Shown: positions 1 through 64,000 of the stretch, piece after piece
Layout of the letters: the number at the start of each line of letters is the position of its first letter
Position numbering within the stretch: the first letter of the stretch is position 1
Origin: an uncultured Clostridia bacterium
GTDB taxonomy: Bacteria; Bacillota; Clostridia; Oscillospirales; Acutalibacteraceae
Assembly (NCBI GenBank): GCA_905235625.1
Contig: CAJOLX010000008.1
Coordinates: 1 to 64,000 of the forward strand
DNA length: 64,000 nucleotides
Reading direction: 5' to 3'
Translations under genes and position numbers: made by a program
The notes under the pieces: generated by a model
Databases searched by the model: none
Seen by the model: the letters and a program-made list of their open reading frames with translations, nothing else
What the model was told of the DNA's origin: nothing

Positions 1-1623
1 GGTGAGCGCGTATCCGGGGTTGGGAGCAAGCTGGCTCTCGGTCGGGAATGCGATCGCTTCGCCTTCAAGGCCGGTCTGACTGCCTACGCTCGAGCCTCTG
101 TCCATAAAGGTGATGGTGTATTGCTGTGAGAATTTAGCAACGTAGTTAACAGCGGTGGAAGCAACCACGGGGAAGTTAACTATAGTCTGAGTTGCGTCTG
201 TGCTGTCATACCAGCCTGCGAACACTGCGCCCGCCTGAGTCGGGCTGGTCGCAGGAGCGGTGATGTTGGCGCCTACCTGAACGTTCTGAGTGTCATAGGT
301 AGCTCCGTTAGCGGTGAACGTAGCGGTGATGCCCCAAACAGCATAAACGTTTACGTCGCCCTGGGAAGCGTCAACGGAAGTAACGGCGTTGCCGTTTGAG
401 TCAGCCCAGCCGAGGAAGTTAAAGCCCGCCTTTGAGGTGGTAACGGAAGAAATATCAACCGTGCCGGTCTGGTTGGCTATGGTGAGATTGGTGAGCTGAG
501 TAGTGCCGTCATAGAAGTTAACCGAATTGCCTGCCTGAGGAGCAGAGTCGTCGGCTATAACGAAAATGTGGTTAGTATCTGCTGTAAGAAGGTTTACATT
601 CTTGCCCTTGGCATCATCTCTTGCAGAGTAGACGTCCATAGTCATGTCTCCGCCTTCGGAAACCAACTCAAACTTCTGCTGTGCCTGAGTTCTTATAGGT
701 TTGTTATAATTTTCGTCCATTCCTATGTATCCGATGGCTCCGTCTTCAACATAGTTAACTGTTCCGGGACCGCCCTGATAAGGCTCAGCGGTAGTATTAA
801 CCGATATTATATGCTGCCAAGTATATTCGTCATTTCCATAGAATGAAACGCCCGGTTCTATCTCGTTATCTCCCAAATAACCGATATTCCACTGCATCTG
901 AGTAGCATCCCACGAATAAGTCTGACCGGCATCTAAACCCATGGCAGTAAGGTTTGCTGGGGTATAAAATGACGTTTTGTTCATTGTTGTCGCTCTGCCC
1001 CTGTTGATATCGACACCGATGGTCATGTCATCGTCAAGAGTTGTTTCAAAATTTATGAAAGGACCGTTTCGATTCAACATTCCGGTTCTGTCGTTCGCAA
1101 GGTTTTTAGCGGAAAAACTGTTGTTCAAACCATCTGCAGGATAAAGAGCATGATTATAATCAATCGAAGCATTATAAGTCGAATTGACATCGGGTTGTAC
1201 ATTGAAAAACTTACGAGTAAAGAATGTGAATTGGTTAAGTGAAACCAAAAGTTCGTTTGACTTTACATAGTTACGAACAAGAAGTCTGTCGCCGGGCTGA
1301 ACTTTATGGTCGGTATCAACCCAGTAGCTGCCCAATGCTTCAAAAGCACCGGGAGTGCCGGCTTCAACTTCTTCAAATACCTGAACGGCAAAATAAAGAT
1401 AAGGATATACATCGTTACCATATTCCGCATCAAGTTCAGCGTATGTTTTAACGTTATTGTTTTGGCTTGCTGTATAATCTGTGTATGTCTTATCCCAATC
1501 GTCTGCGTTGTGCTCATAACCGTCAACCGAACCGGCAAAGCTCACCGTGGTAAGGCAGGAAAACATTCCCAGAACCATCAGCACTGCCATAAAAGCGCTC
1601 AAAACTCGCTTAAAATTTGACAT
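1..1623 (-). CDS. Secreted InlB-repeat (Listeria-Bacteroides repeat) protein, C-terminus cut by window edge
   Basis: This open frame is absent from the ORF track because its stop lies outside the window; I translated it by hand and found 541 codons without a stop. The ATG has a strong ribosome site (aggaggtag) just upstream. The N-terminus is a classical signal peptide (basic MSNFKR, hydrophobic core, cleavage probably after VSFA). Residues about 40-350 are rich in Asn, Asp and aromatics and resemble no family I can name, though a stretch near residues 90-130 (QPGDRLLVR) has the look of a cohesin-like beta-sandwich. From about 365 to the edge there are at least three repeats of the Flg_new/InlB B type, recognised by FLGWADSNG, FAGWYDS and VYAVWG. 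Such repeats occur in surface or secreted adhesin-like proteins. It follows the dockerin gene on the same strand after 82 bp. The missing end could carry an anchor or dockerin. Confidence 0.85.
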   Translation of the reverse strand, partial: MSNFKRVLSAFMAVLMVLGMFSCLTTVSFAGSVDGYEHNADDWDKTYTDYTASQNNNVKTYAELDAEYGNDVYPYLYFAVQVFEEVEAGTPGAFEALGSYWVDTDHKVQPGDRLLVRNYVKSNELLVSLNQFTFFTRKFFNVQPDVNSTYNASIDYNHALYPADGLNNSFSAKNLANDRTGMLNRNGPFINFETTLDDDMTIGVDINRGRATTMNKTSFYTPANLTAMGLDAGQTYSWDATQMQWNIGYLGDNEIEPGVSFYGNDEYTWQHIISVNTTAEPYQGGPGTVNYVEDGAIGYIGMDENYNKPIRTQAQQKFELVSEGGDMTMDVYSARDDAKGKNVNLLTADTNHIFVIADDSAPQAGNSVNFYDGTTQLTNLTIANQTGTVDISSVTTSKAGFNFLGWADSNGNAVTSVDASQGDVNVYAVWGITATFTANGATYDTQNVQVGANITAPATSPTQAGAVFAGWYDSTDATQTIVNFPVVASTAVNYVAKFSQQYTITFMDRGSSVGSQTGLEGEAIAFPTESQLAPNPGYALT

Positions 1624-1657
1624 CTGATTTTCTACCTCCTTATGGTAGTTATTTTCA

Positions 1658-1684
1658 TTCGGCGGGCGGGTTGCGCCCGCCGAA
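1658..1684 (-). other. GC-rich hairpin between the dockerin gene and the InlB-repeat gene
   Basis: TTCGGCGGGCG pairs with CCGCCCGCCGAA, a stem of about 11 bp with a small loop. On the coding (minus) strand the T-run comes before the stem rather than after it, so this is not a textbook intrinsic terminator. It could stabilise an mRNA 3' end or cause partial termination between the two genes. Confidence 0.55.
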
Positions 1685-1705
1685 AAAATCAAACTTTAAA
1701 TGCTC

Positions 1706-4700
1706 TTACTCAACATATAAGTCACCGTAAGCCTGGTCTAACAAGTAATATGACTTATAGATACGATTTGCAAAGTTAATGTCGGTATTGTCATAGCCTT
1801 CATCACCGTTCAAATCGGTTGCAGGTAACAGGATGCTTTCAGGCTGGTCAGGATCATCATAAAGGTATCCGGTTCTGAATTTCATCGCATTACGCAGCCT
1901 GTTGATATCATTCATATCCAAGCTTCCGTCGCCGTTCAAATCTCCTCTCAGAGCAAGAACATAAGCGTCCTGAACTTCTCCGTTTTCATCAAGAAGAACA
2001 ACTATTGAGCCGGAGCTCGCAGCATCGCCGTAAGGAATGACATAAGCTTCGCCACCTTCAATGTAGAAGAGCTCGGCAATCATTTCTTCGTCGGCATAAG
2101 CGGGTATACCGAAAACTGTGCCGCTGACGGGAATGTAATCAAACTCATCGGTGTAAACTTCCTCAATACCATAATCCATAAGGAATGCATCATCGATTAT
2201 CGGATTATAAATCTCGCCGTTGTAACCTTCGCACTCGTAGGATTCATCGAGCTCGAAGTAGAAGTCGGTATCTTCGCCGCCTTCGCCTGCTTCAACAAGG
2301 CCGTTGAACGCCTCCTGAAGAGCTGCGATCATGTCGTCAACGATGGACTGCTGGCTCTCCGAAAGCTCTGCGGCTTCGTTCATGTTGTAAGCTCTGTCAT
2401 AAACCTCAAGAAGGTTCATGAAGGATGCCGTGGTGTAGGTATCCTGATACTGGCCGCCTTCAAAGTCGGCAGAACCGTCGAAGTTAATGCCGAAGCCGAA
2501 GTCGCCGAGGAAGGCGCTCACTTCGTTTATCGCATCGGCGAGGAACGTGTAGTCTGCGCCTGCGGCAAGATGCTTCCAGGTGTAAACAAGCTCGTTAAGA
2601 GCCTTGGTGATCTGCTCGCCGTTGGTTGAGCCTACGGTGCTGTTTGCAAATGCAACTGCGTCCGAATAAGGCGCGAAGGTTACGGCAGAGTAGTTGGCAG
2701 CGTTTTGGCCGCCGAACGTGGTAAGAGCGTCAACAAGCTTGCTGTCATTGCCGGGCAGCTCAATCAGTCTGCTTGAAGTAAGTCTGAGCATGTGCTCTGC
2801 ATAAGCATAGTCAACGGAGCTGATAACCGAAGGCTCATCGTTAAGATATGCCTCCACTACCTTCTCTTTAGCCTCGGTTGAGAGCTCATTGAACTCTTCC
2901 TCGGTGTAGCCGATATACTTATACTCTCTGTTAATCAGGCTGTTTGCGTGGTTAATGGCGCTCTTTGCGGTTATGTAGGTGTGAGCAACATAGTTTCTCA
3001 TGCCCATGTAGCCGTATTCGGCGTCATTATAATCAAGGTAATCCTTATAATAGAGGGTCGTGCCTGCATAATTGAAGGACTGACGCGTGTAATTATAAGG
3101 CTGAATCTGGTTCACAAGGTTCCAGAGACCCTCGGCGCCCGAAGACTTAAGGTAAGGCTTAAGGGCTTCATTAGCCGCATAAAGCGCTCTGTAAAGCTCG
3201 AGATACTTGTTCTCTGCGGTGCTCGAGGCGATGAAATTCTCAAAGCCGTTTGCACGAGTGCCGGGCAGATAGCCGTGGCTGTCGGGAGCGTAAGTGAACA
3301 CAACAGCGTTTTGAATAGCGGTGCTGTAGTTATTGAATGCGGTAGCGCCCGCGGCAATTACGCTGTCATTTGAATAGTTGGCAGAGATTGCTCTGTTAAG
3401 ATAGGATTCAAGGCCGTAATCATCGTAAAGATGGATGTAAACTTCGATAGTTCCGGTTTCGCCGCCGGCGCTGATGCCGATTCTTGCAACGTAAACACCG
3501 TTGCCGACGTTGGTAACGCCGCTTTCTACGATGGCGGACTGCTTAATTCTCATGCCCCACTCGTCAAGAACGTAGCTGTCGTCTTCATCCTTCTGATACT
3601 CATACTGAGTTCTGGTGTAGGAATCGGAGTCAACAGCGAAGGGATAAAGAATGTAAGTGCCCTCTTCACCGGAAAGCGAGACCTGAGTTTCGGAAGTGTC
3701 GGTCTCTTTGCTGAGCCAGCCGGTAACCGAGCCGGAGGTAAGAGCCGCGCTCGTAATGGAAGCGGAGCCCGCGGTCTTATTATCCTTAATCTGGATGGAG
3801 TAGCCGTCAACGGAGGAAAGACCCTTGCCGCCGTTCAGATAAATGTTGGGAGCGTAGGTGATGGTCTTGCCGCCTATCGTTGTGGAGGCAATGGCTTCGC
3901 CGTCGCCTCTCTTGGTAGAATCGGAAGCAACGTAAGTGTATCTGGTGCTCGAAAGAGTTGAGCCGATAGACTGTCCGTTTTCATCCAATACGTCGTAGGT
4001 TATTTCAAACTTAAGGGTCTGGCCCGTCGTAACGTTGCCGAGAGTGACCGTAACAGGCTCACTGCCGACGATCGTGGAGTTGGAAATACCGGAAACAGAG
4101 CTCTGGTTGCCGCCGCCGCCGATGGGAACGGAGGTTGCGGTTCTGATAGCGTAGTTGTAAAGATTATCTATCTTTCTCTTATAGTTATCGTTCTTGTCTC
4201 TGTAGCTGGTGTTAACGCCCGAGGAGCCGTTGTAAATCTGGAACGAAGCGCTGGTGCCTTCGGGAATAAGAAGAGAGGGAAGGTAATTTTCCATCTCGCC
4301 GAATTCCTGCTTGCTGTCAAGACCGAGAATCTTGCAGACGATGGGAAGCGCAACGCCCGCTATAATCTTGCCTCTGGCGACGATCTGGGTGTTGTTGGTC
4401 TGACCTGTAACGTCTCTTGTTGCGGAAATGCTGTGAAGCAGGTCGGAAACCATCTTACCGAGAAGCTCGTTGTTGAGCACGTCGTCAATATGAATGACGG
4501 TTGCGTCAAACACGTTCGGGAAGAGAAGATTGAAAATATTGCGAAGGGTGTCAAGCAGAACTCTCTCAAGGTCGTATCTGCCGAGAACACCGGTTGAGCT
4601 TCTTTCAAATATATCGTAGATATTTGTCCAGTCGCAGTTAAGGATGGGATATACAAGGTAATCAAATATAATAGCTTTGATTACATATGTATTTATGGAA

Positions 4701-6868
4701 ATGCCGTCGCTGAGCCACGAATCGGTGCCCTTAATGGGGATGAGGCTGTTGACAATGGCGTCAATATCTGCCCACGCGGTGTCTTCGGTAACTTTGCCGG
4801 GGCCGTAATCGCCGCCGTAGTTATCGCTCGCGAGGTCAATATTGAGCAGGCACTGATAAACGCTGCTGTTGCCGACGGTGGTCGACGCCCATGTGGTGAC
4901 GCCCCATGCCGCAAGAGCCGCAACGGTGTTGCCGTAAGGGCGGTTTTCGCCGAGATAAGCGAGAAGGCCGGTATTGTTGGTGCTGCCGTTGTTGGTAGTG
5001 CTGTATGTGCTGTCGCTTGCCGAAGCTTTCTCCGCGTCAACGCCCGCGTTGATGTTGTAAACCGCGATATCCATAAGGATAGCGAGGGCTTTGTTGAGAG
5101 CCGCCGCGGAATAATCCGCAAAGTTGTTGTAAGCTCCGGCGTTGGGAACGGTGTAGGTGAACTGAGGAATGTCCTCATAAGCGAGCTGAACTACAGCCTC
5201 AAGAGCTGCGCCGGGAACGGTCCTGGTGTTGGTGTTCTCGGGGATATACATGTAGTCAACGCTGGCGTTGACAACGCTCCTGATGATGTAAGAAAGCAGC
5301 TCCTGAGCGTTCATCGTTTCAAGCTCCGCAGGGTATTTATACTCGTGTCTGTCGATAATGGTTCTTGAGAAGAACTCTTCTTCGGTGACCTGAAGTATAA
5401 ATCTGAGCACATTGATTATGTTGTCAAACAGATAATCGTTGGTGCCTGTGGTAAGGTCGAACGAATAGGATATTTCGGCATTTTCGGGATCGACCCAGTT
5501 GTAAGTGGTAACGGCGCCGTTTACAGATTTGCTGTCGTAAAGAAGAACTTTATCGACAAAATCAATGGCGTTGCGGTTGAGAGCCTGAATGAAGGTTTCG
5601 CCTGCGTTTACGGTAGCGTAGGGAACCTTGAGGTTGTCAACGTCGAATACCTTGAATATCTTGTCGCTCGCATCGATGCCGCCCGCGGGAGCGTCGCCCA
5701 TATAGAGGTAATCATAATCGGGATTCTCAACGGGCTCGTCGTTTGCGTCGCGGATAACGTCGCCGTTAGCGTCGCGAAGATATCTTTCGGTCTTGCTCTC
5801 GTCAAATTCGTAGCCGCTCTTCTCACGGAGCCATCTGAGCGTGATTCTGTTAAGCACGGGAACGGCAATGCCGTTGTATGCCTGGAGAAGAAGTGACTCT
5901 ACGAGATCATAAACAGTGCCGAGGTTGCTGAAGTCCACCTTGGTGTAGGACGGAGCGGGAGCGGCGGCATTGTTGGCAACTCTTATAGCGTCGCCGAGGC
6001 CGAAGGTTACCCACTCGTCGGGATGCACCCAGCCGTAATAGTCGTAAGCCGCAGTGTTGGGAGTTTCGTCGGTAACGACCGCGCCGGAAGCGCTGCCTAC
6101 GTGGAAAATATATTCGTCATAGACAACGTGCGAACCCTTATTCGTTGAGGAATAGAAGAGATCGTCAAGCTTTACCCATTCGCCGAGCAAGAGGTTGTTA
6201 ACGAGATCCTGCAGGAAAACTATTGTGGGTGAACGGTCACCGTCCGGCTGTTTATATCTGGCGGGGATTTCTTTTGAATCAAAATAGTCGTAGTCGTCGT
6301 CAACGCCGAGACCCGTAAGCTGGCACAAAAGGCCGAAAACAAGCTCTCTGACGTTGAACTTGTAAGCAGCGATTACAGAATCCAGAATACCGAGACTGAG
6401 GTTGCCGTTTACGTAGAGCTGAGCTATGGGAGCAAGGTCTCCCAAAAGGTCAAGCACGTCGTAAAAGACTTGAGTGTCGGATCCGTTTGATCTGGCAGTG
6501 CTTTGAATGGCGCTGAGATTGAGGTTCTCAGCGTCACCGAGAAGTGACTTTAAGCTGCCGGCTGCGCCCCAGGCGGAGTTAATGCTGGCAACTGCATCGT
6601 CAACGCTCTTGAGTGAGATGGTGCCGAGAACGGGCACGTCAAAAGCGAGGTCCGCTTCGTCGAGCATTCTGTCGACCTCATCAAGAGCCATGGTTGCGTA
6701 TTGCTCTGTTGTGTAAACGGCCGAGTTCACGTCGTCGAAGTTAAGCGTGGAGATAACAGAGGAATCGTTGCCTCTGTAGCTCGCCTTCGCAAAGCCGAGA
6801 ACGGACATGCAGCTCATGGTCATTACAACCGCAAGGATTAGGGAAATAATACGCAAAGGTTTTTTCAT
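1706..6868 (-). CDS. Giant secreted protein with C-terminal type I dockerin
   Basis: 1720 aa. The signal peptide is MKKPLRIISL plus a hydrophobic core, cleaving near GFAKA. The last 80 or so residues form a type I dockerin: two calcium-loop helices, DLNGDGSLDMND and DLNGDEGYDNTD, each followed by a helix. Dockerins bind cohesin modules in cellulosome-like scaffolds. The preceding 1600 residues match no catalytic family I recognise. They are mostly helical-looking with many Asn/Tyr-rich segments, a Gly/Ser/Thr-rich linker near residue 890-920, and a beta-rich section about 920-1150. An acidic segment (GEGGEDTDF) precedes the dockerin. The ATG has the site aggaggtat. A consensus promoter lies about 250 bp upstream, leaving a long GC-rich leader. 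The role is probably extracellular or surface assembly; the substrate is unknown. Confidence 0.9.
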   Translation of the reverse strand: MKKPLRIISLILAVVMTMSCMSVLGFAKASYRGNDSSVISTLNFDDVNSAVYTTEQYATMALDEVDRMLDEADLAFDVPVLGTISLKSVDDAVASINSAWGAAGSLKSLLGDAENLNLSAIQSTARSNGSDTQVFYDVLDLLGDLAPIAQLYVNGNLSLGILDSVIAAYKFNVRELVFGLLCQLTGLGVDDDYDYFDSKEIPARYKQPDGDRSPTIVFLQDLVNNLLLGEWVKLDDLFYSSTNKGSHVVYDEYIFHVGSASGAVVTDETPNTAAYDYYGWVHPDEWVTFGLGDAIRVANNAAAPAPSYTKVDFSNLGTVYDLVESLLLQAYNGIAVPVLNRITLRWLREKSGYEFDESKTERYLRDANGDVIRDANDEPVENPDYDYLYMGDAPAGGIDASDKIFKVFDVDNLKVPYATVNAGETFIQALNRNAIDFVDKVLLYDSKSVNGAVTTYNWVDPENAEISYSFDLTTGTNDYLFDNIINVLRFILQVTEEEFFSRTIIDRHEYKYPAELETMNAQELLSYIIRSVVNASVDYMYIPENTNTRTVPGAALEAVVQLAYEDIPQFTYTVPNAGAYNNFADYSAAALNKALAILMDIAVYNINAGVDAEKASASDSTYSTTNNGSTNNTGLLAYLGENRPYGNTVAALAAWGVTTWASTTVGNSSVYQCLLNIDLASDNYGGDYGPGKVTEDTAWADIDAIVNSLIPIKGTDSWLSDGISINTYVIKAIIFDYLVYPILNCDWTNIYDIFERSSTGVLGRYDLERVLLDTLRNIFNLLFPNVFDATVIHIDDVLNNELLGKMVSDLLHSISATRDVTGQTNNTQIVARGKIIAGVALPIVCKILGLDSKQEFGEMENYLPSLLIPEGTSASFQIYNGSSGVNTSYRDKNDNYKRKIDNLYNYAIRTATSVPIGGGGNQSSVSGISNSTIVGSEPVTVTLGNVTTGQTLKFEITYDVLDENGQSIGSTLSSTRYTYVASDSTKRGDGEAIASTTIGGKTITYAPNIYLNGGKGLSSVDGYSIQIKDNKTAGSASITSAALTSGSVTGWLSKETDTSETQVSLSGEEGTYILYPFAVDSDSYTRTQYEYQKDEDDSYVLDEWGMRIKQSAIVESGVTNVGNGVYVARIGISAGGETGTIEVYIHLYDDYGLESYLNRAISANYSNDSVIAAGATAFNNYSTAIQNAVVFTYAPDSHGYLPGTRANGFENFIASSTAENKYLELYRALYAANEALKPYLKSSGAEGLWNLVNQIQPYNYTRQSFNYAGTTLYYKDYLDYNDAEYGYMGMRNYVAHTYITAKSAINHANSLINREYKYIGYTEEEFNELSTEAKEKVVEAYLNDEPSVISSVDYAYAEHMLRLTSSRLIELPGNDSKLVDALTTFGGQNAANYSAVTFAPYSDAVAFANSTVGSTNGEQITKALNELVYTWKHLAAGADYTFLADAINEVSAFLGDFGFGINFDGSADFEGGQYQDTYTTASFMNLLEVYDRAYNMNEAAELSESQQSIVDDMIAALQEAFNGLVEAGEGGEDTDFYFELDESYECEGYNGEIYNPIIDDAFLMDYGIEEVYTDEFDYIPVSGTVFGIPAYADEEMIAELFYIEGGEAYVIPYGDAASSGSIVVLLDENGEVQDAYVLALRGDLNGDGSLDMNDINRLRNAMKFRTGYLYDDPDQPESILLPATDLNGDEGYDNTDINFANRIYKSYYLLDQAYGDLYVE

Positions 6869-7112
6869 GCGATGTTATACCTCCTGTCAAGAAAGATACA
6901 TTATGGGATGCGCAAGGCCGAACGGTTGCCCGGAACGCAGCTTTAGGATGCGCGCCCGGGACTGCGCCTCGCGGGCCTCCCAACTGCCCGCCGGCGCGCC
7001 GCCCGCCGCTCAACCCGGCTGAACGACACAATGCCAACCATGCAAAGCATCCTTCCGCGAGCTTTGAGAAAATGCCTTTAGGGGGCACTTCGCCCATAGC
7101 CCGCTTATGTTC
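6869..7112 (-). promoter_or_regulatory. Long GC-rich 5' leader of the dockerin gene (possible structured RNA)
   Basis: The segment between the inferred transcription start and the ribosome site is about 240 nt. Its central part (about 6905-7020) is far richer in G and C than flanking DNA, with self-complementary pieces such as GGCGCGCC and GGGCGAAGTGCCC. The track ORF here (6741-7163) is dismissed: it overlaps the dockerin start and has low-complexity content. I do not recognise a known riboswitch consensus. It could be a structured cis-regulatory RNA or only a stable leader. Confidence 0.4.
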
Positions 7113-7118
7113 ATTGAA

Positions 7119-7148
7119 ATTATAACTAATAAAAGCAAGCAGTGTCAA
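7119..7148 (-). promoter_or_regulatory. Consensus sigma-A promoter for the dockerin gene
   Basis: On the minus strand, TTGACA (7143-7148), an 18-bp spacer and TATAAT (7119-7124). Both hexamers are perfect matches to consensus, so strong transcription is expected. Confidence 0.8.
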
Positions 7149-7486
7149 CAATAACGGAGCCATTTCTTAATTTTTGGAGTTTATGCCAATTTTTTGCATT
7201 TTAATTTGTGGATTTTTAAGCCCGATTTTGCGCTATTTTTCCGTCGGGAATTTCTTTGGGCTTTTGTAAAAGATTTTGCCTTTACAGATTTTTTATGAGA
7301 AATGCACAACTCGATTAGTCAATACGCACAATCCCACGGATTTTCGGAAATTTGTTTTTGAAAAAACTTCGCCGGCAGCGGACGAGAGAATATTTCCGCG
7401 GTATTTTCTTTGAGGGAACAATATCAAGCTTTTATTTTTCTTTTTGAGCATTATTCCGCAACGCCGGATTTTCGGCGAAAGCGCAG
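7149..7486. other. AT-rich intergenic stretch, no gene seen
   Basis: It lies between the dockerin promoter and the alpha-galactosidase terminator. It is AT-rich, with T-runs and no open frame with a ribosome site. Only a weak hairpin (cgccggattttcggcg near 7461) is visible. Confidence 0.6.
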
Positions 7487-7529
7487 AAAAAGCAGGTGAT
7501 GTAAAGTTATTTTGCTTTACATCACCTGC
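7487..7529 (-). terminator. Intrinsic terminator of the alpha-galactosidase gene
   Basis: The perfect 15-bp stem GCAGGTGATGTAAAG / CTTTACATCACCTGC has an 8-nt loop and is followed on the minus strand by TTTTT. A second small hairpin of the same core (CTGTAAAG / CTTTACAG, 7601-7624) overlaps the gene's stop codon. Confidence 0.85.
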
Positions 7530-7618
7530 GGAACACCGAAAATATTAAATTCTAAGTGAATAAAGGGATTTATGCGTTTAAACGCGGCTTTTGAGGCACT
7601 CTGTAAAGTGTATTGGCT

Positions 7619-9796
7619 TTACAGAGTTCTGAAATAGAGCTTGAACGAGTCTCCGTCCATTCTGCCGTATTTATTGAGGCAGAGTCCCGCGTTCATCAGC
7701 AGCGCTCCGGAATAAACCTCGCCGCTCTCATCCTCCACGTAATATTTCTCGGGGTCGAGGCCCTTGAGCTTGAGATAAAAATTGTTTTCTTCCTGCTTTC
7801 TCATCACAACGCTCGTGACGAGAGCCGAGTTTTTATCCTCCGAAACGAACATCCACGCCGCTCTGAAATGGTTTTTGTCGGGAGTTATGAGCCTGTAAAG
7901 CTCGCCCTCGTGAATAAGAGCGTAATATTTGTGATATTCGTTGACCTGATTTTTAACGATTTCGACCTCTTCGGGCGTGAAGGTGTTCGGGTCGAGCTCA
8001 TAGCCGAAGGTGCCCCAGAGAGCTATGTTGCCTTTGGTTTCATACCCTGCGCGCCTGCTGTCGGAAACGTGAGCGCCCATTGTGGAAGCGGGGTAGCAAA
8101 GCGAGGTGCCGAACTGAATGCTCAGGCGCTCTATCGGGTCGGTGTTGTCGCTGCACCATATCTGAGGCTCATAGTAGAGCATGCCGGGGTCGTATCTGCC
8201 GCCGCCGCTCGCGCAGCCTTCAAGCAGCAAATCGGGAAAATCGGACGTCAGCCTGCCGAGAACATCGTAAACTCCGAGCACGTAGCGATGGAAGGTTTCC
8301 TTCTGACGCTCTTTCGGCAGAGCGGCGCTGCCCACCTCGGAAAGATAGCGGTTGCAGTCCCATTTAACGTAAGCGATGTTGTTTTCGGCGATTATGCCGC
8401 GCATTAAGCCGTAGATGTAATCCCGCACGTCTTCGCGGCTGAAATCGAGCACGTATTGATGCCTCGCGATGCTCTTCTCTCTGCCCGGCACGTGAATGCA
8501 CCAATCGGGGTGAGCTCTGTAAAGGTCGCTGTCTCTTGACACCATTTCGGGCTCGAACCAGATGCCGAATTTAATGCCTAGGTCGTTTATCCTCTTTACG
8601 AAATCGCCGAGCGGGCCGCCGAGCTTGTTTTCGTTAACGAACCAGTCGCCGAGGGCGGTTTTGTCGCTGTCTCTGTTGCCGAACCAGCCGTCGTCCATAA
8701 CGAGCATATCTATGCCGAGCTCCTTCGCTCTCTCGGCGAAGGTGACGAGCTGATCTCCGGTGAAATCCATGCCGGTAGCTTCCCAGTTGTTTATGAGCAG
8801 CGGGCGCTTTACATGAGCCCATTTGCTCCTGATAAGGTGCTTTGAATACAGCTTGTGGAAAACGCGGCTCATGCCGCCTATGCCCTCGTTTGAATAGACC
8901 GTCACCGCTTCGGGAGCGACAAATTCGCCGCCGGGCTCAAGAGTCCATTCAAAGCCTTCGGGGTTAATGCCCATAACGGTTCTTACGCCTCCGAAGGGCT
9001 CAACCTCGGCGTCAAAAACGAAGTTTCCGCTGTAAACGAGGTTAAATCCGTAAGCCGAGCCGTAATCCTCGTTTGCTTCTCTGTCAACGAGAGCGGCAAA
9101 GGGGTTGTGATGATGGCTCGAGGAGCCTCTCTTGCTCGATATTCCCTGCGTAAGATGAGCGAGAGGCGATCTTTCAACGCTTCTCTCTTTGCTCCACTTG
9201 CCGTAAAGGGTGATGAGGTCGTAATCGTGCGTGTCGTAATCAACGCAGCAGCTCATTATTCTCTCAAGATAAACCGTTTTGTCGGTGGGATTTATCACCT
9301 TAACGCCTCTTGCCATCGCGCCGCAGTCGTTAAACACAGTGTAGTAAAGCACCGCTTCAATGCCGGTGACGGAATCTCTGACCGTAACCTCGAGAGTGTC
9401 CGCCTGAGAGGGGTCGGTAACGAAAAGGGCGGGCATGCCCTTTAGGGAAGGCTTGCCGGGGTAAATTTTGTGAGAAACGTAGCGCATATCGGTCACGTTG
9501 TTGCCGTCGGCGTTTCTGACCGCTATGCAGGAATTTCTGAAATCTCCCGAGCCTTCGCCCGAAAACTCAAGAGGAGTGACGTCGGGCGAAAAGCTGCCTT
9601 CGCCTATCTTGAAGTTGCACGGGCTCTCCGAAACGAACATGCCTTTATCTCTGAACATGCCTACGTTATTGTCGGGAATATAAGCGCCGTAATAGAGATG
9701 AACGAGGTAGCCCTCGTCAAAAATCTCGAAAACGTAGCTTGAAGCCGCAGAGTCGAGCTTGAATATTTTTTTCTCGCTGTCGTAGTTAATGGGCAT
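7619..9796 (-). CDS. Alpha-galactosidase, GH36
   Basis: 725 aa, the normal length for bacterial GH36 enzymes that remove terminal alpha-1,6-galactose from melibiose, raffinose, stachyose or galactomannan side chains. Layout: N-terminal beta-supersandwich (about 1-320), a TIM barrel opening with LLINNWEATG, and a C-terminal beta domain. The nucleophile motif KWDCNRYLSE is near residue 477 and the acid/base motif CSDNTDPIERL near 547; GCASGGGRYDPG lies between them. There is no signal peptide, so it is cytoplasmic and would act on imported oligosaccharides. The start ATG is preceded by aaggaga. It is monocistronic, with its own terminator and no transporter nearby. The exact substrate cannot be read from sequence. 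Confidence 0.96.
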   Translation of the reverse strand: MPINYDSEKKIFKLDSAASSYVFEIFDEGYLVHLYYGAYIPDNNVGMFRDKGMFVSESPCNFKIGEGSFSPDVTPLEFSGEGSGDFRNSCIAVRNADGNNVTDMRYVSHKIYPGKPSLKGMPALFVTDPSQADTLEVTVRDSVTGIEAVLYYTVFNDCGAMARGVKVINPTDKTVYLERIMSCCVDYDTHDYDLITLYGKWSKERSVERSPLAHLTQGISSKRGSSSHHHNPFAALVDREANEDYGSAYGFNLVYSGNFVFDAEVEPFGGVRTVMGINPEGFEWTLEPGGEFVAPEAVTVYSNEGIGGMSRVFHKLYSKHLIRSKWAHVKRPLLINNWEATGMDFTGDQLVTFAERAKELGIDMLVMDDGWFGNRDSDKTALGDWFVNENKLGGPLGDFVKRINDLGIKFGIWFEPEMVSRDSDLYRAHPDWCIHVPGREKSIARHQYVLDFSREDVRDYIYGLMRGIIAENNIAYVKWDCNRYLSEVGSAALPKERQKETFHRYVLGVYDVLGRLTSDFPDLLLEGCASGGGRYDPGMLYYEPQIWCSDNTDPIERLSIQFGTSLCYPASTMGAHVSDSRRAGYETKGNIALWGTFGYELDPNTFTPEEVEIVKNQVNEYHKYYALIHEGELYRLITPDKNHFRAAWMFVSEDKNSALVTSVVMRKQEENNFYLKLKGLDPEKYYVEDESGEVYSGALLMNAGLCLNKYGRMDGDSFKLYFRTL

Positions 9797-9903
9797 TGAA
9801 TAAATCTCCTTTTTGAGCCGCAGGGCTCCCGCCCGCGCCGTTTCTTAGTAAATAATAATACAGAAACCGCCGCATTACAAGCATTTTTTTGTTATGTTTT
9901 TCC

Positions 9904-9932
9904 TTTACAAAAATACATCATCGTGTTATAAT
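9904..9932 (+). promoter_or_regulatory. Sigma-A promoter for thrC
   Basis: TTTACA (9904-9909), a 17-bp spacer and TATAAT (9927-9932), ending 28 bp before the chosen thrC start. Confidence 0.75.
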
Positions 9933-9960
9933 AAACCGATTTACGCGAGAGGGTGAAAAA

Positions 9961-11451
9961 ATGAACTACATCAGCACAAGAGATCCGGGCGTAAGAGTTT
10001 CCGCATCGCGCGCCATCTCCTCGGGCATTTCCGCCGAAGGCGGCCTGTTTGTGCCGGAGAGCATACCGAAAATTTCCCTCGATGAGATTGCCGCCCTTGC
10101 CGAAAAGGATTATCAGGGCAGAGCCCGCGACATTCTCGGCAGATTTCTCACCGATTTTACCGCCGAAGAGCTTGCCGCCTGCGTGGAGGGAGCTTACGGC
10201 GAAGGATTTTCGAGCAAAGACATTGCTCCCGTTGTTAAAATGGAAAACGGCGTTTACGTGCTCGAGCTTTTCAGAGGCCCCACGTGCGCTTTCAAAGATA
10301 TGGCGCTGCAAATGCTGCCCAGGCTCATGACAACAGCGAATTTCAAGGTTGCGAAAGGGATAGAAACCGTTATTCTCGTCGCAACATCCGGCGACACCGG
10401 CAAAGCCGCTCTCGAGGGCTTTAAAGACGTTGAAAACACGAGAATACTCGTCTTTTACCCGAGCGACGGCGTGAGCAAGGTGCAAAAAATGCAAATGTGC
10501 ACGCAGGAAGGCAAAAACGTTGCGGTCTGCGCCATTAAGGGCAATTTTGACGACGCTCAGACCGGAGTCAAAAAGATATTTACCGACAAAGCGATAGCCG
10601 AAAAGCTCAAAGCGAACGGAAAGGCGTTTTCATCCGCCAATTCCATAAACTGGGGCAGGCTCGCGCCTCAGATAGTTTATTACTTCTCCGCTTACTGCGA
10701 CCTTGTCAAAACGGGCGCGATAAAATGCGGCGACAAGATAAACTTCGTGGTGCCTACCGGCAATTTCGGCAACATTCTGGCGGCTTATTACGCGAGAGAA
10801 ATGGGCTTGCCCGCGGCAAAGCTCATATGCGCGTCCAATAAAAATTCCGTGCTCACCGAGTTTCTCACCACCGGAGTTTACAACAGAAACAGGCAGTTTT
10901 ACACCACCATTTCCCCGTCGATGGACATCCTCGTTTCGTCAAACCTCGAGCGCCTGCTCTATCACATCGCAGGCAGCGAAAAGGTTAAGGAATGGATGAG
11001 CCTTCTGGCGAGCGAAGGCAGGTATAAGGTGGACGGCGAAACCTTCGCGAAAATAAGCGAAATATTCGCCGCCGGCTGCTGCGACGACGAGAAGACGAAG
11101 GCGACCATAGCCGAGAAATACGGCAAATACGGCTACCTTTGCGATACTCACACGGCGGTTGCCGCCGCGGTCTGCGACAGCTACAGAAAAGAGAGCGGCG
11201 ACGGCGCCGTCACCGTGATCGCCTCCACCGCAAGCCCCTTCAAATTCACGGGCTCCGTGCTTGAAGCGATAGACGGGCCGCAGGAAGGCCTCGACGAATT
11301 TGAAATGGCGGATAAGCTTGCCGAAGTAACGAACATCGAGTGCCCCGCTCCGCTTAAGGGACTCAAGGATAAGCCGATCCGCTTTAACGGCTGCTGCGGA
11401 AACGACAGCGCCGAAATGGAAAAAGCGGTTTTCGACATGCTTAACATCTGA
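9961..11451 (+). CDS. thrC: Threonine synthase
   Basis: 496 aa. It converts O-phosphohomoserine to threonine with pyridoxal phosphate. Visible features are the N-terminal MNYISTRD typical of ThrC, the PLP-lysine segment FRGPTCAFKDMALQ, the TSGDTGKAAL phosphate loop, and the C-terminal CCGNDSAEME. The track starts at 9889, but that extension (MLCFSFTKIHH) falls inside the promoter. The ATG at 9961 has gagaggg upstream and matches the family N-terminus. The phosphoesterase gene starts one base after its stop, so the two are one transcript. No thrB or hom is nearby. Confidence 0.97.
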   Translation: MNYISTRDPGVRVSASRAISSGISAEGGLFVPESIPKISLDEIAALAEKDYQGRARDILGRFLTDFTAEELAACVEGAYGEGFSSKDIAPVVKMENGVYVLELFRGPTCAFKDMALQMLPRLMTTANFKVAKGIETVILVATSGDTGKAALEGFKDVENTRILVFYPSDGVSKVQKMQMCTQEGKNVAVCAIKGNFDDAQTGVKKIFTDKAIAEKLKANGKAFSSANSINWGRLAPQIVYYFSAYCDLVKTGAIKCGDKINFVVPTGNFGNILAAYYAREMGLPAAKLICASNKNSVLTEFLTTGVYNRNRQFYTTISPSMDILVSSNLERLLYHIAGSEKVKEWMSLLASEGRYKVDGETFAKISEIFAAGCCDDEKTKATIAEKYGKYGYLCDTHTAVAAAVCDSYRKESGDGAVTVIASTASPFKFTGSVLEAIDGPQEGLDEFEMADKLAEVTNIECPAPLKGLKDKPIRFNGCCGNDSAEMEKAVFDMLNI

Positions 11452-11452
11452 T

Positions 11453-12151
11453 ATGTCACTTTATGCGATTGCCGACACTCACCTGTCGCTTTCAACGGGC
11501 AAAAGCATGAGCGTTTTCCCCGGCTGGAAGGATTATGAGCAAAGCCTTGAAAAGAACTGGCGCGCGCTCGTTAAACAGGACGACACGGTCGTGATAGCCG
11601 GCGACATTTCGTGGAGCATGTCGCTCGAGGAAGGGCTTGAGGATTTTAAATTCCTTGACAGCCTGCCCGGGCGAAAGCTGCTGATGAAAGGCAACCACGA
11701 TTACTGGTGGAGCACGAAGAAAAAAGCGGATGAATTTTTTGAAAAGCATTCTCTTTCCACTCTGAACATCCTTCACAACAACGCCTACGTTTGCGGCAGC
11801 ATTGCCGTGTGCGGCACGAGAGGATGGTTCTTTGACGCGCAGGACAGTGAAAACGCCAAAGTGCTTTTGCGCGAGGCGGGCAGGCTCAGAGCCGGCATCG
11901 CCGCCGCGAAGCAGACGGGGCTCGAGCCCGTGGTATTCCTTCACTACCCTCCCCTCACGGCTGAGAGAAAATGCGATGAAATATACGAGGTGCTGCTCGA
12001 GGAAGGCGTCAAAAGATGCTATTACGGCCACCTGCATTCATATTCGCAAATGTACGCCTTTAACGGCAAAGATGAAAACGGAATTGAATTTCGTTTGATT
12101 TCGGGCGATTACATGGGCTTTTGCCCCGCCCTCATTCCCGACCGGGGATAA
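11453..12151 (+). CDS. Calcineurin-like metallophosphoesterase
   Basis: 232 aa with all motifs of the calcineurin-type phosphoesterase fold in order: ADTH, GDISWS, GNHDYW, the His of LHYPP and GHLHS. These bind two metal ions, so the protein should be catalytically competent. There is no signal peptide or membrane segment, so it is cytoplasmic. The substrate is unknown; relatives in Clostridia are annotated only as metallophosphoesterases. It begins one base after thrC, implying translational coupling, although no metabolic link to threonine synthesis is evident. A 42-bp gap separates it from tig. Confidence 0.9.
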   Translation: MSLYAIADTHLSLSTGKSMSVFPGWKDYEQSLEKNWRALVKQDDTVVIAGDISWSMSLEEGLEDFKFLDSLPGRKLLMKGNHDYWWSTKKKADEFFEKHSLSTLNILHNNAYVCGSIAVCGTRGWFFDAQDSENAKVLLREAGRLRAGIAAAKQTGLEPVVFLHYPPLTAERKCDEIYEVLLEEGVKRCYYGHLHSYSQMYAFNGKDENGIEFRLISGDYMGFCPALIPDRG

Positions 12152-12193
12152 GAAAATTTTGAGACAGTAAATAATTCATTGGAGGAGAAAACA

Positions 12194-13537
12194 ATGAGCT
12201 TAGTATCAGCAAACAAAACAGACACAAACGTTTACACCGTAGAGATTTCGGTATCCGCCGAGGACTTTGCAGCCGCAGTGCAGAAGGCCTATCTGAAAAA
12301 CAGAAAGTCCATTCAGATACCCGGCTTCCGCAAGGGCAAAGCTCCGAAAGCCATGATAGAGAAGCTCTACGGCAAAGATTTCTTCTATGAGGAAGCGCTT
12401 GAGGCGATATTCCCCGAGGAAATAGAAAACGCATACACGGAAGCTGAAATAGACGCCGTTGATCAGCCCAAAAACCTTGACATAAAGTATATGGACGTTG
12501 AGCAGGGCGTAAACTTCACCGTTGAAGTGACCGTTAAGCCCGAAATAACCGTTACCTCTTACAAGGGCATCGAGGCGGAAAAAGCTGCCGTTGAAGTTAC
12601 CGACGAAGAAGTTGACAAGGAAATCGAGTTTATGCTTGACAGAGGCTCAAGACTTGTTGACGTTGAAGACAGACCCGCCAAGGACGGCGACATAACCGTT
12701 ATTGACTTTGAAGGCTTCGTTGACGGCGTTGCTTTTGAAGGCGGCAAGGGCGAAAACTACAATCTCACTCTCGGCAGCGGCCAGTTCATCCCCGGCTTTG
12801 AGGATCAGATAGTGGGCCACAGCATCGGCGAAGAATTTGACGTTAACGTTACCTTCCCCGAAAACTACGCTCCCGAGCTCGCTTCCAAGGACGCAGTGTT
12901 CAAGGTGAAGCTCAACGAGCTCAAATTCAAAGAGCTCCCCGAGCTTGACGACGAATTTGCCAAGGACCAGGATTACGACACCCTCGACGAGCTGAAAGCC
13001 GGCGTTAAAGCTGACCTTCTCGCGCACAAGGAAGAGCACGCTCAGTATGACTTTGAGGAAGCCGTTATAGCGGTTCTCTGCGACAACGTTGAGGGCGAAA
13101 TTCCCGACGTTATGTATGACAACAAAGCGGACGAAGACCTCAGAAACTTTGAAAACAGAGTTGCTCAGCAGGGCCTTGACCTTGAAACCTATCTCATGTA
13201 TATGGGCATAGACTACGAGTCCTTTAAGGCGGACCTCAGAGAGAGAGCGGTCAACGAGGTTAAATATGAGCTTGCCATTGAAAAGATCGCCGAGCTCGAA
13301 AACATAACCGTTGAAGACGGCGCCGTTGAAGACGAATACGCCGACATGGCAGAAAATTACGGCCTCGACGTTGAGAAGATCAAAGAGATCATCCCGCGCG
13401 AAACCGTTGAAAATCAGCTTAAGCTCAAAGCCGCTTCCAAGCTCGTTATCGACTCCGCTGTAGCCAAGGCTCCCGAAGAGAAGGAAGAAGCTCCCGCAGA
13501 AGCCGAAGAAAAAGCCGACGACGCTTCCGCCGAATAA
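12194..13537 (+). CDS. tig: Trigger factor, ribosome-associated chaperone and prolyl isomerase
   Basis: 447 aa. The N-terminal ribosome-binding domain carries the signature region GFRKGKAP near residue 43. A FKBP-type prolyl isomerase domain follows (about 150-240, [14 protein letters not shown]), then the helical C-terminal chaperone arms. The last 25 residues are Ala/Glu-rich and acidic. The track begins at a TTG (12179), but that codon precedes the ribosome site ggaggag at 12181; the ATG at 12194 is correctly spaced. The order tig-clpP-clpX is conserved across bacteria and links nascent-chain folding to ATP-dependent proteolysis. Confidence 0.97.
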
Positions 13538-13586
13538 AAGCGAAAGGTCTAAAGCAAACATTTCCGAAGGAAAAGAGGTTATAAAT

Positions 13587-14168
13587 ATGGCACTCGTTCC
13601 ATACGTAGTGGAGCAGACAAACAGAGGCGAACGCTCCTACGATATTTTTTCACGCCTGCTTAATGACAGAATTATAGTGCTTTCAGACGAGGTCAACGAT
13701 GCTACCGCAAGCCTTGTGGTCGCCCAGCTTCTTTACCTTGAAAGCCAGGATCCCGATAAAGACATCAGCCTTTACATCAACAGCCCCGGCGGCTCCGTGA
13801 CGGCAGGTCTCGCGATTTACGACACGATGCAGTACATCAAGTGCGACGTTGCCACCATTTGCATGGGCATGGCGGCGTCAATGGGCGCGTTCCTGCTTTC
13901 AAGCGGCGCGAAGGGCAAGAGATACGCTCTGCCCAACAGCGAGGTAATGATTCACCAGCCCATGGGCGGCATGCAGGGCCAGGCGTCCGATATGCAGATA
14001 GCCGCTCAGCACATTCAAAACACCAAAGAGAAGCTCAACGCCATCCTTGCCGAAAACACCGGCAGATCCATTGAAGAAATTGCCGTTGACACGGACAGGG
14101 ATAATTGGCTCTCCGCCGAACAGGCAAAGGAATACGGCCTGGTCGATAAGGTTATAGCTCACAGATAA
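13587..14168 (+). CDS. clpP: ATP-dependent Clp protease proteolytic subunit
   Basis: 193 aa, standard length. Ser98 lies in GMAASMGAF and His123 in MIHQPMGG; the third member should be the Asp in the NWLSAEQA region. The N-terminal [11 protein letters not shown] is typical of ClpP, whose propeptide is short. It assembles into a tetradecamer capped by ClpX. A ribosome site (aagagg) lies upstream; clpX follows after 24 bp. Confidence 0.98.
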
Positions 14169-14192
14169 TCGCGCCCAACAGGAGGTACCCAT

Positions 14193-15455
14193 ATGGCCAA
14201 AGAAGACGACAGACAATACAGTCGTATGCGCGCCTGCTCTTTCTGCCACAAATCTCAGGCTCAGGTTGACAAGCTCATCGAAGGCGACGGCGTTTTTATA
14301 TGCAACGAATGCGTTGAGCTTTGCAACTCCATTCTTCAGAATAACGCCTACAACGAGCCGGAAAGCCCGGAGGGCGTCAGGGATTTCGATTCCCTGCCGA
14401 AGCCGCGCGAGATAAAGGAAGAGCTCGACAAATACGTGATAGGCCAGGACGAGGCTAAAATAACGCTCAGCGTTGCCGTTTACAACCACTATAAGCGCAT
14501 AGCGAGCGCCCGCAACTCGGACGTTGAAATTCAAAAGTCAAACGTGCTTTTGCTCGGCCCCACGGGCGTAGGCAAGACCATGCTCGCTCAGTCGCTTGCC
14601 AAAATAATAGACGTGCCTTTTGCGATAACGGACGCAACCACCCTTACCGAAGCGGGCTACGTGGGCGAAGACGTTGAAAACATTCTGCTGCGCCTTATTC
14701 AGGCGGCGGATTATGACATTGAGCTTGCCGAGCGCGGAATAATCTATATCGACGAGCTTGATAAAATCGCGAGAAAGAGCGAAAATCCCTCAATCACAAG
14801 GGACGTCAGCGGCGAAGGCGTTCAGCAGGCGCTGCTCAAGCTCATAGAGGGCACCGTGGCAAACGTTCCCCCTCAGGGCGGCAGAAAGCATCCCCAGCAG
14901 GATTTTATCCAGATAGACACGTCCAACATTCTCTTTATCTGCGGCGGCGCGTTTGACGGCATAGAGCAGATAATCGAAAAGAGAATTTCGGGCACAGCCG
15001 TCGGCTTTGAGGCGGACGTTAAGAGCAAAAAGGATTTTGCCAAAGAAGACCTGCTCTCAAAAATCGTGCAGCAGGACGTTGTGAAATACGGCCTCATCCC
15101 CGAGCTTGTCGGCAGACTGCCCGTAATCACCACCCTCAAGGATCTTGACAAGGAAGCTCTCGTAAGAATTCTCACCGAGCCCAAAAACGCCATAATAAAG
15201 CAGTATCAGGAGCTGTTTTTGCTTGACGGCGTTGAGCTCGAGTTTGACAGAGCTTCGCTCGATGCCATTGCCGAAAAAGCCATTGAGAAAAAGACCGGCG
15301 CGAGAGGCCTGCGCTCAATAGTTGAGCAGACTCTCATGAATTCGATGTATAACGTTCCGTCGGATGTGAACGCCGAAAAAGTGGCAATCACCGCCGCCTG
15401 CGTTGACAGCGGTGACGAGCCTCTCATCATTCACAAAGCCGAGTCGGCAGGCTGA
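14193..15455 (+). CDS. clpX: ATP-dependent Clp protease ATP-binding subunit ClpX
   Basis: 420 aa. An N-terminal C4 zinc domain (CSFCHKSQ...CNECVELC, about 11-40) is followed by an AAA+ module with Walker A GPTGVGKT, Walker [10 protein letters not shown] and a sensor-2 region [10 protein letters not shown]. It unfolds tagged proteins and feeds them to ClpP. The ribosome site is ggaggtacc, 24 bp after clpP. It closes the plus-strand operon; a hairpin terminator lies just after. Confidence 0.98.
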
Positions 15456-15482
15456 CATACCGATATTTTCGGGCAAAATAAT

Positions 15483-15533
15483 CGCAGGGAACTCAATCGG
15501 CTGCAAGCCGAAAGCTCCCTGCGTTTTTATTTT
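15483..15533. terminator. Terminator between convergent clpX and polC
   Basis: CGCAGGGA pairs with TCCCTGCG around an inner hairpin (CGGCTgcaAGCCG), followed by TTTTTATTTT on the plus strand. The minus-strand side has a weaker T-tract, so it mainly serves clpX and perhaps also the polC operon. Confidence 0.8.
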
Positions 15534-15539
15534 GCGCTT

Positions 15540-18500
15540 TCAGTCAAAAAAGCTTATCTGAGTTGATTTGGGCAAAGAGGCAAACGCGCCGTAATCCTCG
15601 AGAGCGCTCACAACGCTCTGCGGCGTGCCGGACTGCACCTGGAAGTCGTCAATCGAGAGAAACTCTCCGTTTGACTCCTCAACCGCCTTCTGAATTGCGG
15701 CGGCGGCGTTTTCGCCGCATCCCGGCACCGCGCTGAAGGGCAGCCTTATTTTGCCGTCCTCTATAACGTAATCCTTGGCTTTGGATTTGCGTATGTCAAC
15801 GGGCAAAAATTCAACTCCGCGCGCCATCATTTCGTTTATGACCTGGAGAGAAGTGTAAACGTCCTCTTCCTTGGCGCTCGCCTCGCGCATTTTCTGCTTG
15901 TAATCTATCTCCTGCATGCGCTTTTTTATCGCCTCGCGCCCCGCAAGCACGGTGTCCATTTCAAGGTCGCCGCCTCTTACGGTAAGATACGTGGCGTAAT
16001 ACTCGAGCGGATAATAGAGCTTGTACCACGCAAGGCGCATTGCCGCAATAACGTAAGCCGCGGCGTGCGCTTTGGGGAACATATACTTTATTTTAAGGCA
16101 GGAGTCTATGTACCATTCGGGCACTCCGCAGTCTCTCATCGCTTTTTTGTGCTCGTCGGTCAGCTCCTTTGTGGCTTTGCCCTTTCTGACAATTTCCATT
16201 ATGCGGAACGCCGTTGACGAATCAACGCCCTTGTGGATGAGATAAACCATTATGCTGTCACGGGTACCGATAACCTCGGAAATGGTGCAGGTGCCGTTTT
16301 TGATAAGTTCCTGCGCGTTGCCGAGCCAAACGTCGGTGCCGTGCGAAAGGCCCGAAATCTGGAGCATATCGGAGAAATTGGCGGGCTTTGCCTCCATGAG
16401 CATTCCGAGCACGAACGGCGTGCCGAGCTCAGGCAGAGACAGCGTGCCCGTGGGGCAGCCTATATCCTCTGCCGTTACCCCGAGAGGCGCGGGCGAGGTG
16501 AGCATTTCATAAAGCTTCGGGTCGCAAACGTCCGCATCCATAACGGAGGTGCCGGTCATGTCCTCAAGGTGCTTATACATCGTCGGCACTTCGTGGCCGA
16601 GATTGTCGAGCTTGAGAATTGTGTCGTGAAGGGAATGGAAGTCGAAGTGAGTGGTTTTGTGTATTGACTCGGGGTCGTCCGCCGGGTGCTGAATGGGCGT
16701 GAAATCCTCCGCGTCCATATTGTTGGGAATAACGACCATGCCGCCCGGGTGCTGACCGGTCGTTCTTTTAACGCCCTGGCAGCCTGCGGCAAGCCTTTCC
16801 GTTTCGGCGGAGTTAATATCCGCTCTGCCCGTGTCTTCCATCCATTTTTTAACGTAGCCGAACGCCGTTTTTTCGGCAATCGTGCCTATCGTGCCGGCTT
16901 TGAAAACGTGCTTCTCGCCGAAAAGCTCCTCGGTGTATCTGTGAGCGTAAAACTGATATTCGCTCGAGAAGTTAAGGTCAATATCGGGCGACTTGTCGCC
17001 TTTAAAGCCGAGGAAGGTTTCAAACGGTATGTCGTGGCCGTCTCTGAGCATGGGCTTTCCGCAATGCGGGCAGTTCTTCGGCGGCATATCGAAGCCGGAG
17101 CCGTATTCGCCGTTAAGGAAAAACTCGCTGTGCTTGCAATCCTCGCACAGGTAGTGCGGAGCAAGGGGATTTACCTCGGATATGCCTGCGGCGAAAGCCA
17201 CGAATGACGAGCCGACGGAGCCTCTTGAGCCCACGTAATATCCGTGCTCCATTGAGTTTTGAACGAGCTTCTGAGCTATCATATAAAGCACGGCAAACCC
17301 GTTTTTGATTATGGAATTAAGCTCTTTGTCAAGGCGCTCTCTGATGTAATCGGGCAGCGGAGAGCCGTAAAGCGCCTCCATTCTCTCGTTGCATATCCGC
17401 CTGAGGTCCTCCTCGGAGCCGTCAATGTGCGGCGGATAAGTGCCTGAGGGTATTGGCTGAATTTCTTCGCATTCATCCGCGATTTTTTGAGGATTGTAAA
17501 TTACGACCTCTTTCGCCTTTTCCTCGCCGAGATAGGCGAATTCTTCAAGCATTTCGTCCGTTGATTTGAAATAAAGAGGAGCCTGGCGGTCGGAATCCGA
17601 GAAGCCTCTCGAATTCATGATTATCTCGCGGAAAACGGCGTCTTCCTTGTCGAGGAAATGAACGTCGCCCGTTGCGACGGCGGGCTTGCCGAGCTCGTCC
17701 GCGAGAGCGATTATGCGGCGGTTAAGCTCTCTGAGCTCTTCCTCGCCCGAAACGGAGCCGTTTTCGATAAGAAACGCGTTGTTGCCGTTCGGCTGAATTT
17801 CAAGATAATCGTAATTTTCCGCAAGCTTTACAAGCTCGTCATGAGGCTTTCCGGCAAAAACGGCTCTGTAAATCTGACCCGCTTCGCAGGCGGAGCCCAC
17901 GATAACGCCTTCCCTGTGCTGCTTTAAAACGCTCAGCGGCACTCTGGGGCTGCGGTGGAAATATTCGAGATTTGAGGCGGTTATCATCTGATAAAGATTT
18001 TTGAGGCCCGCCTTGTTTTTCGCAAGGAAAATGATGTGATAGCTCTTTAATTTGAGGGGGTCGGGCTTTACGGCGCCGTTGATTTTATCAACAGAGTCAA
18101 CTCCCATATCCCCGAGCATTTTAACGAGCTTTTCAAATATGAGCCCGAGTATTCTCGCGTCGTCATCCGCTCTGTGATGATTGAAATCGGGCAGGCCGAG
18201 ATGATTTGCCACAGTGTCGAGCTTGTAATTCTTTTTCTTGGGCGTGAGAAGCGCCTGAGAAATGAGCAGAGTGTCAACGTGAGTGTAGCCGTATTCTATG
18301 CCGTGACGCTCGCAGGCGGCTTTTACGGTGTCGGTGTCAAACTCCGCGTTGTGAGCTACGAGCACGGCGTCGGGGCCGCAGAACTCAAAGAATTTTCTTA
18401 CGGCTTCCTCTTCCTTCGGAGCGCCCGCGACCATTGAATCGTTAATGCCCGTAAGATTTACGGTGAATTCCGACAAGGGCCTTTCCAGGTCCACAAAGGT

Positions 18501-19823
18501 TCTGAACGAGCCTCTTTCCACGCCGCCCGTATATTTTACGGCGCCTATTTCAATGAGCCTGTCATAGCCCGTGCGAAGCCCTGTCGTTTCAACGTCAAAC
18601 ACGACGAAGGTGCCGTCAAGCGGCATCTTTGAGTCGCCGACAACGGCTGTCACGGAGTCGTCAACGAGATAGCCCTCCATGCCGTAAATGATTTTTACGC
18701 CGTGTTTTTTGCCTGCCGCCGCCGCCTCGGGGAACGCCTGCACCACGCCGTGGTCGGTTATCGCGATAGCTTTGTGCCCCCAGTAAGCCGCTCTCTCAAT
18801 GAGCTTTTCGGCGCTCGAAACGCCGTCCATCTGCGACATGTTGGTGTGAAGATGAAGCTCGATTCTTTTCTCTTCGCTCTCATCCTTCTTTTCTATCACT
18901 TCTATCTGCATAACGGACTTTGCTTTTATGCAGTAGGATTTAATATAGTCGTCATATTCAACGTGGCCTCTGACGAGCACTGCTACTCCGTCTTTGAGAG
19001 AATCCGCGAGAACCTGACTTCTTTCGCTCTCGTCAAACACCTTGACGATGTAGGAATTCGTTTTGTCGGTTATGTTGAATTTGATTATCTTTCTTTTGCC
19101 GTCTTTGGTGTCTCTTATATCGGCTTTGAAGGCCTTGCCCCACACGGTGACGTTGCCGTCCTCTATGGAAATATCCTTTAGAGCGGTCGGCTTGCTCCTT
19201 ACGGGATGACCGTAAAGCACCTTCGAGTTGGTGAGCGATATAGGCAGGTCTTCATATTCCCTTTTCGCTTCTTTTTTCTCGGCGGCGACGGGCATCTCAA
19301 TGCTGATATTTTTGCTCTGCATTTCGATATATTCGGGCGAGTCAATGCTCATCTCGGTTTCGCTGTCAAAGCTTACCTCAACCGATTTGCCGAACGTCTC
19401 CTTAACGGAGCGCTCTATTTTATCGTCCGCCTTAAGGCTGTATAAGAAATCGGAGCCGCTTTTGACTTTTACGTAAACGTTATCACCGTCAAAAACGTAT
19501 TTCGCGCCGTCAAAAAAGCCGTTCACCATAGGGTCGCTCTTCTTTATTGCGGCGATTATATCCTCCAGAGCCTCTTCGCCGAAGCTCTCCGCGGGGAAGC
19601 TGAAACCGAGGTCGGCTTCGGCGAGCCCGAGAGCCGCTTCGAGAGTGCTGTCTATTTCGGAAACCGTTTTGGCGGAAATATATCTTGCTGCTTCCGCTCT
19701 GACGGTAAGACGGCGCTCTTCTTCCGAATAGTTTATTTCCTTGACCCGAGCCCCGTAAATTGCCTCGGACTGACTCTCGTCAAGATATTTGCCTATAAAA
19801 TATTCAAGGTCGTTTCGAGCCAT
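15540..19823 (-). CDS. polC: DNA polymerase III alpha subunit, Gram-positive PolC type
   Basis: 1427 aa, the usual PolC length. Order: N-terminal domain, OB fold (about 215-310, VTVWGKAFKAD), PHP domain starting at HLHTNMSQMDGVS, a 3'-5' exonuclease inserted in the PHP (VVFDVETTGL, HNAEFDT, HRADDDA), the rest of PHP, a C4 zinc site (CEDCKH, CPHCGKPM), and the polymerase palm with PDIDLNFSSEY. It is the replicative polymerase of low-GC Gram-positives. It starts 3 bp after ispG, so it is read as the last gene of the pyrH-ispG cluster. The often-seen proS between ispG and polC is absent. Confidence 0.98.
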   Translation of the reverse strand: MARNDLEYFIGKYLDESQSEAIYGARVKEINYSEEERRLTVRAEAARYISAKTVSEIDSTLEAALGLAEADLGFSFPAESFGEEALEDIIAAIKKSDPMVNGFFDGAKYVFDGDNVYVKVKSGSDFLYSLKADDKIERSVKETFGKSVEVSFDSETEMSIDSPEYIEMQSKNISIEMPVAAEKKEAKREYEDLPISLTNSKVLYGHPVRSKPTALKDISIEDGNVTVWGKAFKADIRDTKDGKRKIIKFNITDKTNSYIVKVFDESERSQVLADSLKDGVAVLVRGHVEYDDYIKSYCIKAKSVMQIEVIEKKDESEEKRIELHLHTNMSQMDGVSSAEKLIERAAYWGHKAIAITDHGVVQAFPEAAAAGKKHGVKIIYGMEGYLVDDSVTAVVGDSKMPLDGTFVVFDVETTGLRTGYDRLIEIGAVKYTGGVERGSFRTFVDLERPLSEFTVNLTGINDSMVAGAPKEEEAVRKFFEFCGPDAVLVAHNAEFDTDTVKAACERHGIEYGYTHVDTLLISQALLTPKKKNYKLDTVANHLGLPDFNHHRADDDARILGLIFEKLVKMLGDMGVDSVDKINGAVKPDPLKLKSYHIIFLAKNKAGLKNLYQMITASNLEYFHRSPRVPLSVLKQHREGVIVGSACEAGQIYRAVFAGKPHDELVKLAENYDYLEIQPNGNNAFLIENGSVSGEEELRELNRRIIALADELGKPAVATGDVHFLDKEDAVFREIIMNSRGFSDSDRQAPLYFKSTDEMLEEFAYLGEEKAKEVVIYNPQKIADECEEIQPIPSGTYPPHIDGSEEDLRRICNERMEALYGSPLPDYIRERLDKELNSIIKNGFAVLYMIAQKLVQNSMEHGYYVGSRGSVGSSFVAFAAGISEVNPLAPHYLCEDCKHSEFFLNGEYGSGFDMPPKNCPHCGKPMLRDGHDIPFETFLGFKGDKSPDIDLNFSSEYQFYAHRYTEELFGEKHVFKAGTIGTIAEKTAFGYVKKWMEDTGRADINSAETERLAAGCQGVKRTTGQHPGGMVVIPNNMDAEDFTPIQHPADDPESIHKTTHFDFHSLHDTILKLDNLGHEVPTMYKHLEDMTGTSVMDADVCDPKLYEMLTSPAPLGVTAEDIGCPTGTLSLPELGTPFVLGMLMEAKPANFSDMLQISGLSHGTDVWLGNAQELIKNGTCTISEVIGTRDSIMVYLIHKGVDSSTAFRIMEIVRKGKATKELTDEHKKAMRDCGVPEWYIDSCLKIKYMFPKAHAAAYVIAAMRLAWYKLYYPLEYYATYLTVRGGDLEMDTVLAGREAIKKRMQEIDYKQKMREASAKEEDVYTSLQVINEMMARGVEFLPVDIRKSKAKDYVIEDGKIRLPFSAVPGCGENAAAAIQKAVEESNGEFLSIDDFQVQSGTPQSVVSALEDYGAFASLPKSTQISFFD

Positions 19824-19826
19824 ACT

Positions 19827-20882
19827 CTACTCTCTTTCCAAATTCTCTATTTCTTTCATCAGCACTTCCAGGGCTTCGCTCTCGGGCACTTTGCGCAATA
19901 TTTCGCCCTTTTTGAAAATGAGCGCTTCGCCGTCGCCGCCGGCTATGCCTATATCCGCCTCTCTCGCTTCGCCCGGCCCGTTCACCGCGCAGCCCATAAC
20001 GGCTACCTTAATATCGGCGTTCGACGACGCGAGGCGGCTTTCGACCTCGTTTGCGAGGTCAATAAGTGAAATTTTCGTTCTGCCGCACGTGGGGCATGAA
20101 ACTATTTGAGGGCCCTTTCTGAGCCCGAGCGCTTTAAGAATGTTTATTCCCGCCCCCACTTCCTTTAAAGGCGAGTCGGTCATCGACACTCTTATCGTGT
20201 CGCCTATGCCGCTTTCAAGCAGGGAGCCGATGCCTATTGACGATTTTATGAGCGCGGATTCATAAGTGCCCGCCTCCGTAACGCCGAGATGCAGGGGATA
20301 ATCGCATTTTTCGCTCACTATGCGGTAAGCGTCAATCATCGTTTTTACGTTTGATGATTTTATCGAAATAACGATGTCGTCAAAATCGTATTTTTCAAGC
20401 AGCGAAACGTGATAAAGCGCGCTCTCCGCTATCGCTTCGGCGCAGGGCGAGCCGTATTTCGCCAAAATATCCTTTTGAACCGAGCCGGAATTTACCCCCA
20501 CTCTTATCGGCACGTTTTTTGCCTTGCAGGCGAGAGCAACCTCTTTGACCATGCTGTCTGAGCCGATGTTGCCGGGGTTTATTCTTATTTTGTCAACTCC
20601 CGCGTCAACGCAGGCGAGAGCTATTCTGTAGTCAAAATGTATATCCGCCACTATCGGCGCGGAAACGTTTTTTTTGAGCGCCTCTATCAGCTTAACGCTC
20701 TCAAGGTCGGGCACGGCGGCTCTTATTACGTCGCAGCCCGCGTTTTGCAGCTCTATCGCCTGTCGCACGCTGCCTTCAATGTCGCTTGCCGGCACGTTGA
20801 GCATGGACTGCACCGTTATCGGGCTGTCTCCGCCTATGTAAACCGAGCCGGCTTTTACTTTTTTTGTCTTTCTTCTCTCCAT
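19827..20882 (-). CDS. ispG: 4-hydroxy-3-methylbut-2-en-1-yl diphosphate synthase (flavodoxin)
   Basis: 351 aa. IspG converts MEcPP to HMBPP late in the non-mevalonate isoprenoid pathway using a 4Fe-4S cluster. The cluster ligands are visible: CPTCGRTK and MGCAVNGPGEA. The N-terminal TIM barrel opens with a typical MERRKTKKVKAGSVYIGGDSP. It starts 3 bp after rseP. With dxr and uppS upstream, the operon feeds undecaprenyl phosphate for cell wall synthesis. Confidence 0.97.
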   Translation of the reverse strand: MERRKTKKVKAGSVYIGGDSPITVQSMLNVPASDIEGSVRQAIELQNAGCDVIRAAVPDLESVKLIEALKKNVSAPIVADIHFDYRIALACVDAGVDKIRINPGNIGSDSMVKEVALACKAKNVPIRVGVNSGSVQKDILAKYGSPCAEAIAESALYHVSLLEKYDFDDIVISIKSSNVKTMIDAYRIVSEKCDYPLHLGVTEAGTYESALIKSSIGIGSLLESGIGDTIRVSMTDSPLKEVGAGINILKALGLRKGPQIVSCPTCGRTKISLIDLANEVESRLASSNADIKVAVMGCAVNGPGEAREADIGIAGGDGEALIFKKGEILRKVPESEALEVLMKEIENLERE

Positions 20883-20885
20883 TTT

Positions 20886-21977
20886 TTAACCCTTTATGAG
20901 CTTCCAAATATCGCTGAACGATACCACCGCCATAAGAGCGAGCAGCAGCGCCATGCCCACGGCGTGCACGAGGCCCTCAAATTTTTTGGGCACGGGGCGT
21001 CTTATTATCATCTCAATGAGTATGAAGAAGAGCCTGCCGCCGTCAAGAGCGGGAAGAGGAAGCAGATTGAAAAGACCTATGTTTATTGCGATGAGCGCGA
21101 GGATCGTAAACAAAAACTCAAAATCGGTTTCCTTCGCGGATTCGCTCGCGGCGTCGGCAATAAACGTTACGGTGCCTATCGGGCCGCTCAAATCGCTCAC
21201 GTGATACGTGCCCGTTATCAAATCAAAGAGCGAAATGTAAACGAGCCTTCCGTAAGAAAGCGAGGTTTTGAAAGCGTTCGGCACAACCGTTTTAAAGCTC
21301 GGATTAACGCCGACGATAATGAAATCATAAATTATCGTCAGCCTCTCTTCGCCGTCAATTTCCTTTACGACGGTGTCAAATTTAACGCCGTTGAGAGTTA
21401 CCTTTTCGCCGCCTCTTTCAACCACGAAGTCAAACACTCCGTCTTTGTCGGTGGACATAAAATAGGATATGTCCTCGGTCGAAAAAATGCGTTTGCCGTT
21501 TATTTTTAAAATCTTGTCGCCCTGTGAAAGCCACGTGTCGCTCACGGCGTTTTCATCGAACGAGTGAATGTAGGGCGTGCCGATGAGGTCGTCGGTCGTA
21601 GCAAGCATCAGCACGACTATGAGAAAGCCGAGAATGAGGTTCACCACGCCGCCCGCGGCAACTATTATGAACCTCTGCCACGGCTTTTTGTTGCAAAAAG
21701 CGCCCTCGTCCTCGCTGTTTTCGTCCTCGCCCTCCATGAGGCAGTAGCCTCCGATGGGGAGAAGCCTCAGAGAATAAAGGGTGTCGCCTTTTTGATGCTT
21801 AAACAAAGCGGGGCCCATACCCATTGAAAATTCGTTTACCTTAACGCCGAAAATTCTCGCGAAAACGAAGTGGCCGAGTTCGTGCACGAATATCAGCAGC
21901 CCGAAAAACAGAACGGCAACTAAAAAGGGCCATATTTTACCGAAAACCGAACCGACGGAAAGTAAATTCATGCTCAT
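20886..21977 (-). CDS. rseP: Site-2 intramembrane metalloprotease RseP/RasP
   Basis: 363 aa. The first membrane helix carries the zinc motif HELGH (near residue 30). A PDZ domain follows (about 130-230, with GDKILKINGKRI), then the second metal-binding motif NLLPLPALDGGR. Four membrane segments are expected. The family cleaves membrane-bound anti-sigma factors and leftover signal peptides. The ATG overlaps the dxr stop by 4 bp (ATGA), indicating translational coupling. A second ATG two codons in is possible. Confidence 0.96.
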   Translation of the reverse strand: MSMNLLSVGSVFGKIWPFLVAVLFFGLLIFVHELGHFVFARIFGVKVNEFSMGMGPALFKHQKGDTLYSLRLLPIGGYCLMEGEDENSEDEGAFCNKKPWQRFIIVAAGGVVNLILGFLIVVLMLATTDDLIGTPYIHSFDENAVSDTWLSQGDKILKINGKRIFSTEDISYFMSTDKDGVFDFVVERGGEKVTLNGVKFDTVVKEIDGEERLTIIYDFIIVGVNPSFKTVVPNAFKTSLSYGRLVYISLFDLITGTYHVSDLSGPIGTVTFIADAASESAKETDFEFLFTILALIAINIGLFNLLPLPALDGGRLFFILIEMIIRRPVPKKFEGLVHAVGMALLLALMAVVSFSDIWKLIKG

Positions 21978-23116
21978 ATGCCGACCTGCCTTTCTTCTCT
22001 GACCGACGCGTCCGTTTCAAACACGTCATCGAGCGAATATTCGCCCGCGGGCAGAGAGTATTCGAGCGCTTTTTCGACCCTGTCCTGTATGTCGGTAAAG
22101 CCGATAAGCCCCTTGCGAAACATGGCGTTCGCCTTTTCGTTTGCGGCATTAACTGCCGCCGGATAAAGCCCGCCCTTTCGCAAAGCCTCGCGGCAAATGT
22201 CAATGCACCTGAAGGTCTCGTTGTCGGGCTTTGAGAAGGTGAGAGCGGCGCACTCGGCAAGGTCAAGCCGGGAAACGGGACTTTCAAACCTGTCGGGGTA
22301 AGTGAGAGCGTACTGTATCGGTATTCTCATGTCGGGCACGCCGAGCTGAGCTATAACGGAATTGTCGGCGTATTCAACGAGCGAATGCACTATGCTCTGC
22401 CTGTGAATGAGCACGTCCACGTCGTCGGGAGCAACGCCGAACAGCCACACAGCCTCTATGAGCTCGAGACCCTTGTTCATCATTGTAGCGGAGTCGATGG
22501 TTATTTTTGCGCCCATGGACCAATTCGGGTGATTGAGCGCCTGCTCGGGGGTTATATCTTTAAGCTCTGCCAAACTCCTGCCGTAAAACGGCCCGCCCGA
22601 TGCGGTGAGAATGAGCCTTTTAATCTGCTTTTTGTCGCGGCACCCCTGAAGGGACTGAAAAATCGCGGAATGCTCGGAATCCACCGGCAAAATCGGCGTT
22701 CCTTTTTCTGCCGCCGTTTTCATCACGAGAGCGCCCGCTGTGACAAGGCTCTCTTTGTTGGCGAGAGCAAGCGCGCTGCCTGAATTTATCGCCGCCAAGG
22801 TGGGCTTTAATCCCGCTATGCCGACTATGCCGTTGAGCACTGCGTCGCTGCCGAGAGAGGCGCATTCCTCCACTCCCCCGCTGCCCGAAAGCACTTTTAC
22901 GGGGGTGTCGGCAAGCGCGATTTTAAGCTCAGCCGCCTTTTTTTCGTCGGCAAGAGCCACGTATTCCGGCAAAAATTCTCTCGCCTGTTTTTCGATTATA
23001 TCCGCTCTGCCGTTTGCGGTGAGGGCGGTTATTTTAAAGCCCCTCATTCTCGCAACGTCGAGAGCCTGAGTTCCTATTGAGCCGGTCGAACCCAGCACGC
23101 AAAGTGATTTTATCAT
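21974..23116 (-). CDS. dxr: 1-deoxy-D-xylulose 5-phosphate reductoisomerase
   Basis: 380 aa from the start I choose. It makes MEP from DXP with NADPH. The N-terminal Rossmann motif is VLGSTGSIGTQAL; the active-site region includes ASGGPF, and SMGAKITIDSATMMNKGLE binds metal and substrate. The track begins 12 codons earlier (MTRLFPIYGEDR), but the ATG at 23116 has ggagaagacagg upstream and gives the normal MIKSLCVLG N-terminus. It overlaps rseP by 4 bp. Confidence 0.96.
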   Translation of the reverse strand: MIKSLCVLGSTGSIGTQALDVARMRGFKITALTANGRADIIEKQAREFLPEYVALADEKKAAELKIALADTPVKVLSGSGGVEECASLGSDAVLNGIVGIAGLKPTLAAINSGSALALANKESLVTAGALVMKTAAEKGTPILPVDSEHSAIFQSLQGCRDKKQIKRLILTASGGPFYGRSLAELKDITPEQALNHPNWSMGAKITIDSATMMNKGLELIEAVWLFGVAPDDVDVLIHRQSIVHSLVEYADNSVIAQLGVPDMRIPIQYALTYPDRFESPVSRLDLAECAALTFSKPDNETFRCIDICREALRKGGLYPAAVNAANEKANAMFRKGLIGFTDIQDRVEKALEYSLPAGEYSLDDVFETDASVREERQVGI

Positions 23117-23133
23117 CCTGTCTTCTCCATAAA

Positions 23134-23183
23134 TCGGGAAAAGCCGAGTCAAACGAACCTCGTTTCACTCCGCTGTTTCCCGA
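23134..23183. repeat. 50-bp imperfect palindrome between cdsA and dxr
   Basis: TCGGGAAAAGCCGAGT on the left pairs with ACTCCGCTGTTTCCCGA on the right around an inner AAACGAaccTCGTTT. The whole 50-bp segment can fold into one long hairpin inside the operon's longest gap (97 bp). On the minus strand it is followed only by TTTAT, so it is a weak terminator or an RNA processing site at most. Confidence 0.6.
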
Positions 23184-23213
23184 ATATGTGTTATCTTGAT
23201 TTTAAATTTTGCT

Positions 23214-24083
23214 TTACGCCGCGCAAATCTCGGTAACGAGCCTGAGAATGACGTAAGCGCTCGGCATTGTGAAAATAAACGAGTCAATTCTGTCCATGGC
23301 TCCGCCGTGGCCGGGGAACATCGTGCCGTAATCCTTCACGCCGTAATTTCTCTTGAGCACTGAGGCGCAAAGGTCGCCGCACATGCCCATAACGCAAATG
23401 ACCGGCACGAAGACGAGCACCATCCACCATTTGATTGTGTCAAGGCGGAAGAACCATTTATGGAAAACGAGCCAGGTTATGAGAGCGGAAATCGTGGTGA
23501 ACACCACGCCGCCCACTGCGCCCTCAACCGTCTTTTTGGGGCTGATGTTGGGCGCGAGCTTGTGCTTTCCGAGGGCCATGCCCGTAAAGAGAGCGAAGGT
23601 GTCGCTCAGCCACGCGCAATACATTGCCGTGAGAAGCACGAAAATAATGTTTGAGCGCGTGAAGAGCTCCGGCATGCCTTCCATATACTGAATCGTGAGC
23701 ATAAGAGTCGAAAGCGCCGCCGGAATTATAATCGAGGCGTAAAGGCCGTTTGTAACGTTTTCAAACTTCGTTTTTTCGTAAGACGCCAGCATCATTATCA
23801 TCACGATAAAAATGTAAATTGCGGCTATAATTCCGGCGGAAACGGGTATGAATCTGCCGAGATCGAAGCCTATATAAAGGGGCAGGCACGCCGCAAACGC
23901 CATATTTACCACCGTTAAAGCCTTGTTTTTGCATTTTGAAACGTCCATTATCTCATAAACGCAAATCGAGCTGAACAGCGCTACGACTATGCTCACAAAG
24001 GCGCCGTATCCGTTGCCTATGAGGGTGAGAAGTCCTATGGCAAAAAGGGCTGCCACTATGCCCACTACTACTCTGACTAACAT
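23214..24083 (-). CDS. cdsA: Phosphatidate cytidylyltransferase
   Basis: 289 aa. It makes CDP-diacylglycerol for phospholipid synthesis. It is a polytopic membrane protein of about eight segments; the C-terminal CDP-alcohol signature SVLKRNYGVKDYG...GHGGAMDRIDS is intact. It sits between uppS and dxr as in most Bacillota. The start ATG is preceded by aaggaag. A 97-bp gap with a long palindrome separates it from dxr. Confidence 0.96.
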   Translation of the reverse strand: MLVRVVVGIVAALFAIGLLTLIGNGYGAFVSIVVALFSSICVYEIMDVSKCKNKALTVVNMAFAACLPLYIGFDLGRFIPVSAGIIAAIYIFIVMIMMLASYEKTKFENVTNGLYASIIIPAALSTLMLTIQYMEGMPELFTRSNIIFVLLTAMYCAWLSDTFALFTGMALGKHKLAPNISPKKTVEGAVGGVVFTTISALITWLVFHKWFFRLDTIKWWMVLVFVPVICVMGMCGDLCASVLKRNYGVKDYGTMFPGHGGAMDRIDSFIFTMPSAYVILRLVTEICAA

Positions 24084-24152
24084 ATTCGTATCTTCCTTTG
24101 GTTATGAAAAACTTCGGTAAAAACCGATTTTGCCGCGAGAAACGCCGCGGAA

Positions 24153-24884
24153 TTACACCCCGCCGTATCTTCTGTTTCTGCGGCTGTAATCAAAAATAGC
24201 CCTGTCAAGGTCGTCCGGCGTGAAATCCGGCCACAATACGTCGGAATACCAGAATTCCGAGTATGCCGCCTGCCAGAGCATGAAATTAGAGAGCCGATAC
24301 TCTCCGCTCGGCCTGATTATTATGTCGGGGTCGGGCTGACCTGCGGTGAAAAGATTTGCGGAAATGTCGTCTTCCGTTATGTCGCCGGGCTTTAAGCTGC
24401 CGTCTTTTACCTTCGCGGCAATTCGCTTAACGCTGTGAAGTATCTCATCTCTGCCGCCGTAGTTTATGGCAAGATTTACCGTCATAACGTTTTTGTCGGA
24501 CGTGCCCTTTTCGAGCGTGTCCATTTTGCTCACTATGTCGCCGGGCAGGCCGCTCTTTTCGCCTATCAGATGAAATTTAAGACCCCGCTGCTCGTTTTCA
24601 CCCTGCCTCGCGTTTGCCTCGTCAAGGTAATCTCTGAAAATCTTCATAATCGCCTTAACTTCTTTGGGAGGCCTCTTCCAGTTTTCGGTTGAAAAGGCGT
24701 AAAACGTCATATATTCTATGCCGAGGTCGGCGGCGTAATTGCAAATGGTGCGGAAGGTGTCAGCCCCTGCCTTGTGGCCCTCGGAGCGCTCGAGCCCTCT
24801 GCTTTTTGCCCACCTGCCGTTGCCGTCCATGATAACGCCGATATGTTTTGGCAGCGTTATGCTGTTTTTCTCTTCCTGTGTCAT
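24153..24884 (-). CDS. uppS: Undecaprenyl diphosphate synthase (cis-isoprenyl transferase)
   Basis: 243 aa. It condenses isopentenyl diphosphate onto farnesyl diphosphate to make the C55 carrier for peptidoglycan. The catalytic Asp motif HIGVIMDGNGRWAKSRG is near the N-terminus, with FYAFSTENWKRP and the C-terminal IIRPSGEYRLSNFMLWQ. It is 55 bp after frr. Confidence 0.97.
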   Translation of the reverse strand: MTQEEKNSITLPKHIGVIMDGNGRWAKSRGLERSEGHKAGADTFRTICNYAADLGIEYMTFYAFSTENWKRPPKEVKAIMKIFRDYLDEANARQGENEQRGLKFHLIGEKSGLPGDIVSKMDTLEKGTSDKNVMTVNLAINYGGRDEILHSVKRIAAKVKDGSLKPGDITEDDISANLFTAGQPDPDIIIRPSGEYRLSNFMLWQAAYSEFWYSDVLWPDFTPDDLDRAIFDYSRRNRRYGGV

Positions 24885-24939
24885 ATTCTCCGCAAAAAAT
24901 TGCGGGCAGCGGCAACGCCGCCGCCCGCCGTCAAATGCC

Positions 24940-25494
24940 TCAGATGGACATTATTTCCTGTTCTTTTTCATCGGCAAGCTTGTCAATATTTTTAATCGCC
25001 TTGTCGGTGAAGTCCTGTATCTTCTTCTCGGCGTCCTTGAGGTCGTCCTCGGTTATTTCGGAAGCCTTTTCCATCTTCTTCGCCTTTTCAATGGCGTCTC
25101 TTCTGATGGAGCGCACGGCAACTCTCGAATCCTCCGCCATTTTGCGCACGTCCTTGCTGAGCTCCTTGCGGCGCTCCTCGGTGAGCGCGGGGAAAATGAG
25201 GCGAATGGTCACGCCGTCATTCTGGGGATTTATGCCGATGTCGGAGGCGAGGATAGCTTTTTCGATGCTTCCGATAGTGGATTTATCCCACGGCTGAATG
25301 TTGAGTATTCTTGCTTCCGCCACCGACACCGCCGCCATCTGGTTAATGGGGGTGGGAGTGCCGTAATAGTCAACTCTGATTTTGTCAAGCACTGCGGCGT
25401 TTGCTCTGCCCGCTCTGAGCTGAGCGTAATCCGAAACGAGCTTTGCCTGAGTCTTATCCATTTTTTCCTGAGTGGTTGCAAATAAAGTTTCCAT
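24940..25494 (-). CDS. frr: Ribosome recycling factor
   Basis: 184 aa, the family length. It splits post-termination ribosomes with EF-G. Recognised from DKTQAKLVSDYAQLRAGRANA at the start, VRSIRRDAIEKAKKM in the coiled-coil arm, and the C-terminal KNIDKLADEKEQEIMSI. The ribosome site is aaaggagg; pyrH ends 12 bp upstream. Confidence 0.98.
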   Translation of the reverse strand: METLFATTQEKMDKTQAKLVSDYAQLRAGRANAAVLDKIRVDYYGTPTPINQMAAVSVAEARILNIQPWDKSTIGSIEKAILASDIGINPQNDGVTIRLIFPALTEERRKELSKDVRKMAEDSRVAVRSIRRDAIEKAKKMEKASEITEDDLKDAEKKIQDFTDKAIKNIDKLADEKEQEIMSI

Positions 25495-25506
25495 CTGTAT
25501 CCTCCT

Positions 25507-26211
25507 TTATTTTACGATAGTTCCTATGCTTTCGCCCTTTGCGGCTCTGATGATGTTATCATAGTCGTTGAGGTTGAAAACAAGAATTTTCATTCCGCTG
25601 TCTCTGCAAATTGAGAATGCCGTGGAGTCCATCACCTTGAGATTTTTGATTACCGCTTCTTCGTGGGTGATTTCGTCATACTTGACCGCGTCGGGGTATT
25701 TGTTGGGGTCTTTGTCGTAAACGCCGTCAACGTTGGTCGCCTTGAGTATCACGTCGGCGCCTATTTCAACGCCTCTGAGAGCCGCGCCCGTATCGGTTGA
25801 AAAGAAAGGATTGCCCGTGCCTGCGCCGAAAATGCAGACTCTGCCCTTTTCAAGATATCTGACCGCTCTGTCTTTCATGTAATACTCGGCAAAAGGCTCC
25901 ATGTTCACGGCGGTGAGCACCCTTGCCTGAACGCCCATCTGCATGAGAGTGTCCTGCAGCATTATGGAATTCATGACCGTAGCGAGCATGCCCATGTGGT
26001 CGGCTTTCGTTCTGTCCATTTCTCCGCTGCTTCTGCCTCTCCAAAAATTGCCGCCGCCGACGACTATGCCGACCTGCACGCCGTTTTCGCTGAGAGTTTT
26101 AACTCTTTGGCAAATGGCTTTAACCACATCGTAATCATAGCCCGAGCCGTTTTCTCCCGAGAGCACTTCGCCGCTTATTTTCAGCAAAATGCGCTTGTAT
26201 GCAAAATTCAC
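25507..26211 (-). CDS. pyrH: UMP kinase
   Basis: It phosphorylates UMP to UDP. The nucleotide-binding N-terminus YKRILLKISGEVLSG, VVGGGNFWRGR, and FNLNDYDNI near the end are diagnostic. The track start (ATG 26268) sits about 4 nt after a promoter -10 element, so it would be leaderless. Downstream candidates are ATG 26226, ATG 26220 and GTG 26211. Only the GTG has a well-spaced site (GGAG, 9 nt before), giving 234 aa starting MNFAYKRI, so I chose it with moderate certainty. The usual upstream partners rpsB and tsf are not here. Confidence 0.9.
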   Translation of the reverse strand: MNFAYKRILLKISGEVLSGENGSGYDYDVVKAICQRVKTLSENGVQVGIVVGGGNFWRGRSSGEMDRTKADHMGMLATVMNSIMLQDTLMQMGVQARVLTAVNMEPFAEYYMKDRAVRYLEKGRVCIFGAGTGNPFFSTDTGAALRGVEIGADVILKATNVDGVYDKDPNKYPDAVKYDEITHEEAVIKNLKVMDSTAFSICRDSGMKILVFNLNDYDNIIRAAKGESIGTIVK

Positions 26212-26271
26212 GGTGACCATCTCCATTCCGATGCCGGCGCACAGCGGCGCCGACCGATATACTGTCATTTT

Positions 26272-26300
26272 ATTCTATCTTATTTTTTTAAGAGTGTAAA
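26272..26300 (-). promoter_or_regulatory. Sigma-A promoter of the pyrH-polC operon
   Basis: Minus strand: TTTACA (26295-26300), 17-bp spacer, TAGAAT (26272-26277). Its position argues against the most upstream pyrH ATG. Confidence 0.7.
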
Positions 26301-26338
26301 GCGATTTTTTAAATTAAACAAAAAATTTAACATATTCC

Positions 26339-26367
26339 TTGCTATTGCAAATTTGTTGATATATAAT
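26339..26367 (+). promoter_or_regulatory. Sigma-A promoter of the GH89 operon
   Basis: TTGCTA (26339-26344), 17-bp spacer, TATAAT (26362-26367), 41 bp before the TTG start. It is divergent from the pyrH promoter. Confidence 0.7.
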
Positions 26368-26408
26368 TATTAGTCAATGAACAAGACGATTTCGGAAGGA
26401 GCTTTGCT

Positions 26409-28514
26409 TTGGAAAATCTCATCAGAAGAAACACTCCCGACATAGCGGACGCGTTTGAATTGCGCGAAATCGAGCCGTGTGACGGCAAAAACGTTTATGA
26501 AGTTTTTTGCGAAGGCGGCAAAATAGTCATCTGCGGCGACTGTAAAATAAGCATGGCGACGGGCTATTACGCCTATCTCAAAAAATATTGCGGAGTGAAT
26601 TATTCCCACTGCGGAAATACCGAGCTTAACGTTTCGGAAGCTCCGCTTTTTGAGGGCAGGCTGCGCAAGGTAATTCCGCAAAAAAGAAGGGCTTATCTCA
26701 ACTACTGCACCTTCGGCTATTCCGCCGCCTACTGGGATTGGAGCAAGTGGGAAAAAGAGATAGATTTCATGGCGATGAACGGCATAAACATGCCTTTGTC
26801 GATAGTGGGCAGCGAAGCGGTTTGGTATTACACCATGCGCGACTTTACTTACAGCGAAAAAGGCGCGCTTTCATATCTCAGCGGCCCGTCGTTCTGGCCC
26901 TGGCAGCTCATGACGAACCTTGACAGCTATTTCAGCCTGACCGACGTTAAATACATTGAGAGCCGCGCAAAGCTCGGCAAGCAGATAATCGACCGCGAGG
27001 TTGAGCTCGGCATGACTCCCATTCAGCAGGGCTTTTCCGGCACGGTGCCGAAAACCATATCGAAGCTTTTCAGCAAAGCACGCATCACCATGGCAAAATC
27101 CTGGTGCAATTTCCCCGTAACCTATCAGCTTGACCCCACCGACCCGGTGTTTCGCAAATTCGGCACGGCTCTGCTCGAAAAGCAAAAGCAGCTTTTCGGC
27201 GCTTATCATTATTACGCCTGCGATCCCTTCCACGAAAACGAGCCCGTCAACAAATCGAAGGACTATCTTTTCAAGGTCGGCAGAGCGATAGACGATATGT
27301 ATTCGTCGTTTGACCCCGACAGCGTATGGGTGATGCAGAGCTGGTCGCTCCGCGATAAAATAATCAAAGCGGTGCCTGCGGGCAGGCTTTTGGTGCTTGA
27401 TATCGACGGCACGGGGCACTCAAAGCACGAGGAATTTTTCGGCCACGATTTCGTGCTCGGCAAAATTCACAATTTCGGCGACAGAAACTCGCTCAACGGC
27501 AACATAAAAGAGCTTGCCGATAACGCCTACGCTTCTCTGAACGCTCAAAACTGCGTGGGCACGGGGCTTTTCCCCGAGGGCATTTTTCAAAATCCGCTCT
27601 ATTACGACCTCGCGTTCCAAATGCTTACCGAAGAGGGCAAAATTGACCTTGACGAATGGCTTGAGGATTACGCTTACAGGCGATACGGCAGCAGGGACGA
27701 GCATCTCGCGAACGCCGCGCGCGCCCTTTACAAATCGTGCTACGGCGAAAACTGCGGCGGGCGCGAAACGGGCTCGGTCATCTGCCAGAGGCCGTCCACG
27801 GCTCGCTCGCACACCGCTCCCAACGACTGCGCCGAGGTTAAGTATGACAATAAAGTTCTTTTCGGCGCTCTCACCGAGCTGCTCAAAGCCGAGGGAGAAT
27901 TCAAAGACGGCTACGCCTACGACGTTTGTGACATAACGAGGCAGGTGCTCAGCAACTGCTGCGCGGAGCTTTATGCCAAAACGATGGAGGGTTTTAATGC
28001 ACGCGACGTGAGGCTTTTTGAGCGCTCGTCAAACGCATTTTTGAAAATCTGCGACGAGCTTGACGAGCTTTTGCAAACGCGCCCCGAGCTCACTCTTTAC
28101 ACTCACCTTGAAGAGGCGGGCAAAGCGGCGTTCAGCGACAAGGACAAAGAAAACTATGAGCTCAATCTGCTCACTCTGCTCACTATCTGGGGCCCCGTCA
28201 ACCGCACGGTCAACTACGACTACGCCTGGAAAGAATGGGGCGGGCTCATCAAGACTTACTATTCAAAACGCTGGCAGAGCTTCTTTGAGCAGCTTGCGAT
28301 AGAATTCCCTAAAAGAAAAAAATTCTCAACGGTTACCAAGAAGCAGTTTAACGACAGAAACACTTATCTCGGCGACAGCTTTTACAAGAGCTATGCCGAG
28401 TTTGAGCGCAAATGGCTTTCAACCGTCAACCCCGAAAAGCCTTCGGACGGCGACACGGTGGAAACAGCGAGAACACTCGCGGAAAAATACGAAAAAACCG
28501 TTATGGAATCATAA
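26409..28514 (+). CDS. Alpha-N-acetylglucosaminidase, GH89
   Basis: 701 aa, homologous to human NAGLU and clostridial GH89 enzymes that release terminal alpha-linked GlcNAc (heparan sulfate, gastric mucin-type glycans). The N-terminal domain is followed by the barrel entry LRKVIPQKRRAYLNYCTFGYS. Both catalytic glutamates are in recognisable settings: DPFHENEP (near residue 274) and FPEGIFQN (near 388). A C-terminal helical domain completes the family layout. There is no signal peptide, so it is probably cytoplasmic, unlike many secreted GH89s. The start is TTG, with aaggagc 8 nt upstream. An amidohydrolase follows after 29 bp. Confidence 0.95.
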   Translation: MENLIRRNTPDIADAFELREIEPCDGKNVYEVFCEGGKIVICGDCKISMATGYYAYLKKYCGVNYSHCGNTELNVSEAPLFEGRLRKVIPQKRRAYLNYCTFGYSAAYWDWSKWEKEIDFMAMNGINMPLSIVGSEAVWYYTMRDFTYSEKGALSYLSGPSFWPWQLMTNLDSYFSLTDVKYIESRAKLGKQIIDREVELGMTPIQQGFSGTVPKTISKLFSKARITMAKSWCNFPVTYQLDPTDPVFRKFGTALLEKQKQLFGAYHYYACDPFHENEPVNKSKDYLFKVGRAIDDMYSSFDPDSVWVMQSWSLRDKIIKAVPAGRLLVLDIDGTGHSKHEEFFGHDFVLGKIHNFGDRNSLNGNIKELADNAYASLNAQNCVGTGLFPEGIFQNPLYYDLAFQMLTEEGKIDLDEWLEDYAYRRYGSRDEHLANAARALYKSCYGENCGGRETGSVICQRPSTARSHTAPNDCAEVKYDNKVLFGALTELLKAEGEFKDGYAYDVCDITRQVLSNCCAELYAKTMEGFNARDVRLFERSSNAFLKICDELDELLQTRPELTLYTHLEEAGKAAFSDKDKENYELNLLTLLTIWGPVNRTVNYDYAWKEWGGLIKTYYSKRWQSFFEQLAIEFPKRKKFSTVTKKQFNDRNTYLGDSFYKSYAEFERKWLSTVNPEKPSDGDTVETARTLAEKYEKTVMES

Positions 28515-28543
28515 TTGCGGCAACGGAAAAGAGAAAAAGAAAA

Positions 28544-29356
28544 ATGAAAAACGGATTTAAAATCACGGACGCGCACTGCCACATCTACCCCGAAAAAATA
28601 GCTGCCAAAGCGGTGACGGGCATTGAAACTTTTTATGAGGCTGACCCGTTCCCGGGCAACGGCACTGTGCCGGATTTAATAAGGCTCGGAGGGGAAAACG
28701 GCGTTGACCGCTTCATAGTGCAGTCGGTCGCCACAAGCGCCCATCAGGTGCGGTCGATAAACGAATTTATCGCCTCCCGGGTCAGTCAATACCCCGACAA
28801 GCTGACGGGGCTCGGCACGCTGTTTCCGGGCAGCCCCACTCTGCGTGAAGACTATGAGCACCTTCGCTCTCTCGGCCTTCGCGGCATTAAGCTTCACCCC
28901 GATTTTCAAGGCTTCAAGATAGACGACTACCGCTGCCTTGAAATTTACGAAATGTGCGAGAGAGACAATTTCCCCATTCTTATGCACACGGGCGACAGCA
29001 GATATGATAACTCAAACCCCAACCGAATGCTGCCCATTTTGCAGATTTACACGGGCCTCACCGTTACGGGCGCTCATTTCGGCGGCTGGAGCGTTTGGGA
29101 CGAAGCCAAAAGCAAGCTCGCGGGCATTCCGAATTTTTACGTTGACACCTCCTCGTCAATGCACTACATAAACGACCCCCGCAAGGTGCGCTCCCTCATA
29201 GACGCTTACGGCGCGGACCACGTGCTTTTCGGCACGGACTATCCCATGTGGTCGCCCGAATATGAGCTTGACTGGCTCTTTAAGCTCGGGCTCGGCGATG
29301 AAGAAATGAGAATGATTTTAAGCGAAAATGCCGAAAAGCTCTACGGCGCGATTTAA
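28544..29356 (+). CDS. Metal-dependent amidohydrolase, TIM-barrel family (COG2159-like)
   Basis: 270 aa. The metal-binding start ITDAHCHIYPEKIA, a central KLHPDFQGF, HTGDSRYDN, TGAHFGGWSVWD and FGTDYPMW are the ordered motifs of the amidohydrolase-2 superfamily (decarboxylases and hydrolases). The exact substrate cannot be read. The track start at 28412 would run 100 bp into GH89; the ATG at 28544 follows aaaagagaaaa and gives the family N-terminus. It is co-transcribed with GH89 and ends at a strong terminator, so a role in handling a product of that glycan is possible but unproven. Confidence 0.88.
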   Translation: MKNGFKITDAHCHIYPEKIAAKAVTGIETFYEADPFPGNGTVPDLIRLGGENGVDRFIVQSVATSAHQVRSINEFIASRVSQYPDKLTGLGTLFPGSPTLREDYEHLRSLGLRGIKLHPDFQGFKIDDYRCLEIYEMCERDNFPILMHTGDSRYDNSNPNRMLPILQIYTGLTVTGAHFGGWSVWDEAKSKLAGIPNFYVDTSSSMHYINDPRKVRSLIDAYGADHVLFGTDYPMWSPEYELDWLFKLGLGDEEMRMILSENAEKLYGAI

Positions 29357-29370
29357 CGACCCGCATAACG

Positions 29371-29410
29371 GCTCCCGAACGCGAAAAAAGCATTCGGGAG
29401 CTTTGCTTTC
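29371..29410 (+). terminator. Terminator after the GH89-amidohydrolase operon
   Basis: GCTCCCGAA / TTCGGGAGC, 9-bp perfect stem, then TTTGCTTTC. Confidence 0.75.
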
Positions 29411-29465
29411 AGGAAATTATGTGATATTATGTAACCGTGATTATGCCCGCAAGGAGGAGAGAAAA

Positions 29466-31088
29466 ATGAAAAAGCTTTTATGCTTAACGCTTGCCGCGGT
29501 TTTCGCCTTCTGCCTGTTCATGCCCGCTCTCGCTTCGGAGCCCGGCACGAAGTTTTACGTTGACGCCGAAAGCGGAGACGACTCAAACGACGGGCTGAGC
29601 GAAGAAACCGCGTAGAAAACCGTTGAATCTCTGACAAACGTTGAGGGAGTGGGGCCGGGCGACAGCCTGCTTTTTAAAAGAGGCGGCGAATATAACGTCA
29701 GCATGACGCTTTCAAACTGCTCGGGCTCGGAGGAATATCCCATCGTCATTTCCTCTTACGGCGAGGGCGATTTGCCCGTGCTTAAAACGGACGCTCACAC
29801 GGAGGTTTTCAGATTATTTGACTGCTCTTATATAACGGTCGAAAATCTTGAAATAACCGCCCACAACGGCGGCGGAATTTGGATAGATACATATAACGGA
29901 GCGTCGGAGGGCATCACTCTCAGCGGCCTCGTTATGCACGACATGCAGAATTTCACCGTTAACGACCGCGACAATCTCTCCGCCGGCGCCGCGGCTGCGA
30001 GGGCGTGCGTTATGGTAAAGGGAATACCTACTCATTCCCGCTATCCCGTAAACGATCTCACAATCAAAGACTGCGAAATGTACGACACGGGCAACGGCGT
30101 TAGCGTATGGGGCTCGTGGAACGAGGAGCAGACAAATTTTGAAGATGAGGAATACGTTGACCCCGTTTACAACAAGGGCCTGCTGATTGAAAACTGCTGT
30201 TTTCACGATATGGACGCGGAAGCGACCGTCATAGGCATGTGCGACGGCGCTCTGATAACGCATTGCAGAATGATTGACTGCTGTCAGGGAGTGGGCACGG
30301 ACGAAAAGGGCGAAATACGGTATTTCACCGCCGCGGCATGGTTCTGGGGCAGCGAAAACAGCACCTTCGAATATTGCGAAATCGCAGGCCAGAAAAACTA
30401 CGGCGACGGCATGACGGTTGACTTTGACTCTCACACCAACAACTGCACCTATCAGTATATTTACTCCCACGACAATATGCGCTTCATAGTGGGCAACGCC
30501 AAAAACGACTATGGCCAGCACAACAACACTGTGAGATACTGCCTGTCGGTAAACGACAACAAGGGCAGAAATCAGATGGCGTCTTCGCACGGCGAATACA
30601 ATTTTAAATTTTACAACAACACCATAGTGAACTCCCGCAGAATTGATATGAAATATCTTTATGACTCGGAGATTTACAACAACGTTTTCATTCTCACCGA
30701 CGGCTACAGAATAAACCTTGACGGGGTGAAAAAATCCGACAACTGCGTTATCGAAAACAACTGCTTCTGCGGAGGGTACATCCCCTCAAAGCTGCTGAGA
30801 AATAATTTTAACGCCGTGCCGGGCTTTGCGGGCGAAGATTTCGCCTCGGCGGATTCGTTTAAGCTTGCCTCAAATTCTCCTCTCATAGGCGCGGGCAGGG
30901 CGACGGACGACGGGCTCGCTTACGACTTTTTCGGCAACGAATTTGTTTCGGACAACATCGGCTGCTACCGCGCGGCGGGAGAAAATACGGAGGCAGAGCT
31001 CGAAAAACCTATTGAAAGATTTTTCCGCATAATCTTTGACTTTTTCAAATTCCTTAAACAGGAAATTGCGGATTTTGAGCTGTTCTGA
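29466..31088 (+). pseudogene. Secreted parallel beta-helix protein interrupted by one amber codon
   Basis: One reading frame of 540 codons carries a single in-frame TAG at 29613-29615 (codon 50). Upstream is a signal peptide (MKKLLCLTLAAVF...ALASEPG) and FYVDAESGDDSNDG, the usual opening of secreted right-handed beta-helix proteins (pectate-lyase-like). Downstream continues KTVESLTNV and about 480 residues of beta-helix rungs (Asn-rich, IENNCF, YNNTIVNS) ending with the typical SPLIGAGRATDDG and IGCYRA. Relatives commonly read DGxSEETAWKT at this point, so TAG is most simply a TGG-to-TAG change. The ribosome site aggaggag fits the ATG at 29466. The rest is undamaged, suggesting a recent mutation or a base-call error. 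Substrate unknown. Confidence 0.85.
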
Positions 31089-31103
31089 TTAAAATAATAC
31101 AGA

Positions 31104-31147
31104 CAGAAAAGCAGGCCGCGGATATAATCCGCGACCTGCTTAATTTT
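31104..31147. terminator. Bidirectional terminator between beta-helix gene and CofE-like gene
   Basis: AGCAGGcCGCGGAT ata ATCCGCGaCCTGCT with TTAATTTT on the plus side and TTTTCTG on the minus side. It serves both convergent genes. Confidence 0.8.
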
Positions 31148-31176
31148 CAGCTATTTACTTTGCTCGAAAATTCCGT

Positions 31177-31875
31177 TTATTTTACCTCTCTGATAATGCC
31201 CATGGGGGTCTGTTCGTGCGACTGCCCGAGCGGATTATCCTTGAGTATTCTCGCCATAAGGTCTCTGTCGGTATCGGGAGGATATGCGCCCATTATAACA
31301 CCGCCGAGATCGTTTATGTCGGTCACAAGCACGGGGCAGCCGAGGGCTTTTGAAACCTTTTCGCACACTTCATCCGGCTCAAGCGGAGAGAGCGAAACGC
31401 ACTCGTTGTAAGGGGGAAGAGTGCAGTCGCAGGGGCCGTCTATCGACCTTGCCTTTTCGCCTGCGATTTTGTAGAACCAGCCTCTCTTGCCTATCAGCTT
31501 GCCGAAAGCGGAAACGGCGGCGGCGAAAAGAATTCTCGGCGTGCCGCACTCTCTGAGCGCCATTTCCATGGTTTCGGGAATGCCGAGCCCTATTCCGTAA
31601 GGCGTTTTAACGACGAATTTGCAAAGGAATTTCGCGAGCGGACGGGGCTTTATATCCTTCATGGGTATCGCTCTGCCCTGCGTGCATCCGACCGCTTTTT
31701 CGGTGATGAAAAACACGTCGCCGTCCTTTATATGCTCCGCGGCGTAGGTATTCGCAACGTCAACGATATCGTCCTTGTCGGTTATGACGTGAGTCTTTAT
31801 CGCGTAGCGCTCGTAAACCTTGCCGTCAACCTCAATGTCTTTAACTTTCTTTTCGTTAACCGTGATGTTATCCAT
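31177..31875 (-). CDS. F420-0:gamma-glutamyl ligase-like (CofE family) protein
   Basis: 232 aa. The sequence resembles the CofE/F420 ligase fold: an N-terminal segment leading to DGDVFFITEKAVGCTQGR, the glycine-rich KTPYGIGLGIPETM, and ITDINDLGG near the C-terminus. In F420-makers CofE adds glutamate to coenzyme F420-0. Gut Clostridia are not known as F420 producers, and no cofC/D/G/H is visible here, so the real substrate is probably another amide-forming reaction. Its start overlaps the GT2 stop by 8 bp, making it the third gene of the SAM-riboswitch operon. Confidence 0.72.
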   Translation of the reverse strand: MDNITVNEKKVKDIEVDGKVYERYAIKTHVITDKDDIVDVANTYAAEHIKDGDVFFITEKAVGCTQGRAIPMKDIKPRPLAKFLCKFVVKTPYGIGLGIPETMEMALRECGTPRILFAAAVSAFGKLIGKRGWFYKIAGEKARSIDGPCDCTLPPYNECVSLSPLEPDEVCEKVSKALGCPVLVTDINDLGGVIMGAYPPDTDRDLMARILKDNPLGQSHEQTPMGIIREVK

Positions 31876-32815
31876 TTTTGCCCTCTTCTTCGTTAGTAAG
31901 AATTTCTTTCGCTATGTAAATGGGTCTGCCCTTGGTCTGAACGTAAACTCTCGCAAGGTATTCGCCCAAAACTCCCACGCTCATGAGCAGCGCTCCGCCG
32001 AAAAACAAAATCAGCGTGATAACGGCGTTCATTGCCGTGAGCGCGTGGTGGCTGCCGAATCTCAGCGCGAGCGACACTATCAGATAAACGAGCGATGACA
32101 ATATGCCCGCCGCTCCGAGATAAACGGGAAATCTCAACGGGAACGTCGTGAACGAGATAACGCCCTCGAGCCCGTAAGCCAAAAGCTTTTTAAAAGACCA
32201 CTTTGACTCGCCCGTCGCTCTTTCTTCAACCACGTAAGGCAGATATTTCGTGTTGTAGCCGACCCAGGTGAAAAGCCCTTTTGAAAATCTGAAATTCTCT
32301 TTGAGGCTCAGAATCGACTCGACCATATTGCGGCGGAAGGTGCGGAAATCGCTCGCGTCGGGCATGAGCTCGATTTCGGTGAAGGCGTTTGCCGCGCGGT
32401 AAAACGACTTTTTCATAAAGGTCATAAAGCCGCCTTCTTTTCGCGATTCCTGATAAGCCGCCACGCAGTCATATTCGGGCTCTTCGTCAAGTATGCGCGC
32501 CATTTCGAGAGCTATTGAGGGGCGCTGCTGGAGGTCGGCGTCGATTATCGTTACGTAATCTCCGGCCGCCTGCTCGAGGCCTGCATACATTGCCGCTTCC
32601 TTGCCGAAATTGCGTGAGAAATTCACTATCTTTACGGGGATTTCGCCCGAAAGCAGGTTTTTAAGCTCGGCTGAAGTGCCGTCCGAGCTGCCGTCGTTTA
32701 CGAAGACTATCTCATAGTCAAAGTCAACGCCGTCAAAATCATTTTTTACCGCCTCGTAAAAGAGAGGCACGTTCCCCTGCTCATTGTAGCAGGGCACTAC
32801 AAGGCTGAGCTTCAT
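31868..32815 (-). CDS. Polyisoprenyl-phosphate glycosyltransferase, GT2 (GtrB/DPM1-like)
   Basis: 315 aa. The N-terminal GT2 catalytic domain is complete: SLVVPCYNEQGNVP, VNDGSSDGT, and the metal site DADLQQRP. Two C-terminal membrane helices (about 230-255 and 265-290) match the GtrB/ArnC class, which transfers a sugar from UDP or GDP to a polyprenyl phosphate on the cytoplasmic face. Such donors decorate wall polymers or proteins. Its ATG overlaps the metK stop by one base (TAATG), and its own stop overlaps the CofE-like start. Confidence 0.92.
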   Translation of the reverse strand: MKLSLVVPCYNEQGNVPLFYEAVKNDFDGVDFDYEIVFVNDGSSDGTSAELKNLLSGEIPVKIVNFSRNFGKEAAMYAGLEQAAGDYVTIIDADLQQRPSIALEMARILDEEPEYDCVAAYQESRKEGGFMTFMKKSFYRAANAFTEIELMPDASDFRTFRRNMVESILSLKENFRFSKGLFTWVGYNTKYLPYVVEERATGESKWSFKKLLAYGLEGVISFTTFPLRFPVYLGAAGILSSLVYLIVSLALRFGSHHALTAMNAVITLILFFGGALLMSVGVLGEYLARVYVQTKGRPIYIAKEILTNEEEGKNG

Positions 32816-33951
32816 TATCTTGCCCTCAGAGCGTCGGCCTTATCGGTCTTTTCCCAGGGCAGGTCAAGATCCGTTCTGCCCATGTGACCGAGCGACGACA
32901 GATTGTGATAAATGGGCCTTCTTAAATCGAACGCCTCAATTATGCCGTTCGGAGTGAAATCAATGTTTTTCTCGAGCAGAGCGGCTATCTCGGTGTCGGG
33001 AATAACGCCGGTGCCGAAGGAATCGACAAAGATCGAAACAGGCTCGTCAACGCCTATCGCGTAAGCAAGCTGAACCTGGCACTTTTTGGCAAGCCCCGCC
33101 GCTACCACGTTCTTTGCCGCGTAGCGAGCGGCGTAAGCCGCGGACCTGTCAACCTTGGTGGGATCTTTGCCGCTGAAAGCTCCGCCGCCGTGGCAGGCGC
33201 AGCCGCCGTAAGTGTCAACGATTATCTTTCTGCCCGTAAGGCCGCTGTCGCCGTTGGGGCCGCCCACGACAAATCTGCCCGTGGGGTTAATGTGAATTTT
33301 CACCTTGTCGTCAAGCAACTCTGCGGGCACGGCTTCGTCGATAACGTATTTTTTGATGTCGCTTCTGACCTGCTCGGTCGAAACGCTGTCGCTGTGCTGG
33401 GACGAAACGACTATGGTGTCCACTCTTACCGCCTTGCCGCTCTCGTCGTATTCAACGGTGACCTGGGTCTTGCCGTCCGGTCTGAGATAAGGCAGGGTGC
33501 CGTCTTTTCTCACCTGAGTGAGCCTTTTGGCGAGCTTGTGAGCGAGCGAAATGGGCAAAGGCATAAGCTCTTCGGTTTCGTCGCACGCATAGCCGAACAT
33601 CATGCCCTGGTCGCCTGCGCCGGCTCTGTCAACTCCCATGGCGATGTCGGGGCTCTGCTTGTCGAGCGCCACGATAATGCCGCAGGTGTTGCCGTCAAAG
33701 CCTTTTTCGGAGCTGTCATAGCCGATGTCGCAAATGACTTTTCTCGCGATTGAAGGCACGTCAATATTCGCTTTGGTCGATATTTCGCCCATTACGAGCA
33801 TAACGCCCGTTGTGACGGCGCATTCGCACGCTACTCTGCCGTAAGGGTCCTGAGCGAGCACGGCGTCAAGCACGGCGTCGGAAACCGCGTCGCAGATTTT
33901 ATCGGGATGTCCTTCCGTAACGGATTCGGACGTGAAATAGTAATGTGACAT
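32815..33951 (-). CDS. metK: S-adenosylmethionine synthetase
   Basis: 378 aa. It makes SAM from methionine and ATP. Diagnostic parts: [20 protein letters not shown] at the N-terminus, [12 protein letters not shown], the phosphate-binding [16 protein letters not shown], and [14 protein letters not shown] at the end. The ATG is preceded by gaggtaat. A SAM-I riboswitch with an intrinsic terminator occupies the leader, so SAM represses its own synthesis and the two coupled downstream genes. Confidence 0.98.
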
Positions 33952-34012
33952 AATTTATTACCTCTTTCAGCATATCAATTCAAATTTTGTTTTCGCTTTG
34001 CGTCAAAAGCGC

Positions 34013-34045
34013 AAAATAAAAGCCCGTCAAGGGTCCCCGACGAGC
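34013..34045 (-). terminator. Riboswitch-controlled terminator in the metK leader
   Basis: On the minus strand GCTCGTC pairs with GACGGGC around a short loop, followed by TTTTATTTT. It is the expression platform of the SAM-I riboswitch. Confidence 0.85.
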
Positions 34046-34052
34046 AGAAACG

Positions 34053-34147
34053 CCTTATTTCTCGGCAAATGCCGCAGGATTTGGCACCTTGATTAACACA
34101 GGTTGCCGGGCTTCACAGGGCCTGTCCCTCAGCCGCTCTTAATAAGG
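34053..34147 (-). promoter_or_regulatory. SAM-I (S-box) riboswitch aptamer upstream of metK
   Basis: Minus strand: the P1 arms CCTTATT / AATAAGG bracket the conserved core. The S-box landmarks are all present: AAGAG..GGCTGAGGGA, CAGGCCCTGTGAAGCCCGGCAACC (split here for length), AAGGTGCCAAATCCTGC. SAM binding favours the adjacent terminator. The controlled operon is metK, GT2, CofE-like. Confidence 0.96.
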
Positions 34148-34168
34148 ATTTTATTAAGTTCGCTTGAT

Positions 34169-34197
34169 ATTATAGTATAGGCTTTGGCTTTTGTCAA
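34169..34197 (-). promoter_or_regulatory. Consensus sigma-A promoter of the metK operon
   Basis: Minus strand TTGACA (34192-34197), 17-bp spacer, TATAAT (34169-34174); both hexamers perfect. Confidence 0.9.
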
Positions 34198-34203
34198 TGC
34201 TTT

Positions 34204-34851
34204 TCATTTTATTGCTTCAAAAATGGCAAGAGGCGTGTCGGCAAGCGCAAACGCGTTCTCGTTTTCAAAAGCTTCAATTCCGCAAAAGCCCCAAAGGCAG
34301 CCGATGAGCGGAAGACCCGAATTTTTTGCCGTTGCGGCGTCAACGTGAGAATCGCCCGCGTAAACGCATTCATCGAGTTCGGCGCCCAGCTTTTCGGCGG
34401 CGAGGAACACTCCCGCAGGGTCGGGCTTCGTCGGCATATCGGGCTTTTGACCTATCACAACGTCGATTTTATCGCCGAAATAACGGTTTACCACCGAAAC
34501 GGCGACTTCGTGCGCTTTGTTTGTCACTACCGCCGTCTTTATTCCGTTTTGTTTAAGCGCCGAAAGCAATTCGTAAACGCCCTCGTAAGGCGCGGTTTTC
34601 ACGGCGCAGTTGTCGCCGTAATGCTTTAAGAAAATTTCAAGGCACTTTTTCGTTTCTTCCTCGCCCGTTCCTTCGGGCACCGACCTTTTTACGAGCAGAG
34701 CGATGCCGTTGCCCACAAAGCCTCTCACCTCGTCAATGCTTCTTTCGGGAAATCCCATTTCGGAAAGAGCGTAATTCACGCTGTCGGTTAAGTCCTCGAG
34801 GGTGTTGAGAAGAGTGCCGTCAAGGTCAAAAATCACCGCGCCGAATTTCAT
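34204..34851 (-). CDS. HAD-superfamily phosphatase, phosphoglycolate phosphatase-like
   Basis: 215 aa. HAD motif I is FDLDGTLLNT, motif II VVTNK, motif III K of KPDP, motif IV GDSHVDAATA, with a helical cap between (about 20-85). This places it with the Gph/PgmB-type sugar phosphatases; the substrate is not determinable. The track uses a GTG (34860), but GAGG lies directly before that codon, while the ATG at 34851 is properly spaced, so I prefer it. A strong terminator lies immediately upstream, so expression depends on readthrough or an unseen promoter. Confidence 0.9.
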   Translation of the reverse strand: MKFGAVIFDLDGTLLNTLEDLTDSVNYALSEMGFPERSIDEVRGFVGNGIALLVKRSVPEGTGEEETKKCLEIFLKHYGDNCAVKTAPYEGVYELLSALKQNGIKTAVVTNKAHEVAVSVVNRYFGDKIDVVIGQKPDMPTKPDPAGVFLAAEKLGAELDECVYAGDSHVDAATAKNSGLPLIGCLWGFCGIEAFENENAFALADTPLAIFEAIK

Positions 34852-34865
34852 GTTTTTCACTTCCT

Positions 34866-34899
34866 CAAAAAGAGCCTGCGCGGAAAACCGCGCAAGCTC
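34866..34899 (-). terminator. Terminator after the SPFH gene, touching the HAD ribosome site
   Basis: Minus strand GAGCTTGCGCGG TTTT CCGCGCAGGCTC then TTTTTGAGGAAG. The T-tract runs straight into the GAGGAAG ribosome site of the HAD gene. Confidence 0.85.
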
Positions 34900-34925
34900 C
34901 GTTTTTATCTTTTGCCCGCCGATTA

Positions 34926-35843
34926 TCAGCCGAGCACTGCTTTCGCGCCTGCGGCGACGCTCGCTATGCCTTCAAGCTCGCCGGGGATGATTATCTTCGT
35001 TGCCTGACCGTCGGCGGCAGCTTCAAACGCTTCAAGGCTCTTTAACTTGAGATAGCCTTCGCCGGGAGCGGCCTCGTTGATGAGAGCGATGGCTTCGGCT
35101 CTTGCGTTCTCAACCTTGAGAATGGCTTCCGCCTCGCCTTCCGCCTTGCGGATTTTGCTCTCGCGCTCCGCTTCGGCGGCAAGAATTGCGGCTTCCTTAT
35201 CTGCCTGAGCCTGAAGAATCTGGCTCTCTTTTTTGCCCTGCGCAACGAGTATCTGGCTTTCCTTCTGACCTTCTGCGGTAAGAATGGCTTCTCTGCGCTG
35301 GCGCTCTGCCTTCATCTGCTTCTCCATGGCGTCCTGAATTTCTTTGGGAGGCAGGATGTTTTTGAGCTCAACGCGGTTCACCTTGATGCCCCAGGGATCG
35401 GTCGCTTCGTCAAGAATGCCTCTGATTTTGGCGTTTATGGTGTCGCGCGAGGTGAGAGTATGGTCAAGCTCGAGCTCGCCGATGATGTTACGCAAAGTGG
35501 TGGCGGTGAGGTTTTCGATAGCCATTATCGGCCTCTCAACGCCGTAAGCGTAAAGCTTGGGGTCGGTTATCTGGAAAAATACTATCGTGTCTATCTGCAT
35601 AGTAACGTTATCCTTTGTGATAACGGGCTGAGGGGGAAAGTCAACGACCTGCTCCTTGAGCGAAACCTGCTTTGAAACCTTGTCGATAAAGGGCATCTTC
35701 ACGTGAAGGCCCGTCTGCCAGGTGGTGCTGTAAGCTCCGAGTCTTTCAATAACGAAAGCCTTTGACTGAGGCACGACCTTGATGTTTGCTATTATGAGCG
35801 CTATCAAAAGCAAAATTAAAATTCCTATAATAACGTACGGCAT
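34926..35843 (-). CDS. SPFH/band 7 (stomatin-like) membrane protein
   Basis: 305 aa. An N-terminal membrane helix (IIGILILLLIALIIANIKVV) is followed by the SPFH domain (FVIERLGAYSTTWQTGLH..., about 30-180), then a long Ala/Glu-rich coiled coil (QKESQILVAQGKKESQ) and a short Gly/Ala tail. Stomatin-like proteins form oligomers in functional membrane microdomains. It pairs with the NfeD protein encoded directly upstream, overlapping it by one base. This is the standard bacterial NfeD-SPFH operon. Confidence 0.95.
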   Translation of the reverse strand: MPYVIIGILILLLIALIIANIKVVPQSKAFVIERLGAYSTTWQTGLHVKMPFIDKVSKQVSLKEQVVDFPPQPVITKDNVTMQIDTIVFFQITDPKLYAYGVERPIMAIENLTATTLRNIIGELELDHTLTSRDTINAKIRGILDEATDPWGIKVNRVELKNILPPKEIQDAMEKQMKAERQRREAILTAEGQKESQILVAQGKKESQILQAQADKEAAILAAEAERESKIRKAEGEAEAILKVENARAEAIALINEAAPGEGYLKLKSLEAFEAAADGQATKIIIPGELEGIASVAAGAKAVLG

Positions 35844-36280
35844 TATTCTTTCTCCTTTACTATCAATTTCACGCCTTCGATTTTTTCAACCGAAACCGTT
35901 TTTCCCTCTTCAATGACGGAATCGTCGGCAGAGCGGGCAGTCCAGACCGTGCCGGAAACCTTCGCTTCTCCCGTGCCCATCACGTTGTCGATTTTTTGCG
36001 TTACTATTGCGGTTTGACCGATACAGCGGTCGGCGTTAAGCGGAGTCGACTTTCGTTTGGTCACCTTTTTGACCAAAGGTCTTGTCGCTGCGAGGGTGAC
36101 TCCCGAAACAACGATGAAAAGCGTCACCTGCAGCCAGAGCTTTGCGCCGAAAATGGCAGCTATGAGAGCCGCAAGAGCTCCGCAGGCAAACCATATGGTC
36201 ACAAGCTGCGCCGTCGCTCCCTCAACGATTAGGAGAGCGACCAATGCAACCGCCCAGAAAATTTCAAGCCTTACCTGCAT
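35843..36280 (-). CDS. NfeD-like membrane protein
   Basis: 145 aa. Three or so membrane segments (about 8-75) precede a C-terminal OB fold (about 85-143, IGQTAIVTQKIDN...GTVWTARS). This is the short NfeD form without a protease domain, the usual partner of stomatin-type SPFH proteins in membrane microdomains. Its stop overlaps the SPFH start (TAATG). It has its own sigma-A promoter. Confidence 0.93.
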   Translation of the reverse strand: MQVRLEIFWAVALVALLIVEGATAQLVTIWFACGALAALIAAIFGAKLWLQVTLFIVVSGVTLAATRPLVKKVTKRKSTPLNADRCIGQTAIVTQKIDNVMGTGEAKVSGTVWTARSADDSVIEEGKTVSVEKIEGVKLIVKEKE

Positions 36281-36312
36281 TTAAATCACTCCTCTCTTTT
36301 CATGAGAAATTC

Positions 36313-36326
36313 ACGGGTTGACCCGT
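36313..36326. promoter_or_regulatory. Palindrome ACGGGTTGACCCGT just downstream of the nfeD promoter
   Basis: The 6-bp arms are perfect around TG. It lies close to the expected transcription start of the nfeD-SPFH operon, a position suited to an operator or a 5' hairpin. No regulator is identified. Confidence 0.4.
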
Positions 36327-36333
36327 TAAAAAA

Positions 36334-36362
36334 ATAATACAATATTGCCGCTGAATTGTCAA
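36334..36362 (-). promoter_or_regulatory. Sigma-A promoter of the nfeD-SPFH operon
   Basis: Minus strand TTGACA (36357-36362), 17-bp spacer, TATTAT (36334-36339). Confidence 0.8.
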
Positions 36363-36401
36363 TATGGGCAAAATCGTATTTTCAAATAATTAATAATTTT
36401 A

Positions 36402-36430
36402 TTGACTGTTTGAGCGCCCTTGTTTATAAT
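36402..36430 (+). promoter_or_regulatory. Sigma-A promoter of the ROK-SIS-GH2 operon
   Basis: TTGACT (36402-36407), 17-bp spacer, TATAAT (36425-36430). The start codon follows 22 bp later with GGAGGTGAG between. Confidence 0.8.
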
Positions 36431-36452
36431 GTAACGGACGGAGGTGAGACTC

Positions 36453-37409
36453 TTGGGCTTTTACATCGGCATGGACATCGGAGGCACAAAGTGCTCCGTT
36501 ACGCTCGCAGAGGGCGAAAACGCTTCGATTATCGGCAAAACGGCGTTTGCCACTCTGCCCGAAAGAGGGCATGAAGCGATCATTTCACAGCTCGTTTCAT
36601 CGGCGCAAAATCTGATTGAGCAAAACGGCATTGACAAGAGCTCTCTCATTTCCTGCGGCGTGAGCTGCGGAGGGCCTCTCGACCCCGTCAAGGGCGTTAT
36701 TTTAGGGCCGCCCAATTTGCCCGGTTGGAGCTGCGTGCCCCTTGCGGATATATTGAGCGAAAAGCTCGGCATACCCTGCCTCGTAAGGAACGACGCCGAC
36801 GCCTGCGCTCTCGCGGAGTGGAAATTCGGCGCGGGCAAAGGGTGCGAAAATATGATTTTTCTCACCTTCGGCACGGGTATGGGCGCAGGGCTCATTTTAG
36901 GCGGCAGGCTTTATTCCGGCTCTTCCGGCACCGCGGGCGAGGTCGGCCACGTCCGCCTCGAAGGCAACGGCCCCGTCGGCTACGGCAAAGCGGGCTCGTT
37001 TGAAGGCTTCTGCTCCGGCGGAGGAATTGAGAAGCTCGCCGAAATGATGCTCTCCGAATACGAAGGAGAAACGGCGCTCAAAAGCTCCGCTCTTACGGCG
37101 AAAGACGTTGCCGAGGCGGCGCGAAAAGGCGACGCTCTCGCTCTCCGAATTTACCGCGTTTGCGGCGACAGGCTCGGAAAGGGACTCGCCGTTTTGATAG
37201 ATATTTTGAACCCCGAAAAAATCATCATAGGCAGCGTTTACGCGAGAGCCTGCGACCTGCTTTGCGAAAGCATGCGCGCCTCTCTCGAGCGCGAAGCTCT
37301 CGGCATAAATCTCTCCGCTTGCGAAATTCTGCCCGCAGGGCTCGGCGAGAGCATAGGCGACTATGCCGCTCTCGGCGTTGCCGCGCTCTTTGAGCGAAAG
37401 GAAAGCTGA
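36453..37409 (+). CDS. ROK-family sugar kinase
   Basis: 318 aa. The ATP-binding start GMDIGGTKCSV, the catalytic region LVRNDADACALAEW (Asp as base), and the ROK signature FGTGMGAGLILGGRLYSG then GTAGEVGHVR are intact; there is no DNA-binding domain, so it is a kinase rather than a repressor. The zinc cluster of many ROK kinases is not evident; only FCSGGGIE is seen. The track GTG (36444) is inside the ribosome site ggaggtgag, so the TTG at 36453 is the better start. It is directly followed by a SIS isomerase gene (3 bp). Substrate unknown (glucose, ManNAc or a heptose are possibilities). Confidence 0.92.
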   Translation: MGFYIGMDIGGTKCSVTLAEGENASIIGKTAFATLPERGHEAIISQLVSSAQNLIEQNGIDKSSLISCGVSCGGPLDPVKGVILGPPNLPGWSCVPLADILSEKLGIPCLVRNDADACALAEWKFGAGKGCENMIFLTFGTGMGAGLILGGRLYSGSSGTAGEVGHVRLEGNGPVGYGKAGSFEGFCSGGGIEKLAEMMLSEYEGETALKSSALTAKDVAEAARKGDALALRIYRVCGDRLGKGLAVLIDILNPEKIIIGSVYARACDLLCESMRASLEREALGINLSACEILPAGLGESIGDYAALGVAALFERKES

Positions 37410-37412
37410 ATT

Positions 37413-38027
37413 ATGGACTACGTGAAAGAGCTTATTGATTTTTACCCCTCGCTTTCCGTTTGCGAAAGCGATATAAAAGCCGCCTGCGGCATGATGATTG
37501 ACTGCTTTTCGTCGGGCGGCAAGCTGCTTTGCTGCGGCAACGGCGGCAGCAGCGCGGACTGCGACCATTTCGTGGGCGAGCTTATGAAGGGCTTTTTGCT
37601 CGAAAGGCCGCTTAACGCGGAAGAAATATCCCAATTTGACAGCGATTACGTGCCGAAGCGCCTTCAAAAAGGTCTGCCCGCCGTTTCGCTCTCTTCCCAA
37701 ACGGCGCTTATGACCGCTTACATAAACGACTGCTGCGCCGAAACGGTGTTTGCCCAGCAGGTTTACGCTCTCGCTAAAGAAGGTGACATTCTCGTCGCTT
37801 TTTCAACGTCGGGTAGCTCCGAAAACGTAATTTACGCCCTTGAAGCGGCGAAGGCATCGGGAATTAAAAGCGTTGCCGTAACAGGGCTTTCGGGCGGAAA
37901 ATGCGCCGAAAAAGCGGACGTTTGCATAAAAATTCCGCAAAGCGAAACACGCAGGGTGCAGGAGCTTACTCTGCCCGTTTATCACTGCCTCGCGGCGCAG
38001 GTCGAGCAGCATTTTTTCGGCAAATAA
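37413..38027 (+). CDS. SIS-domain phosphosugar isomerase, GmhA-like
   Basis: 204 aa, close to sedoheptulose-7-phosphate isomerase (GmhA): CCGNGGSSADCDHFVGEL supplies the substrate loop and the catalytic Glu, STSGSSENV is the phosphate-binding Ser motif, and LPVYHCLAAQVE holds the second-site His. The enzyme makes D-glycero-D-manno-heptose 7-phosphate in heptose makers; in this monoderm the product could feed wall or S-layer glycans. It is 3 bp after the ROK gene. The function could differ, since SIS proteins vary in substrate. Confidence 0.88.
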   Translation: MDYVKELIDFYPSLSVCESDIKAACGMMIDCFSSGGKLLCCGNGGSSADCDHFVGELMKGFLLERPLNAEEISQFDSDYVPKRLQKGLPAVSLSSQTALMTAYINDCCAETVFAQQVYALAKEGDILVAFSTSGSSENVIYALEAAKASGIKSVAVTGLSGGKCAEKADVCIKIPQSETRRVQELTLPVYHCLAAQVEQHFFGK

Positions 38028-38080
38028 TAATAAATCGGCAAAATTCAAATTAAGAAATTAAGATGAATAGGAGATACAAT

Positions 38081-39793
38081 ATGAGCATACCCAGAAACGA
38101 ACATCCCAACCCTCAATTCAAAAGGGAAAACACAGTGTGCCTTAACGGCGAATGGGAATTTGAATTTGATTTCGGCAATTCAAGGCCCTCCGGCGAAATG
38201 GCGGCGAAAGAAGCCTTTGAGCGCAAAATAACCGTGCCCTTCTGCCCCGAAAGCGAGCTTTCCGGCATAGGCTACAAAGACTTCATTCCTGCTGTGTGGT
38301 ACAGAAGAAAAATCGAGATAAGCGAGGCTGAGCTCGGCGGCAACGTGTTCCTTCACTTCGGCGCCGTTGACTATCTGACCCGCGTTTACGTTAACGGCGA
38401 GCTTGCCGGCGTTCACGAGGGCGGCTACACCTCCTTTAAATTCAACATAACCTCTCTGCTTAAAGCGGGCGAAAACACCGTTATGGTAAACGCAGTTGAC
38501 GACACGAGGTCCCCTCTTCAAGCGACCGGCAAGCAGAGCCCGGAGCTTTATTCGAGCGGCTGCCTTTACACCCGCACCACCGGCATCTGGCAGACCGTCT
38601 GGCTTGAATTCACCCCCGAAAACTACATTGAGAGCTTCCGCATTTATCCCGACGCCGCAAACGGAGCGGTCACCGTTTCAGTAAACGTTCACGGCGCGGG
38701 CGAGCTTGCCATAAACGCTTCTTATGAAGGCAAGCCCATGGGCTCATTCAAAAAGCAGGCAAGGGGCGAAGTAAGCTCCGAAATTAAGCTCGCGGAAACC
38801 TATCTTTGGGAAGTGGGCAACGGCAGGCTTTACGACCTTGAGCTCACCTTCGGCGAAGACAAGGTAAGCTCCTATTTCGGCCTTCGCGACCTTGCGATTG
38901 ACGGGCTTAAATTCCTCATAAACGGCAAGAGCGTTTTCCAGCGCCTCGTGCTCGACCAGGGCTTTTATCCCGACGGAATTTACACCGCTCCCACCAAAGA
39001 GGCGCTTAAAAAGGACGTAGAGCTTTCAATGGCGGCGGGCTTTAACGGAGCAAGACTTCACGAAAAGGTTTTTGAGCCTTTGTTCCTTTATTACTGCGAC
39101 AAAGCGGGCTATCTCGCCTGGGGCGAATACCCCAACTGGGGCGTTGACCATTCGGACCCCAAGGTTACCGACGCTTACGCGAGAGAATGGACCGAGGCTC
39201 TCGAAAGAGACTTCAATCATCCCTCAATAGTCGGCTGGTGCCCGTTTAACGAAACGTGGAATTATGAAGGCAGAAACCAGAGAAATCAGCTGCTCGAAAC
39301 GATTTATAAAATCACGAAGGCTTACGACAAGACACGCCCCTGCATTGACACGAGCGGCAACTATCACGTTATAACCGACATTTACGACACTCACGATTAC
39401 GAGCAAAGAGTAGACGTTTTCACCGAGAGATATGACGGCTTTGCCGAAGGCGGAGAGCTTTATGACCCCGTAAACGCCCAGAGAGACGTTCACTATGAAG
39501 GCACGCCGATATTCGTGAGCGAATACGGCGGAATAAGATGGTCTGTAGCGAACACCGACAAAACCGCCTGGGGCTACGGCAACGACCCCAAAACGCCCGA
39601 GGAATATATCGAGCGCTACAGAGGCCTTACCAACGCTCTGCTCAAAAACGAAAAAATGTTCGGCTTTTGCTACACCCAGCTCTACGACGTTGAGCAGGAG
39701 CAAAACGGCATTTACACCTATGAGAGAGAAGAAAAATTCGACCCCGCTATTTTCAAAGAGATAAACACCGCAAAAGCGGCGATAGAAGACTGA
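38081..39793 (+). CDS. Beta-glycosidase, GH2 (beta-galactosidase/beta-glucuronidase type)
   Basis: 570 aa. A GH2 sugar-binding domain (about 15-170, LNGEWEFEFDF...FLHFGAVDYLTRVYVNG) is followed by an immunoglobulin-like domain and a TIM barrel. The acid/base glutamate is in PFNETWN (near residue 388) and the nucleophile in VSEYGG (near 479). The length is that of short GH2 enzymes. No signal peptide. The track ATG (38063) precedes the ribosome site; aggag sits upstream of ATG 38081. It ends the ROK-SIS operon with a 53-bp gap. Confidence 0.94.
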   Translation: MSIPRNEHPNPQFKRENTVCLNGEWEFEFDFGNSRPSGEMAAKEAFERKITVPFCPESELSGIGYKDFIPAVWYRRKIEISEAELGGNVFLHFGAVDYLTRVYVNGELAGVHEGGYTSFKFNITSLLKAGENTVMVNAVDDTRSPLQATGKQSPELYSSGCLYTRTTGIWQTVWLEFTPENYIESFRIYPDAANGAVTVSVNVHGAGELAINASYEGKPMGSFKKQARGEVSSEIKLAETYLWEVGNGRLYDLELTFGEDKVSSYFGLRDLAIDGLKFLINGKSVFQRLVLDQGFYPDGIYTAPTKEALKKDVELSMAAGFNGARLHEKVFEPLFLYYCDKAGYLAWGEYPNWGVDHSDPKVTDAYAREWTEALERDFNHPSIVGWCPFNETWNYEGRNQRNQLLETIYKITKAYDKTRPCIDTSGNYHVITDIYDTHDYEQRVDVFTERYDGFAEGGELYDPVNAQRDVHYEGTPIFVSEYGGIRWSVANTDKTAWGYGNDPKTPEEYIERYRGLTNALLKNEKMFGFCYTQLYDVEQEQNGIYTYEREEKFDPAIFKEINTAKAAIED

Positions 39794-39815
39794 TAAAAAT
39801 AAACTAAAACAGCAG

Positions 39816-39857
39816 CAGCCGGGCAACCTTTTCGGGTCGCTCGGCTGTTTTATCTTT
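39816..39857 (+). terminator. Terminator after the GH2 gene
   Basis: CAGCCGGGC and GCTCGGCTG pair around a loop, with TTTTATCTTTT after. Confidence 0.75.
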
Positions 39858-39966
39858 TAACTCTTGCCGTTGTTTTCTCGGCAGAAACGATGATAGACTT
39901 TTTAAGCGCGGATTTGCGACATCAAACACATGCCAATGTCAAAGGTAAAGAGAAAATGACATGTGC

Positions 39967-40164
39967 TTACTCGTCGGACAATCCAAGCAGATAATCGGTC
40001 GTCACATTGTAGTAGTGCGCCAATTTTATTAAAATGTCGGTCGGAATATCGCGCTGACCAAGCTCGTAGTTGCTGTAAACCTGCTGGGAACAATGCAGTG
40101 CGGCAGCCAGCTCGCGCTGTGTTTTATCATGATCCTCACGCAGCTCCCTGATCCTCTTGTACAA
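39967..40164 (-). CDS. Small XRE-family transcriptional regulator
   Basis: 65 aa, consisting only of a Cro/C1 helix-turn-helix: IRELREDHDKTQRELAAAL, HCSQQVYSNYELGQRDIP and the closing LAHYYNVTTDYLLGL. Such stand-alone HTH proteins bind palindromic operators as dimers. It starts with TTG after gaggtgat. It is divergent from the zinc-ribbon gene; a perfect inverted repeat lies in the shared 112-bp gap, the likely operator. Confidence 0.9.
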   Translation of the reverse strand: MYKRIRELREDHDKTQRELAAALHCSQQVYSNYELGQRDIPTDILIKLAHYYNVTTDYLLGLSDE

Positions 40165-40209
40165 ATTATCACCTCAAAAGCATCTTCTTCAAAATGATTG
40201 TAATATTCT

Positions 40210-40250
40210 CAATTTGCAGTATTGACTTTTACTGCAAATTGCGGTAAGCT
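40210..40250 (+). promoter_or_regulatory. Promoter of the zinc-ribbon gene inside a perfect inverted repeat (candidate operator)
   Basis: CAATTTGCAGT (40210-40220) is repeated inverted as ACTGCAAATTG (40231-40241) with a 10-bp spacer. The spacer holds the -35 TTGACT (40222-40227); TAAGCT (40245-40250) is a weak -10 at 17 bp. A protein bound here would block polymerase. The divergent XRE gene is the obvious candidate. Confidence 0.7.
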
Positions 40251-40276
40251 AAAGAAAAAAAGAGAGGAGAATCTAT

Positions 40277-40963
40277 ATGATTTGTCCAAAATGCGGAAAA
40301 GTAACAGGAGATGTCAAGACCTGCCCATTCTGCGGCGAGGATCTGACTGCAGCGACTCCGCTTGCACCTCCGGATGCTGCCAACGGGAAAAAGATGACGA
40401 CTTGCAAAGCTTGTGGGGCTCAGATGGCAAAATCTGCAAAAACCTGCCCGAACTGCGGCGCAAAGAACAAAAAACCTATCTACAAGCGCTGGTGGCTTTG
40501 GGTGCTGGTCGTTTTAGTCCTGCTCTTTGTGATTGCCGTTTCGGGATCGGATGACGATCAGCCGACGTCCGCCGGAACAACGACCGTTTCCGATAATAAA
40601 GGTGCTTCAAATGCGGAAAAAGCAACTGCAGCGCCGATAACATACGCAAAGTATGACGTCACTGATTTGTTCAAAGCACTTGACGACAACGCAATCAAAG
40701 CCAAAAATGAATTTAAGAATCAATATGTAGAGCTGACAGGCTATATTTCCAATATGGATGCCAGTGGAGATTATATAGACATTGGCGCTAATCCGAACAG
40801 TTACGATTATATGTTTGAATCAGTTCAGTGCTACATTAAGTCTGACGAACAGCTCCAAATAATTACGGAACTTTCCAAGGGTGACCGTGTTACGATTCGC
40901 GGACAAATCACCGATGTCGGTGAGATAATGGGATATTCTCTAAACATCGACAGCATTAATTGA
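40277..40963 (+). CDS. Membrane protein with two zinc ribbons and an OB-fold (tRNA_anti-like) domain
   Basis: 228 aa. Two C4 zinc ribbons (CPKCGKVTGDVKTCPFCG; CKACGAQMAKSAKTCPNCG) are followed by a basic patch, one membrane helix (WWLWVLVVLVLLFVIAV, about 72-92) and a C-terminal domain (about 125-228) with the OB-like pattern YVELTGYISNM...DRVTIRGQITDVG. The topology suggests zinc ribbons inside and OB fold outside. Codon choice (more A/T at third positions) differs from neighbours, hinting at a separate origin. A ribosome site (gaggag) precedes the ATG. Function unknown; regulation by the adjacent XRE protein is likely. Confidence 0.85.
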   Translation: MICPKCGKVTGDVKTCPFCGEDLTAATPLAPPDAANGKKMTTCKACGAQMAKSAKTCPNCGAKNKKPIYKRWWLWVLVVLVLLFVIAVSGSDDDQPTSAGTTTVSDNKGASNAEKATAAPITYAKYDVTDLFKALDDNAIKAKNEFKNQYVELTGYISNMDASGDYIDIGANPNSYDYMFESVQCYIKSDEQLQIITELSKGDRVTIRGQITDVGEIMGYSLNIDSIN

Positions 40964-40996
40964 TTTTTATATCGAGTTTCCCTTATTAAGACTGAA

Positions 40997-41038
40997 AAGC
41001 AGAGCGCAGATTTTAAAATCCTCGCTCTGCTTAATTTA
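40997..41038 (+). terminator. Terminator after the zinc-ribbon/OB gene
   Basis: AAGCAGAGCG and CGCTCTGCTT, 10-bp stem, followed by AATTTATT. Confidence 0.75.
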
Positions 41039-41164
41039 TTAATATTTCTTTTTACTTCATTCCTTTTTGTTTGCACTCGCGAACGTGAACATTCGTCGTC
41101 GCAAGCTGCGTTTCACTCCGCAGCTCCTCCCCTTTTTTATTTTGTTTTGGGGCTTCGCCGAGTC
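41039..41164. other. Non-coding stretch before the repeat unit
   Basis: No gene is supported. The short track ORF 41067-41255 has no ribosome site and low-quality sequence. Confidence 0.6.
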
Positions 41165-41473
41165 TATCGCCACACCCGGTACTGCGTGCCACCCTCTCCG
41201 TGCTTGGAGAGGGCCATTTCTACATCTCCGCCTCTATTTAGAAACTGCCTCTTAACATAAGCAAAAGCGAAGTGTAAGCAAGAAAATCTTAAGATGACAA
41301 AAACCGTTTCTTAATTAAAACTGCATTAAACTCACAAGCAAAATAAAATGTTGCTTTACCTATCCACCGAGCTTTAATTTCGTCGCTGTTGCTTTCGGAG
41401 CCGCCGCACCTATTAGCCCTCTCCAAGAACGGAGAGGGTGGCTCGGCTGAAAGCCGAGACGGGTGTGGCGATA
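41165..41473. mobile_element. MITE-like unit with about 50-bp inverted terminal repeats
   Basis: Left copy 41165-41214 and right copy 41416-41473 (inverted) share TATCGCCACACCCG and GCCACCCTCTCCGTxCTTGGAGAGGGC; each also forms its own hairpin (CCCTCTCC/GGAGAGGG). The right copy has an extra TCGGCTGAAAGCCGA hairpin. The 200 bp between them carry no transposase or plausible gene. Similar 'CCTCTCC...GGAGAGG' blocks are, from memory, dispersed in gut Clostridia genomes. Confidence 0.6.
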
Positions 41474-41626
41474 CATTCGGCTTGCCCATCAGACCGCCGC
41501 AGGCGATACAAATATTTTGCGATGGCAATCCTTATTAAATTAGTTTACCACTTGCAAGGGCGGGCATATTAAGATGAAGACGGCGTTTTCTTTGCCCGAA
41601 GACAGTATCGAGATACGGCAAGGCTT
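41474..41626. other. Non-coding spacer between two repeat units
   Basis: I see no gene, terminator or promoter here. The track ORFs on the minus strand are fragments of repeat sequence. Confidence 0.5.
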
Positions 41627-41804
41627 GCCGAGACAGCACAACTCATAACCCGGTTTTTGTTGGCACATTTGACCTCATACTTTGTTAAAAATGCTCGGAA
41701 TACACAAAGTATTCCTCCGCTTTTTGCCGCGTCTGAGCCCAAATCTGCCTGACAAAAACTGCAAGCACACATAAACGTGCGGGTTTGAGTTATGTTGTCT
41801 CGGC
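41627..41804. repeat. 178-bp imperfect palindromic element
   Basis: The ends GCCGAGACAGCACAACTCAT and, inverted, GCCGAGACAACATAACTCAA match closely over about 26 bp. Further in, GTTTTTGTTGGCACATTTG corresponds to inverted GTTTTTGTCAGGCAGATTTG, so the arms extend to roughly 55-60 bp per side with one insertion. There is no transposase. It could be a MITE or a long hairpin RNA. The track ORFs 41569-41871 and 41675-41911 are its by-products. Confidence 0.65.
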
Positions 41805-41854
41805 TGAAAAATGGCGAAAAGCAAAAAATATAAATGAAAGAGCATAGAGATTTC

Positions 41855-41900
41855 GGAGAAAAGAAAAGCAAGGTGCGAGGTATAATTTTCGCACCTTGCT
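41855..41900 (-). terminator. Terminator of the PAP2 gene
   Basis: AGCAAGGTGCG and CGCACCTTGCT (11-bp perfect stem), then TTTCTTTTCTCC on the minus strand. Confidence 0.8.
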
Positions 41901-41982
41901 ATGTTTATCAATATTCTTTTTTGCTTTGTTCTTCGCTTAATACTCTTCGCTTAATACGAAAGTCCCAAACAAGAGGCACTCA

Positions 41983-42996
41983 TTATGCCGCCGAGGCAGT
42001 ATCATACTCCGCCTGCTCTGTCGGCAAGGTCAGCGCCGGCTCCGTGATTTCGGGAGAAACCGCCTGCTCTTCGCCGCTTTCGGCAGTCGCCTGCCCGGCT
42101 TCCTCGGTAAGCTGCTTCCAGTGAATCTTGCAGTAATTTTTGCCGTCAATGGCGGGGTATTTTTCTTCGCCTATTCTCGCCTTGTTGTTGCAGTCATATT
42201 CCTCGGAATAAGCGCACTTGATTTCGTCGCTCTCGGTGAGCAGCTTGCCGAAGGCAATGCCCCAAACGACGATCACGAATACTGCCAGCAAAGCGCCGCA
42301 CGCCTTTTTGTTAACTCCGTTTTTAAAGAGCTTTTCGGCGTCGATTTTGTCAAGGAATTTAACCTTTGAGAAAACGAGGCAGATGAGCTTCGCGAGTAAA
42401 TAGCCGATAACGCCGGCGCAAATGCCGATGAGAGCGCCGATGATAACGTCGGTAGGATAGTGAACCATGAGATAAATTCTCGAGCACATGGTGCCGAGCG
42501 CGATAACGGGAGGGATCCACGCAACCTTGCCCTTCTTGCTTGAGGCAAGGCAAATGCAAAGGGCGGTCGCCATTTCAAAAGCGGAAGTTGAGTGGCCCGA
42601 CGGGAAGGAATAGTCGCTCTCAGAGAGAGAACCGACAGCGGCGTACCACTTTGAATAGCTCTCCCAGAAATCGGTGCCCTGGAGGGTGTTGTAGGGGCGA
42701 ATTCTCAGCACCATGGGTTTGAGCCAAAGGTTTGTGAGAATCGTTCCCACGGCAATCGCCATGAGCACGGCAAAGCCGTATTTTCTCGTCTTCTTGAAGA
42801 AGCAGAGGCAAACGGCAAGCACCGCTATGGGGATTACGAAATTTTCATCGCCGAACGAGGTGAACATCTTTGCGACTATGGTGAGCACGCTGTTTTGCAG
42901 ATTGCCGAAAAAAGTGAATATCGCCGTGTCAAGCCCGAAAAATGTTGAGTCAAGCTTATCGCCTATCGTGGCGGCAAGCGGCAGAAGAAATGTCAT
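41983..42996 (-). CDS. PAP2-family membrane phosphatase with Cys-rich tail
   Basis: 337 aa. The three phosphatase motifs are intact: KPMVLRIRP (about 93-101), PSGHS (132-136) and SRIYLMVHYPTD (about 171-182), spread over about six membrane helices. Such enzymes dephosphorylate undecaprenyl diphosphate or phosphatidate. After the last helix (near 255) comes an unusual hydrophilic tail with CAYSEEYDCNNKARIGEE and YCKIHW, three Cys and a His that could bind metal, ending in an acidic Ala/Glu stretch. The ribosome site is ggaggtaa. It lies 42 bp after the zinc-ribbon membrane gene. Confidence 0.9.
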   Translation of the reverse strand: MTFLLPLAATIGDKLDSTFFGLDTAIFTFFGNLQNSVLTIVAKMFTSFGDENFVIPIAVLAVCLCFFKKTRKYGFAVLMAIAVGTILTNLWLKPMVLRIRPYNTLQGTDFWESYSKWYAAVGSLSESDYSFPSGHSTSAFEMATALCICLASSKKGKVAWIPPVIALGTMCSRIYLMVHYPTDVIIGALIGICAGVIGYLLAKLICLVFSKVKFLDKIDAEKLFKNGVNKKACGALLAVFVIVVWGIAFGKLLTESDEIKCAYSEEYDCNNKARIGEEKYPAIDGKNYCKIHWKQLTEEAGQATAESGEEQAVSPEITEPALTLPTEQAEYDTASAA

Positions 42997-43038
42997 TTTG
43001 ATTTACCTCCGTTTGCAGCGTTATCTGCTGCCGTTATT

Positions 43039-43737
43039 TTAGTTATTATTGCCGTTATTGCTGCTGTTGTTGTTTCTTCCCACGTAAGCGAAAGCCAGCA
43101 GCACGGCGGCAACGCTTATGAAGCCGGCGGCGAGTATCGGCGACCAGCGAAGGCTTGTGAAGCCGCCCTTATGCGTTGCTTCTATCGCAACGAGATAAAC
43201 ACCCGCTTCGCACGAAACAGCCGAGAGCACGGTCAGCCAGCTGACTTTTTTGTAGCTTATCAAAAGAACGTCCAGCGCAACGAAAATCGCAAAAAGCACA
43301 AACAGCGGCAGCGCCTGACGGTATATCCACTCGAGGTGCCCCGTTTTGTACATTATGAATGAAGCGTAACCCATTACGGCGGCAAAGCTTATAAGAGCGT
43401 TCGCGGCGGGCGGGAAGAGCTTGAGAGCGGGCAAAACGAAAATAATCCACACCACGGCGAGAGCTCCCACAACGTAGCCGAACCAGAAATCGTATCTGTG
43501 GAACGAGAGGTCAATGGCGGTCACTATTGCCGCGGGGAAAACGAGGAATGCGCTCAAAAGCGCCGAATAATTCTTTGAACCCGTTGAAATTTCGGAAAGC
43601 TTTCCGTATTTGTGCCCGAGCTTTTTATCGGGCTCTTTGTTTATTTTTTCCGCTTTAACCGTTTCCGGCTCGCCCTGACTGCAGTTAGGGCAAACGCCGC
43701 CGTCCGGTATAGGCGTGCCGCAGTTTGGACAGTACAT
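43039..43737 (-). CDS. Zinc-ribbon polytopic membrane protein
   Basis: 232 aa. An N-terminal C4 zinc ribbon (YCPNCGTPIPDGGVCPNC) is joined by a charged linker to about seven membrane helices (about 58-220) and an Asn/Ser tail. No enzyme motif is visible. The track extends 20 codons upstream, but gggag 8 nt before the ATG at 43737 and the start of the ribbon fix the start. Family unknown; possibly a membrane sensor or small transporter. A sigma-A promoter lies just upstream. Confidence 0.82.
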   Translation of the reverse strand: MYCPNCGTPIPDGGVCPNCSQGEPETVKAEKINKEPDKKLGHKYGKLSEISTGSKNYSALLSAFLVFPAAIVTAIDLSFHRYDFWFGYVVGALAVVWIIFVLPALKLFPPAANALISFAAVMGYASFIMYKTGHLEWIYRQALPLFVLFAIFVALDVLLISYKKVSWLTVLSAVSCEAGVYLVAIEATHKGGFTSLRWSPILAAGFISVAAVLLAFAYVGRNNNSSNNGNNN

Positions 43738-43768
43738 CGGCAAAACTCCCTTCTTTTTTATCGAGAAT

Positions 43769-43797
43769 ATTATACAGCCGCCACGCAAAAAAATCAA
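43769..43797 (-). promoter_or_regulatory. Sigma-A promoter of the zinc-ribbon/PAP2 operon
   Basis: Minus strand TTGATT (43792-43797), 17-bp spacer, TATAAT (43769-43774). Confidence 0.75.
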
Positions 43798-43847
43798 CTG
43801 TTATGTGATAAGGCCGCAAGGCTGCCGCGTCAAACTTTCGCAAACGC

Positions 43848-43876
43848 TTGACCGAAACATATTTTGGGAATACAAT
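43848..43876 (+). promoter_or_regulatory. Sigma-A promoter of the GH127 gene
   Basis: TTGACC (43848-43853), 17-bp spacer, TACAAT (43871-43876). The track ORF start at 43848 falls in this -35, so it cannot be the start codon. Confidence 0.75.
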
Positions 43877-43970
43877 TATATTAGGTTTCGGCACGGAGCA
43901 AGACCGCCGTACGGCAAAATTTCCCCCGAAAAAACGTTTGCTCAAAACGCAAAATGAAAAGGGTGACAAA

Positions 43971-45782
43971 ATGAATAAGTGGGATTTTTACACTTCAAAT
44001 GAAATAAAGCCCGAGGGGTGGCTTAAGCGCCAGCTTACAATTCAGGCGGAGGGTTTAAGCGGCAATCTTCATAAAATATGGCCCGACGTTCGCGACAGCG
44101 CGTGGATAGGCGGCGACCGCGAAGGCTGGGAGAGAGTGCCTTACTGGCTTGACGGCTTTATTCCTCTTGCGTATCTTCTTGAGCGCGAGGATATGATTGC
44201 CGACGCAAAAAAATATATCGACGCAATCGTTGACGCTCAGGAGGAGGACGGCTGGATTTGCCCCTGCCCGAAAGAGAAGAGAGCAAGGTATGATACGTGG
44301 GCGCTTCAGCTCATTTGCAAAACCCTGAAGGTTTATTATGACTGCTCGGGCGACGAAAGAATCCCCGAGGTTATTTACAGGGCGCTCAAAAACTATTACG
44401 AGCTGCTCAAAAGCGGAGAAATCAGGCTGACAAAATGGGCGAAATACCGATGGTTTGAAACCTTCGTTTCGCTGAATTTCCTATACGAAAAATATAACGA
44501 AGAGTGGATGAAAGACTTTGCGAGGTTACTGAAAGAGCAGGGCTTTGATTACGGCTCCGCGGCGGAAAAGTGGAAAAAGCCGAGGCACTTATGGCGGTTT
44601 AAAACTCACGCGGTGAATATCACCATGATGCTTAAAAGCGAAGCGGTTTCTCACGATTTGCTGGGTGATGAATATACCGATGAGGCGGAAAGGCTGCGCG
44701 AAATTCTCGACCGTTATAACGGAACTGCTTTTGAGGGCTTCACGGGTGACGAAGTGCTTTCGGGCATTGACCCCACGAGAGGCACCGAATGCTGCGCGGT
44801 AGTGGAGCAGATGTATTCCTATGAAGAATTATTTGCTCATACGGGCGATAATAAATGGGCGGAACGCCTTGAAGTGATCGGCTTCAACGCTCTTCCCGCC
44901 ACTGTCAGCGAGGATATGTGGACTCACCAATACGTTCAGCAGGTCAATCAAATTGCCTGCCGTAAAACGATGATTATGGCGCCGTGGAGCACCAACGGAC
45001 CCTATGCAAACACTTTCGGCCTTCAGCCGAATTTCGGCTGCTGCACCGCGAATTTCAATCAGGGCTGGCCTAAACTTGCGCTTTCGGCATTTATGCATAA
45101 AGGTGACGCCGTCATAAACGCCGTTATGCTGCCTTCCGTTCTTCAAGACAAAAACTTTACGATAAGGCTCGAAACGGATTATCCGTTTAACAATAAAGCG
45201 CACTATTACATAGACTCGGAAAAGGATTTTAACTTTAAAATCCGCATTCCTTCTTTTGCCGAAAAGCTCACCGTTAACGGAAAATCCGCCGACACCGAAG
45301 ACCTTGAATTCGCGATTGCCAAAGGGTCAACGGAAATCGAGGTTGATTTTGAAACGACTCCGTATCTTAAGAAAAGGCCAAACGACCTTTTTGCCCTGCA
45401 AATGGGCTCGCTGCTTTTTGCCGTTCCTGTCGCTTACAAGAAAGAGATGCGCGAATACACGAGAATGGGCGTTGAGCGCAAATACCCCTACTGCGACTGG
45501 CAGTTCACTCCCGAAACGCCATGGAATTACGGCTTTTCAAGCGACAGCTTTGAAGTTTGCCGTCACTCGCCGGGGGATATTCCTTTCTCGCAGAATAATC
45601 CTCCCGTAACGATAAAAGCCGAAATGCGGCAAATCGATTGGGGGCTTAAATTCCCCTACGGAAGCGTTGCGAGAAAAACGCCGAAGTCGAGTTTGCCGAT
45701 AACCGACAAGCGGGAAATTGAGCTTTGCCCTTACGGCTGCGCAAAGCTCAGAATGACGGAAATGCCCGTGCTTCATAAGTAA
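43971..45782 (+). CDS. GH127-type glycoside hydrolase (beta-L-arabinofuranosidase family)
   Basis: 603 aa. An (alpha/alpha)6 barrel with the zinc-thiolate centre of the family: Glu and Cys in GTECCAVVEQ (near residue 271) and the Cys pair in FGCCTANFNQGWPK (near 355), one of which is the cysteine nucleophile in characterised GH127 enzymes. A C-terminal beta domain follows. The substrate could be beta-L-arabinofuranosides, or others, since related families (GH137, 142, 146) share the fold. The start is ATG 43971 with agggtg upstream; the track extension is inside the promoter. No signal peptide. Confidence 0.9.
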   Translation: MNKWDFYTSNEIKPEGWLKRQLTIQAEGLSGNLHKIWPDVRDSAWIGGDREGWERVPYWLDGFIPLAYLLEREDMIADAKKYIDAIVDAQEEDGWICPCPKEKRARYDTWALQLICKTLKVYYDCSGDERIPEVIYRALKNYYELLKSGEIRLTKWAKYRWFETFVSLNFLYEKYNEEWMKDFARLLKEQGFDYGSAAEKWKKPRHLWRFKTHAVNITMMLKSEAVSHDLLGDEYTDEAERLREILDRYNGTAFEGFTGDEVLSGIDPTRGTECCAVVEQMYSYEELFAHTGDNKWAERLEVIGFNALPATVSEDMWTHQYVQQVNQIACRKTMIMAPWSTNGPYANTFGLQPNFGCCTANFNQGWPKLALSAFMHKGDAVINAVMLPSVLQDKNFTIRLETDYPFNNKAHYYIDSEKDFNFKIRIPSFAEKLTVNGKSADTEDLEFAIAKGSTEIEVDFETTPYLKKRPNDLFALQMGSLLFAVPVAYKKEMREYTRMGVERKYPYCDWQFTPETPWNYGFSSDSFEVCRHSPGDIPFSQNNPPVTIKAEMRQIDWGLKFPYGSVARKTPKSSLPITDKREIELCPYGCAKLRMTEMPVLHK

Positions 45783-45826
45783 GCCGATTTTGGCGCCTAA
45801 AAAAGGCGAAAAAAACGGAAAATCGT

Positions 45827-45856
45827 GCCGCTCACTCAGCGTGGGCGGCATTTTTA
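45827..45856 (+). terminator. Terminator after the GH127 gene
   Basis: GCCGCTCAC / GTGGGCGGC stem (one T-G wobble), then ATTTTTATGG. Confidence 0.75.
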
Positions 45857-45920
45857 TGGCGTGTTGCATACCGCTCAAAAATATTTTCCGAAATAATGCT
45901 TCAAAAGCGCCTATTATGGT

Positions 45921-45949
45921 TTGACAAATCGCATTTGTTATTATATTAT
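45921..45949 (+). promoter_or_regulatory. Sigma-A promoter upstream of DUF1015
   Basis: TTGACA (45921-45926), 17-bp spacer, TATTAT (45944-45949). The ribosome site cggagg and ATG follow at 45990. It probably drives the whole run to DUF2804. Confidence 0.8.
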
Positions 45950-45989
45950 AGTATGTTGAGATATAATAAACTCCCGGAGGAAAAGTCCG

Positions 45990-47234
45990 ATGTCCCTTTT
46001 AAAGCCCTTCAGAGCCGTAAGACCCCTTCCCGAATACGCTTATCACGTGGCGGCTCTGCCTTATGACGTTATGAACAGCAAAGAAGCCGCTCAGATGGTC
46101 AAAAACAAGCCCTATTCGTTTTTGCACGTTGACAGAGCGGAAATAGATATGCCCGATATTTCAGACGCGTACTCCCCCGCCGTTTATCAAAAGGCGCGCG
46201 CCAATCTTCACGCCCTCGTCGCAAACGGGGTTTGCGCCAAAGACGACAAGCCCATGTTTTATATTTATCGCCTGATAATGAACGGCAGGTCGCAGACGGG
46301 CGTCGTCGGGTGCGTGAGCGTTGACGAATACATTGACAACACGATCAAAAAGCACGAATACACCGTTGCGGAAAAAGAAAAAGACAGAATAAATCACGTT
46401 GACGTCTGCGACGCTAACACGGGGCCCATTTATCTCACTCACAGACCCGACCCGCGCCTGAGCGCTCTGCTCAAAAACGTAACGGAAAGTAAGAAGCCCG
46501 TTTATGATTTCTTTTCAGACAACGGCGTTGAAAATATAGTCTGGCTTGCGGACAGCGACGAAACGATAGCCGAAATCATTGATATTTTCAAAGGCATAGA
46601 CAGCCTCTATATTGCCGACGGCCACCACAGAGCCGCCTCCGCCGCTCACGTGGGCGTTGACCGCAGAAGATCCTGCCCCGACTATGACGGCAGCGAAGAA
46701 TTCAATTATTTTCTCGCCGTTCTCTTTGCGTGCGACGAGCTTAAGATTTTGCCTTATAACAGAGTGGTGAAGGACACCGCAGGCCTCTCAAAGGAAGAAT
46801 TCTTAAAGAGAGTGAGCGTTAATTTCGATATTGAAGAAATCGGCAAAGATGCGTTCGAGCCCAAAGAGCTTCACACCTTCGGCATGTTGCTCGGAGACAC
46901 CCGGTATCGCCTTAAAGCAAAAGAGGGCACCTTCTCCGAAAACGACGCCGTGGAATCTCTCGACGTTTCGATAATTCACAATAATCTTCTTGCTCCCGTT
47001 TTGGGCATAGTTGACCCGAGAGCCGACAAGCGAATTGAATTCATAGGCGGCATAAGAGGCGTCGGCGAGCTCGAAAGGCGGGTAAAAGAAGATATGGCTC
47101 TCGCTTTCTCGATGTATCCCACCTCGGTGGACCAGCTTATGAAAATTGCCGATAACGGCAAAATAATGCCGCCCAAATCCACATGGTTTGAGCCGAAGCT
47201 GCTGAGCGGACTTTTCATTCACGAGCTTAAATAA
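45990..47234 (+). CDS. DUF1015 family protein
   Basis: 414 aa, full length for DUF1015. Recognised by LKPFRAVRPLPEYA at the start, the middle KKHEYTVAEKEKDRINH, and YIADGHHRAASA, the conserved His-rich motif of the family, which resembles the active-site motif of ParB-like and phosphotransfer nucleases. The biochemical role is unknown. Cytoplasmic. It heads a same-strand run, with a serine hydrolase 27 bp downstream. Confidence 0.9.
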   Translation: MSLLKPFRAVRPLPEYAYHVAALPYDVMNSKEAAQMVKNKPYSFLHVDRAEIDMPDISDAYSPAVYQKARANLHALVANGVCAKDDKPMFYIYRLIMNGRSQTGVVGCVSVDEYIDNTIKKHEYTVAEKEKDRINHVDVCDANTGPIYLTHRPDPRLSALLKNVTESKKPVYDFFSDNGVENIVWLADSDETIAEIIDIFKGIDSLYIADGHHRAASAAHVGVDRRRSCPDYDGSEEFNYFLAVLFACDELKILPYNRVVKDTAGLSKEEFLKRVSVNFDIEEIGKDAFEPKELHTFGMLLGDTRYRLKAKEGTFSENDAVESLDVSIIHNNLLAPVLGIVDPRADKRIEFIGGIRGVGELERRVKEDMALAFSMYPTSVDQLMKIADNGKIMPPKSTWFEPKLLSGLFIHELK

Positions 47235-47261
47235 ACGCCTTAAAGGCAGGGAGTGACCGGT

Positions 47262-48119
47262 ATGAGCAATTTCATAAACGACTGCGCCGATTTCATAAGA
47301 GACGCGGGCTTTAACACTTTTCGCTTTTCAACCGCCCTGCCCGGCGAAGAAATACAGACCGCAGAGCTGATCAAAACCAACAGATGCCAGGATATTTACT
47401 CGGGCGCGAAAGCCTTCACTCTTACCGCGATAGGCATTCTCGCCGACAGAGGCGTTTTGTCGCTTGGCGAGAAGATAACCGATATTTTTTCTGGGCAGAT
47501 GCCCGACGGCTTTGACCCCCGATGGGAAAGCGCGACCGTTGAGCACGCAATTCTTCACAAAGCGGGCTTTAAGCCCTCGTTTATGGATATTGACGTTGAG
47601 TCGACCATGGCTTTCGGCACGGATCATCTCAAAACCTTGTTTGAAACTCCTCTCGAATACGCCCCGGGCGAAGGGCGCATTTACACCGACGCGGCATACT
47701 ATCTGCTCTCGAGAATAGTATCTGTTAAAACCTCGATGAAGCTTGACGACTTTCTCTGGCAGGAGCTTTTCTCAAAGCTCAATTTTGCCGAGGCCGCCTG
47801 GAGCCGCTGCCCTATGGGCTATCCGATAGGAGCCACCGGGCTTTACGTTCATTCCTCCGATATGGTAAAGCTCGCCATACTTTACCGCGACGGCGGAGTT
47901 TACGGCGGCGAAAGAATTCTCTCGGAAAGCTGGGTAAACACCGTAAAAAGCAAAGAATACTGTTTTGAGTGGGATAAAACGCACACCGTCTTTTTCAAAG
48001 GCGGCATGAACGGTCAGAAAAACCTGTTTAACGAAAAAACGGGGCGCGCGTTCGCAATGCAGAGCTGCGGAGCAGATTCCGACGCCGTCGCCGCTTTCAT
48101 AGCTTCATACAAAGAATAA
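47262..48119 (+). CDS. Serine hydrolase, beta-lactamase/penicillin-binding-protein-like (class C fold)
   Basis: 285 aa. The class C SxxK nucleophile is in YSGAKAFT (near residue 50), the Tyr motif in YTDAAYYLLS (near 145), and FFKGGMNG (near 245) is a plausible third (KxG) motif. The GATGLYVHSSDM loop is typical of the family. There is no signal peptide, so it is probably cytoplasmic, unlike true beta-lactamases; an esterase or peptidase role is likely. The track's GTG (47253) lies in the ribosome site gggagtga; ATG 47262 is better placed. Confidence 0.85.
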   Translation: MSNFINDCADFIRDAGFNTFRFSTALPGEEIQTAELIKTNRCQDIYSGAKAFTLTAIGILADRGVLSLGEKITDIFSGQMPDGFDPRWESATVEHAILHKAGFKPSFMDIDVESTMAFGTDHLKTLFETPLEYAPGEGRIYTDAAYYLLSRIVSVKTSMKLDDFLWQELFSKLNFAEAAWSRCPMGYPIGATGLYVHSSDMVKLAILYRDGGVYGGERILSESWVNTVKSKEYCFEWDKTHTVFFKGGMNGQKNLFNEKTGRAFAMQSCGADSDAVAAFIASYKE

Positions 48120-48153
48120 AAATCAAAAAGCCGAAATTTAAAAAGGAAAGGAT

Positions 48154-48618
48154 TTGAAAACCGTGTTTAATGAAAAAATTTATGCTGAGTTTAAATCCAC
48201 CGCCTTTTACAAACGTTTCATCGTTCACTGCGCGCTCGGAGGCGCGGCGACCGGAATTATCGGAGCGGCTGTCATCGCTTTCGCCTTCATCGGCGGCGAC
48301 ACCTTCGTGCCCGATTTCGTTTTCGTCTGCTTCGGCATAATCTGCCTGCTCGTGCCCGTCTCGTTCATTATTTCCGCGTTCATTAAGCCGCGCGTTTGCG
48401 AAACAGGCACGGTAAAATCCATTAAAAAGAACAGAGCCGTTATAGAAGTAGGCGGCAAAGAGCTCAAAAACTCAATTTCATTTGAGCATTTTCTCAAAAA
48501 CGCTCCGCTCGGCGACTATTCCGCGGGCGACAGAGTGATAGTGGTTTCCGGCACCGAAAAGGGCGGAAGACCTATGTTTTACAGAGCCGGAGCGGAAAGC
48601 TCCGACAGCCCAGAATAA
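48154..48618 (+). CDS. Small membrane protein of unknown function
   Basis: 154 aa. Two membrane helices (about 28-50 and 55-77) are followed by a cytoplasmic or surface beta-rich domain (CETGTVKSIKKNRAVIEVGGK) with an OB/SH3 look. I do not recognise the family. The start is TTG after aaggaaagg; a GTG three codons later is an alternative. It is 34 bp after the serine hydrolase and 22 bp before topB. Confidence 0.75.
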   Translation: MKTVFNEKIYAEFKSTAFYKRFIVHCALGGAATGIIGAAVIAFAFIGGDTFVPDFVFVCFGIICLLVPVSFIISAFIKPRVCETGTVKSIKKNRAVIEVGGKELKNSISFEHFLKNAPLGDYSAGDRVIVVSGTEKGGRPMFYRAGAESSDSPE

Positions 48619-48640
48619 ACGATAACCGGAGGAACTCGGC

Positions 48641-50809
48641 TTGGCAAAAACGCTTGTGCTTGCTGAAAAACCTTCCGTTGCCTCGGATATTGCCCGCGTG
48701 CTCGGCTGCAAAAAGAAAGGCAACGGCTGCATAATAGGCGACAAATACGTAGTGACCTGGGCATTGGGTCACCTCGTAACTCTCGCCGACCCCGAGGCTT
48801 ATGACGACAAATACAAAAGCTGGCGCATGGAGGATTTGCCCATGCTGCCGACGAAATTCCGTCTTGTCGTCATAGGTCAGACTTCCAAGCAGTTTAAAGC
48901 GGTCAGCGCGCTGCTAAACGGCAGCGAATGCGACAAGGTAGTTATAGCGACCGACGCGGGGCGCGAGGGCGAGCTCGTAGCTCGCTGGATAATAATGAAA
49001 TCCGGCTGTAAAAAGCCGATGCAGAGGCTCTGGATATCCTCTCAGACGGACAAGGCGATAAGAGAAGGCTTTGCCTCGCTTAAGCCCTCCTCGCAATACG
49101 ACAATCTTTTCAGAAGCGCCCAGGCGCGCGCTCAGGCGGACTGGCTCGTAGGCCTTAACGTTACGAGAGCGCTCACCTGCAAGCACAACGCTCAGCTTTC
49201 AGCGGGCAGAGTGCAGACCCCGACGCTCGCGATGATAGTGAAGCGTGAAGAAGAAATACTGAAATTCAGGCCGAAGGATTATTTCACCGTTAAGCTTGAT
49301 TTCGGCTCCTTCACGGCGCTTTACAAGGATAAAAACGGCAAAGCGAGAATGTTTGACGCCGCCGAGGCTCAGGCGATAGCTCAGCAGGCGAGGGGCAAAA
49401 AAGCGACCCTCACCGAGGTGCGCAAAACCTACAAATACAAAACTCCTCCCGCCGCCTACGACCTAACGGAGCTGCAGCGCGACGCCAACAAAAAATACGG
49501 CTACTCCGCAAAGCAGACTCTCTCCATAATGCAGAGCCTTTACGAAAGGCACAAGGTGCTCACTTATCCGAGAACGGATTCCCGCTACATCACGAAAGAC
49601 GTTGTGCCGACCATTCCCGAAAGACTCAGGGCGATTTCCACAGGGCCATATAAGGAATTTGCGGGCGCTTTGCTCAAGGGCAAAAACATTCAGACCAAAT
49701 ATATAGTCAACGACGCAAAGGTGACCGACCACCACGCGATAATACCTACGGAGCAATACGTTGACCTGAACGCTCTTTCAAACGACGAGAGGCACGTTTA
49801 CGACCTCGTGGTGCGCAGATTTCTTGCGGTGCTCTCCGAGCCTTACGAATACAACGAGGCGCAGGTGAGAGCCGATATCGGCAAGCTCTCGTTTTACGCG
49901 AAGGGTCAGAGCGTTATCTCCCCCGGCTGGAAAGCGGTTTACGGCTCGTCTTCATTTGACGAGGACGACGGCGACCCCGATAGCCTGCCGAGCCTCAATC
50001 AGGGCGCTCAGCTCGAAGTGAAAGAGGCGCGTATAGTCAGCGGCAAAACCTCGCCTCCGTCAAGATACACCGAAGCCACTCTGCTCACCGCAATGGAAAA
50101 TCCTTCGGGGCAGATAAACGATTCCTCTCTCAAATCCGCTCTTAAAGACGCGGGCGGAATAGGCACTCCCGCAACGAGGGCTGATATTATAGAGAAGCTG
50201 TTTGACTGCTTTTACGTTGAAAGGCGGGGCAAAGAAATACATCCCACCTCAAAGGGCAAACAGCTCATATCAATAGCGCCCGAAGACCTGCGCTCCGCCG
50301 AGCTCACGGCAAAATGGGAGCAAAGGCTCACCCGTATTGCCGAGGGCAAAGAGAAGGATTCCGATTTTATCGCGGAAATGCGCGAATACGCCTCCTCTCT
50401 CGTTTCGGGCGTAAAAAAGAGCAGCTCCGTTTACAGGCACGACAACATAACGAGAGAAGTTTGCCCCGAATGCGGAAAATATCTGCTCGAGGTAAACGGC
50501 AAAAAGGGAAAGATGCTCGTTTGTCAAGACCGTGAATGCGGCTACAGAAAGAGCTTATCCGTTATAACGAACGCCAGATGCCCGCAGTGCCACAAAAAGC
50601 TGGAAATGCGCGGCGAAGGCGATAAAAAAACTTTTTACTGCGTTTGCGGCTACCGCGAAAAGCTCAGCGATTTTGAAAAGCGGCGCGATAAAGGCGGAGC
50701 GGGCAAACGCGAGGTTGAAAACTATATGAAAGCGCAGAGCAGGCAGAAGCAGGCGGGAAGCACCGCCCTTGCGGACGAGCTTGCGAAGTGGCTGGAGGCA
50801 AATAAATGA
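48641..50809 (+). CDS. topB: DNA topoisomerase III (type IA)
   Basis: 722 aa. Toprim domain at the start (LVLAEKPSVASDIA, TDAGREGELVA), SAGRVQTPTLAMIVKRE, and the catalytic tyrosine in LTYPRTDSRYI (near residue 310). The C-terminal region has two C4 zinc ribbons (CPECGKYLLE...CQDRECG; CPQCHKKLEM...CVCG). It resolves single-strand passages such as replication and recombination intermediates. The start is TTG, with ggaggaa 8 nt upstream. Its stop overlaps the next start (ATGA). Confidence 0.96.
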   Translation: MAKTLVLAEKPSVASDIARVLGCKKKGNGCIIGDKYVVTWALGHLVTLADPEAYDDKYKSWRMEDLPMLPTKFRLVVIGQTSKQFKAVSALLNGSECDKVVIATDAGREGELVARWIIMKSGCKKPMQRLWISSQTDKAIREGFASLKPSSQYDNLFRSAQARAQADWLVGLNVTRALTCKHNAQLSAGRVQTPTLAMIVKREEEILKFRPKDYFTVKLDFGSFTALYKDKNGKARMFDAAEAQAIAQQARGKKATLTEVRKTYKYKTPPAAYDLTELQRDANKKYGYSAKQTLSIMQSLYERHKVLTYPRTDSRYITKDVVPTIPERLRAISTGPYKEFAGALLKGKNIQTKYIVNDAKVTDHHAIIPTEQYVDLNALSNDERHVYDLVVRRFLAVLSEPYEYNEAQVRADIGKLSFYAKGQSVISPGWKAVYGSSSFDEDDGDPDSLPSLNQGAQLEVKEARIVSGKTSPPSRYTEATLLTAMENPSGQINDSSLKSALKDAGGIGTPATRADIIEKLFDCFYVERRGKEIHPTSKGKQLISIAPEDLRSAELTAKWEQRLTRIAEGKEKDSDFIAEMREYASSLVSGVKKSSSVYRHDNITREVCPECGKYLLEVNGKKGKMLVCQDRECGYRKSLSVITNARCPQCHKKLEMRGEGDKKTFYCVCGYREKLSDFEKRRDKGGAGKREVENYMKAQSRQKQAGSTALADELAKWLEANK

Positions 50810-52428
50810 AAAGACTGACAGGCTTGCTGCTCGCTGCCGCGATGCTGATTTGCGCTTGCGGCTGTTCAAGCAGGGGTCAGGGCAAAGCGATAAGCTACCC
50901 GATAAGCTCGTCGCCCGCAACGCTCGACCCTCAATATGCCGACGAAACGGGCGCAAAGCTGATAATCAACAATATTTTCGAGGGGCTCGTAAGGCTCAGC
51001 GTTTCCGGCGAGATAATCCCGGGAATTGCCGAGAGCTGGGAGATTTCCGACGACGGCCTTACCTACACTTTTAAGCTAAAGGAAGGCACTGAATGGTATT
51101 GCCCCTCAACGCTCAAAAAAGAATACGGCGACGAATTTTATGAAAAATTCGCGAGCGAAAAGGTGACTGCGGCGGACTTTGTTTTCGCCTGCCGCAGAAC
51201 TGCCGACCCGGTGACCGCTTCGCCTCTCGCTCACAGGCTCGGCGTTATTCTCAACGCCGCCGAGATAGCCGCCGGAGAAGCGGACGTTTCCGCTCTCGGC
51301 GTTTCGGCTCCCGACGACTACACCCTCGTATTCACGCTCAGCGAGAAATGCCCCGATTTTCTCGGCAGGCTCACCGAAAGCGAGTTTATGCCCTGCAACG
51401 AGGAATTTTTCAATCAGATGGGCGGCAGATACGGCCTCACCGTGAGGCACATTATCTGCAACGGCCCGTTTTACGTGAGCTACTGGGACCCGGACGCGTC
51501 AATGACGATAAAGGCAAATAAATACTACGCCGGCTCTCAGAGCGTTTCTCCCCTGTCGGTCAGCCTGCCCTTCGGCAACGACACCGACACCGTTTTAAGA
51601 AAGCTCTCTTCCGCTTCTCTGAGCGCCGCTTTCCTGGGCCCCGAAACTCCCATGCCCGAAAACACGACCGAGGCAAAGAGCATAAGAAACACCGTTTACG
51701 GCTTTATGTTCAACTGCTCCGACGAGGTGCTTAAAAACGGTGATATCCGCAAGGCTCTCTGCTCGTCGATAGACCGCGAGCTTTTTGACACGAGCGGCGA
51801 AAATATCTACCCTCAAAGCGGAATAGTGCCCGACAGCTGCGTTGTGGGAGCTTACTCTTACCGCAGCAGAGTGGGCGACCAAACTCCCGTAATAGCTCAC
51901 GACACGGCAGACGCCGTTAAGCGCTGGAACAAAGGGCTCGAAAAGCTCGAAGCGGAAAGCATTTCGCTCACCGTTATCTGCCCGCAGGGGCTCGACAACG
52001 CCGTGAGAGCGCAAATTCAGATTTGGCAAAAGCTCTTTGGTCTGTCAATAGCCTTAAGCGTTGAGAGCATGACGGCGGAAGAAGTCGCCTCGGCGGTGCA
52101 AAAGGGAGAATATCAGGTGGCTCTGGGCAGCATAAGCGCGGAGCAGACCGACGCAGTCAGCTTTTTGACGGAGCTTTCCGAAAGCAATCCGTTCAATTAT
52201 AAATCGTCAAAATATCAATCAATCATAGACAGGCTCGTTACCGTTACGAGCGAAGAGGATATTCTCGGAGGCTGCTTTACAGCCGAGGATTATCTTCTCA
52301 AGCAGGGCGTTTGCTATCCGCTTTATTCGCGGGCGGCAAGGCTCGCGGTTTCAAGCGGAGTTTCGGGCATAGAAATGCCCGGCACGGAAGCTACAATATC
52401 GTTCATAAGCGCCAAAAGATTTGACTGA
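50806..52428 (+). CDS. Family 5 (OppA/DppA-like) extracellular solute-binding lipoprotein
   Basis: 540 aa. The lipoprotein signal MKRLTGLLLAAAMLICACGCSS has a lipobox ending at Cys 18 or 20. The mature protein begins ISYPISSSPATLDPQYADETG, the opening of peptide-binding SBPs, with FEGLVRL and SDDGLTYTFKLKEGTEWYCP following. It would capture peptides or similar solutes. No permease or ATPase genes (oppBCDF) are nearby, so it is an orphan here. It overlaps topB by 4 bp. Confidence 0.9.
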   Translation: MKRLTGLLLAAAMLICACGCSSRGQGKAISYPISSSPATLDPQYADETGAKLIINNIFEGLVRLSVSGEIIPGIAESWEISDDGLTYTFKLKEGTEWYCPSTLKKEYGDEFYEKFASEKVTAADFVFACRRTADPVTASPLAHRLGVILNAAEIAAGEADVSALGVSAPDDYTLVFTLSEKCPDFLGRLTESEFMPCNEEFFNQMGGRYGLTVRHIICNGPFYVSYWDPDASMTIKANKYYAGSQSVSPLSVSLPFGNDTDTVLRKLSSASLSAAFLGPETPMPENTTEAKSIRNTVYGFMFNCSDEVLKNGDIRKALCSSIDRELFDTSGENIYPQSGIVPDSCVVGAYSYRSRVGDQTPVIAHDTADAVKRWNKGLEKLEAESISLTVICPQGLDNAVRAQIQIWQKLFGLSIALSVESMTAEEVASAVQKGEYQVALGSISAEQTDAVSFLTELSESNPFNYKSSKYQSIIDRLVTVTSEEDILGGCFTAEDYLLKQGVCYPLYSRAARLAVSSGVSGIEMPGTEATISFISAKRFD

Positions 52429-52438
52429 GGTGGTTGCA

Positions 52439-53674
52439 ATGAAAAAAGGCACTGAATTTGCCGCGGCGGGTATATCCGCAGGGGTGGTATCGGCAGCGGT
52501 TCCGATAGCTTACAGCGCATATCTCACCAAAAAAAGACGCCCCATTTGGAAGAGCGACATGCTCAGAGCCGAAAACGGAAAGCTCGTCACCGAGGGGGGC
52601 GAAGAGGTTAAGCTCATCGGTCTCGACCTTTCGCCCGAAAACGTAAAATGCAGGGAAAACGGCGAAGAGAAAAAGCTCACTCAGAAGCAGCTTTTCGATT
52701 CTCTTGAGGAAAGATTCGGCAATTACGGAGCGAGAGAAGTTTTCGGCAGATACTATGAAAATTTGATATCAAAGCCCGATATAAAGGCGTTTAAAAAATC
52801 GGGAATAAACTGCGTGAGAATTCCGATTTATTCCTATATCGCTTTTAAGGACGGTTCGCTCAAAAAAATCGAGCCCGACCTTGACAGAATAGACAAAATC
52901 GTTGCGGGCTGCAAAAAAGCGGGAATTTACGTTATCCTTTCCCTCTCCTACGCTCCCGGATTCAGCGACAGCGAAGAGGATTTGTTCCTTGCCCAAAACA
53001 GAAAAGGGCTCTCCTGCAGAAACGACACGATAAAAATGTGGGCGAAAATATCAACGCATTTTAAAGACGAGCCCGCGATAGCGGCTTACGAGCTGCTCGA
53101 CAAGGCGTCTCTCGGCTTTGAATGCGGCGAAACGACAAGCTCATTTTTCATAAGGGCGGCAAAAGCGCTGAGAACCCTCGAAGACCCTCACGTGCTGTGC
53201 GTGCCTTACGACGATAAAAACACGGATTACGAAAAGCTCAAAGAGCTTAATATCGCCGTGTGCGTCGGCGGCGGATACTGCTCCGCTTATGAGGCGAAAG
53301 CCCTTTCCGGCAAAGCGGAAACCGTTTGTCAAAACGGCGTGCCCGCGCTCGTTACAGGTCTCGTTCCGTCGAGCTTTTCGGGCGCTTACGGCGAGCTCTC
53401 GCCCGCCTGCTCCGGCTGCGTTATGGCTCGTTACAAAGGCTCCGAAAACGCGCTTTACCGCTCGGAAAGCCCCGTAATAGATATTGCGCAAGACAGCTTC
53501 GACGGCATTAACGACAAGCTGTCCGGCTCCGCAAATCTGAAGGCTTTTGATAAAAACGGCGCTCTCGAAAAAGAGCTTAAAGAAGCTTTAAGCGGAGTGA
53601 AATTCAAAAAGGTAATAAATAAACCCGTTAAAATAAAGTATGCCCGCGGAAAGGCTTACTTTGCGGGAATTTAA
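52439..53674 (+). CDS. Membrane-anchored GH5-like protein lacking catalytic glutamates
   Basis: 411 aa. A single N-terminal membrane helix (about 6-29) precedes a TIM barrel of the cellulase (GH5) type: NCVRIPIYSYIAF, IEPDLDRIDKIVAGCKKAGIYVILSLS. In active GH5 enzymes the acid/base reads NEP; here the matching segment is YELLDKA (217-223). The nucleophile strand VPALVTGLVPSS (near 305) has Gly where Glu is expected. The usual His after strand 3 is Tyr (SLSYAPG). It is therefore probably a non-catalytic binding or structural protein. The start is ATG 52439 with gaggtgg upstream; the track TTG overlaps the SBP stop. Confidence 0.72.
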   Translation: MKKGTEFAAAGISAGVVSAAVPIAYSAYLTKKRRPIWKSDMLRAENGKLVTEGGEEVKLIGLDLSPENVKCRENGEEKKLTQKQLFDSLEERFGNYGAREVFGRYYENLISKPDIKAFKKSGINCVRIPIYSYIAFKDGSLKKIEPDLDRIDKIVAGCKKAGIYVILSLSYAPGFSDSEEDLFLAQNRKGLSCRNDTIKMWAKISTHFKDEPAIAAYELLDKASLGFECGETTSSFFIRAAKALRTLEDPHVLCVPYDDKNTDYEKLKELNIAVCVGGGYCSAYEAKALSGKAETVCQNGVPALVTGLVPSSFSGAYGELSPACSGCVMARYKGSENALYRSESPVIDIAQDSFDGINDKLSGSANLKAFDKNGALEKELKEALSGVKFKKVINKPVKIKYARGKAYFAGI

Positions 53675-53716
53675 ACAAACGGCTCACAAATGAAAAATTT
53701 AAAAGAGGATTAAGAA

Positions 53717-54766
53717 ATGAAAAAGGTACTTATAAGCACGCTCGCGGCAGCTCTGGCAATTACGCTCATATTCACTTCCTGCGGAAACGGCGACGACACG
53801 CCTTTTACAACGGTTCCTTCACAGTCATCGTCTTCCGATAATTCAAATACGGAAGCGGAAGCCGAAGAAACGAAAAGCGCTTACTCTGTTTCCGACAATC
53901 TTATTGCGCTCACCTTTGACGACGGCCCCGGCACGGAGTCATCCGAAAAAATTCTGCGCATTCTTGCCGAAAACAACGCTCACGCAACCTTCTTCATAGT
54001 GGGCTACAATCTTGACGAGCGCCCCGAAATCGTTAAGAAAGCGGCAGAGCAGGGCAACGAAATAGGCAATCACACAAAAGGCCACAAAAATCTTTCAAAA
54101 TCGACCGACAGCGAAATCCGCGAGCAGATAAATTACGTAAACGACAAAGTTGAGAGCCTTACGGGCAAACGCCCCGTTTTGCTCAGAGCTCCCGGCGGCA
54201 ATTTCCAAGGCGTGACCGACAAGGTCGGCATGCCCCTCATTCAGTGGGATATAGACACCAACGACTGGCGGCACAAAGACACCTCGTCGGGAAGAACCGA
54301 GGAGCAGCGAAACAGCGAAATAAACGCCATAGTTGAGCACGTGATGACAAACGTTGCGCCCGGCGACATTATTCTCATGCACGAGATTTACAATTTCTCC
54401 GCCGACGTTTGCGAAATTCTCATACCGAAGCTTGCAGCGGCGGGCTACAAAATGGTTACGGTAAGCGAGCTGTTTGAAGCTTACGGCACAAAGCTTGAGG
54501 CGGGCAAGGTTTACAGGCAGGCCGTTTCGGCGGAAACCACTACCTATTCAAACACGCTAAAAATAGAGCCCGGCGTTTACGCCGTCACAACCTCTTCAAG
54601 CTCTCTCAATTTAAGAGAAAGCGCCGACATAAATTCAGCCGTGCTCATTGAAGTGCCGAAGGGCGAATCCCTTACCGTGACCGAAAGCGTTGAAGGCTGG
54701 GCAAAAACCTCTTACATGGGCTATACCGGCTGGGTGAGCACAAAATATCTTACTCCCGCGGCGTAA
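53717..54766 (+). CDS. Polysaccharide deacetylase (NodB) lipoprotein with C-terminal SH3 domain
   Basis: 349 aa. Signal or lipobox near IFTSCGNG, then a Ser/Glu linker, a NodB domain (about 62-270) with the full motif set TFDDGP, HTKGH (metal His pair), RAPGG, DTNDW and LMHEIY, and a bacterial SH3 domain (about 295-347, LNLRESADINS...GYTGWVSTKYL). The SH3 domain suggests wall binding; the enzyme probably N-deacetylates peptidoglycan GlcNAc or a similar chain. It is 42 bp after the GH5-like gene and 40 bp before radC. Confidence 0.93.
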   Translation: MKKVLISTLAAALAITLIFTSCGNGDDTPFTTVPSQSSSSDNSNTEAEAEETKSAYSVSDNLIALTFDDGPGTESSEKILRILAENNAHATFFIVGYNLDERPEIVKKAAEQGNEIGNHTKGHKNLSKSTDSEIREQINYVNDKVESLTGKRPVLLRAPGGNFQGVTDKVGMPLIQWDIDTNDWRHKDTSSGRTEEQRNSEINAIVEHVMTNVAPGDIILMHEIYNFSADVCEILIPKLAAAGYKMVTVSELFEAYGTKLEAGKVYRQAVSAETTTYSNTLKIEPGVYAVTTSSSSLNLRESADINSAVLIEVPKGESLTVTESVEGWAKTSYMGYTGWVSTKYLTPAA

Positions 54767-54806
54767 AGCCGAAAACGCTTTTAAGCAAAACGAACCGGGT
54801 GATTTT

Positions 54807-55523
54807 ATGGCAGACAGCAAATACCCTCACTCAAACCACAGGCAGAGAGTGAGGGCTGAAATAAGAAAAAGCGGATGCGAAAATCTGACGGACGCCGCTC
54901 TGCTTGAGCTTCTTCTGTTTTATTCCGTGCCCCGCAAAGACACAAAGCCCATCGCCGTTGCTCTGCTTGAAAAATACGGCTCGCTCGAAGCGGTACTCTC
55001 CGCTCCCGCGGAGGAAATTGCCGAAATCGGCGGAATAGGCGAAAGCTCATCTCTGCTCATAAGCGCGTCGGGCGAAATATGCAGGCGGATAAAATCGGGC
55101 AAAAGCCCTCAAACGGAGCTTGCGAGAAGCGGCGAAATAAACGAGAGAATTTACAAAGAGCTTGCCGGCAGGCAAAGCGAAGCGTTTTACGTTGCGTCTC
55201 TCAACGCCGTAGGCATTATGACCGCGGGCAAGGTTATCGCCGAGGGCGATTCGAGCCGGGTTACGGCGGATAACAGGGCGATTCTCGAATTTGCTTTTTC
55301 AAACGACGCCGACAGCATCATAATCGCCCACAATCACCCAAACGCGGAGGCGGCTCCCTCTGCCGAGGATATAGAGCTGACCCGCGAAATCGCAGCCATC
55401 GCAAACCGAACGGGCATAAAGCTCGCCGACCACGTAATCGTCGGCTCGGACGGTTATTTATCTCTCGCGTCAACCGAAAAGTTTGCATATATTTTTGATA
55501 AGTCAAGCCGTGTCACTGTTTAA
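54807..55523 (+). CDS. radC: RadC (JAMM/MPN domain) protein
   Basis: 238 aa. An N-terminal helix-hairpin-helix region (about 20-75, EIAEIGGIGESSS) is followed by a JAMM metalloprotease-type domain with HNHPNAEAAPSAED as zinc motif. Named for DNA repair, but its function is unproven. Full family length. Independent of neighbours, but same strand with short gaps. Confidence 0.93.
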   Translation: MADSKYPHSNHRQRVRAEIRKSGCENLTDAALLELLLFYSVPRKDTKPIAVALLEKYGSLEAVLSAPAEEIAEIGGIGESSSLLISASGEICRRIKSGKSPQTELARSGEINERIYKELAGRQSEAFYVASLNAVGIMTAGKVIAEGDSSRVTADNRAILEFAFSNDADSIIIAHNHPNAEAAPSAEDIELTREIAAIANRTGIKLADHVIVGSDGYLSLASTEKFAYIFDKSSRVTV

Positions 55524-55563
55524 AAAGCAGATGAAACACTAATGATAAATCGGAGGGAAAAAT

Positions 55564-56637
55564 ATGGAAAAAACTTATGAAAGCTGGATGAAAGGCACTT
55601 GGAAGAGCAGTCAGACGGAATACACCGAGCAGACTCCTCTCATTGCCGCAGACGGCACGCTTCTCGCAAAAGGCTGGGCAAGGCGCAACGTTTTTAAGTA
55701 TGACCGCAGCAACGTGAAGGCAAAGATGAGACGCAAGGAATGGGATTTCTATCAGCTCTCAAACGGAGAGTATATGGTGCAGATAAGCTTTGCGAATATC
55801 TCGTTCGGCGGCTATGTGGCGGCTGCGATAGTCGACCTCAAAAACGGCAGGCAAATCAAAAACAAGTCGGCGTTTTTCCTCGGCGGCAAAGATAAATACG
55901 TTTTGCCCGCAAGAGGCGACGTGCCAAACAACGTGAAATGGAGCATAGGCGGCGCGGACTTTGAATTTGACACTCACGAAACCTACCGCACCCTTTATTT
56001 CAAGATGGGCAACGTTGAGTGCAATTTCAAAATGGACATTCTGCCCGACCACGAAAACATCACCACCGTTTTGCCGTTTAACGGCTTCAAAGACCGCTAT
56101 TTTATGACCACGAAGCAAAACTGCATGCCCTGCGAAGGCACTTACAAGCTTGATGACAAGGTTTACACCTTTACAAAGGACAATACCTTCGCCGTGCTCG
56201 ACTGGGGCAGGGTCTGCACCCCTTACAGCCTCGTCTGGTATTGGGGCAACGGCGCTTCTTACGTTACCGGTCCCGACGGTGAAAAGCACATTTTCGGCTT
56301 TGAAATAACCTGGGGCATAGGCGACGAAAGCAACGCTACGGAAACCTGCCTTTTCTATGACGGCAAGGCTCACAAGATAGGCGCCGTGGACGTTGAGAAT
56401 TTCCCAAAACCCAATGCATATATGGAGCCGTGGCACTTCGTGTCGGAAGACGGAAGATTTGATATGACGATGAAGCCGTTCTATGACAACCACGGCGACA
56501 CCAATGTTCTCGTTATGAGAATGAACAGCCATCAGGTGCACGGCTTGTGGAGCGGCACCGCCGTTCTCGACGACGGAACGAAGCTCGAAATAAAAGACAT
56601 GTACGCTTTCTGCGAATACGTTGAAAACAGGTGGTAA
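55564..56637 (+). CDS. DUF2804 family protein
   Basis: 357 aa. The N-terminal TPLIAADGTLLAKGWARRNVFKYDR and WDFYQLSNGEYMVQISFANISFGGYVAA, and the C-terminal SHQVHGLWSGTAVLDDG, are typical of the DUF2804 family, a beta-rich fold of unknown role. No signal peptide or membrane segment. The ribosome site is cggaggga. A very strong terminator follows. Confidence 0.88.
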   Translation: MEKTYESWMKGTWKSSQTEYTEQTPLIAADGTLLAKGWARRNVFKYDRSNVKAKMRRKEWDFYQLSNGEYMVQISFANISFGGYVAAAIVDLKNGRQIKNKSAFFLGGKDKYVLPARGDVPNNVKWSIGGADFEFDTHETYRTLYFKMGNVECNFKMDILPDHENITTVLPFNGFKDRYFMTTKQNCMPCEGTYKLDDKVYTFTKDNTFAVLDWGRVCTPYSLVWYWGNGASYVTGPDGEKHIFGFEITWGIGDESNATETCLFYDGKAHKIGAVDVENFPKPNAYMEPWHFVSEDGRFDMTMKPFYDNHGDTNVLVMRMNSHQVHGLWSGTAVLDDGTKLEIKDMYAFCEYVENRW

Positions 56638-56659
56638 AAAAGCACCGATACGGTGATTT

Positions 56660-56704
56660 GCGGCGTTTGTAAAGTAGTTTTACTTTACAAACGCCGCTTT
56701 TTTG
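56660..56704 (+). terminator. Terminator after DUF2804
   Basis: The perfect 17-bp stem GCGGCGTTTGTAAAGTA / TACTTTACAAACGCCGC has loop GTTT and is followed by TTTTTT. The TGTAAAG core resembles the alpha-galactosidase terminator at 7492-7529. Confidence 0.9.
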
Positions 56705-56725
56705 AAAAATTTTTTCTCGAGGTAC

Positions 56726-56754
56726 TTTTCAAAGCCTTTACATTGTGTTATAAT
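56726..56754 (+). promoter_or_regulatory. Sigma-A promoter of murA
   Basis: TTTTCA (56726-56731), 17-bp spacer, TATAAT (56749-56754). Confidence 0.7.
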
Positions 56755-56847
56755 TAACTGCGTATGGATGAATTCACCCTCAGCGCCCGCGAATCAGCAA
56801 GCCGCTCCGTTCGCCCGGCGCCACTAAAACGAAAGAGGAAAACTGCC

Positions 56848-58140
56848 TTGGAGAAATTCGTTATTGTCGGCGGCACTCCCTTAAACGGCGAAGTGACCGT
56901 TAGCGGAGCCAAAAACGCCGCTCTCGCAATAATTCCCGCTGCGATTCTCTGCCGTGACGTTTGCAGAATTGAAAACGTGCCCACAACAATCAGCGACGTC
57001 AGCTTCATGATAAAAACACTCAGGCACATCGGCGCCGGAGTGAAGCTTATAGACAAGTCAACGATCGAAATAGACTCGCGCCACGTGAGCTCCTACGTTA
57101 TATCTCACGATATGACGAAGTATCTGCGCGCTTCCTATTATTTCATCGGAGCATTGCTCGGCAGGTTCCATAAAGCGAGCGTAGCCATGCCCGGCGGATG
57201 CTATCTCGGCCCGAGACCCATTGACCAGCACATAAAGGGCTTTGAAGCTCTCGGAGCGAAGGTGACGGTTGAAGACAACGCCATAGTTGAAGCCGTTGCC
57301 GACGAGCTTGTGGGCAGCCCCATTTATCTTGACGTGGTCTCCGTAGGCGCAACGGTAAACATCATGCTCGCCTGCGTTATGGCGGACGGTCTCACCGTTA
57401 TTGAAAACGCCGCCAAAGAGCCTCACATAGTTGACCTCGCGAACTTTCTTAACTCCATGGGCGCCGACATCAGAGGCGCCGGCACGGACGTTATCAAAAT
57501 CAGAGGCGTCGGCAGTCTTCACGGCTGCACCTATTCCATAATTCCCGACCAGATAGAGGCGGGCACTTTCATGGTTGCCGCCGCCGCGACAAGGGGCAAC
57601 GTGCTTGTCAAAAACGTTATTCCCAAGCACCTTGAGTCCATCTCTTCAAAGCTGATAGAGTGCGGGGCAAACGTTGAGGAATATGACGATTCCGTCAGAG
57701 TTTCCATGGACTGCCGCCCCGGCAAGTGCAACATAAAGACCATGCCTCACCCGGGCTTCCCCACCGACATGCAGCCTCAGATGTCCGTTTTGCTTTCGAT
57801 AGCGGACGGCACGAGCATAGTGTCCGAGAGCATATGGTCAAACCGCTTCCGCTACACCGAGCAGCTTTCCAGGATGGGAGCCTCAATAACGGTTGACGGT
57901 CAGATAGCCGTCATTCACGGCGTTGACTGCCTTAAAGGCGCGCCCGTCAAGGCGGACGACCTGAGAGCGGGCGCCGCAATGATTATAGCGGGCCTTGCCG
58001 CAACGGGCAAAACCGAGATAGAGGATATACTTTATATTGACCGCGGCTACGAGCACGTGGTTGAAAAATTCGGCAACCTCGGCGCGGACATTAAGCGTGT
58101 TTACTGCGTTGAACCCTTTTCGGTCTCCGACGCGGGATGA
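56848..58140 (+). CDS. murA: UDP-N-acetylglucosamine 1-carboxyvinyltransferase
   Basis: 430 aa from the chosen start. First committed step of peptidoglycan synthesis. The active-site Cys is residue 118 in PGGCYLGPRPID (Cys115 of E. coli). The N-terminal SGAKNAALAIIPA and the EPSP-synthase-like domain pair are intact. The track ATG (56764) starts only 10 bp after the -10 element and adds a 28-residue basic extension. TTG 56848, with gagg 9 nt upstream, gives MEKFVIVGG and fits other MurA proteins. There is no fosfomycin-resistance change at the Cys. Confidence 0.95.
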   Translation: MEKFVIVGGTPLNGEVTVSGAKNAALAIIPAAILCRDVCRIENVPTTISDVSFMIKTLRHIGAGVKLIDKSTIEIDSRHVSSYVISHDMTKYLRASYYFIGALLGRFHKASVAMPGGCYLGPRPIDQHIKGFEALGAKVTVEDNAIVEAVADELVGSPIYLDVVSVGATVNIMLACVMADGLTVIENAAKEPHIVDLANFLNSMGADIRGAGTDVIKIRGVGSLHGCTYSIIPDQIEAGTFMVAAAATRGNVLVKNVIPKHLESISSKLIECGANVEEYDDSVRVSMDCRPGKCNIKTMPHPGFPTDMQPQMSVLLSIADGTSIVSESIWSNRFRYTEQLSRMGASITVDGQIAVIHGVDCLKGAPVKADDLRAGAAMIIAGLAATGKTEIEDILYIDRGYEHVVEKFGNLGADIKRVYCVEPFSVSDAG

Positions 58141-58158
58141 TTTGATTTTCGGCAAAAC

Positions 58159-58196
58159 GCCTGTAAGCAGGTTCGGCTTGTCTTGCAGGCTTTATT
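58159..58196 (+). terminator. Terminator after murA
   Basis: GCCTGTAAG / CTTGCAGGC (one wobble) then TTTATTTAT. Confidence 0.65.
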
Positions 58197-58239
58197 TATG
58201 CCGTTTTAAACGGAAAACACTTTTCGGGCAGGTATTTTT

Positions 58240-59028
58240 ATGGCGAAATTTTGCTCCCTTTATTCTTCAAGCAGCGGCAACTGCACGTATATAGGCTTCG
58301 GCGACAGCGGAATTCTCGTTGACGTCGGCGTGAGCGCGAAAAGAACGGAAGAGGCTCTTAAAGGCATAGGAGTCGACCCCTCCGAAATAAAAGCGGTTTT
58401 CGTCACTCACGAGCATTCCGACCACATCAGCGGAGTGAGAGTTTTTGCCTCGAGATATTCTCTGCCCGTTTTCGCAACCGAAGGCACGCTTGACGGAATG
58501 TATGAAGCGGGCGTGTTTTCAAAGGTGAATATCGACGCTTACATCATGCCCGAAACGGGCACGGAGATTGACGGCATCTGCGTTCGCCCGTTCAAAACTC
58601 CGCACGACAGCAAAGAATCCTGCGGCTACACCGTGATGACGCCCGACAACAAGCGAATTGCCGTTGCGACCGATATGGGCACCGTTACCGAAACGGTTTT
58701 GGACGCTCTTTACGGCTGTGACCTCGTGCTGCTCGAATCCAATCACGACGTGGGCATGCTTCAAAACGGGCCCTATCCCTATTATCTCAAGCAGAGAATT
58801 CTTTCCGACAAAGGCCACCTCAACAACGAAGTCGCTTCCGACACCGCCTCCTCTCTGCTCGAGAGCGGCACCACGAGATTCGTGCTCGGCCACCTGAGCA
58901 AAGAGAACAATATTCCTCAGCTCGCTTATCAGACCTCAAAATCCGCTTTTGACGCCCTCGGCGCGCGCGACGGCAAAGACTATCTGCTCTCCGTTGCGGG
59001 CGACCTTAACGACCCGATTGTGTTTTAG
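58240..59028 (+). CDS. MBL-fold metallo-hydrolase, WalJ/YycJ-like
   Basis: 262 aa. The metallo-beta-lactamase motif THEHSDHISG (near residue 55), DMG near 145, and DLVLLESNHD and FVLGHLSKENN later place it with the YycJ/WalJ family linked to cell-wall/DNA maintenance in Bacillota. SSSSGNCTYI at the N-terminus is typical of the group. The next gene begins 7 bp after its TAG stop, and rlmH next to WalJ-like genes is a common arrangement. Confidence 0.9.
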   Translation: MAKFCSLYSSSSGNCTYIGFGDSGILVDVGVSAKRTEEALKGIGVDPSEIKAVFVTHEHSDHISGVRVFASRYSLPVFATEGTLDGMYEAGVFSKVNIDAYIMPETGTEIDGICVRPFKTPHDSKESCGYTVMTPDNKRIAVATDMGTVTETVLDALYGCDLVLLESNHDVGMLQNGPYPYYLKQRILSDKGHLNNEVASDTASSLLESGTTRFVLGHLSKENNIPQLAYQTSKSAFDALGARDGKDYLLSVAGDLNDPIVF

Positions 59029-59035
59029 GAGAAAT

Positions 59036-59518
59036 ATGCTGACCGTAAACGTTATATGCGTGGGCAAGCTAAAGGAGGATTACCTTCGCTCCGCCTGCGC
59101 CGAATACGCAAAGAGGCTCGGAGCCTTCTGCAAGCTCAATATAGTTCAGCTCACCCCCGCCTATCTGCCCGAAAACCCCGGCAAGGCTCAGATTGCGCTC
59201 GCTCTCAAGGAAGAAGCCAAAAAAATCTCCGCCTGCGTTTCAAAGGGCGACGCCGTTTTCGCAATGTGCATAGAGGGCGCTCAGATGAGCTCGGAGGAAT
59301 TTGCGGGCCTTATAGATTCCTGCGCTCTCGAGGGCGAAAGCACCGTCGATTTCATAATCGGCAGCTCTTACGGGCTTGACGACGAAATAAAAAAGAGCTC
59401 CAAAAAGCTCATTTCCATGGGCAAAATGACCTTTCCGCACCAGCTCGCGAGAGTGATGCTGCTCGAGCAGATTTACAGGGCTTTTTCAATTCTCGGCTCG
59501 GGAAAATATCACAAATAG
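59036..59518 (+). CDS. rlmH: 23S rRNA (pseudouridine1915-N3)-methyltransferase
   Basis: 160 aa. SPOUT knot methyltransferase modifying helix 69 of 23S rRNA. Diagnostics: NVICVGKLKEDYLRSACAEYAKRL, DFIIGSSYGLDDEI (SAM binding knot), and the C-terminal MTFPHQLARVMLLEQIYRAF. The track start lies inside the upstream gene; the ATG at 59036 follows taggag and gives the conserved length. Confidence 0.97.
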   Translation: MLTVNVICVGKLKEDYLRSACAEYAKRLGAFCKLNIVQLTPAYLPENPGKAQIALALKEEAKKISACVSKGDAVFAMCIEGAQMSSEEFAGLIDSCALEGESTVDFIIGSSYGLDDEIKKSSKKLISMGKMTFPHQLARVMLLEQIYRAFSILGSGKYHK

Positions 59519-59570
59519 GATTATACGTTGCTTTTTAAAAAGGGCGTCCGACGGGTTTTCGGGCGCTTTT
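59519..59570 (+). terminator. Probable terminator after rlmH
   Basis: GCGTCCG / CGGGCGC 7-bp stem (one G-T) followed by TTTTCG. The weak stem makes it less certain. Confidence 0.5.
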
Positions 59571-59655
59571 CGTTGTTATTTTTCTGCTTGTTTCCGACGC
59601 GAAACAGGCGTTTTTTGTTCACATTACCGAATTTACAAAATACACAAGAAAAGTG

Positions 59656-59683
59656 TTGCAAATTTGTATAAAAATGGTAAAAT
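59656..59683 (+). promoter_or_regulatory. Sigma-A promoter of gapA
   Basis: TTGCAA (59656-59661), 16-bp spacer, TAAAAT (59678-59683) with a TG one base before the -10 (extended -10). Confidence 0.65.
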
Positions 59684-59728
59684 GAGTATGGTCAAAATTG
59701 AAAAATTTAATTTTGGAGGTTAACAACA

Positions 59729-60766
59729 ATGTCAGTTAAAGTTGCAATTAACGGTTTCGGTCGTATAGGCCGTCTTGCTTTCCGTCAGATGTTTGACGCA
59801 GAAGGTTACGAGATAGTCGCTATCAACGATCTTACCAAGCCCTCAATGCTTGCTCATCTTCTCAAGTATGATACCGCTCAGGGCGGCTACTGCGGCAAAA
59901 TAGGCGAAGGCCTTCACACCGTAAGCGCAGACGACGAAGCGGGCACCATCACCGTAGACGGCAAGACCCTTAAGATTTATGCTGAAAAAGACGCAGCCGA
60001 TTGCCCCTGGGGCGAGCTCGGCGTTGACGTAGTTCTTGAGTGCACCGGTTTCTATTGCTCCAAAGAGAAGAGCATGGCTCACATCAATGCCGGCGCAAAG
60101 AAGGTTGTTATTTCCGCTCCCGCAGGCAACGACCTCAAGACTATCGTATATTCCGTTAATGAAAACACTCTTACCGCAGAGGATCAGATCATTTCCGCTG
60201 CTTCCTGCACCACCAACTGCCTCGCTCCCATGGCAAAAGCTCTTAACGATTACGCTCCCATCCAGAGCGGTATCATGAGCACCATCCATGCTTACACCGG
60301 CGACCAGATGATTCTTGACGGTCCTCACAGAAAGGGCGACCTCAGAAGAGCCCGCGCAGGCGCTGCCAACATCGTTCCCAACTCCACCGGCGCTGCGAAG
60401 GCTATCGGCCTCGTTATCCCCGAGCTCAACGGCAAACTCATCGGCTCCGCTCAGAGAGTTCCCGTTCCCACCGGCTCCACCACAATCCTTACCGCTGTTG
60501 TTAAGGGCAGCGACGTTACCAAGGAAGGCATCAACGCCGCTATGAAGGCAGCCGCAAGCGAGTCCTACGGCTACAATGAGGATCCCATCGTTTCTTCCGA
60601 CGTTATCGGCATGAAATACGGCTCACTCTTTGACGCTACTCAGACCATGGTTTCCAAGATTGCCGACGACCTTTATGAGGTTCAGGTAGTTTCCTGGTAT
60701 GACAACGAAAACAGCTACACCAGCCAGATGGTTCGCACCATTAAATATTTCGCAGAGCTTGCGTAA
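59729..60766 (+). CDS. gapA: Glyceraldehyde-3-phosphate dehydrogenase
   Basis: 345 aa. The NAD-binding [16 protein letters not shown] and the active-site [15 protein letters not shown] (catalytic Cys and His region) are intact, as is [17 protein letters not shown] strong ribosome site (ggaggt) precedes the ATG. Codons are more skewed to C-ending than in neighbours, as expected for a highly expressed glycolytic gene. It is monocistronic, with a promoter and terminator of its own. Confidence 0.98.
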
Positions 60767-60779
60767 TCAACTTCCTTTC

Positions 60780-60820
60780 TCCCCCGCTGTTTGAGTTCGC
60801 TTGACAGCGGGGGGCTTTTG
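60780..60820 (+). terminator. Terminator after gapA
   Basis: CCCCCGCTGT / ACAGCGGGGG, 10-bp perfect stem, then CTTTTGCT. Confidence 0.85.
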
Positions 60821-60866
60821 CTATAAAATCTAATATGAAAAATTTTGCGCACGAGGGGGCAGCACC

Positions 60867-62579
60867 ATGAACAACGTAAATGAGCTTTACAAAATATGGC
60901 TCGGCTCCGTTAAGGATGAGGAGCTTCGCGCTGAGCTTGAATCCATTGAGGGCAAAGGCGATGAGATACTTGACCGCTTTTACCGCAGCCTTGAATTCGG
61001 CACGGCGGGTCTGAGGGGAGTGCTCGGAGCGGGCACCAACCGCATGAATATTTACACCGTGGGTCAGGCAACGCAGGGTCTCGCCGATTATCTTAACAGC
61101 AAGTATGACGGAGCGAGCGTCGCTATCGGTTACGACTCAAGAATCAAGTCCGATGAATTTGCCGCCGAAAGCGCAAAAATTCTCGCCGCAAACGGCATTA
61201 AGGTCTATATGTACAGCCGTCTTATGCCCACGCCGTTCGTTTCATACGCGGTCATGAGGCTTAAATGCCAAAGCGGCATAGTGATAACGGCAAGCCACAA
61301 CCCCTCCAAATATAACGGCTACAAGTGCTACGACCCGAGAGGTTATCAGATGACCGAGGAGGCAGCCGCCGAAACTTACGCTTTCATTCAAAAGACGGAT
61401 ATGTTCTCCGGCATTAAGACGGTCGATTTTGACAAAGCCGTTTCGGAAGGGCTTATCGAATACATTTCCGACGAAATTACAGAGGAATATTATTCTCTCT
61501 GCCTTTCGAGGCCCCTTCACCCCGACATCGTTAAAGAAAGCGACGTTAAGATAATTTATTCCCCGCTCAACGGCACAGGCAACGTCCCCGTAAGAACGGT
61601 GCTTGAGAGGGCGGGATACAAAAACATAAAGGTAGTGAAAGAGCAGGAAAATCCCGACGGAACCTTCCCGACCTGCCCCTACCCCAACCCCGAAATTCGC
61701 CAGGTGTTTGAATGCGGGCTCGCGATGACGAAAGATTTTAAAGCGGACCTTCTGCTCGCGACCGACCCGGACTGCGACAGAGTGGGCGTTGCGGTGCTCA
61801 CCGGCGACGAATACGTTTTGCTCACGGGCAACGATATGGGCGTTTTGCTCGTTAACTATCTGCTCTCTCAGAGGCAGGCTCTCGGCACTCTGCCCGAGCA
61901 TCCCGTGGTCGTAAAATCCTTCGTTTCCACAAAGCTCGTTGACAGAATATGCGCAAAATACGGCGCTCAGCTCGTTGACGTGCTCACCGGCTTCAAATAC
62001 ATCGGAGAGGTGATAACTTCACTTGACGCTCAGGGCAGAAAAGACGATTTCATAATCGGCTTTGAAGAGAGCTACGGCTACCTTATCGGCACGCACGCGA
62101 AGGATAAAGACGCCGTTGCCGCTTCGCTCATGATTTGCGAAATGACGGCTTATTACAAATCTCAGGGCAAAACTCTCGTTGACGTGCTCAACGGATTGTA
62201 TGATGAATTCGGCTGTTTCAGCAATAAGCTGATGAACTTCGCATACGAAGGCGCCGACGGCATGGTGAAAATGGCAAGCATTATGAGCACCACCGCCGAA
62301 AATCCGCCCGAAGAAATCGCGGGATTCTCCGTGCTCAGGCATTATAACTACAACACGAGCGAGATTATCGACAACCGCACGGGCGAAAAAGAAGCGATCA
62401 CTCTGCCTAAATCCAACATTCTCGCATACGAGCTGCCCGAGGGCAACTTTGTGATTATGCGCCCGTCCGGCACGGAGCCCAAAATCAAAATTTACATAAC
62501 CGGAATAGGCAGCAGCAAAGAGGACGCCGAAGATAAGGCTCAGCGCCTTTCCGACGCGATGAAAGCTCTGCTGCAATAA
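60867..62579 (+). CDS. Phosphohexomutase (phosphoglucomutase/phosphomannomutase family)
   Basis: 570 aa, the long form found in Bacillota (PgcA-like). The active Ser is in GIVITASHNPSKYNG (near residue 145), the metal loop LLATDPDCDRVG (near 305), the sugar-specificity loop GFEESYGYL (near 395), and RPSGTEPKIKIY closes the phosphate site. It interconverts glucose 1- and 6-phosphate (or mannose forms). It is co-directional with gapA and apgM but separated from gapA by a terminator. Confidence 0.95.
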   Translation: MNNVNELYKIWLGSVKDEELRAELESIEGKGDEILDRFYRSLEFGTAGLRGVLGAGTNRMNIYTVGQATQGLADYLNSKYDGASVAIGYDSRIKSDEFAAESAKILAANGIKVYMYSRLMPTPFVSYAVMRLKCQSGIVITASHNPSKYNGYKCYDPRGYQMTEEAAAETYAFIQKTDMFSGIKTVDFDKAVSEGLIEYISDEITEEYYSLCLSRPLHPDIVKESDVKIIYSPLNGTGNVPVRTVLERAGYKNIKVVKEQENPDGTFPTCPYPNPEIRQVFECGLAMTKDFKADLLLATDPDCDRVGVAVLTGDEYVLLTGNDMGVLLVNYLLSQRQALGTLPEHPVVVKSFVSTKLVDRICAKYGAQLVDVLTGFKYIGEVITSLDAQGRKDDFIIGFEESYGYLIGTHAKDKDAVAASLMICEMTAYYKSQGKTLVDVLNGLYDEFGCFSNKLMNFAYEGADGMVKMASIMSTTAENPPEEIAGFSVLRHYNYNTSEIIDNRTGEKEAITLPKSNILAYELPEGNFVIMRPSGTEPKIKIYITGIGSSKEDAEDKAQRLSDAMKALLQ

Positions 62580-62598
62580 AATATACGGAGATAAGACA

Positions 62599-62910
62599 AT
62601 GAAAAAAAGAAATCTCATAGTAAGAATAATCGCCATAGTTATGTGCGCCATTCTCGTGCTCGGCGTAGTGACGGTGGCAATCTATTCCTTTGCCGCGGGC
62701 CCCGGCGACGAGGTTATTGCCGCGGCGGCTCCCGCAACGGGCAGCAACGATAAGGTGCTTATATTCGCTGTGGCGGCGGCAGTGGCTCTCGCGGCGGCGA
62801 TAGCCATAATCGTTTCGTCCTCTTCAAGGCATAAGCCGGATGACAAGGGCAAAAAAGCCGATAAAGCGGACGGCGAAAGCGAAGAAAATCAAGACAACAG
62901 CGCAGATTGA
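62599..62910 (+). CDS. Small two-helix membrane protein of unknown function
   Basis: 103 aa. Helices at about 8-30 and 50-72, then a charged Lys/Asp/Glu tail (KPDDKGKKADKADGESEEN). The family is unknown to me. The ATG has ggagataa upstream. It sits in a tight run, 19 bp after the mutase and 15 bp before apgM. Confidence 0.75.
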   Translation: MKKRNLIVRIIAIVMCAILVLGVVTVAIYSFAAGPGDEVIAAAAPATGSNDKVLIFAVAAAVALAAAIAIIVSSSSRHKPDDKGKKADKADGESEENQDNSAD

Positions 62911-62925
62911 TCGGAGTTTTAACAA

Positions 62926-64000
62926 ATGAAATACGCAGTAGTTTTATATGACGGCATGGCGGATTACCCCGTGCCTGCGCTCGGCGGCAAGACCCCTATG
63001 GAGCTTGCCGACAAGCCTGTTTTTGACCGACTCGGCAGCAAGGGCAGAGTCGGTATGGTCAGAACGGTAGCAGACGGTTTAAAGCCCGGCTCGGACGTTG
63101 CAAATCTCAGCGTGCTCGGCTACGACCCCTCGGTTTGCTACACGGGCCGTTCGCCGCTTGAAGCGGTCAGCATCGGCGTTAAAATGAAAGACACCGACGT
63201 TTCTTTAAGATGCAATCTCGTAACTCTCAGCGACGATGAGCCTTACGAAAAAAAGACGATGGTCGATTATTCCGCGGGCGATATTTCCACGGCTGAGGCA
63301 GCCGAAATAATAAAGAGCGTTCAGGAAAAATTCGGCAATGAAGAATTTACGTTTTACAGCGGAGTGAGCTATCGCCACTGCCTCATTGTCAATAACGGCA
63401 CGACCGAGCTCGGCTCAATGACTCCGCCTCACGATATTTCGGGCAGAGTTATAGGCGAATATCTTTCTTCTTCGCCAAACGCCGAAAAGCTCATCGCGAT
63501 GATGAAGGAAAGCTACGATTTTCTTATGCGGCATCCCGTTAATCAAAAGAGAATTGCTCAGGGCAAAAGGCCCGCAAATTCAATCTGGCTCTGGGGCGAG
63601 GGCAGAAAGCCCATGCTCGAATCCTTTGAAGAAAAAAGAGGGCTCAAGGGCAGCATAATATCCGCCGTTGACCTGCTCAAGGGCATAGGAATATGCGCCG
63701 GAATGAACACGCCCGAGGTTGAGGGCGCCACCGGCTACATAGACACCAACTTTGAGGGCAAGGCTGCCGCGGCGGTAGAAGAATGGAAAAGCGGAAGAGA
63801 TTTCGTTTATCTTCATTTTGAAGCTCCAGACGAATGCGGTCACCGCGACGAGCCCGAAAACAAGGTGAAATCAATTGAGCTCATAGATCAAAAGGTGCTG
63901 CCCGTTTTGCTTGATTATCTTGACGGCTGCGGAGAGGATTATAAGATGATGATTCTCCCCGACCACCCCACTCCCATAGTGACAAAAACTCACGCGAGAG
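62926..64000 (+). CDS. apgM: Cofactor-independent phosphoglycerate mutase, ApgM (archaeal-type) family; C-terminus cut by window edge
   Basis: 358 codons are visible, without a stop; it is not in the ORF track because it runs off the window. The alkaline-phosphatase-fold start is VVLYDGMADYPVPALGGKTPME (Asp is a metal ligand), then GSDVANLSVLGYDP (Ser nucleophile region), ECGHRDEPENK and LPDHPTPI near the edge (second metal-ligand set). It converts 3- to 2-phosphoglycerate. This is the ApgM/TIGR00306-like form rather than the common GpmI. Ribosome site tcggag, ATG at 62926. Confidence 0.93.
   Translation, partial: MKYAVVLYDGMADYPVPALGGKTPMELADKPVFDRLGSKGRVGMVRTVADGLKPGSDVANLSVLGYDPSVCYTGRSPLEAVSIGVKMKDTDVSLRCNLVTLSDDEPYEKKTMVDYSAGDISTAEAAEIIKSVQEKFGNEEFTFYSGVSYRHCLIVNNGTTELGSMTPPHDISGRVIGEYLSSSPNAEKLIAMMKESYDFLMRHPVNQKRIAQGKRPANSIWLWGEGRKPMLESFEEKRGLKGSIISAVDLLKGIGICAGMNTPEVEGATGYIDTNFEGKAAAAVEEWKSGRDFVYLHFEAPDECGHRDEPENKVKSIELIDQKVLPVLLDYLDGCGEDYKMMILPDHPTPIVTKTHAR

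Follow-up and report, generated by a model that had tools for sequence, protein, structure and literature searches.

Two neighbouring genes at one end of the Clostridia DNA analysed here (hereafter the window, a stretch of 64,000 nucleotides) encode a giant dockerin protein and a protein with InlB-type repeats behind a cohesin-like N-terminus, and they raise the question of whether their products form a single surface assembly and, if so, whether that assembly is a cellulosome. Few known protein couplings are as strong as the cohesin-dockerin bond, which, to our knowledge, has been studied almost only in enzyme complexes. The reading that we favor, and regard as probable though well short of certain, is that the two genes specify a lineage-specific, non-cellulosomal cohesin-dockerin surface assembly, expressed as one transcription unit and probably adhesive.

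The dockerin gene lies upstream and the partner gene downstream, both on the minus strand. The dockerin gene and the regions of its product are:

1706..6868, minus strand: gene for the secreted 1720-aa dockerin protein (open reading frame; orthologs in most genomes of the genus)
6788..6868, minus strand: signal peptide, residues 1-27, read directly as MKKPLRIISLILAVVMTMSCMSVLGFA
4259..6733, minus strand: large N-terminal region, mostly helical, residues 46-870 (AlphaFold2 model; without known fold)
3419..4081, minus strand: middle region, residues 930-1150, probably beta-rich, with approximate boundaries judged from sequence and alignment
2279..2491, minus strand: FIVAR-like helical repeat, about residues 1460-1530 (PF07554 in homologs)
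1949..2146, minus strand: putative X-like module before the dockerin, about residues 1575-1640 (ortholog alignment)
1775..1945, minus strand: type I dockerin with two calcium loops, residues 1642-1698 (PF00404, 28.1 bits)

The first-pass annotation of this DNA had credited the 1720-aa protein with a type I dockerin and no catalytic domain, and both statements are borne out. A type I dockerin is defined here by D/N ligands at positions 1, 3, 5, 9 and 12 of each of two calcium loops, and direct reading of the two loops, DLNGDGSLDMND and DLNGDEGYDNTD, reveals both intact, each with the full ligand set. Pfam Dockerin_1 scores just below its cut-off of 22.9 bits against the whole protein (22.2 bits, E 1.6e-4), and above it both against the C-terminal part (PF00404, 24.0 bits) and in the family search of the genome, which returned the 28.1 bits listed above. 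Loop 1 is recognizable in 20/20 aligned orthologs, and loop 2 is degenerate in two of these. The X-like module carries a motif conserved in the ortholog alignment (GTG..V..D..Y.V..RGD). Of 25 homologous C-terminal halves, 18 contain a match to the FIVAR family PF07554 (best E 3.4e-12), which is not listed for the window's own protein at E ≤ 1. Neither Pfam nor NCBIfam yields a catalytic family anywhere in the protein. An AlphaFold2 model of residues 28-915, built with 21 orthologs, is confident and mostly helical (mean pLDDT 79, pTM 0.73), and a Foldseek search of this model against the PDB returned no fold match (best E 2.5); because that comparison covered solved folds and not predicted cellular structures, the fold may already exist, yet unsolved.

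The partner gene comprises the following features:

1..1623, minus strand: cohesin-like/InlB partner gene, 541 aa present, cut by the contig end (open reading frame, match on contig C25, synteny)
574..1401, minus strand: cohesin-like beta-sandwich domain, residues about 75-350 counted from the ATG (model, Foldseek, profile comparisons)
1..450, minus strand: InlB/List_Bact (Flg_new) repeats, running on past the contig (PF09479, E 8.2e-12)

Its start is the ATG at 1623 (MSNFKR...), located 82 nt after the stop codon of the dockerin gene and preceded by a perfect ribosome site, AAGGAGGT; an alternative start at TTG 1692 was rejected in favor of this ATG. The combination of a signal peptide with PF09479 repeats identifies the product as an InlB-repeat surface protein, as had been proposed. 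Contig C8 ends at base 1 of the window, in a draft genome of 2.06 Mb and 93 contigs, and the partner protein is therefore incomplete. Its other half is very probably encoded at the end of contig C25, where an open frame of 1270 aa contains 10 further PF09479 stretches and aligns to residues 611-1900 of the nearest full-length relative (1901 aa), the window part aligning to residues 3-555 of the same protein and both parts at 48-49% identity; the join is unproven because the ends do not overlap, with about 55 residues missing. Orthologous partners are about 1700-2235 aa in length. In many relatives (e.g. L058, L060, L061, L063, L065, L068), contigs of different assemblies end 84-202 aa into the partner gene, ahead of the repeats, and these early breaks perhaps reflect strain variation and not repeats alone.

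Whether the N-terminal domain of the partner is a cohesin was addressed by structure and by sequence profile. A model of residues 1-377 based on an alignment of 17 sequences reached medium confidence (mean pLDDT 63, with core blocks at 80-93), and its best Foldseek match in the PDB is the R. flavefaciens ScaC cohesin (5lxv_A, E 1.2e-5, probability 1.00), the two top ScaC matches having E 1.2e-5 and 1.5e-5, both at probability 1.00. Ranks 1-20 consist entirely of cohesin entries or cohesin-containing structures, with integrins next, and TM-scores against cohesins, normalized to the target, are about 0.5. The medium-confidence model is thus that of a cohesin-type beta-sandwich, and the same modelling and Foldseek pipeline gave no fold match for the helical region, so that it has no default bias to cohesins. 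In profile comparisons with hhalign, from which signal peptides and two anchored homologs common to both alignments had been removed, the domain aligns with N-domains from giant dockerin adaptors elsewhere in the genus (98.3%, E 1.8e-14) and, at lower significance, with the genuine cohesins of the genus (E 4e-4, 34.8% probability, a score twice the best of 40 shuffles). The adaptor N-domains match those genuine cohesins at E 2e-4. Each of these three comparisons was set against 40 column-shuffled controls, none of which gave an E below 0.099; anchored proteins match genuine genus cohesins at E 1.3e-5 (two of them) to 1.6e-6, values given without shuffle control.

Curated models and sequence databases return less. 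PF00963 has no match in the genome at E ≤ 10, anchored homologs in two relatives (G008 and G018) exceed its cut-off only with neighbouring stretches summed and are not listed by hmmscan, and neither the partner nor the adaptor N-domain profile retrieved a convincing relative in sequence searches of the PDB. Given the Foldseek matches, the profile comparisons and the blank PF00963 result, we regard the domain as well supported as cohesin-type in fold, and its homology to cohesins as moderately supported by the profiles. The cohesin resemblance suggested on first pass accordingly stands as a predicted fold, and finds no counterpart in a PF00963 match. Absence of cohesins from the genome together with a non-cohesin model, the outcome that would have told against that suggestion, is not what emerged: cohesins are the best PDB matches of the model, and the absence holds only for the curated Pfam model, a protein on contig C82 having the same kind of domain.

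That C82 protein is InlB-type, and its cohesin-like N-domain matches profile A5 at E 6.2e-24. It is the counterpart of an anchored cohesin-like protein which, in the closest relative compared, follows the dockerin protein and the partner and ends in SLIPDTG, a hydrophobic stretch and RRKKED. The C82 protein itself has an anchor motif of the LPXTG/sortase type (IPDTG; E 0.0033, below the curated cut-off), a sortase is encoded in the genome, and no cell-wall anchor was seen in either window protein. A protein on contig C45 is a third, weak, candidate for a cohesin-like protein. Many other matches of the A2 and A5 profiles in the genome were discarded as signal-peptide matches, since they mostly covered the first ~50 profile positions. 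A search for further dockerin genes found one, located on contig C47; its product has 1803 aa and a similar N-terminus.

Across the 24 loci of relatives that were read for long open frames, giant proteins of roughly 1400-3600 aa recur that combine a cohesin-like N-domain with InlB repeats, and most of those with their end present carry a C-terminal dockerin; in the two giant adaptors sampled, the families matched are InlB, MucBP and dockerin, and none is an enzyme domain. Where related proteins lack a dockerin, they terminate in an LPXTG-like sequence (IPDTG, VPATG or IPQTG). Adaptor genes may be missing from the window's assembly rather than absent from the genome, and the component list may be incomplete, because this is a draft assembly and repeat-rich genes break, as they do in many relatives too. 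In a different locus type of the genus, dockerin proteins of ~1700-1860 aa lie beside small single-cohesin proteins (L126 9951-17507, L138 5638-12526); a phage-type lysozyme domain is present in one of these two dockerin proteins, a plant-polysaccharide hydrolase in neither.

The distance between the partner domain and genuine cohesins invites the explanation that this domain, although cohesin-related, has lost dockerin binding and works directly as an adhesin or a carbohydrate-binding module, the dockerin serving another partner or being a leftover. Its weak sequence similarity to genuine cohesins would fit, as would its large insertions (cores of 240-324 aa in partner-type N-domains versus 98-132 aa in genuine cohesins). 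Yet both dockerin loops are recognizable in nearly all aligned orthologs, the adjacency of the two genes is kept across the genus (see below), and cohesin-like domains recur together with dockerins on the giant adaptors, all of which speaks against this explanation, which we consider unlikely.

A second explanation is a reduced ordinary cellulosome, in which the pair is a scaffold for dockerin-bearing plant-cell-wall enzymes that were lost or were missed in the draft. Among 45 genomes of the genus, 14 have genuine cohesins above cut-off and 43 have dockerins, which is compatible with it. It is nevertheless very improbable: this 100%-complete genome has two dockerins only, each on a giant protein that has no known enzyme domain, and no PF00963 cohesins; the two adaptors sampled elsewhere carry InlB, MucBP and dockerin matches only; and the two other sampled dockerin proteins are without plant-polysaccharide hydrolase, one having instead the phage-type lysozyme domain. 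An adjoining GH36 alpha-galactosidase, encoded upstream of the pair (7619-9796, minus strand) and kept there in one part of the genus, has no dockerin. The first-pass annotation had envisaged a scaffold either for adhesion or for holding enzymes; adhesion fits better, because the genome's only two dockerins sit on proteins without known enzyme domains.

The favored reading, a non-cellulosomal assembly, also rests on how the pair is conserved. The 1720-aa protein was matched in 31 of 60 relatives searched, a set that took in 36 of the same genus, and all 31 fall within the genus; in an even sample of the order it was matched in 2/149 genera. A scan of 84,980 species genomes recovered 39 loci, most of them titled as goat, sheep, water buffalo, yak, horse or rumen isolates. 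In 33 loci the downstream sequence is 330 nt or longer, and in 29 of them the partner lies directly behind the dockerin gene on the same strand; these 33 loci are not fully independent, a few near-identical species being among them. With three distant relatives set aside, 30 loci of the lineage are testable and 29 of them keep the two genes adjacent; the thirtieth, with 353 nt downstream, is probably too short to show the partner. The three distant relatives, which make up the other exceptions, have an inserted gene for a ~390-455-aa protein behind the dockerin gene, followed by one for another giant protein; the inserted proteins have a cohesin-like N-domain, with a weak dockerin match in two of the three, and the N-terminus of the giant protein also reads cohesin-like, these N-terminal readings having been made by eye with a moderate profile match.

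Three elements on the minus strand bear on the expression of the pair:

7119..7148, minus strand: predicted sigma-70-type promoter before the pair, TTGACA-18-TATAAT (12/12 consensus matches)
6869..7118, minus strand: predicted structured 5' leader of the dockerin gene, about 250 nt (without Rfam match)
1658..1684, minus strand: 11-bp stem-loop between the two genes, without T-run (orthologous gaps)

The promoter is predicted 250 nt upstream of the dockerin gene, and sequences of the type TTGAC...TAT(A)T occupy the same place in most orthologs. The leader has a 97-nt core with a conserved GCGCCGGAT...GGCGT..C.GGCGC hairpin, in which some pairs are altered on both sides, and a AAGGAGGT motif. 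This core was found in 19 other genomes of the genus, only upstream of the dockerin gene, once in most and twice in one genome. No Rfam family matched the window's leader, nor did an RNA model built on half the genus. A sub-threshold match to U4 on the other strand of the leader was taken as chance. Elsewhere in the window, a SAM riboswitch occupies 34052-34148 on the minus strand (RF00162, 84.8 bits).

Between the two genes, a hairpin of 9-16 bp is present in 28 of 29 orthologous gaps, as judged with shuffle controls per gap, its position kept while its sequence differs; one gap (L163) has two candidates. In the cip-cel operon of Clostridium cellulolyticum, selective RNA processing involves a stem-loop at the 3' end of the upstream cistron (PMC4423207). 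A stem-loop following the upstream cistron is likewise seen here, in sequence alone, in those 28 gaps, although the window, unlike the cip-cel operon, has two cistrons only; by analogy, the hairpin may set unequal amounts of the two proteins. That the genes are chance neighbours encoding two unrelated surface proteins, as the many giant InlB-type surface proteins in these genomes might suggest, is the least probable explanation of all, given that order and strand are kept in all but one of the 30 testable loci of this lineage, and a hairpin in 28 of 29 gaps.

In the assembly that we favor, the two genes would be co-transcribed and would supply, as secreted proteins, a dockerin half and a cohesin-like half, the partner exposing a cohesin-type domain at its N-terminus, carried by a stalk of InlB repeats, with Ig-like domains at the C-terminus. 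The C-terminal dockerin of the 1720-aa protein would dock on the cohesin-like domain of the partner or of the anchored C82 protein, and docking would display the helical region at the cell surface as the functional end, most likely to attach the cell to a surface such as feed fibre, mucus or other cells. The observations behind this model are the dockerin, the predicted cohesin-type fold, the conserved adjacency, the anchored cohesin-like protein and the sortase; from them we infer that the dockerin and the cohesin-like module bind each other, and the assignment of particular cohesins to particular dockerins is putative. A more elaborate version, which we put forward tentatively and think less likely to be true than false, is that the lineage builds enzyme-free surface fibres, in which giant proteins with a cohesin-like N-domain, an InlB stalk and a C-terminal dockerin would be joined head to tail, with an LPXTG-type anchored cohesin-like protein at the wall and the helical domain as cap or ligand-binding tip.

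Within the literature searched, no InlB-dockerin system was found. The pair shares parts with several known systems. With cellulosomes, such as those of R. flavefaciens (ScaC cohesin 5lxv) and Clostridium thermocellum, it shares the cohesin-type fold and the two-loop type I dockerin, and related genomes add anchored and adaptor-like components; unlike cellulosomes, the window's genome has no recognizable dockerin-bearing enzymes and no Pfam-recognizable cohesin, and the cohesin-like domain, which is enlarged, occurs only once, N-terminal to an InlB stalk. The fold matches of the partner N-domain include the cohesin-like module PDB 2jh2, a non-cellulosomal cohesin from Clostridium perfringens. 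C. perfringens also has FIVAR-dockerin modules, resembling the FIVAR-like repeat near the C-terminal dockerin here, and its cohesin and FIVAR-dockerin modules sit on glycosidases, whereas no enzyme domain is recognizable in the present pair. Proteins with internalin B-type (Flg_new) repeats have comparable PF09479/PF18998 repeat stalks and, as in the C82 homolog, an LPXTG-type anchor; in contrast to internalins, a leucine-rich head is not matched and the head is cohesin-like.

The locus thus brings to light an enlarged cohesin-like family missed by the curated model and a large helical domain without a solved fold match. With its two defined modules, the putative operon makes one case of a cohesin role outside cellulosomes directly testable. 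If the favored reading is true, cohesin-dockerin coupling would also serve as a general surface architecture in gut bacteria.
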